A DNA stretch of 36,619 nucleotides, from positions 1 to 36,619 of the forward strand of contig JAODNO010000448.1 of the NCBI GenBank assembly GCA_025465235.1, given 5' to 3'. Origin of the DNA: Pseudonocardia sp. (GTDB lineage: Bacteria; Actinomycetota; Actinomycetes; Mycobacteriales; Pseudonocardiaceae). Shown piece by piece: positions 1 through 36,619 of this stretch (the first letter of the stretch is position 1; each line of letters starts with the position of its first letter). A program made the translations under genes and the position numbers. Below the pieces are notes generated by a model. It was not told the DNA's origin. It did not search any database and was given only the letters and a program-made list of their open reading frames with translations.

Positions 1-2
1 TC

Positions 3-1172
3 GGCGGCGGCGCCGGTTTCGGCGGGGCCTACGCGCTGCTCGGGCACGACCCCGTGGCAGCGGTACTGACCTCCGCCTCGTCATCGGCGGCGCCCGTGGC
101 CGCGACGCCCGGCTCGGTCGCGGCGGCCGCCCAGACGGCAATGCCGAGCACCGTCGACATCCGCGTCACCTTGGCCCAGGGCACCGCCGAGGGCAGCGGC
201 GTGATCCTCACCGCCGACGGCGACGTGCTCACCAATAACCACGTCGTTGCCGGCTCCACGGGCCAGATCCAGGTGACCCTCGCCGACGGGAGCCAGCACC
301 CCGCCACCGTCGTCGGCACCGCACCGAGCTACGACCTCGCCGTGATCAAGCTGCAGGGCGTCTCCGGGCTCACCCCCGCGACCCTCGGCCAGAGCGGGAG
401 CTTGCAGGTGGGCCAGCAGGTCGTGGCCATCGGGTCGCCACAGGGTCTCACCGGCACAGTCACCAGTGGCATCGTCAGTGCGTTCAACCGCACGGTGCAG
501 GTCCAGGGCGAGAACGGCTCGGGGGTCGTCTACAACGGCCTGCAGACCGACGCGCCCATCAACCCCGGCAACTCGGGCGGCCCGCTCGTGAACCTCCAGG
601 GCCAGGTCATCGGCATCAACTCCGCGATCGCCACGGCCAGCTCGCAGAACAGCGGCAGCGTCGGGCTGGGCTTCGCGATCCCCGTCGACCAGGCCAAGCG
701 GGTGGCGCAGGAGCTCATCAGCACCGGCACGGCCACCAAGCCGGTGCTCGGTGTGCAGGGCAACGCCTCGTCCTCCACCGCGGGAGCGGGTGCGCCGATC
801 GCCGCCGTGCAGCCCGGCTCACCGGCCGCGCAGGCCGGGCTGACCGCCGGTGACGTCATCACCAAGGTGGACAACAACCAGGTGCAGAACTTCTCCGACC
901 TCATCGCCCGCATCGGCTCCTACGCTCCAGGCCAGCAGGTGACGCTGACGATCAGCAACGGGGGCGCCACCCGCACCGTCAACGTGAAGCTGGGCAGCGC
1001 GCCCGACCAGGCGGCCACGCCGAGCGGCCAGGGCAACGGCCAGGGCCAGGGGGGCCAGGGCCAGGGCCAGGGGCAAGGCCAGGGGGGCCAGAGCCAGAAC
1101 CCGTTCGGCGGGGGCAACCCCTTCGGCGGGGGCGGCAACCCGTTCGGCGGCGGCAACCCCTTCGGCAACTGA
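3..1172 (+). CDS. HtrA/DegP-like trypsin-family serine protease with C-terminal PDZ domain; 5' end lies outside the window
   Basis: Catalytic triad motifs NNHVVAG (His), YDLAVIKL (Asp), GNSGGPL (Ser); PDZ region QPGSPAAQAGLTAGDVITKVDN; Gly/Gln-rich tail ending in NPFGGG repeats. Open frame continues upstream to the window edge. Confidence 0.93.
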   Translation, partial: GGGAGFGGAYALLGHDPVAAVLTSASSSAAPVAATPGSVAAAAQTAMPSTVDIRVTLAQGTAEGSGVILTADGDVLTNNHVVAGSTGQIQVTLADGSQHPATVVGTAPSYDLAVIKLQGVSGLTPATLGQSGSLQVGQQVVAIGSPQGLTGTVTSGIVSAFNRTVQVQGENGSGVVYNGLQTDAPINPGNSGGPLVNLQGQVIGINSAIATASSQNSGSVGLGFAIPVDQAKRVAQELISTGTATKPVLGVQGNASSSTAGAGAPIAAVQPGSPAAQAGLTAGDVITKVDNNQVQNFSDLIARIGSYAPGQQVTLTISNGGATRTVNVKLGSAPDQAATPSGQGNGQGQGGQGQGQGQGQGGQSQNPFGGGNPFGGGGNPFGGGNPFGN

Positions 1173-1186
1173 TCCGGCGGGGGCAG

Positions 1187-1228
1187 CGACGGCACTCTCG
1201 TCCACGGGGGTGGACGAGGGTGCCGTCG
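1187..1228. terminator. Strong stem-loop between convergent genes, likely bidirectional terminator
   Basis: cgacggcactctcgtcca-cggggg-tggacgagggtgccgtcg: 18-bp stem with a single T/G wobble and a 6-nt loop, between the stops of the protease (+) and the CoA-transferase (-). Confidence 0.85.
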
Positions 1229-1234
1229 TGCGTG

Positions 1235-2386
1235 CTACTCGAGGAGCCAGGCGCGGACCTCGGGGCCGTCCGCCCCGAGTGCGGGGGGCGGGCGATCATA
1301 GGACGGTGGGGTCACGGAGTACGTCACCGGGTTGCGCACGCTCGGGACGCCACCGGGCTTCACCACCGGGTCGAGCCCGAGCCGCTCGGCGAGGGCCAGT
1401 CCCTCGTCGATGGTGTTTATCGGGCCGCAGGGAACCCCTGCGGGCGCGAGGATGTCGAACCACTCCTGTGCCGACCTGGTGGCGAGGCGGGCCAGCAGCA
1501 GCGAGCGCAGCTCGTCGCGGTGGGCGTTGCGGTCGCCCATCGATCCGAACCGCGGGTCGTCGAGCAACTCGGGCGCACCGATCGCGATGGCGAGCCTCCG
1601 GAACTGCCCGTCGTTGGCCGCGATGACGATCAATTCGCCGTCGCCGGTCGGCAGCGGCTCGTAGGGGAAAAGGCTCAGGTGGGCGTTGCCGAGCCGCCGG
1701 GGGACGACGCCGCCGGTCAGCACCGCCGAGGTCTGGTTGACCAGCCCGGACAGCGCCGCGGACAGCAGGTTCGTCTCCACCTTCTGGCCTGAGCCGGTGC
1801 GCTCCCGGTGGTGCAGCGCCGCCATGATCGCGACGGCGGCGTGCAGCCCGGTGATCACGTCGAAGACGGCCACCCCGGCGCGGTAGGGCGGCCCGTCGGC
1901 GGCTCCCGTGACGCTCATCAGGCCGGACGTCGCCTGCACCAGCAGGTCGTAGCCCGGCAGTGCGGCCCCCGCGGCGGAGCCGAAGCCGCTGATCGAGCAG
2001 TAGACGATCCGGGGGTTCGTGCCCGCCACCGTCTCGTGGTCGAGCCCGAACCGGCGTAGCCCGCCCGGCTTGAAGTTCTCGATCATGACGTCGGCGCGCG
2101 CGGCGAGCCGCTGCGCGACATCGAGGTCGGCGGGATCCGCGAGGTCCAGCACGATCGAGCGCTTGCCCCGGTTGATCGACAGGTAGTAGGTGGCCGTGCC
2201 GTCGTCGGCAGTCGGAGGCACCCACGTGCGGGTGTCGTCGCCGGTGCGGGGTCCCTCCACCTTGATCACCGTGGCGCCGAGGTCGGCGAGCAGCATCGTG
2301 GCGTAGGGCCCGGCGAGGATGCGGGAGAAGTCGGCCACGACCACACCGGCCAGGGGTCCAGTGACCGGCTGGTCGTCATCGAGCAC
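1235..2386 (-). CDS. CaiB/BaiF family (class III) CoA-transferase
   Basis: PLAGVVVADFSRILAGPYATMLLADLGATVIKVEGPRTGDDTR and YYLSINRGKRSIVLDL are signature CaiB/BaiF motifs. Confidence 0.93.
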   Translation of the reverse strand: MLDDDQPVTGPLAGVVVADFSRILAGPYATMLLADLGATVIKVEGPRTGDDTRTWVPPTADDGTATYYLSINRGKRSIVLDLADPADLDVAQRLAARADVMIENFKPGGLRRFGLDHETVAGTNPRIVYCSISGFGSAAGAALPGYDLLVQATSGLMSVTGAADGPPYRAGVAVFDVITGLHAAVAIMAALHHRERTGSGQKVETNLLSAALSGLVNQTSAVLTGGVVPRRLGNAHLSLFPYEPLPTGDGELIVIAANDGQFRRLAIAIGAPELLDDPRFGSMGDRNAHRDELRSLLLARLATRSAQEWFDILAPAGVPCGPINTIDEGLALAERLGLDPVVKPGGVPSVRNPVTYSVTPPSYDRPPPALGADGPEVRAWLLE

Positions 2387-2400
2387 GCACGGACCCTATG

Positions 2401-3915
2401 TCAGCCCTTCGCCGACGCAGGATCGGACGTGCCCACGATCTCAGGCGGAGAATCGGTGAGCTTCTGCGGCGTCAGCCGGGGGCGGGGGCGCAGCACGGTC
2501 AGGGTGAGCAGGGCCGCCAGCGCCACCGCTGTGGCGCCCGCCGCGAAGGCCAGGTGATAGCCGCCGGCCAGGGCTTCCTGCTGGGGCACGCCAGTTGCCG
2601 TCGCGGCGTCGGTACGGGCGGTCGCGAGCGCGGCCAGCACGGCGATCCCCAGCGCCCCACCCACCTGCTGGCTGGTGTTCGCGAGTCCGGACGCCAGTCC
2701 GGCATCGGCCGGTGTGGCGTCGGACATCATCACGGTCGTGACGGCGGGCAGGGAGAGCCCGGCGCCGACGCCGAGCACGAGCATCGACGGCAGCACGTCC
2801 ACCAGGTAGCTCCCAGCCGGGGGGCGGGTCAGGAGCAGCAGTCCCGCCACGAGGAGCACCTCGCCCACCAGGAGCACGGGCCGCGGCCCGAACCGGGCGA
2901 TCAGCCGCCCCGACGCGGCCAGCGAGACGACCGCGATCGTCACCGGGATCGGCAGGAGCGCGAGGCCGGTCTCTGCCGGCGCGTAGCCCAGTGCGCCTTG
3001 CAGGTGGAGCGCCACGGTGAACTGGAAGCCCAGCATCCCGGCCACCATGAGCAACTGCACGAGGTTGCCGCCGGACACGGCGCGCGACCGGAAGATGCCC
3101 AGCCGCACGAGCGGGTCGGCCGCGCGCGACTGGCGGACGACGAACCCGACGAGCAGCGCCAGCGCCAGCGCGGCGAGGCCGATCCGGACCTGCGGCCCCG
3201 ACGTGTCGACGATCGTGAACACCGCGAGCACCAGGCCCGCCGTGACGAGCAGGCCCCCGACCAGGTCGGGCCGCCCGGCGCCGCCCACCGGCCGGTCACG
3301 CTCGATCACGCGAAGGGAGAGCAGCACCGCCGCGACCCCGATAGGGACGTTGACGAGGAAGATCCAGCGCCAGCCGACGGTCTCGGTGAGCACCCCGCCG
3401 AGCAGCGTGCCGATGGACGCCCCGGCCGCGCCGACGAATGCATAGACGCCAATCGCCCGCGCCCGTTCCCCCGGCTCGGGAAAGAGCCCGACGATCATGC
3501 CGAGGACCACCGCCGACGCCATCGCTGCCGCCACACCCTGCAGGAACCGGGCCGCGACCAGCATCCCGGCGCCCACCGCGAGGCCGCAGAGCAGCGAGGC
3601 CACGACGAAGAGCGCGAGGCCCACCACCAGCATGCGGCGCCTGCCCAGGAGGTCGCCTAGCCTGCCGGCCAGCAGGAGCAGCCCGCCGAGCGGGACGAGG
3701 TAGGCGTTGACCGTCCAGGCCAGTCCGGTGGCCGTGAAGCCCAGGTCGGCCTGGATCGCCGGGAGCGCGACGCTGACGATCGTGCCGTCGAGAATGACCA
3801 TGAGCATGCCTGCGCAGAGCACGGCGAGCGCGGCCCATCGGGAGTGTGCAGGGCGGGGGGCTGCACGGGTGCCGTTCGGTGTCGTGCCGTTCTTTGTCCT
3901 GCCGGTCGATGTCAT
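2401..3915 (-). CDS. MFS transporter, DHA2/EmrB-QacA-like drug efflux
   Basis: MLMVILDGTIVSVALPAIQADLGFTATGLAWTVNAYLV; LGDLLGRRRMLVVGL; many hydrophobic segments (about 14 TM). Confidence 0.93.
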   Translation of the reverse strand: MTSTGRTKNGTTPNGTRAAPRPAHSRWAALAVLCAGMLMVILDGTIVSVALPAIQADLGFTATGLAWTVNAYLVPLGGLLLLAGRLGDLLGRRRMLVVGLALFVVASLLCGLAVGAGMLVAARFLQGVAAAMASAVVLGMIVGLFPEPGERARAIGVYAFVGAAGASIGTLLGGVLTETVGWRWIFLVNVPIGVAAVLLSLRVIERDRPVGGAGRPDLVGGLLVTAGLVLAVFTIVDTSGPQVRIGLAALALALLVGFVVRQSRAADPLVRLGIFRSRAVSGGNLVQLLMVAGMLGFQFTVALHLQGALGYAPAETGLALLPIPVTIAVVSLAASGRLIARFGPRPVLLVGEVLLVAGLLLLTRPPAGSYLVDVLPSMLVLGVGAGLSLPAVTTVMMSDATPADAGLASGLANTSQQVGGALGIAVLAALATARTDAATATGVPQQEALAGGYHLAFAAGATAVALAALLTLTVLRPRPRLTPQKLTDSPPEIVGTSDPASAKG

Positions 3916-3924
3916 GGCTCAGAC

Positions 3925-3947
3925 CTCCTGGTTGTGCCGACCAGGAG
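3925..3947 (-). promoter_or_regulatory. 5'UTR hairpin overlapping the Shine-Dalgarno of the MFS gene
   Basis: CTCCTGGT-7nt-ACCAGGAG perfect 8-bp inverted repeat; on the minus strand the 3' arm forms the AGGAGG SD located 9-10 nt before ATG at 3915. Confidence 0.6.
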
Positions 3948-3976
3948 AAACCGTAGCAGATAGTTCCGTTGTAGAC

Positions 3977-3992
3977 GATACTGTTATGTATC
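3977..3992. promoter_or_regulatory. Operator-like palindrome GATAC-N6-GTATC in the marR/MFS intergenic region
   Basis: gatactgttatgtatc, AT-rich, between marR stop and MFS start. Confidence 0.4.
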
Positions 3993-4503
3993 AAACCGAT
4001 CGGGACGACCGCTGGGACCGACGACGGGGAGCATTGGGCGTGGGCTCCACCGTCGAGAGCGGGCCTCCGGCGCCGACCAGGCCGACCAGGGCGTCCAGCA
4101 GGACGCTCCGCTGCTCGTCGGACAGGACCCCCAGCACCTCGTCGTAGACGCCGTCGATGATCGTGCGCGCATTCGCGACCACCCGATCGCCCTCCTCGGT
4201 GGTCTCCACGATCCGGGCCCTGCGGTCGGTGCGCGACGGCGTGCGGCGAGCGAGGCCCGCGCCCTCGAGATGGTCCAGCGTGACGACCATGGTGGTCTTG
4301 TCGAGCAACGCGATCTCGGCCAGCTCGCCCTGCGTCAGCTCCCCCGGCATCGCCTTGGACAGCACGCAGTAGCCCCGCGGCGTGATGTCGAGCTCGGCCA
4401 GTGCTGCGGTCATCCGCACCGCCAGCGCCTGGCTGGCCTTGTCGAACAGGTAGCTCAGGTCACCGCGGATCTCGTCGTCGCTGCGCACGGCCATGAGGAC
4501 CAT
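3991..4503 (-). CDS. MarR family transcriptional regulator
   Basis: LDITPRGYCVLSKAMPGELTQGELAEIALLDKTTMVVTLDHLEGAGLARRTPSRTDRRARIVETTEEG: MarR winged-helix signature. Start may be the internal ATG at about 4494. Confidence 0.92.
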   Translation of the reverse strand: MVLMAVRSDDEIRGDLSYLFDKASQALAVRMTAALAELDITPRGYCVLSKAMPGELTQGELAEIALLDKTTMVVTLDHLEGAGLARRTPSRTDRRARIVETTEEGDRVVANARTIIDGVYDEVLGVLSDEQRSVLLDALVGLVGAGGPLSTVEPTPNAPRRRSQRSSRSV

Positions 4504-5314
4504 CGTACAGATGTTCTATGTTCAGATCATCCCGCAACGGATCGATCCCGGAGCGCAGCAGCTCGGCGGCCGTCGCGTCCGGCGCGGTGATCATCGCGTC
4601 GTGCGCGGTGGCGAGCTCGCGCCACTCCCAGCCCTCGCGCCGCACGATCGCATGGGCCGACTCGATCAGCGGGTAGGGCGGGTCGATACAGCAGACATAG
4701 CTGATGGGCAGCCCGTTGCCCAGCGGCGCGCGCAGCCCGAACGGCTCGCTGTAGGAGCGCAGCGGCTGGGGGGTGAGCAGCCGGTCGACCCAGGCCACGT
4801 CGTCCGGGTCGCTCAGCCCGAACGCCGCCGCGGGCGGGGGCGGGTAGGCCAACCCGGTCGAGGACGCTTTCGCCGCGGCGGTGCGGGCCTCGACCGCCTC
4901 GAAGGGAAGCCCGCTGAACGCCGGCTCGCCCGGTTCCACCACCACCCCGTCGAGCAGGACGAGGCGGCGCAGCCGGTGTGGCAGCCGGTCGGCGACGCCG
5001 AGGGCGACGAGCGCGCCGAAGCTGTGTCCCACCAGCACGACGTCGCGCAGCTCCTCGTGTTCCAGCACGGCGACGACGTCCTGTACCAGGGTGGCCGGCC
5101 CGACGTCGGCGGTCAGCAGATGCGCCCGCTCACCGAAGCCCGTGAGCGTCGGTGTGAAGACCTCGTGCCCTGCCGCGCGCAGCAGCCGCGCGACCCGAAC
5201 CCAGCACCAGCCGCCGTGGCACGCGCCGTGCACCAGCACGAAGGGATCGCGCTGTCCCAGCGGGTCGCTCCTCCTCGTCTCGTTCACGGACCGAGTCTGG
5301 CAGGAAGCACTCAC
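4460..5314 (-). CDS. Alpha/beta hydrolase
   Basis: FVLVHGACHGGWCWVRVARLLRAAGHEVFTPTLTGFGER; nucleophile elbow GHSFG; GTG start overlapping the upstream stop by 4 nt. Confidence 0.87.
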   Translation of the reverse strand: MSASCQTRSVNETRRSDPLGQRDPFVLVHGACHGGWCWVRVARLLRAAGHEVFTPTLTGFGERAHLLTADVGPATLVQDVVAVLEHEELRDVVLVGHSFGALVALGVADRLPHRLRRLVLLDGVVVEPGEPAFSGLPFEAVEARTAAAKASSTGLAYPPPPAAAFGLSDPDDVAWVDRLLTPQPLRSYSEPFGLRAPLGNGLPISYVCCIDPPYPLIESAHAIVRREGWEWRELATAHDAMITAPDATAAELLRSGIDPLRDDLNIEHLYDGPHGRAQRRRDPR

Positions 5315-7464
5315 CGCGGCGCGACCGTTTGCGCGGTCTGCGTGTCGACGGCGGGCTCCGGCTGCCCGAGGTCGGTCAGCCAGCCACGCAACACGCGGTG
5401 CAGCGCCTCGGCGCCCACGATCTCCCCAGGTGCGGTGAGGTCCGCGGGGTGGAGGAGGAAACCTCTCGACTGGGGGCCGCCCATCCCCCCGTGCGAGCCG
5501 ACGTGCGGCTCGAAGGGCGAGGCCTCGTCCCGTGCGGCGTCGTACCTGCTGTTGATCATGATGTCCGGGCAGTGCGCGAAACCGTCCACCCGCCGGACGA
5601 GGGCGGCGGCGTGCGGCCCATAGGGGAGCAGCGGGTCCTCGCCGACCACCACCCCGGCCGCCAGCCGGTGCAGCCCGTCGCGGCCGAGGACGACGGGCCC
5701 GAACTCGGCGCTACGGACCAGCAGGAAGCCGACGCCTGCGTGGTCGACGAGTGCCGGCAGCAGCTCGGGGAACTCGCGCTCGATCGTCTCCAGCTCGACC
5801 CGGCCCTCGTGCTCGGTGAACGAGACCATCGCCACGTGCCCCGACGCGATGACGACCACGCCGGGAGCCACCCGCGTGACCGCCCCGGGGGCACCGCTCT
5901 CGGTGCGCGGGCGGTCCTGCGCCGCGCCTGCCCGCTCGACCCGCGTCCGCAGCCTGCGCGCGATCGGTCCGCTCCCGGTCGAGGCCTCCGCCAGCGCGGC
6001 ACCCACCTGCCAGCCCTCGGCGGGCCGTCTCGCATCGGCGTTGACGCCACGGCGCGGCTCCGGTTGCGGTGCCCCGCACAGCCGCCCGACCAGCACCCCG
6101 ATCGACTCCCCGAACCGGTCGGTGAACGCCCAGCCCTGCGTCTGGCCGTGGTCCGACAGCGCCACGATGTGGTACCGGCGAGGCGCGAGCTGGGTGGCCC
6201 GGTGCAGCCTGCCGATCTGCTGGTCGATCGAGCGCAGCACCGCGAGCGCGTCGAACCGCTCGACGCCGGAGTGGTGGGCCACCTCGTCGTACCCGAGGAA
6301 GTCGGCGTAGACCGCCGCCCGACCGGCCAGCATGTCCTCGATGATCGCCGAGACGACGATGTCGCGGACGATCACCGTGGTGGCGCTGCGGGCGAACGGG
6401 TAGAACCCGCCCCGGTTCACCCGCGGCCGCACGTCGGCGCGCCGCTGCCGCGTGGAGGCGGAGATCTCCCGGACGACGTCGACGAGCGCCCCGGCCAAGG
6501 TGCGCAGCGTGTTGGCCGGGTTCGCGAAGTAGGCGTAGTAGCCGGCGCCGACCCGGTCCGAGGAGCCGCGGCGACGTCTGCGCGCGGCTCCGGTCAGCAG
6601 CGGGAGCGCGCTCATGGTCAGGCTGCCGTGCGGCGCGTCGCCGGTGAAGAGGTTGCCGTGTCCTGCGCCGTCGACGCTGAGCAGCCCGCGTCCGTCGGAG
6701 TGGCGCCGCTCGATCTCGGCTGCGTCCTCGGGGTGCCCGCAGGCCATCACGTGGTCGCGGTCCTTCTCGTACCAGCGAAACCCGATGATGTCGGAGTTGT
6801 CGCCGTGTAGGATGCCGCAGACGCTCGCCCCGGTCTGCGAGCTCCAGTCCGTGTGCCACTCGCTGAGGTGGTGACTCCCGGCGTCGAGCCAGCGGGCGAA
6901 CGTCGGCATGTCGCCATCGCGCACGGCCCGCCGCACGGTGTCCATGCCCAGCCCGTCGACCTGCAGGAACAGCACGCCCGGCGGCATCTCGCCGTCCCCG
7001 CCGGTCCCTCGGCGGGCGATGCGCCGCGCCGCGCGCCGGAAGAACAGCTCGTCCTCGTCGAGTGCCAGCAGGCTGGAAGCGAGCGTTGCGAGCACCGAGA
7101 ACGCAACCGCCACGACGACCGCCGTGCGGAAGTCGGCGATCACCACTCCCGGCACGACGAAGGAGATCGCCAGCACCCCGGCGCCGAGCAGCAGGAACGA
7201 CCCGAACCCGAGCGTGAACACCGCGATCGGCAGCGCGACCCGCAGGATCAGCGGCCACACGACAGCGCTGAGCACGCCGAACAGCAGCGCGCACACCGTG
7301 GGCTGCCACCAGTCCGCCATCGAGAAACCCGCGAGCCACAGGTCGAGCAGCCGCAGCGCACCGGCCGTCAACACCCACACCAGGAGCACCCGCGCAGCAA
7401 CCCGGCCTCCCCGCAACAGCCGTCCTGTGCCGTGATCTGACCCGGCCGATCCCGTTGCGTTCAC
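5311..7464 (-). CDS. N-terminal 4-TM (mycobacterial phage-holin-superfamily-IV-like) domain fused to AlkP-superfamily type I phosphodiesterase/nucleotide pyrophosphatase-like domain
   Basis: Hydrophobic N-terminus (VLLVWVLTAGALRLLDLWLAG...); AlkP motifs FLQVDGLGMD, WSSQTGASVCGILHGDN (Thr nucleophile), YADFLGYDEVAHHSG, ALSDHGQT. GTG at 7464 overlaps the DedA stop (GTGA); the tracked ORF start at 7806 is an over-extension. Confidence 0.88.
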   Translation of the reverse strand: MNATGSAGSDHGTGRLLRGGRVAARVLLVWVLTAGALRLLDLWLAGFSMADWWQPTVCALLFGVLSAVVWPLILRVALPIAVFTLGFGSFLLLGAGVLAISFVVPGVVIADFRTAVVVAVAFSVLATLASSLLALDEDELFFRRAARRIARRGTGGDGEMPPGVLFLQVDGLGMDTVRRAVRDGDMPTFARWLDAGSHHLSEWHTDWSSQTGASVCGILHGDNSDIIGFRWYEKDRDHVMACGHPEDAAEIERRHSDGRGLLSVDGAGHGNLFTGDAPHGSLTMSALPLLTGAARRRRRGSSDRVGAGYYAYFANPANTLRTLAGALVDVVREISASTRQRRADVRPRVNRGGFYPFARSATTVIVRDIVVSAIIEDMLAGRAAVYADFLGYDEVAHHSGVERFDALAVLRSIDQQIGRLHRATQLAPRRYHIVALSDHGQTQGWAFTDRFGESIGVLVGRLCGAPQPEPRRGVNADARRPAEGWQVGAALAEASTGSGPIARRLRTRVERAGAAQDRPRTESGAPGAVTRVAPGVVVIASGHVAMVSFTEHEGRVELETIEREFPELLPALVDHAGVGFLLVRSAEFGPVVLGRDGLHRLAAGVVVGEDPLLPYGPHAAALVRRVDGFAHCPDIMINSRYDAARDEASPFEPHVGSHGGMGGPQSRGFLLHPADLTAPGEIVGAEALHRVLRGWLTDLGQPEPAVDTQTAQTVAPR

Positions 7465-8057
7465 CGACGGGCCTTTCGTCGGCGCAGCCGGGCTGACACC
7501 AGCGATGCGACGCCGCCGAGCACCAGCACGAGCACTGCGGCCAGGAGTGTCGCAATCAGCGGGTCGTCGAACAGGCCGCCGCTGACGATCCCCAGCGCGG
7601 CGTACGTGATCGCCCACAGCAGGCAGGCCACCATGGCCGCCGGCACGAACCGCCGCCAGGAGTAGCCGAGTGCGCCGGCGGCGAGCAGCACCGGAATCCG
7701 CCCGGCAGGCACCAGCCTGCCGACCACGACGAGCTGCCAGCCCCGCGTCGCGAACTGCCGGCGGGCCGACGCCAGCCGCTCCGGGGTCTGGCCCCGGGCC
7801 ACCCACCGCAGCGCCGCGTCGCTGCCCGCCCTGGCCACGCCGAAGGTCACCAGGTCACCGAGCAGGGCCCCCGCTGCGGCAAGCAGGACGACGAGCGGGA
7901 GTGACAGGTGGTCGGTGGTGGTCGCGATCGCGGCGGCCGCCCCGACCACGGCGCCGGTCGGCACGACCGGGACCAGCGATCCGAGCAGCACCCCGCCGAA
8001 CAGAGCCGGGTACCCGATGGCGGCCGGGTCGGTCCAGCTGCCGGACAGGGCGATCAC
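7461..8057 (-). CDS. DedA family (SNARE-associated/VTT) membrane protein
   Basis: YPALFGGVLLGSLVPVVPTGAVVGAAAAIA; GALLGDLVTFGVARAGSDAALRW; VVVGRLVPAGRIPVLLAAGALGYSWRRF. Confidence 0.87.
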   Translation of the reverse strand: MIALSGSWTDPAAIGYPALFGGVLLGSLVPVVPTGAVVGAAAAIATTTDHLSLPLVVLLAAAGALLGDLVTFGVARAGSDAALRWVARGQTPERLASARRQFATRGWQLVVVGRLVPAGRIPVLLAAGALGYSWRRFVPAAMVACLLWAITYAALGIVSGGLFDDPLIATLLAAVLVLVLGGVASLVSARLRRRKARR

Positions 8058-8875
8058 GACATCTCCGAGTCGGGCGCCGCGGCCGGCAGGACGACCGATG
8101 CGCCCGGCTCCGTGACCGCCACCCTGGTGGTCCCGCCCGCAGCCACCACCGACGCGGCGAACTCACGCGGCGGCTCGACGAGCCGCCTGCGCATCCTCGC
8201 TCCCGGCCTGCCGGGAGCACGGGCCAGCCCGGCCGGGGCGAGGGTCCCCCAGTGCACCGGCACCGCCACCCGGGGGCGCAGCAGCTCCACCGCTGCAGCG
8301 GCTCGGGCCGGGTCGAGGTGCCCGGGCCCGAGTGTCGGCCCCCAGCCCCACACCGGCAGCAGCGCGACGTCGAGCGGCTGCCCGGCGAGCGCAGCCATTC
8401 CGGGGAACAGGTCCGTGTCGCCCGCGGCGTACACGCGCACGTCCGGGCTCGCGAGCAGGTGCCCCATCGCCTGCGCCTGCGGGCCGCGCGTCGAACGCGG
8501 GCCCCAGCGGTGACCGCTGTGCGCCGCGGGCACTCCGGTGACGCGCAGGTCGCCGTCCTCCAGGTGCTCGCCGGGGGCGAGCTCCTCCACCCGCGCGATC
8601 CCCCGCGCGCGCAGCCAGCTCCCCGCGCCGCGCGGAACCACCACCCGCGCGCTGCGCGACAACCGGCGCAGCGACGGCAGGTGCAGGTGGTCGCCGTGCA
8701 GGTGCGAGATCAGGACGAGGTCGACGTCGGCGTGGTCGTCGGGCGCCGGGAGTGGCCCGACGCGGCGCAGTGGCCCGATCCCGCTGGTCAGGACCGGATC
8801 GGTGAGCACGACCCTCCCGGCCAGCTCCATCCGCACCGTGGAGTGTCCGAGGAACCGCATCGCGAGCCCGTGCAC
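8054..8875 (-). CDS. MBL-fold metallo-hydrolase
   Basis: LISHLHGDHLHLPSLRRL (HxHxDH-type), AAGDTDLF, PVHWGT. Confidence 0.9.
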   Translation of the reverse strand: MHGLAMRFLGHSTVRMELAGRVVLTDPVLTSGIGPLRRVGPLPAPDDHADVDLVLISHLHGDHLHLPSLRRLSRSARVVVPRGAGSWLRARGIARVEELAPGEHLEDGDLRVTGVPAAHSGHRWGPRSTRGPQAQAMGHLLASPDVRVYAAGDTDLFPGMAALAGQPLDVALLPVWGWGPTLGPGHLDPARAAAAVELLRPRVAVPVHWGTLAPAGLARAPGRPGARMRRRLVEPPREFAASVVAAGGTTRVAVTEPGASVVLPAAAPDSEMS

Positions 8876-8917
8876 GTGATCAGTATCGCGGGCGCCGGTC
8901 TGCTCGCCGACTTCGCG

Positions 8918-9724
8918 CTACGGCCTGCGCCAGTCGTCGGAGGTCAGGTGCGAGCCCGCCATCGGGCCCATCTGGAGCATCCCGCCGTCCACGGGCCAGG
9001 ACGCGCCCGTCACGTACGACGCGCCAGACGACGCGAGGAACGCCACGACGGCGGCCACCTCGCGGGCGTCCCCAGGCCGGCGCAGCGGCACGCCGGGGCG
9101 GACGACCGACCGCGGGTCCTGGTCCTCCTGACCCGTCATCGGCGTCGCGATCTCTCCCGGCGCGACCGAGTTGACGGTGATGCCGTGCTCGGCGAGCTCC
9201 AGCGCTGCGACCTTCGTGAGCAGCCCGAGCCCGCCCTTCGCGGCGCAGTAGGGCCCGGCACCGACGCGCGGCTGGTGCTCGTGCACGCTCGTGATGTTCA
9301 CGATCCGACCGCCGCGCCCGGCGGCGATCATGTGACGCGCGGCGCGCTGCAAGCACACGAAGGCGCCGTCGAGATCGGTCGCGAGCACCGACCGCCAGGT
9401 CTCGAAGTCGATGTCCAGCAGCAGGGTGCGTGTACCCGTGCCGGCGTTGTTGACCAGGACGTCGACGCCGCCGAGCGCGCCTGCGAGGTCGTCGACGACG
9501 TCAGCGGCGCCGGGCAGCACGGTGAGGTCGAGCCGCCGGGTCTCGGCCTTCCGCCCATGGGCGCGTACCTCGTCCGCCGTGTGCTGCGCACCGGCCTCGT
9601 CCGAGTGCCAGGTGATGCCGACGTCGCAGCCGGCCGCGGCGAGCGCGACCGCCGTGGCGCGACCGATGCCGGAGTCCGAACCGGTGACGATCGCGGTGCT
9701 GGGAAAGCCCTCGGGAGCAGTCAT
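8918..9724 (-). CDS. SDR family oxidoreductase
   Basis: AIVTGSDSGIGRATAVALAAAG (TGxxxGIG), NNAG, YCAAKGG (YxxxK). ATG at 9724 preferred over the tracked 9814. Confidence 0.92.
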   Translation of the reverse strand: MTAPEGFPSTAIVTGSDSGIGRATAVALAAAGCDVGITWHSDEAGAQHTADEVRAHGRKAETRRLDLTVLPGAADVVDDLAGALGGVDVLVNNAGTGTRTLLLDIDFETWRSVLATDLDGAFVCLQRAARHMIAAGRGGRIVNITSVHEHQPRVGAGPYCAAKGGLGLLTKVAALELAEHGITVNSVAPGEIATPMTGQEDQDPRSVVRPGVPLRRPGDAREVAAVVAFLASSGASYVTGASWPVDGGMLQMGPMAGSHLTSDDWRRP

Positions 9725-9747
9725 GCCCCAGGGATACCCATGAGGAT

Positions 9748-9759
9748 TGCACCGGTGCA
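9748..9759. promoter_or_regulatory. 12-bp perfect palindrome TGCACCGGTGCA upstream of the SDR gene
   Basis: Perfect inverted repeat inside the 41-nt gap between pfk stop and SDR start. Confidence 0.35.
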
Positions 9760-9765
9760 CATTCG

Positions 9766-11142
9766 TCAGGCGAAGCGCACCGGCTGCCCTGTGGACTCGA
9801 GCACCGCCATCCACAGGTCGCCGTGCGGGTCGACCTGGTTGCGCCTGCTCACCGCCACCTTCATCGGGATGTGTACGAACCGCCGCCGGTACCGGCCCAC
9901 GACCATCTCCGTGCGCCCCGACATCGCCGCGTGTACGGCCGCCTGCGACAGACGCACGCAGTACACCGAGTCGTAGGGGTTGGCGGGCACGCTGCGGATG
10001 GCGTAGCTGGGGTCGATGTAGCGGATCGAGGTCTCCACGCCCGCGTCGGCGAAGTGGTCGCCGATCCGCCTCCGCAGGTATGGGCCGATGTCCTGCAGGC
10101 GGGCGTTGCCTGAGGCGTCGCTCGCGTCACCCGACCCGCCCAGCAGCTCCTGACCCGCCCCTTCGGCCGCGACCACGACGGCGTGCCCCCGCTCGGCGAC
10201 TCTCCGGCGCAGGTGCGCGAGCAGCCCCTGGTCGCCCTCGAGCCCGAAGGGCACTTCGGGGATCAGCACGAAGTCGGCCCCGCTGCGGGCGAGCGCCGCG
10301 TAACACGCGATGAAGCCTGAGTGCCTGCCCATGAGCTTGACCAGCCCGATGCCGTTCGCCGTGGACTTGGCCTCGACCTGAGCGGCCCTGATCGCATCGC
10401 TGGCCAGGCTGAAGGCGGTCTGGAAGCCGAAGCTCTGGTCGATGTAGGGGATGTCGTTGTCGATGGTCTTCGGGATGCCGACGACGGCGAGCCGGAGCCC
10501 CCGCTCCGCCACCGTGCCGGCGATCTGCATCGCCCCGCGCATCGAGCCGTCGCCGCCGACGACGAACAGCACGTTGACGTGCAGGCGCTCGAGGCAGTCG
10601 ACGATCTCCTCGGGGTCCTGCGGGCCGCGTGACGTGCCGAGCACGGTGCCGCCGTCGGTCGCGATGTCCCGCACGGAGTCCGGCGTGAGCTCGACGACGT
10701 CGTGCCCGTAGTCGGCGACGAATCCCTGGTAGCCGTTGCGGATGCCAACCACCCGGCGCACGCGGTAGTGGTAGGTCAGCGTGCGGACGAGCCCGGCGAT
10801 CACGTCGTTGAGCCCAGGACACAGGCCCCCGCACGTGACGATCGCCGCCCGGGTCTTCGCCGGGTCGAAGAAGATCTTGCGCCGGGGCCCGCACGGCTCC
10901 ATCCCCGGCAGCTCTCCCGCCGGAACCCCACGCGAGGTGATGCCGGCGAGGGTGTCGTCGAGCAATACGCGGTCGTGCTCGTCGACGTAGTGCTCTGTCG
11001 TGCGCCGTGAGTCGAGCAGCGGAGCCATCGGGGAGGTGATGCGGCACGGTCCGAGGCTGCTGATGGCGAGGTCTGGCGCGGTTTGGGCGCGGGTCAGCTC
11101 GACGACACTCCCCTGCTGATCGTCGGAGAAGGCTGTGCTCAC
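9766..11142 (-). CDS. ATP-type 6-phosphofructokinase (group with GGDGS and PKTIDND motifs)
   Basis: VTCGGLCPGLNDVIAGLV; VVGGDGSMRGA; GIPKTIDNDIPYIDQSFGFQTAF; LMGRHSGFIA. Likely GTG start at 11142 rather than 11274. Confidence 0.9.
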   Translation of the reverse strand: MSTAFSDDQQGSVVELTRAQTAPDLAISSLGPCRITSPMAPLLDSRRTTEHYVDEHDRVLLDDTLAGITSRGVPAGELPGMEPCGPRRKIFFDPAKTRAAIVTCGGLCPGLNDVIAGLVRTLTYHYRVRRVVGIRNGYQGFVADYGHDVVELTPDSVRDIATDGGTVLGTSRGPQDPEEIVDCLERLHVNVLFVVGGDGSMRGAMQIAGTVAERGLRLAVVGIPKTIDNDIPYIDQSFGFQTAFSLASDAIRAAQVEAKSTANGIGLVKLMGRHSGFIACYAALARSGADFVLIPEVPFGLEGDQGLLAHLRRRVAERGHAVVVAAEGAGQELLGGSGDASDASGNARLQDIGPYLRRRIGDHFADAGVETSIRYIDPSYAIRSVPANPYDSVYCVRLSQAAVHAAMSGRTEMVVGRYRRRFVHIPMKVAVSRRNQVDPHGDLWMAVLESTGQPVRFA

Positions 11143-11335
11143 GGCGACGCTCCCTGCATCGACCGAACCGGACGACCACGCCGCAGCGCCGGGACCATGG
11201 CCTTCTTGACCGTTCCAGGATGCCCTGCCGGCCATGTGCTGGCTAGGCCGGGCCGCAAGTCGCACCCCCGGCACGTGACGAACCTATCGAAGGCGACAAA
11301 AAGCTTGCTAATGACAACAATTACGTGGTCATCTG

Positions 11336-12772
11336 ATGGCCGTGGTCGCACCGTCTGCTCGTCCGACTCTTGTCATCGGCGTCCTTGCCTCGTGCGGGCT
11401 CGCCGTCTCACTGATGCAGACCCTGGTCGTTCCGCTCCTGCCGCAGTTCCCCCGCCTGCTCTCGGCGTCGCCCGGGACGGTGGCGTGGCTCGTCACGGCC
11501 ACGCTCGTGGCCGGCGCGGTGTGTGCACCGGTGCTGGGCAGGCTCGGCGACATGTACGGCAAGCGCCGCATGCTGCTCGTGGCGCTGATGATGGTGACCA
11601 CGGGGTCGGCGCTGGGCGCGGTGGCACCCGACGTCGGCTTCCTGATCGTCGCCCGCGTGCTGCAGGGCGCGTCGCTGGGCGTGATCGCGCTCGGTATCAG
11701 CATCATGCGCGACCTGCTGCCGCCCGACCGGGTCGGGAGCGGCATCGCGTTGATGAGCTCCTCGCTCGGCATCGGCGGCGCGATCTGTCTTCCGATCACC
11801 GGCCTCGTCGCGCAGCACGCGAGCTGGCGCTGGCTCTTCGCGGGAGCCGCGGTGCTCGGGGCCCTGCAGTTCCTCCTGGTGCGCAAGGTGGTGCGGGAGT
11901 CGCCGCAGCGCACCGGCGGCCGATTCGACCTGCCGGGTGCCGTCGGGCTCGCCCTCGCGCTGGTCTGCGTGCTCCTCGCGATCTCCAAGGGCACCGAGTG
12001 GGGTTGGGGCAGCCCCCGGGTGATCGGCCTGCTCGCCGCCGCTCTGGTGCTGTTCGCGCTGTGGAGCAGGCTGGAGTTGCGGGCGCGCTCGCCGCTGGTG
12101 GACCTGCGGGTCTCGGCACGGCCCGCGGTGCTCTGGACGAACATCGCGTCGATCCTCATCGGGTTCGGCATGTTCGCCGGGTTCCTCGTGACCACGCAGG
12201 TCCTGCAGGCGCCGGTCGCGACCGGGTACGGGTTCGGGATGTCGCTCGTCGCCGCCGGGGTCGTACTTCTCCCGATCGGAGGGGCGATGACGATCTTCTC
12301 GCCGATCTCCGCCCGCGTGTCGCGTCGCCGCGGCGCCCGCACCACGCTCGTGCTCGGCACCGCCGTGCTCGCGGTCGGCAACTTCGCGATGGCGACGCTG
12401 CCCGGGTCGATCCCGCTGGTGATGGCCGCATTCACCGTCACGGCCATCGGGGCGGCGCTGGCCTACTCCGCGCTGCCGCTGCTCATCATGGCCGCGGTGC
12501 CCACGTCGGAGACAGCAGCGGCCAACAGCCTCAACACGCTGATGCGGATGCTGGGCACCTCCTCCTGCAGCGCGGTGGTGGCGGCGGTCACCACCGGCTT
12601 GACCACCGTGGTCGACGGACGGCTACTGCCCTCGGGCGACGCGTACACCGTCGTGTTTCTCGCGGCGGCGGCCGCGGCACTGAGTGGGGCCGCGATCGCG
12701 GCCTTCACCCCGCGGTCGAAGGCGGCCGGGCCGAGCAGTCCCGCGCTGATGCCCGCGCCGGCACGGGCCTGA
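11336..12772 (+). CDS. MFS transporter
   Basis: VVPLLPQFPRLLSASPGTVAWLVTATLVAGAVCAPVLGRLGDMYGKRRMLLVALMM; repeated TM segments. Confidence 0.92.
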   Translation: MAVVAPSARPTLVIGVLASCGLAVSLMQTLVVPLLPQFPRLLSASPGTVAWLVTATLVAGAVCAPVLGRLGDMYGKRRMLLVALMMVTTGSALGAVAPDVGFLIVARVLQGASLGVIALGISIMRDLLPPDRVGSGIALMSSSLGIGGAICLPITGLVAQHASWRWLFAGAAVLGALQFLLVRKVVRESPQRTGGRFDLPGAVGLALALVCVLLAISKGTEWGWGSPRVIGLLAAALVLFALWSRLELRARSPLVDLRVSARPAVLWTNIASILIGFGMFAGFLVTTQVLQAPVATGYGFGMSLVAAGVVLLPIGGAMTIFSPISARVSRRRGARTTLVLGTAVLAVGNFAMATLPGSIPLVMAAFTVTAIGAALAYSALPLLIMAAVPTSETAAANSLNTLMRMLGTSSCSAVVAAVTTGLTTVVDGRLLPSGDAYTVVFLAAAAAALSGAAIAAFTPRSKAAGPSSPALMPAPARA

Positions 12773-14150
12773 CCGCGGCGTCCATGCGCTGGGCACGGAC
12801 CGCGCCGACGACCACACCGCACGCCGCGGCGACGAGCGCCCCGGCCGCCATCACGATCCAGGCCGTGCGGAACGGCGGAAGCGTCGTGCCCGCGGCGGAC
12901 AGCCCGGACAGCAGCAGGGAGATCCCGAACACCGCCCCGATCTGACGGGCACACGTGCCCACGGCGCTGCCGGTGGCGTAGCGCCCGGCCGGCAACTGCG
13001 CAACGGCGGCCGTCCCGAGCCCGGAGAAGACCAGTCCGACCCCGGTTCCGGTGAGCAGCGTCGCAGGCAGGAACGTCGTGGCGTATGCGGGGACGGGGCC
13101 GATGAGGGTGGAGAAAAGGACGCACCCACAGGTGAACAGGAGGGCGCCGGGCACGATCGAGGCACGGGCGCCGAAGCGGTCGGCGACCCGGCCGCCGACC
13201 GTCGACGCCACGGCGGCCATCAGCGGGCCCGGCGTGACCGCGAGCCCTGCAGCCAGCACGTCGTACCGCCAGACGCCGGTCAGGAACAGCACGTTCGCGA
13301 GCAGCAGCGCGTAGAAGGCTGCCGAGAACACGAGGTAGCCCGCCGTCGCTCCGGCGAACGCACGCAGGCGGAACAGCGTGAGCTCCACGAGCGGGTTCGG
13401 CACGCGCGCGCTGCGCAGCACGAACACCGCGAGCAGCGCGGTCCCGGCGAGCAGCGGAACGGCGGTGGCGGGCGCCGTCCATCCTCCGTCCTCGCCGCTG
13501 ACGATGCCCAGCGACAGCAGCGCGACCCCCGCACCGAGCAGCAGGACGCTGAACGGGTCGGGCAGCCCGGAACGCTCGTCGCGGGACTCGGCGAGCACCG
13601 TGGCGCCGACGACGAGCGTCACGACCACGACCGGCAGGTTGACGAAGAACACCGCACGCCAGCCCAGGCCGTCGACGAGCAGCCCACCGAGGGCGGGCCC
13701 CGCCGCCGCGGCGATCCCGCCCATCGCGCCCCACGTGCCGACGGCGAAGCCGCGGCGCTCCGGGGCGAACGCAGGCAGGAGCAGTGCGAGCGAGGACGGG
13801 GCGAGCAGAGCGGCGGCGACCGCCTGCAGGACCCGCGCGGCCACGAGGACGGCAGCGGTCGGTGCCAGCGCGCAGACCACCGAGGCGATCCCGAACAGGG
13901 TCAGCCCCGCGAGGAACACACGGCGGCGGCCGAGCAGATCGGCGAGCCGTCCCGCCGGGATGAGCAGCGCGGCGAAGGCGACGTTGTACCCGCTGAAGAC
14001 CCAGGAGAGAGCGCCCAGGGACGTCGTCGCGAACTCGGCGGAGAGCGCCGGGAACGCGATGTTGACGATCGTGACGTCCAGGAACGCCAGGAACGCGGCG
14101 AGCGATGAGACCGCGAGCACGGCCCCGGGCCGTGCCTGCTGAGTTGCCAT
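12705..14150 (-). CDS. MFS transporter (DHA2-like)
   Basis: LAAFLAFLDVTIVNIAFPALSAEFATTSLGALSWVFSGYNVAFAALLIPAGRLADLLGRRRVF. ATG (MATQQARPG) at 14150 preferred over the tracked 14189. Confidence 0.92.
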   Translation of the reverse strand: MATQQARPGAVLAVSSLAAFLAFLDVTIVNIAFPALSAEFATTSLGALSWVFSGYNVAFAALLIPAGRLADLLGRRRVFLAGLTLFGIASVVCALAPTAAVLVAARVLQAVAAALLAPSSLALLLPAFAPERRGFAVGTWGAMGGIAAAAGPALGGLLVDGLGWRAVFFVNLPVVVVTLVVGATVLAESRDERSGLPDPFSVLLLGAGVALLSLGIVSGEDGGWTAPATAVPLLAGTALLAVFVLRSARVPNPLVELTLFRLRAFAGATAGYLVFSAAFYALLLANVLFLTGVWRYDVLAAGLAVTPGPLMAAVASTVGGRVADRFGARASIVPGALLFTCGCVLFSTLIGPVPAYATTFLPATLLTGTGVGLVFSGLGTAAVAQLPAGRYATGSAVGTCARQIGAVFGISLLLSGLSAAGTTLPPFRTAWIVMAAGALVAAACGVVVGAVRAQRMDAAVRPVPARASARDCSARPPSTAG

Positions 14151-14182
14151 AATGGACCCACCATATCGACCCTGAGTTGCCA
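14139..14182. repeat. 11-bp direct repeat CTGAGTTGCCA, copies 33 nt apart
   Basis: CTGAGTTGCCA at 14139-14149 (across the MFS start codon) and 14172-14182 (upstream). Confidence 0.75.
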
Positions 14183-14201
14183 ACAGCAACCCATGTCGTG
14201 A

Positions 14202-14570
14202 CTACTGGCGCGTGTCCCGGCGGATCGGATGGTCCTCCGGCACCTGGACCAGCACGATCCTCGTACCGCCCGGGTCCGCGATCCACATCTCGCGCAGGCC
14301 CCACGGCTCCTGGCGCGGCTCCCGTACGACGTACCCGGCGAGCTCACGGTGGGCCGCGGCCAGGTCGCGCACCTGCAGCCAGAGCCCGATCGCGTCCCCC
14401 GGCGGCCCGGCAGCCCTGCCGGAGAGCTCCAGGAAGCCACCACCCAGGAAGAACACCGTGCCACCCGGGAACTCCCTGGCGACCGCGAGCCCGAGCACAT
14501 CCCGGTAGAACGCGACGCTGCGCTGCATGTCGACCGGGTGCAGCAGTACCCGGGAGGCGAGGACCTCCAT
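14202..14570 (-). CDS. VOC (glyoxalase/bleomycin resistance-fold) family protein
   Basis: MEVLASRVLLHPVDMQRSVAFYRDVLGLAVAREFPGGTVFFLGGGFLELSG; IADPGGTRIVLVQ. Confidence 0.9.
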   Translation of the reverse strand: MEVLASRVLLHPVDMQRSVAFYRDVLGLAVAREFPGGTVFFLGGGFLELSGRAAGPPGDAIGLWLQVRDLAAAHRELAGYVVREPRQEPWGLREMWIADPGGTRIVLVQVPEDHPIRRDTRQ

Positions 14571-14617
14571 CAGGACGACCAGACGCTGGCCATGGCCGGC
14601 ACCCTAGTGTCGCGGCG

Positions 14618-15487
14618 TCAGCCCGGGTACTCGCTCATCTGGTCGAGGATCAGATCGGCGAGCTGAGCGGGCGACTCGTCGAGGATCCAGTGGCTGACCC
14701 CGCGCAGCTCCACGTAGCGGAAGGGACCGGCCACCTGCTGCTGCGTCAGCTCCGTTGCCTGCCGGGTGACGGCGGTGTCGCCGTCGCTCCAGACGAACAG
14801 CGTGGGCACCTCTACGGGTGGGTCCACATCACCGCGCGTCCCGCGGAGCCCGCCGCGGTACCAGTTGATCGCCGCGGTCAGCGCCGCGGGGTCGGCCAGC
14901 CCGGCCGCGTCCCGCTCCGCGGCCGTCCTTCCCTGCCCCGTCCGCCGCAGACCCGCGACCAGTGCCGGCGAGAACGGGCGGTCATCGGCCCGGAGCACTC
15001 GCTCCGGCAGCGCAGGGAGCTGCAACGCGTAGACGTACCAGGACGCGAGCGCCTGCCGGGTGGTGAACAGCGAGCGCACGTAGGTCGCGGGCGGGGGAAC
15101 GGACACCGCGGTGAGCGAGCGGACGCGGTCGGGGTGCCGCGCAGCCAAGTGCCAGGCGACCGCGGCGCCCCAGTCGTGCCCGACCACGTGCACCCGCCCG
15201 GCCGCACCGACCAGCGCATCCACCACCGCCAGCGCGTCCCCGACGAGATCCGTGAGCCGGTAGGCACTCCGGCCACGCGGACGCGCGCACGGCGAGTAGC
15301 CGCGCTGGTCGGGTGCGAGCGTCCGGTAGCCGTGGGCGGCGAGCCGTTGCGCGACCTCGTCCCATGCGGTGCCGCGTTGTGGGAAGCCGTGCAGCAGCAG
15401 TACCGGGACGTCGTCGCCGGAGCCGTGCTCGTGCACGTCGAAGGTCAGGTCGCCCCGCGTCACCGTCAGCACGGGATCATCATGCAT
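14618..15487 (-). CDS. Alpha/beta hydrolase (epoxide-hydrolase-like)
   Basis: VLLLHGFPQRGTAWDEVAQRLAAHGYRTLAPDQRGYSPCARP; GHDWGAAVAW. Confidence 0.9.
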   Translation of the reverse strand: MHDDPVLTVTRGDLTFDVHEHGSGDDVPVLLLHGFPQRGTAWDEVAQRLAAHGYRTLAPDQRGYSPCARPRGRSAYRLTDLVGDALAVVDALVGAAGRVHVVGHDWGAAVAWHLAARHPDRVRSLTAVSVPPPATYVRSLFTTRQALASWYVYALQLPALPERVLRADDRPFSPALVAGLRRTGQGRTAAERDAAGLADPAALTAAINWYRGGLRGTRGDVDPPVEVPTLFVWSDGDTAVTRQATELTQQQVAGPFRYVELRGVSHWILDESPAQLADLILDQMSEYPG

Positions 15488-15641
15488 GCGCCCTCGCTAG
15501 GGCGGTCACCCGCTCGTCAGTTGTGCGATGGCGGGAGGTCGAGTTGGGTGGGCCCGGGCGAGGAGTTCGGGGCGCTCCAGTCCGTCGGTACCGCCACGGG
15601 TGGGGCCGTCCCGAGGCACCAGCGACGAGAGTGAGCAGATC

Positions 15642-21347
<5,706 letters not shown>

Positions 21348-21353
21348 CCCGGG

Positions 21354-22580
21354 TCAGGAGCAGACGCGCTTGGCCGTGAGCACGCGCGTCACCGCGGCAT
21401 CGTTCGCCGCGGGGTCGATGCGGCCTGCGGCCAGCGCCTGCGCGAGCCCGTCCAGCACGGGGCTGACGCGGCCGCCGCTGGACCACAACGCCATGTCTGC
21501 ACCGGCGCTCAGCGCCCGTTCGACGGCCTCGGGGAGCGCGAACGTGCCGGTCACGGCCTTCATGGCGCCCAGGTCGTCGGTGAGCACGAGCCCGTCGAAG
21601 CCGTACCCGGTGCGCAGCAGCTGGTAGACCGCGGGCGTGAGCGAGCTGGGCAGGCCCGTGGTGAGTCCCGGAACGTCCAGGTGCCCGACCAGCACGCCGG
21701 TGCGCCCGTCGGCGAGTGACCCGCCCGGGCCCAGCAGGGTGGCATAGGGCTTCAGGTCGGCGCTGCGCAGCTCGTCGAGCGACGGGGCCGTGACCCGGCC
21801 CTTGTGCGAGTCGCCGACGGCGCGGCCGTGACCGGGGAAGTGCTTGAGGACGCTGAACACGCCCGCCTCCCGCTCGCCCTCCGCGAACGCGGCCGCGTAG
21901 CTCGCCACCGTGCCGGGGTCCGTGCCGAAGGACCGGTCCCCGATCACCGCCCCCGCCGGCTGACCGCCGAGGTCCACCACCGGAGCGAGGTTCACCGTGA
22001 TACCGCGGGCGAGCTGCTCCCGGCCCCGCTGGAGGCCGAGTTGCCGCACCTGCTCGGGGGTGAGCTGCGCCGCCATCTTGCGGGCGCTGGGCAGCTGGCC
22101 GTCCAGGTCGTCGATGCGCTGCACCCGGCCGCCCTCGTCGTCCGCTGCGACGGCGAGCGGGATGCGGGACATGGCCTGCACGCCGCGCAGGGCCTGGTTG
22201 GTGAGCAGCGCGGTGGCGTTGCCGCCCACGAAGATCCCGCCCACCTGCGTGGAGCGGACCGTCTCGGCGGTGGTGGCCGGATCGGCGGCGTCGACCCCCA
22301 CCATGAGCCGCTGCGCGAGCCGGTCGCGCGGTGACATCGCGGCGACCACGGCACCGCAGTGGGGCAGCCGGTCGGGGCCCAGACCCGCACCGCTGGGCTG
22401 GGCCGCCGGGTCGGCGGGCGATGCCGCGGCGGCACCGGGTGTCGCGAGGAGAACCGTGAGGAGGAGCACCAGCAGGGCGGCACCGGTACGTACCCGGCCC
22501 TGGCCGTGAATCAGTGACAACGGCACTGGCGACTGCAGGGACAACGGAGACGGCGCACGTGTCGGCATCGCGGCCATCAT
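21354..22580 (-). CDS. Secreted glycoside hydrolase family 3 N-terminal domain protein (NagZ-like beta-N-acetylhexosaminidase)
   Basis: Signal-peptide-like GAALLVLLLTVLLATPGAAAA; FSVLKHFPGHGRAVGDSHKGR (KHFPGHG plus GDSH dyad); GLVLTDDLGAMKA. Confidence 0.9.
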   Translation of the reverse strand: MMAAMPTRAPSPLSLQSPVPLSLIHGQGRVRTGAALLVLLLTVLLATPGAAAASPADPAAQPSGAGLGPDRLPHCGAVVAAMSPRDRLAQRLMVGVDAADPATTAETVRSTQVGGIFVGGNATALLTNQALRGVQAMSRIPLAVAADDEGGRVQRIDDLDGQLPSARKMAAQLTPEQVRQLGLQRGREQLARGITVNLAPVVDLGGQPAGAVIGDRSFGTDPGTVASYAAAFAEGEREAGVFSVLKHFPGHGRAVGDSHKGRVTAPSLDELRSADLKPYATLLGPGGSLADGRTGVLVGHLDVPGLTTGLPSSLTPAVYQLLRTGYGFDGLVLTDDLGAMKAVTGTFALPEAVERALSAGADMALWSSGGRVSPVLDGLAQALAAGRIDPAANDAAVTRVLTAKRVCS

Positions 22581-23047
22581 CCCCCGGCGGGTGCCCGGGT
22601 CACGCGCGGGATCGCGGACTCAGGCCACCAGCTGGGTGTCCAGTGCGCGAAGGCCGGCATCGCGGTCGCCCTCCCACGCGAATGCCTCGTCGTCGACCAG
22701 ACGTGGTCGAGCTCCGGGTCGCCTGCCTGGACCCCGGTCAGCGTCGCCAGCACCCCGACGAGCTTCTCGCGCACGCGCGGGTCGGCGATGACGCCGTCCG
22801 CGCCGACCGTCTGACGATCCACGACGATCTTCACGCAGGCCGCGTCCACGATGTGGGCACCGGTGTAACCGAGCACCGCCCGCAGCGTGGCCTCCGCTCC
22901 GTGACCACGGCCGATAGCGGCCGCGTCGACCCAGGCCACCGGCTTGTCGCAGATCTCGGTGCCGCCGACGGTCCAGTCCAGGAGGTTCTTGAACGAACCC
23001 GGCAGGGTGCCCGCGTACTCCGGGGTGCAGATCAAGATCGTCACGGC
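22577..23047 (-). pseudogene. NAD(P)H-dependent FMN reductase remnant, N-terminal half missing
   Basis: VTILICTPEYAGTLPGSFKNLLDWTVGGTEICDKPVAWVDAA matches the middle of the family, but the N-terminal flavodoxin-like G-x-S-x-R-x-x-S region is absent; the C-terminus also looks out of frame. Confidence 0.75.
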
Positions 23048-23195
23048 ACGGCACGCGGGCATCGTCGGGGGCGCGGTGTACGACCTCGTGGTCGCGCTCA
23101 GCGCCCGTCAGGGCGGGGCCGTGCTGCTGAGCCTCGACCGGCGCGCCGCCTCGACCTACGAGGCGGCAGGCGCCGGCTACGAGCTGCTCAGCTGA
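23046..23195 (+). pseudogene. C-terminal fragment of a PIN-domain (VapC-type) toxin
   Basis: ARHAGIVGGAVYDLVVALSARQGGAVLLSLDRRAASTYEAAGAGYELLS resembles the C-terminal part of VapC PIN proteins (GGAVYDxL...LLTLDRRA); the N-terminal catalytic Asp region is absent. Confidence 0.7.
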
Positions 23196-24186
23196 TCGCC
23201 GGCACCCGCTCGTCGTCCGGCGGAGGTCCGGGCGGGGTGCCGTCCCCGAACGGGCGGCCGCCGAGATCCTCCCGCCCGTGCGGCGTGAGCCAGCCGCTCG
23301 GGTCGGGCCCGAGCGGAACGACCCCCGACGGGTTGATCTGGGTGTGCACGCCGTAGTAGTGCTGCTTGACCTGCTCGAAGTCGATCGTGTCGCCGAAGCC
23401 GGGCGTCTGGAACAGGTCGCGCGCGTACGCCCAGAGCACCGGCATCTCGGCGAGCTTCTGCCGGTTGCACTTGAAATGGCCGTGGTAGGCGGCGTCGAAG
23501 CGCACCAGCGTGACCCACAGCCGCACGTCAGCCTCGGTGATCGTGTCGCCCACGAGGTAGCGCCGGTCGGCAAGCCGCTCCGACAGCGAGTCGAGCCGGG
23601 CGAACAGCGCGCGGTAGGCGCGCTCGTACGACGCCTGTCCCTTCGCGAAGCCGCACTTGTAGACGCCGTTGTTGACGTCGTGGTAGACGGCCTCGTTGAT
23701 CTCGTCGATCTCCGCGCGGTGCTCCTCGGGATAGAGGTCGGGGGCGCCGTCGCGGTGGTAAGCGGTCCACTGCGTGGAGAGGTCGATGGTGAGCTGCTGG
23801 AACCCGTTGGTCACCACCTTCCCGCTGGCGATCTCCACGACCGCGGGCACGGTGATGCCGGCTTCGAAGCCGGGGTCGGCCTTGCGGTAGGCCTCGCCGA
23901 GGTACTCGATGCCGAGCACCGGGTCCCGGTTGTCGGGGTCGAGGTGGAACCGCCAGCTCCGCTCGTCGTGCAGGGGCCCCGCGATGCCCATCGACAGCAC
24001 CGGCTCCAGCCCGAGCAGCCTGCGGACGATCACGCTGCGGTTCGCCCACGGGCATGCCCTGGCAACGATCAGCCGGTAGCGCCCCGGCTCCACCGGCCAG
24101 CGTGACGACCCGTCGGCCGTGATCCGCTCCGTGAGCGCCACCGGTTCGCGCTCGAACGCCTCGGTGGCGGGCTGTGTGGCAGTCAT
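23188..24186 (-). CDS. Glutathione S-transferase family protein (Xi class / glutathionyl-hydroquinone reductase-like)
   Basis: LIVARACPWANRSVIVRRLLGLE (CPWA active site); GVYKCGFAKGQASYERAYRALFARLD; YLVGDTITEADVRLWVTLVRFDAAYHGHFKCN. ATG at 24186. Confidence 0.93.
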   Translation of the reverse strand: MTATQPATEAFEREPVALTERITADGSSRWPVEPGRYRLIVARACPWANRSVIVRRLLGLEPVLSMGIAGPLHDERSWRFHLDPDNRDPVLGIEYLGEAYRKADPGFEAGITVPAVVEIASGKVVTNGFQQLTIDLSTQWTAYHRDGAPDLYPEEHRAEIDEINEAVYHDVNNGVYKCGFAKGQASYERAYRALFARLDSLSERLADRRYLVGDTITEADVRLWVTLVRFDAAYHGHFKCNRQKLAEMPVLWAYARDLFQTPGFGDTIDFEQVKQHYYGVHTQINPSGVVPLGPDPSGWLTPHGREDLGGRPFGDGTPPGPPPDDERVPAIS

Positions 24187-24665
24187 GCTCTGAATGTAGG
24201 CCGGAGCTGTCCGGTGCGGGCGAGAGCGGCCTCGTCGTCGTCCGGACCGAAGACCCAGTACCGCAGCACGAGGAACCGGACCAGTCCGCCGAGGACGCTC
24301 GCCACGGCCACCACCACCGTCTGCTCCCACGCCGTCGGCGAGTCGACGACCTCGTCGAGGAGCATCAGCACGATGGAGCTGTAGAACGCGTAGAACAGCA
24401 CGGTGCCGCCGCTCTGCACGTAGGACCGCCATCGGTGGACCTCGATGCCCCCGAAGGTGAACCGCCGGTTCACCTCGGTGCTCACGGCTGTGCTCAGCAC
24501 GAGGGCGACGAGGTTGGCCGGCATGGTGTCCCACCACGTCCGCAGCACCAGGAAGATCGCGGCGTTCACAACGGTGCCGAGGCCGCCGACGATCATGTAC
24601 CGGACCACCTGCACCAGCAACGGGTGCCGCAGCCGCACCCTGGACGTCCTCGACATCCCGTCCAT
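24183..24665 (-). CDS. GtrA family membrane protein
   Basis: VVRYMIVGGLGTVVNAAIFLVLRTWWDTMPANLVALVLSTAVSTEVNRRFTFGG; 4 TM; stop overlaps the GST start (ATGA). Exact start uncertain. Confidence 0.85.
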   Translation of the reverse strand: MDGMSRTSRVRLRHPLLVQVVRYMIVGGLGTVVNAAIFLVLRTWWDTMPANLVALVLSTAVSTEVNRRFTFGGIEVHRWRSYVQSGGTVLFYAFYSSIVLMLLDEVVDSPTAWEQTVVVAVASVLGGLVRFLVLRYWVFGPDDDEAALARTGQLRPTFRA

Positions 24666-24873
24666 CGGCACGGTCACCGCAAGCGCTGCGCCCCCCATCT
24701 CGACCACGTCCCCCCACAACGCCGCGAACCTCGTGATCCCTTTATCCCAGGGGAGTCGATGTCCGCGCTGTCCCTCACCTGTGACAACGCTGTGGGTGAT
24801 CATCGATTCCGCTTCGTCGCCCCATCGTGATGTGATCGGGAACACCCGGGCGGAGCGGAGGGCGGCACGGCCG

Positions 24874-25422
24874 TCAGATGGACAGGAAGACCGTCTCTCG
24901 GTCGCCCTGCAGGCGGATGTCGAAGCGCAGCTTGCCCTGGCCCGCCTCCTGGGCCACGAGCGTGGCCGCGCGCTCGGGCCGGAGGGAGCCGAGCAAGGGG
25001 TCTGCCGCGTTGGCTGCGGCCTCGTCGGGGAAGTAGATCCTCGTGACGACACGGTCGAGCAGACCGCGGGCCAGCACCGTGACATCGATGTGCGGGGCCT
25101 GCCCGTCACCGAGCGGACCGGGCTTGACCGTGATGATCTCGAAGCGCCCCTCGGCGTCGGTGGCGCAGCGCCCGAAGCCTCGGAACCCGGAACCGGAGGC
25201 CCGCCGCGGGTCGTCCGGGTGGTCGAACCGACCGTCGGCGTCGGCCTGCCAGGTCTCGATCAGGCCGTCGCTGACTGGTGCGCCCGCACCGTCGGTGAGC
25301 ACCCCGGCGATCAGGGTCGCCCCCGGTGTTCCGAGCGGGACGACGAGGTGCCCCTCGGGCCAGGTCAGCCCGAGGCTCAGGAACGGCCCGACGGTCTGCG
25401 ACGGGGTCAGCAGTTCACTCAT
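24874..25422 (-). CDS. pcaG: Protocatechuate 3,4-dioxygenase alpha subunit
   Basis: LTPSQTVGPFLSLGLTW...GTPGATLIAGVLTDGAGAPVSDGLIETWQADADGRFDHP; GFGRCATDAEGRFEIITVKPG. Confidence 0.93.
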   Translation of the reverse strand: MSELLTPSQTVGPFLSLGLTWPEGHLVVPLGTPGATLIAGVLTDGAGAPVSDGLIETWQADADGRFDHPDDPRRASGSGFRGFGRCATDAEGRFEIITVKPGPLGDGQAPHIDVTVLARGLLDRVVTRIYFPDEAAANAADPLLGSLRPERAATLVAQEAGQGKLRFDIRLQGDRETVFLSI

Positions 25423-26131
25423 GTGGGTCCTCGAACGGGGTCTGCTCGCGGCCGCGGAGCACGATGTCGAAGCGGTACGCCAGCGCCCACTCCGAACGGG
25501 TGGCGCCCAGGTCGAACGTCGAGATCATCCGCTGCCGGGCCGCGGGATCCGGCACGGAGTTGAAGATCGGGTCCTGGCCGAACAGCGGGTCGTCCGGAAA
25601 GTACATCTGCGTCACGAGCCGTTGGGTGAAGGACCGCCCGAACAGCGAGAAGTGGATGTGCGCAGGGCGCCAGGCGTTGTCGTGGTTGCCCCAGGGGTAG
25701 GCGCCGGGCTTGATCGTCGTGAACGAGTAGTTCCCCTGCGCGTCGGTCACGACGCGACCGCCCCCGCTGAAGTTCGGGTCGAGCGGGGCGGGCCAGGTGT
25801 CGCGCGCGTGGGCGTAGCGGCCCGCGGCGTTGGCCTGCCATACCTCGACGAGCGTGTCGGGAACCGCGCGCCCATCGCTGTCGAGCACCCGGCCGAGAAC
25901 GACGATCCGCTGCCCGATCGGCTCGCCGTCGTGCTGCGCGGTGAGATCGTGGTCTTTGGGGCCGATGTCACCGGTGAGCAGCGGACCGGTCACCTCGGTG
26001 AGCCGGTGGCGCAGCACCACCGGCGCCTGGGACGGCGCTCGCAGGACGGTGCTCTTGTACGCCTCGGACAGGAGGGGTGGATGGTTCCCCTCCGGCGCCC
26101 GGCGGTAGCCGGTGGGATGCGGAATTGTCAC
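25415..26131 (-). CDS. pcaH: Protocatechuate 3,4-dioxygenase beta subunit
   Basis: LDSDGRAVPDTLVEVWQANAAGRYAHARDTWPAPLDPNFSGGGRVVTDAQGNYSFTTIKPGAYPWGNHDNAWRPAHIHFSLFG, including the Tyr/His Fe(III) ligand region. Confidence 0.95.
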   Translation of the reverse strand: MTIPHPTGYRRAPEGNHPPLLSEAYKSTVLRAPSQAPVVLRHRLTEVTGPLLTGDIGPKDHDLTAQHDGEPIGQRIVVLGRVLDSDGRAVPDTLVEVWQANAAGRYAHARDTWPAPLDPNFSGGGRVVTDAQGNYSFTTIKPGAYPWGNHDNAWRPAHIHFSLFGRSFTQRLVTQMYFPDDPLFGQDPIFNSVPDPAARQRMISTFDLGATRSEWALAYRFDIVLRGREQTPFEDPHE

Positions 26132-27297
26132 GGGCTCACTCCATGGGGCAGGCCGACGTAGTTCTCAGCGAGGCTGGTGGCCGCCGCGCGGGAGGCCACG
26201 GTGTAGCGCAGCTGGGACAGCTGCAGCCGGCGGGCGATCGGGTCGTCGTCCGGAGCAACGTGCAGCATCGAGGTCATCCACCACGAGAAGTGCTCCGCGC
26301 GCCAGACCCGGCGCAGGCACGTGTCGGAGTACGCGTCGATCCCGCTCTCGTCGCCGTGGCGCAGGAACGGGACGAGTGCCTCGGCCAGCACGTGCACGTC
26401 GGCGATCGCGAGGTTCATCCCCTTCGCGCCGGTCGGCGGGACGATGTGCGCGGCGTCACCTGCCAGGAACAGCCGCCCGTGCCGCATCGGTTCGGCGACG
26501 AAGCTGCGCATGCCGGTGACGCCCTTCTCGATCACCGGGCCCTCGTTGAGCGTGAACCCCTCGGCTGCGAGGCGGCTGCCCAGCTCGTCCCAGATCTGCG
26601 TGTCGGACCACGTGCCGGCGTCGGTGTCCGGCGGGACCTGCAGGTACAGCCGCGTGATCTCAGGTCCGCGCATCGAGTACAGCGCGAACCCGTTGGGGTG
26701 GTTGGCGTAGACGAGCTCGTGGTGCGTGGGCGCGGCCTTGGCGAGGATGCCGAGCCAGGCGAACGGGTACTGCCGGTCGAAAACCTCCGGGACGAACGCA
26801 CCGCGGCTGATTCCGTGGAACCCGTCGCACCCGGCGACGACGTCGCAGTGCAGCTCCTCGCGCCGTCCGTCGGCGCCGGTGAACCCGATCACCGGCGAGT
26901 CGGCGAGCCCGTCGATCGTCACCTCGGACACCTCGAACCGGATGTCCCCACCGTCGTCCAGGCGGGCGGCGATGAGGTCCTTCACCACCTCCTGCTGCCC
27001 GTAGACGGTGATCCCCCGCCCCACGAGGTCGGCGAAGTCGATGCGGTGGTCGCCACCGTCGAAGCGCAGCGAGATGCCCTCATGCCGCATGCCCTCGCGG
27101 TCGAGCCGGTCGGCGAGCCCGACCTCGCGCAGCAGCTCCACGGTCGGGTGTTCCAGCACACCGGCCCTGACCCGCCGCTCCACGTAGGTACGGCTGCGCG
27201 CCTCGAGCACCACGGAGTCGACCCCGGAGCGGGCCAGCAGGTGGGACAGCAGCAGTCCGGCGGGTCCCGCCCCGACGATCCCGACCTGCGTACGCAT
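26128..27297 (-). CDS. pobA: 4-hydroxybenzoate 3-monooxygenase
   Basis: MRTQVGIVGAGPAGLLLSHLLARSGVDSVVLEARSRTYVERRVRAGVLEHPTVELL; LFLAGDAAHIVPPTGAKGMNLAIADV. Confidence 0.94.
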   Translation of the reverse strand: MRTQVGIVGAGPAGLLLSHLLARSGVDSVVLEARSRTYVERRVRAGVLEHPTVELLREVGLADRLDREGMRHEGISLRFDGGDHRIDFADLVGRGITVYGQQEVVKDLIAARLDDGGDIRFEVSEVTIDGLADSPVIGFTGADGRREELHCDVVAGCDGFHGISRGAFVPEVFDRQYPFAWLGILAKAAPTHHELVYANHPNGFALYSMRGPEITRLYLQVPPDTDAGTWSDTQIWDELGSRLAAEGFTLNEGPVIEKGVTGMRSFVAEPMRHGRLFLAGDAAHIVPPTGAKGMNLAIADVHVLAEALVPFLRHGDESGIDAYSDTCLRRVWRAEHFSWWMTSMLHVAPDDDPIARRLQLSQLRYTVASRAAATSLAENYVGLPHGVSP

Positions 27298-27338
27298 ATC
27301 AGGAGCCTGGCCCACCGCGTCACACTCGCTCGACTCGG

Positions 27339-27355
27339 CTTCCGCTCAACGGAAG
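27339..27355. promoter_or_regulatory. Putative IclR-family operator CTTCCG-CTCAA-CGGAAG
   Basis: Perfect 6-bp-arm inverted repeat in the divergent pobA/iclR intergenic region. Confidence 0.65.
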
Positions 27356-27373
27356 ACCAGGGCACACTGGGGC

Positions 27374-28138
27374 GTGATGGGTGAGTCGGTCACGGCACGG
27401 GTCCTCCGGGTGATCGCGGCGTTCAGTGCGGAGCGTCCGGAGCTCACGCTCACGGAGCTCAGCAGGCGGGCCGCCCTCCCGCTGAGCACCGTGCACCGGC
27501 TCGTCGGCGAGCTCGCGGAGTGGGGCGCGCTCGAGCGCGCCGCCGACGGTCGCTACCGCGTCGGGCTCCGGCTGTGGGAGGTCGGCGCCCTGGCCCCGCG
27601 CGGGCTGGGCCTGCGCGAGTCGGCGATGCCGTTCCTCGAGGACCTCTATGCGGTGACCAAGCAGAACGTGCAACTCGCGGTGCTCGACGGCAGCGAGGTG
27701 GTGTACCTGGAGCGGCTGTCGGGACGGGGCGCGGTCAACGTCATCACGCGCGTCGGGGGCAGGCTGCCGCTGCACGCCACGGGCGTCGGGCTCGTCCTGC
27801 TCGCCTTCGCCGCACCCGAGCTACAGCAACAGATACTCGCCGCCCCGCTCAAGCGGTACACCGCCAAGACGATGTGCACACCCGACGAACTGCGCAGGGC
27901 GCTCGCCGAGGTGCGCCGCGCCGGGGTGGCGGTGAGCGACGGGCAGATCGAGCTGGTCGCGCTGTCCGTCGCGGCGCCGGTGCGCGGGCCACGCGGCGAC
28001 GTGGTCGCGGCGCTGTCGGTCGTCGTGCCGAGCGAGACCTCCGACGCCATGGCCTACGTGCCCGTCGTCCGCGCCGCAGGGCGGGGCATCTCTCGAACGC
28101 TCGGTTTCCCCGATTCCCCTTCCGCGGTACGGAGATGA
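27374..28138 (+). CDS. IclR family transcriptional regulator (likely regulator of pobA/pcaHG)
   Basis: VIAAFSAERPELTLTELSRRAALPLSTVHRLVGELAEWGALERAADGRYRVGLRLWEVG; effector domain LPLHATGVGLVLLAF. Confidence 0.93.
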   Translation: MMGESVTARVLRVIAAFSAERPELTLTELSRRAALPLSTVHRLVGELAEWGALERAADGRYRVGLRLWEVGALAPRGLGLRESAMPFLEDLYAVTKQNVQLAVLDGSEVVYLERLSGRGAVNVITRVGGRLPLHATGVGLVLLAFAAPELQQQILAAPLKRYTAKTMCTPDELRRALAEVRRAGVAVSDGQIELVALSVAAPVRGPRGDVVAALSVVVPSETSDAMAYVPVVRAAGRGISRTLGFPDSPSAVRR

Positions 28139-28150
28139 CGCAGCGGAAGG
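28118..28150. repeat. Inverted repeat CCTTCCGC-17nt-GCGGAAGG spanning the iclR stop codon
   Basis: Perfect 8-bp arms at 28118-28125 and 28143-28150. Confidence 0.5.
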
Positions 28151-28204
28151 CCGACCGAGCACGCCCGCGCCCGCCGGGTGGTGGCCGGCGTGCTGTCGGC
28201 AGCG

Positions 28205-28466
28205 GCGATGCGCCAACCGCGCCCCCCGGCAGTGGCCGGACGCGGACGTGTTCAACGTCTCGCGGCGCGCCATCGGCCACGTCGGTCTCGGGTTCGGCAT
28301 CCACGCCTGCGTCGGGATGGCGATGGCCCGGCCGGAGGGCGAGGCGATGCTGACGGCGCTGGCCCGGCACGTGCGGAAGATCGAGCCGACGGGTGAGCCG
28401 CGCCGGATGCTCAACAACACGCTGCGCGGCCTGGAGAGCCTGCCCCTACGCCTGGTTCCCGCGTAA
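28205..28466 (+). pseudogene. Cytochrome P450 C-terminal fragment
   Basis: In-frame ANRAPRQWPDADVFNVSRRAIGHVGLGFGIHACVGMAMARPEGEAMLTALARHVRKIEPTGEPRRMLNNTLRGLESLPLRL includes the haem-Cys loop FGIHACVG; the upstream P450 domain is missing. Confidence 0.88.
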
Positions 28467-28505
28467 CCGCCTGATTACCGCCGCTCAGGGCTTGCGCGTC
28501 AGCAG

Positions 28506-29528
28506 GTGTTGACACAACGATCTCCCGTCGTGGACGTCGTCGAGTTCCGCCCCGAGCCCGAGCAGTACGCGTGGACGTTCGGGGGGGTGGCCCCCACCCA
28601 CCGGATCACGCCCGGCACCGTCCTGAAGCTGTGGACGGAGGATGCCTTCTCCGGAAGGTTGCAGCGCACGTCGGACAAGCCGTCGCAGGTGCTGGACATG
28701 ACGCAGGTGAACCCGCAGACGGGGCCGTTCCACGTCGAGGGGGCCGAACCGGGCGACACTCTCGCGCTGCACATCGTCGACCTCACCCCGGCGCGGGACT
28801 GGGCCGCGTCGACCACCATCCCGTTCTTCGGGGCGCTCACCGGCACCGACCGCACCGCCCTGCTGAACGACCCGCTGCCCGAGCAGACGTGGATCTACCA
28901 GCTCGACCGCGCCCGCGGCACCGTGCTCTTCGAGGCCCAGCGCTCGCAGCTGAGCGTGGAGCTGCCGATCGCCCCCATGCTCGGGACCGTCGGCGTGGCC
29001 CCGCCGGGGCGTGAGGTGCGCTCGAGCCTGGTGCCCGACACGTTCGGCGGCAACATGGACACACCCGAGATGCGCGCCGGCACCACCTGCTTCCTCGGGG
29101 TGAACGTCGAGGGCGCCCTGTTCTCCGTCGGCGACGGGCACTATCGGCAGGGTGAGGGCGAGAGCTGCGGGACGGCGGTCGAGGGCGCCATGGACGTCAC
29201 GCTCATCGTCGAGCTGGTCAAGGGCGGGGCGCCGGCGTGGCCGCGCCTGGAGCACGATGACCATTACGCCGTGGTCGGTTCGTCGCGTCCGCTGGAGGAC
29301 GCCTGGCGCGCCAGCCAGGTCGGGATGATCGGCTGGCTCGGGGATCTGTACGGGCTCGACCCGCTCGACGCCTACCAGCTGCTCACCCAGATCAGCCGGT
29401 CTCCACTGGCCAACGTCTGCGACACCAACTACAGCGCGGTCACGAAGATCGAGAAGGCGCTGTTGCCCACCGCCGACGCCTACGGCGGTATGCACCGCCA
29501 CCTGCGCGAGCAGGCCCGCATCCTCTAG
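28506..29528 (+). CDS. Acetamidase/formamidase family protein
   Basis: VAPTHRITPGTVLKLWTEDAFSG; HVEGAEPGDTLALHIVDLTP; GGNMDTPEMRAGTTCFLGVNVEGALFSVGDGHYRQGEGE. Confidence 0.9.
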   Translation: MLTQRSPVVDVVEFRPEPEQYAWTFGGVAPTHRITPGTVLKLWTEDAFSGRLQRTSDKPSQVLDMTQVNPQTGPFHVEGAEPGDTLALHIVDLTPARDWAASTTIPFFGALTGTDRTALLNDPLPEQTWIYQLDRARGTVLFEAQRSQLSVELPIAPMLGTVGVAPPGREVRSSLVPDTFGGNMDTPEMRAGTTCFLGVNVEGALFSVGDGHYRQGEGESCGTAVEGAMDVTLIVELVKGGAPAWPRLEHDDHYAVVGSSRPLEDAWRASQVGMIGWLGDLYGLDPLDAYQLLTQISRSPLANVCDTNYSAVTKIEKALLPTADAYGGMHRHLREQARIL

Positions 29529-29542
29529 GAAAGGATCCGACA

Positions 29543-30301
29543 ATGGATCTGCAGCTCACCGGCAGGACGGCACTGGTCACCGGCGGCACGAAGGGCATCG
29601 GTCGCGCAGTCGTCGAGGGCCTGGCGGCCGAGGGGGCGAGGGTCGCGTTCTGCGCCCGCACGGACGCGGACGTGGCGAAGGTCGAGCAGGAACTGCAGGC
29701 CGCAGGCCACGATGTCGCCGGCACCGCGGTGGACGTGGCCGACGCCGAGGCGCTGACGGCGTGGGTGGCGGCGTCGGCGGAGCGCTTCGGCGGCATCGAC
29801 GTCGTGGTCGCCAACGTCAGCGCGCTGTCGATCGGCCCCGGCCCTGAGCACTGGCAGCCCAGCTTCGAGGTCGACCTCATGCACACCGTCCGCCTGGTGG
29901 AAGCGGCGCTGCCCCACCTGGAGGCGAGCGGCGTCGGGTCGGTCATCGCGGTGTCCAGCGTGTCCGCCCGGGAGATCGACTTCGCGTCCGGCGCCTACGG
30001 CGTGATGAAGGCGGCCCTCGTCCACTACACGTCGGGGCTCGCCGTCCAGCACGCCGGAAAGGTGAGGGCGAACTCCGTCTCCCCCGGCAACACCTACTTC
30101 GAGGGTGGGGTGTGGCAGAGCCTCGAGAACAGCGACCCGGAGTTCTTCGCCAACACGCTCAGGGTGAACCCGACGGGTCGGCTCGCGACGCCGGAGGAGA
30201 TCGCCTACGGCATCATCATGCTCGCGAGCCCGCGTGCCTCGTTCATCACCGGAGCCCACCTGGTCGTCGACGGCGCCCTGACCCGTGGGGTACAGCTCTG
30301 A
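29543..30301 (+). CDS. SDR family oxidoreductase
   Basis: TALVTGGTKGIGRAVVEGLAAEGARVAFCAR; YGVMKAALVHYTSGLA; C-terminal GAHLVVDGALTRG. Confidence 0.92.
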   Translation: MDLQLTGRTALVTGGTKGIGRAVVEGLAAEGARVAFCARTDADVAKVEQELQAAGHDVAGTAVDVADAEALTAWVAASAERFGGIDVVVANVSALSIGPGPEHWQPSFEVDLMHTVRLVEAALPHLEASGVGSVIAVSSVSAREIDFASGAYGVMKAALVHYTSGLAVQHAGKVRANSVSPGNTYFEGGVWQSLENSDPEFFANTLRVNPTGRLATPEEIAYGIIMLASPRASFITGAHLVVDGALTRGVQL

Positions 30302-30302
30302 G

Positions 30303-31436
30303 ATGCGTGAGTTCCGCGTCCAGATCCCCGAGGCAGACCTGCAGGACCTGCGCGGCAGGCTCGCCCGCACGCGCTGGCCCGAGCCGGCCACCGCCCCGGG
30401 CTGGACGCAGGGTGTGCCGCTGGACTACGCGCGCGAGCTGTGCGACTACTGGGCCCACGAGTACGACTGGCGCCGCTGCGAGGCCGAGCTCAACGCACTG
30501 CCGCAGTTCCGCACCGGCCTCGACGGCGGCGGCGACGACACCGTCGAGGTGCACCTGATCCACGCCAGGTCTCGGCACCCCGGGGCGCTGCCGCTGCTGC
30601 TCAGCCACGGTTGGCCTGGCTCGGTCGTCGAGTTCCTCGACGTGATCGAGGCACTGACGGACCCACCCGACCCGCGCGACGCGTTCCACGTCGTCGCGCC
30701 GTCGCTGCCGGGCTATGGCTTCAGCGGAAAGCCGACCGTGCCGGGCTGGGGCGTCGAACGGATCGCGACGGCCTGGGCCCAGCTGATGGACCGGCTCGGC
30801 TACGACCGCTACGGCGCCCAGGGCGGCGACTGGGGGTCCATGATCACCTCCGCGCTCGGCACCGGCGCCCCGCAGAACCTCGTGGGCATCCACCTGACGA
30901 TGCCGCTGGCCGCGCCCCCGCCCGAGACCGACGGGGTACAGCTCACGGAGTCCGAGCATGCGGCGCTCGCCGCCCGCAAGACCTTCCAGAAGGTGGGCAC
31001 GGGCTACTCCAGCGAGCAGTCCACCCGGCCCCAGACGCTCGGCTACGGCCTGCTCGACTCCCCGTCGGGTCAGTGCATGTGGATCGTCGAGAAGTTCTGG
31101 GACTGGACCGACTGCGCCGGCCACCCGGAGAACGTCATCCCACGCGATCGGCTGCTGGACAACGTGATGCTGTACTGGCTGCCCGGCACCGGCGCGTCCT
31201 CGGCGCGGCTGTACTGGGAGAGCTACAAGCGGCGGCGGATGGACGAGGTGACCGTGCCCACCGGCGTCACCCTGTTCCCCCAGGAGCTGATCCGGCTTCC
31301 CCGGCAGTGGATCGAGCGCCGCTTCACGGATCTGCGGCACTGGAGCGAGCCCGAGACCGGCGGACACTTCGCGTCCCTGGAACAGCCGGACGTGTTCGTG
31401 TACGAGCTGCGCACGTTCTTCCGCCCGCTTCGCTGA
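30303..31436 (+). CDS. Epoxide hydrolase family protein with EHN N-terminal domain
   Basis: MREFRVQIPEADLQDLRGRLARTRWPEPA (EHN); LLLSHGWPGSVVEFLDVIEALTDP; GGDWGSMITSALG; GGHFASLEQPDVF. Confidence 0.92.
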   Translation: MREFRVQIPEADLQDLRGRLARTRWPEPATAPGWTQGVPLDYARELCDYWAHEYDWRRCEAELNALPQFRTGLDGGGDDTVEVHLIHARSRHPGALPLLLSHGWPGSVVEFLDVIEALTDPPDPRDAFHVVAPSLPGYGFSGKPTVPGWGVERIATAWAQLMDRLGYDRYGAQGGDWGSMITSALGTGAPQNLVGIHLTMPLAAPPPETDGVQLTESEHAALAARKTFQKVGTGYSSEQSTRPQTLGYGLLDSPSGQCMWIVEKFWDWTDCAGHPENVIPRDRLLDNVMLYWLPGTGASSARLYWESYKRRRMDEVTVPTGVTLFPQELIRLPRQWIERRFTDLRHWSEPETGGHFASLEQPDVFVYELRTFFRPLR

Positions 31437-31596
31437 CCCGTTCCCGTGCGTGCTGACCTGTCCGCGGGTCCGGCCACCGCCGGCGAGGGCGGCGGCCGGG
31501 CCCACCCCCCGACGGGGCCGAGCTGCCAGAACGATCACCACCGGGACATACCTGCAATCTACTTGCAAGAAGTGCGGTCTGCCACCGGTGGAGCGG

Positions 31597-32889
31597 TCAC
31601 CCTGCCGGACGCGGGGCCACCGTGCGCAGCAGCAGGTGCATCCCGAGGTCGGTGGACCGCTCCCGCACGTCGGAGCGTCCTCCCGGAAGCCGGGGATCCC
31701 GGGCGAGCACGACCCCGTCAGCGGTGGTCACGCAGAAGCAGACGTAACCGACGGGCTTGGCCGCCGTGCCGCCGCCGGGGCCGGCCACACCGGTGATCCC
31801 GATGCCGATGTCGGCGCCGAACCGCTCCCGCGCACCGTCGGCCAGTGCCCGCGCCACCTCGGGCGACACCGCTCCGTGCTCCTCGATCATCTCCGAGGGT
31901 ACGCCGAGCAGCTGAGTCTTCGCCTCGTTCGAGTACGCCACGACACCGCCGGCCGCGTACGCGGAGGACCCCGCCCGGTCGATCAGCCGCGACGCGAGCA
32001 TTCCACCCGTACACGACTCGCCCGTCGCAACGGTCCAGCCGCGCTCCAGCAGCGCCGTGGCCAGCAGCTCGTCCGTACTGGTGCCGTCGGCACTGACGAG
32101 GTGCTTCGCGTGCCGCGCCGCGAGCTCGCCGTGCAGCTCCGCCGCGACGTCCGCCGCGTCGGGCCGAGGCCGCAGGTCCACCTCGAGCTCGGAGCGGCGC
32201 AAGCAGGTCGTCACCTCGACGCCGGACAGGTCCCGCTCCGTGCCGAGGTCGCGCAGCGTCGCCGCGATCTCCGACTCGGGCAGCCCGAAGAAGCGCAACG
32301 ACCGCGACGCCGCCGCGGGCACGTCCGCGAGCAGCTCCCGAACCGGTTCCGCCTCGAGCACCGCCGGCCACATTCCCTGCAGCTCGCGCGGCGGCCCGGG
32401 CAGCACCACGACCAGCGGGCCGCCCGGACGGGGCACCACGAGCCCGGGAGCGGTCCCCACCGGGGCCAGCGCCACGGCGCCGCGCGGCACCATCGCCTGC
32501 TTGCGGTTGGCCTCCTCCAGCGCGGGCCCGGCGAACCCGGTGCGGGCCGCCCAGCCGGCGAGGATTCCGCCGATGTGCTCGCGCATTCCCTCGTCGAGCA
32601 CGAGCTCGGCCCCGGCGAAGGAGGCCACCACCTCGGCGGTGAGATCGTCGGCCGTCGGGCCGAGGCCACCGCTGGTGACGACGAGCACACACCCGGCGTC
32701 CACGGCGAACCGCAGCGCATCGGCGAGGTCGTCAGGGCGGTCACCGACCAGGAGCAGATGCGCGACCTCGAAGCCGAGCTCGCCGAGCTCCCGGGCGACC
32801 CACGGCCCGTTGCGATCGGAGATGGCCCCCGTCAGCAGCTCGCTGCCGGTGACGATGACGGCAGCGCGCGGGCGCTCCCCTGCGGACAT
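31597..32889 (-). CDS. cinA: CinA family competence/damage-inducible protein (MoCF-like domain plus CinA C-terminal amidase-like domain)
   Basis: RAAVIVTGSELLTGAISDRNGPWVARELGELGFEV; VTSGGLGPTADDLT; TVATGESCTGGMLASRLIDRAGSSAYAAGGVVAYSNEAK. ATG at 32889; the tracked extension to 33867 is antisense overlap. Confidence 0.93.
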   Translation of the reverse strand: MSAGERPRAAVIVTGSELLTGAISDRNGPWVARELGELGFEVAHLLLVGDRPDDLADALRFAVDAGCVLVVTSGGLGPTADDLTAEVVASFAGAELVLDEGMREHIGGILAGWAARTGFAGPALEEANRKQAMVPRGAVALAPVGTAPGLVVPRPGGPLVVVLPGPPRELQGMWPAVLEAEPVRELLADVPAAASRSLRFFGLPESEIAATLRDLGTERDLSGVEVTTCLRRSELEVDLRPRPDAADVAAELHGELAARHAKHLVSADGTSTDELLATALLERGWTVATGESCTGGMLASRLIDRAGSSAYAAGGVVAYSNEAKTQLLGVPSEMIEEHGAVSPEVARALADGARERFGADIGIGITGVAGPGGGTAAKPVGYVCFCVTTADGVVLARDPRLPGGRSDVRERSTDLGMHLLLRTVAPRPAG

Positions 32890-32917
32890 GGGTGCGACGT
32901 TATCCGGCGGGCGGTGA

Positions 32918-34024
32918 TCAGGCCGGGTCGAGGTCGCGCCGCTCGGCGGCGACCGACTCGACCGCGGCAACGGCCGACTCGTCGCCGATCCGCACCGCCT
33001 CTCCCACCCGCTCGGGGTCGACGCACAGCGCGCCCATCCCGACCGACCGGGCCGGTCCGATGGCCGCCAGGTGGCCGGGCCCGCGGTCCGGATGGGCGGC
33101 GTCGGTGACCAGCCGCAGGTCAGCGCCGTAACGGCGGGAGCCCTGCGCGACCGTGCCGAGTCCCGGCACCAGCCGGTCGAGCGCGCGGGCCCAGAGCGAC
33201 AAGCCCGCGTCGGCGTCGGGGTGCAGGTCGTCGGTGCCCCGGCAGAGCACCACGAGCACGTGGGTGGCCCCACCGCGCAGCGCCCGGGCCATGGCCAGCG
33301 GCTCGCCGACCGACCCGTCCACCCAGCGGCGGCCTCCGAACGCGACCGGCGGCCCGCACAGCAGCGGGATCGACGCGCTGGCCCGCAGCGCCTGCCGCCA
33401 GTCGGCGACCGTCTCCATCCCCTCGAGGGTGTGGGCCGTGAGGTCGCTCGCGTCGGTGGCCACGACCCGCAGCGCCGCCGGGGTGTGCCCCAGCGCGTGC
33501 CAGGCCATGGGCTTGCGCCCGTCGAGCACCTCGTGGACGAGGTGGTCGAGGGCCACCACGGGACGCCGCGTACCGAGCCTGCGCATGTTGATGAAGACGT
33601 CTGTCGAGAGGTCCTCGGGGTAGCTGGCGGCGCACGCGGCCGCATCCCCGGTGAGGAACGCCGCCGCGCTGAAGGCCCCGGACGACGCGCCGTACACCTC
33701 GTCGAAAGCGGGGACGAGACCGGCCCGGTCCAGCGCCCGCAGCATCCCGGCGACGTACGCCCCGCGCATCCCGCCGCCCCCGATGACGAGCGCCACACGG
33801 TGATCGTCGTCACGGGCGCCCGGCTCCGTACCGGCGGCCCGGCGGTCGAGCAGGACGCTGAGAACATCCCGGTCGCCGTGCAGGAAGGGGACGATCGCCG
33901 CCGATGCCACGGGATGCAGCCTACGTCTCCCCCCGCGGCCGCTCAGTGTGGCCACAGGCGTTTGACCGACGAACCAGGACCGATCACCGCGAATCGGACA
34001 CTCGGCCGCCGTAGCGTCCGTCAT
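32918..34024 (-). CDS. Patatin-like phospholipase family protein
   Basis: VALVIGGGGMRGAYVAGMLRALDRAGL; GASSGAFSAAAFLTG (GxSxG); RRWVDGSVGEPL (Asp of dyad). Confidence 0.9.
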   Translation of the reverse strand: MTDATAAECPIRGDRSWFVGQTPVATLSGRGGRRRLHPVASAAIVPFLHGDRDVLSVLLDRRAAGTEPGARDDDHRVALVIGGGGMRGAYVAGMLRALDRAGLVPAFDEVYGASSGAFSAAAFLTGDAAACAASYPEDLSTDVFINMRRLGTRRPVVALDHLVHEVLDGRKPMAWHALGHTPAALRVVATDASDLTAHTLEGMETVADWRQALRASASIPLLCGPPVAFGGRRWVDGSVGEPLAMARALRGGATHVLVVLCRGTDDLHPDADAGLSLWARALDRLVPGLGTVAQGSRRYGADLRLVTDAAHPDRGPGHLAAIGPARSVGMGALCVDPERVGEAVRIGDESAVAAVESVAAERRDLDPA

Positions 34025-34078
34025 CCCCCCTAACGTGTGTCCTACATCCCGTAGTAGTCCGACCCTGGAAGGCCCCGG

Positions 34079-35341
34079 TTGTCCCCCTGGATCGCTCCCC
34101 CTTCACCTACATGGGTCGGTGAGCTGGACCGCCGTTCCCCCGTCGCCGACCTCGCCGTCGACCGGCACTTCACCGCGGCACGCCTGTTGGTCACCGCAGG
34201 CGGGGCCCCTGTCGGCATCCTCGAGCTGCCGCTGGTCGCCGGCCATGCGTCCGCCGCTCACATCGCCTCCGCCCTCGAGGCGCAGCTGGGTGCGCTGCCC
34301 GACCCGCCCCCACCACCGTGGTCCACCGAGCCGGTCACCGTCGTGGTGGCCACGCGCGGCCGCCCGCAGAGCCTCGAACGCTGCGTGCGCGCCCTGCTCG
34401 CCGGTGACCACGCCGACATCACCGTGCTGGTCGTGGACAACGACCCGACCGACCAGGGCACGGTCACCGTCGTGCGCGGGATCGACGACGCGCGCGTCCG
34501 GTACGTGCTGGAGCCGCGGCGCGGCGCCTCGGTCGGCCGCAACCGCGGCCTGCAGGAGGCCACCACCGCCATCGTCGCCTTCACCGACGACGACACGGAG
34601 CCCGACCGGAGCTGGGCCGGGCGCCTCGCCGGCGCATTCGCCGCCCATCCCGAGCTGGCGTGCGTGAGCGGCCCCGTGCTCGCCGCGCGCCTCGTCACCC
34701 CGGAGGAGTTGGCGGCCGACACAGCACTGGCCTGGAACAAGGGTTTCGAGCGACGCCGCTACTCGCTCGCCGACCCACCCGCCGACTCGGCGATCTTCCC
34801 GTTCTCCCCCGGCCTCTTCGGGATCGGCGCGAACCTGGCGGTCCGCACAGACGTGGCCGAGGCGGTGGGTGGGTTCGACGAGGCGCTCGGTCCGGGCTCA
34901 CCCACACACGGCGGCGAGGACTGCGAGTTCCTGGTGCGCCTCATCCTGGCCGGGCACGTCGTGGGCTACGAGCCAGGGGCGTGGGTCTGGCACCACCACC
35001 GCACCAACCCGGCGGCGCTGCGCAAGCAACTGGAGGGCTACGCCGTCGGGCTGGGGGGCTTCCTCACGAAGATCGCCCTCGACCGCCGCGCTCGATCGGT
35101 CGCGGTCCGCAGGCTCCCTGCCGCACTCGCCCAGCTCCGCCACATCGCCGTCCGGGAGAGCGACGCGGGAGCCGGGATGCCACCGGGCTCGGCCAAGCTC
35201 CGCCTGCGTGGCCTGGCCTCGGGTCCGTTGGCCTATCTGTGGGCGAGGCGGGTGGCGAGGCGGGCAGGCGGCCGCGTGCCGCCCCTGGTGGCCCCACCCG
35301 CACCCCCACCGCCATGCCGGCCCCTGACCCTGGCTCAGTAA
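34079..35341 (+). CDS. Glycosyltransferase family 2
   Basis: VTVVVATRGRPQSLERCVRALLAGDHADITVLVVDNDP; FTDDDTEPDRSWAGRL; GEDCEFLVRLILAGHVVGYEPGAWVWHHHR. Confidence 0.9.
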   Translation: MSPWIAPPSPTWVGELDRRSPVADLAVDRHFTAARLLVTAGGAPVGILELPLVAGHASAAHIASALEAQLGALPDPPPPPWSTEPVTVVVATRGRPQSLERCVRALLAGDHADITVLVVDNDPTDQGTVTVVRGIDDARVRYVLEPRRGASVGRNRGLQEATTAIVAFTDDDTEPDRSWAGRLAGAFAAHPELACVSGPVLAARLVTPEELAADTALAWNKGFERRRYSLADPPADSAIFPFSPGLFGIGANLAVRTDVAEAVGGFDEALGPGSPTHGGEDCEFLVRLILAGHVVGYEPGAWVWHHHRTNPAALRKQLEGYAVGLGGFLTKIALDRRARSVAVRRLPAALAQLRHIAVRESDAGAGMPPGSAKLRLRGLASGPLAYLWARRVARRAGGRVPPLVAPPAPPPPCRPLTLAQ

Positions 35342-35343
35342 CC

Positions 35344-35374
35344 CACGGATTGCGGAACAATGGCGGAATCCGTG
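35344..35374. terminator. Stem-loop between convergent GT2 and thioesterase genes (possible terminator)
   Basis: CACGGATT-15nt-AATCCGTG perfect 8-bp arms immediately after the GT2 stop; no clear T-tract. Confidence 0.4.
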
Positions 35375-35413
35375 CATTTCGGAAACTGCTCGCCAGGAGC
35401 ACGTTCGAGATAC

Positions 35414-35866
35414 CTATTTCTGCAGGAGCAGGTCCGGCAGCGTCGCCAGCTCCACCAGCCGCGCCCTGGGCTCCGGCACCAACCTTCGGGTGGCGGAGTC
35501 GAGCAGCCCCATCCGGCAGCTGATCTCGGCGGCCACCACATCCGGCTCGCCGGCTACCCCGCCGTCGGCGGTGACGCGGCGCACCGTGTGCGCCATCTCG
35601 AACGTCTTGCCCGCACCGAACGTGAGACGCGAGTCGATGTCCACCACATCGCCGTGACGCAGCTCACGCAGGAACCGGACGTGCGTCTCCAGCAGCACGA
35701 TCCCCACGCCGTGCTCCAGAAAGCGCGCCATCGAGCAGCCTGCGGCGGTGAGGTGCTCGGTGCGCGCGTGCTCCCCGTAGCGGTGGTAGACCGCGTGGTT
35801 GACGTGGCCGTTCGCGTCGATCTCGTAGCTGCGGACGGCAACCCGGACGGAGAACCGATCATCCAT
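35414..35866 (-). CDS. Acyl-CoA thioesterase (4-hydroxybenzoyl-CoA thioesterase-like hotdog fold)
   Basis: FSVRVAVRSYEIDANGHVNHAVYHRYGEHARTEHL; VLLETHVRFLRELRHGDVVDIDSRL. Confidence 0.88.
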   Translation of the reverse strand: MDDRFSVRVAVRSYEIDANGHVNHAVYHRYGEHARTEHLTAAGCSMARFLEHGVGIVLLETHVRFLRELRHGDVVDIDSRLTFGAGKTFEMAHTVRRVTADGGVAGEPDVVAAEISCRMGLLDSATRRLVPEPRARLVELATLPDLLLQK

Positions 35867-36039
35867 GCCCGAAAGGATCTCCCATCAGGGCCGACGCGGC
35901 CGGGTGGCGGCCGCTGGCAGAGGGTCCCGGACCGGTAGCGGGGGGTGTTGTTGTGCGCCTATGGGGCCGGCCGTAGAGTTGAACGGCGGTTGAGACCACA
36001 GTCCGCACCACGAGTCCACGACGTCATTTCGAGGAGCCG

Positions 36040-36447
36040 GTGCGCATGAGCGGCGAATTCCCCGTAGAGCAAGGGGACATGCCAGGCGCCGCCGAAGAGA
36101 TCGGCGAAGTCATCCGTTTCGACGTGGTCGGCCACGGCGACCATGCCCGGGTCATGCACGTCGTCGGTGAGATCGACACCCTGACCGCGCCGGTCCTGCG
36201 CGGGAGGTTGGACGAGCAGCTTGCCGACACCCCGCTGCTGGTCCTCGACCTGAGCGACGTCACTTTTCTCGGGTCGGCCGGCCTCGCCGTCCTCGTCGCC
36301 GCCAAGGACGAGGCCGAACGGCGGCAGTGCCGGCTGCGGCTGGTGCCGGGATCGCGGATCGTCTCGCGTGCGCTCGAGGCCACGGGCCTGCTCGCGCTCT
36401 TCGACATCGCGGACGGCGTCCCGCAGGCCCTCGAGACCGCGCACTAG
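36040..36447 (+). CDS. STAS-domain anti-sigma factor antagonist
   Basis: HVVGEIDTLTAPVLRGRLDEQL; LLVLDLSDVTFLGSAGLAVLVAAKDEA (phosphorylatable Ser in FLGSAGL). Confidence 0.92.
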   Translation: MRMSGEFPVEQGDMPGAAEEIGEVIRFDVVGHGDHARVMHVVGEIDTLTAPVLRGRLDEQLADTPLLVLDLSDVTFLGSAGLAVLVAAKDEAERRQCRLRLVPGSRIVSRALEATGLLALFDIADGVPQALETAH

Positions 36448-36468
36448 CCGTGGCCTAGCCTCCTCCGC

Positions 36469-36564
36469 GGAGGCGTATGGGTGCCTGGTGGCCCTCGCGG
36501 TCTTCAAAACCGACGTGGCCGAGTATCTCGGTCAGGCGGGTTCGATTCCCGTTCGCCTCCGCCA
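36469..36564 (+). tRNA. selC: tRNA-Sec (anticodon TCA), CCA encoded
   Basis: GGAGGCG...CGCCTCC acceptor with G discriminator and encoded CCA; anticodon stem CGGT-CTTCAAA-ACCG giving TCA; long variable arm TGGCCGAG/CTCGGTCA (8 bp); T-arm GCGGG-TTCGATT-CCCGT. Confidence 0.95.
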
Positions 36565-36619
36565 TCTCCCTCACGGGTTTGCTCGCACTGGGCCCGGGTA
36601 CCTGCGGTTGCGTGGGTGT

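Follow-up and report, generated by a model that had tools for sequence, protein, structure and literature searches.

Selenocysteine (Sec) is the 21st amino acid. The tRNA that carries it in bacteria, tRNA-Sec, is described in textbooks as having an acceptor stem of 8 bp and a T stem of 5 bp, the 8+5 division (PMC5330540, PMC7609411), and bulges in the D and anticodon stems (13a and 43a) have been reported for other bacterial tRNA-Sec (PMC5330540). Among the most widespread bacterial selenoproteins is the alpha subunit of formate dehydrogenase (PMC5029168). Within the Pseudonocardiaceae, Actinomycetospora chiangmaiensis DSM 45062 provides the closest described example: its Sec-containing FdhA subunits as well as SelA, SelB, and SelD were detected as proteins, and its formate removal is dependent on selenium (PMC7176365).

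Here we characterize a tRNA-Sec gene (selC) of Pseudonocardia sp. and compare its locus with these systems. The window, i.e., the whole stretch of DNA analysed (36,619 nucleotides), is the entire contig C247 of a draft genome (6.8 Mb, 731 contigs, 89% complete, 4.2% contamination). Because the draft is fragmented, we infer the linkage between contigs.

The selC gene and its fold

The only tRNA that ARAGORN found in the window was tRNA-SeC (tca) on the forward strand (36469-36564), and an earlier note on this DNA had placed a tRNA-Sec of about 96 nt at exactly these coordinates, at the right edge. The note had also asked for a check of the fold against a covariance model. The Rfam tRNA-Sec model RF01852 matched over its complete length (model positions 1-91) with 75.5 bits (E = 6e-14, cut-off 47), and in a covariance-model search of the 6.8 Mb genome this was the sole match above the cut-off. 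The stretch is an intact selC gene of 96 nt, including the encoded CCA. Its UCA anticodon (TCA in the gene) lies at 36504-36506, the discriminator G (G73) at 36561 is followed by CCA at the 3' end, and the long variable arm is present; the 8-bp variable arm, the anticodon, and the encoded CCA had each been recognized correctly from the sequence.

The unconstrained MFE fold was a full cloverleaf. In the acceptor stem (5' side, 36469-36476), the pair check and the fold gave seven standard pairs between 36469-36475 and 36554-36560, leaving U36476, the eighth position, unpaired and opposite a U, as had been noted by eye. The D arm (36479-36495) formed six pairs with one bulged U at 36482 and the 4-nt loop UGGU at 36486-36489, so that the earlier estimate of about four D-stem pairs was an undercount. 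The anticodon arm (36496-36515) had six pairs, a bulged A on the 3' side at 36513, and the loop CUUCAAA, and the variable arm (36516-36534) had 8 bp and a 3-nt loop. The T arm (36535-36553) was drawn with 6 bp, and its outermost pair, G·U between 36535 and 36553, corresponds to canonical 48:66 in the pair tables. The acceptor and T domain thus comprised 13 pairs in the MFE fold, divided as 7+6.

To judge the irregular positions, 78 sequences of the class Actinomycetes were compared. Position 8:66 is U·C in 75 of them, and when a one-base 3' bulge is allowed, the anticodon stem forms six of six pairs in all 78, as opposed to 4 or 5 without it. Judged from these sequences, the U·U at the eighth position and the bulged stems are lineage features common to the class. 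Decay of selC, which the U·U mismatch and the irregular D and anticodon stems might suggest, was rejected by this comparison, and the 8:66 mismatch was not counted as disqualifying since it is shared with the class.

Division of the 13-bp domain in Actinomycetota

The textbook 8+5 division was not found in selC, where 8:66 is U·U. Among 106 actinomycetotal sequences, the 48:66 pair is possible in 94; 11 have 8:66 in its place, and one has neither. Base 66 is C or U in the 94 sequences, facing an invariant G48; it is G in the 11, pairing with C8 or U8; and it is A in the single sequence that lacks both pairs. One of the 94 (L113) could pair at 8:66 as well. The ensemble probability of 48:66 was 0.18 in the window's selC, where the pair is G·U, versus 0.83 in a relative (G036), where it is G-C.

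These patterns suggest that 13 pairs would be retained under either division, 7+6 in the class or 8+5 in some other classes. We tentatively propose, with slightly less than even confidence, that the 13-bp domain of tRNA-Sec in the class Actinomycetes is divided as 7+6, with G48:C66 (G·U in the window) as the last T-stem pair, and that the other actinomycetotal sequences with G66 have the canonical 8+5 division with C8:G66. As G48 is invariant in both groups, covariation gives no proof of the 48:66 pair, and the 7+6 division is reached by exclusion. We found no description in the searchable literature of a 7+6 form of tRNA-Sec, or of tRNA-Sec in connection with Pseudonocardia. If real, the 7+6 form would be a small correction to the textbook structure of bacterial tRNA-Sec and would bear on how SelB measures the tRNA: the feature recognized by SelA and SelB would have to be the total of 13 bp and not an acceptor stem of 8 bp.

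Selenoprotein genes and Sec machinery around selC

Another contig (C43), read from its end toward its fdhA gene, matches the final 49 bases of the window at 48 positions; the one differing base points to strain variation or to a break in the assembly at this place. The spacer downstream of selC (36571-36619, forward strand) lies in this overlap and holds a probable GTG start of fdhA at 36618, from which the gene runs off the window. fdhA therefore probably starts about 50 bp behind selC on the same strand; four relatives (G011, G016, G018, and G004) have the same order and strand, with fdhA approximately 45-125 bp after selC. The earlier note had expected selA and selB next downstream, a place occupied by fdhA instead; its prediction of a nearby selenoprotein such as formate dehydrogenase was confirmed by this UGA-containing fdhA, along with a second copy on contig C68.

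Each of the two fdhA loci contains one TGA in frame and no second one; the site is shared (ENQARL-U-HSSTVPGLG on C43 and ENQARI-U-HSSTVPGLG on C68). A further contig (C599) carries a downstream portion of a gene of this kind, possibly the rest of the C68 copy. The N-terminal part of the C43 protein (328 residues) best matched the NCBIfam actinobacterial formate dehydrogenase NF041513 with 624 bits; the cut-off of 1400 applies to the full-length protein. The in-frame TGA occurs in all 44 fdhA matches in the genus and is the sole stop in 43 of them. In both copies of this genome and in 11 relatives, the UGA is followed after 21 nt by a SECIS-like hairpin whose loop reads GGUCU. The folding energy of this hairpin was not significantly more stable than that of mononucleotide shuffles, and the SECIS assignment is therefore based on its position and on the conservation of its apical loop. 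Automatic annotation that reads TGA as a stop will truncate the formate dehydrogenases of this Pseudonocardia genome.

The genome has selD and selA in addition to these selenoprotein genes with in-frame TGA and SECIS-like hairpin. On contig C485, selD is complete (TIGR00476, 388.7 bits, cut-off 125) and encodes cysteine at the site where some SelD proteins have Sec; selA, on the same contig, scored 342.5 bits with TIGR00474, above the equivalog cut-off of 267.9, and is cut at the contig edge. No true selB was found in the draft assembly: a search with SelB profiles gave seven matches, of which those on C292, C166, and C425 turned out on reading to be relatives of EF-Tu, TypA, and CysN, respectively, and the remaining four, which score below these three, were not accepted either. 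The selA/selB/selD set predicted earlier was thus recovered except for selB. In 34 genomes of the genus, selA is immediately followed by a selB match on the same contig. Because C485 breaks just before this position, selB is probably in an assembly gap, a missing assembly piece being likelier than a missing gene.

Upstream, a gene for a STAS-domain protein of the anti-sigma-factor-antagonist type (36040-36447, forward strand; PF01740, TIGR00377) ends 21 bp before selC and is a conserved neighbour in the genus by synteny. In 15 of the 20 genus loci examined (35414-36447 in the window; L032-L050 and L136), a STAS gene of this type immediately precedes selC and is itself mostly preceded by a 4HBT thioesterase gene; a second STAS-like reading frame was seen behind selB in L133 and L134. 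The gene downstream of selC varies among these loci and is fdhA, an amidase gene, or an AhpD-like gene. In L133 (3571-4296, genome G009), and likewise in L135 (G005), a CMD/AhpD-like gene directly after selC contains an in-frame TGA at a CxxU-type site; in L133 the site reads NDCHY-U (C-H-Y-U), and a GGUC-loop hairpin lies close behind the TGA. No close fdhA match was found in G009 or G005, though sel genes are present, and the CMD/AhpD-like protein is probably the selenoprotein of these two genomes. L133 (8171-9268, the copy tested) and L136 (9750-10976) have a reading frame between selC and selD that matches L-cysteine desulfhydrase Cds1, and L134 has a similar one.

Function of selC and comparison with known systems

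Of the 37 genus genomes that were searched, 33 have tRNA-Sec; in samples taken from the whole class and from the whole phylum, the corresponding counts were 60 of 198 and 118 of 199 genomes. Three of the four genus genomes without it (G002, G028, and G033) lack selA too. In two fragmented drafts the genes do not coincide, G029 having tRNA-Sec and no selA match, and G019 having selA and a selB-like match and no tRNA-Sec match; these may be assembly gaps.

Could selC be a relic in a genome that lost selB and with it Sec decoding? The draft holds no SelB, and the tRNA has the U·U at the eighth acceptor position and bulges in two stems, but these oddities are class-wide, selA is cut at a contig edge exactly where relatives have selB, and selA, selD, and two UGA-containing fdhA genes are intact as far as they can be read. 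We therefore regard a relic as very improbable. Still less probable, to the point of being negligible, is that selC encodes an unusual opal suppressor or allo-tRNA with serine or cysteine as its amino acid in place of Sec. A UCA anticodon and a long variable arm alone are no proof of the amino acid carried, yet the full-length match to the tRNA-Sec model, the 13-bp acceptor and T domain, the 6-bp D stem, and the G discriminator argue against such a tRNA, as does the presence in this genome of selA, selD, and fdhA genes that have the TGA and the hairpin.

The estimated contamination of the draft (4.2%) raises the question of whether the window contig was binned into this genome by mistake, an event that would leave the identity of the tRNA unaffected. 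The thioesterase-STAS-selC order is common to the genus relatives, the anticodon arm is typical of the genus, and the end of the window is shared with a second contig of this assembly, so that we give contamination hardly any credence.

We are thus highly confident that selC is functional and that the Sec-decoding trait works, for which we infer biochemical activity, co-transcription, and a selB gene in the assembly gap. The tRNA-Sec would be serylated by SerRS, and SelA would convert the seryl-tRNA to Sec-tRNA-Sec with selenophosphate from SelD. SelB would then bring it to UGA codons that have a SECIS hairpin behind them, mainly those of the formate dehydrogenase alpha subunits. Being about 50 bp apart on the same strand, selC and fdhA may be co-transcribed. 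Reading of UGA as Sec is very probable in this Pseudonocardia genome.

The window's selC resembles the bacterial tRNA-Sec of RF01852 in its UCA anticodon, G73, long variable arm, 6-bp D stem, 13-bp acceptor and T domain, and encoded CCA. It differs from the textbook form in that the D stem and the anticodon stem each contain a bulge and that the 13th pair is apparently 48:66, not the eighth acceptor pair, which would make the division 7+6 and not 8+5. A. chiangmaiensis belongs to the same family as the window's host and shares the Sec-type FdhA, which is predicted here from the gene sequences. There, selA and selB are listed with the FDH1 cluster, whereas here fdhA follows selC, and selD and selA are on another contig. 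The selC gene of the window is an ordinary member of a known Sec-decoding trait that is usual in this actinobacterial group.
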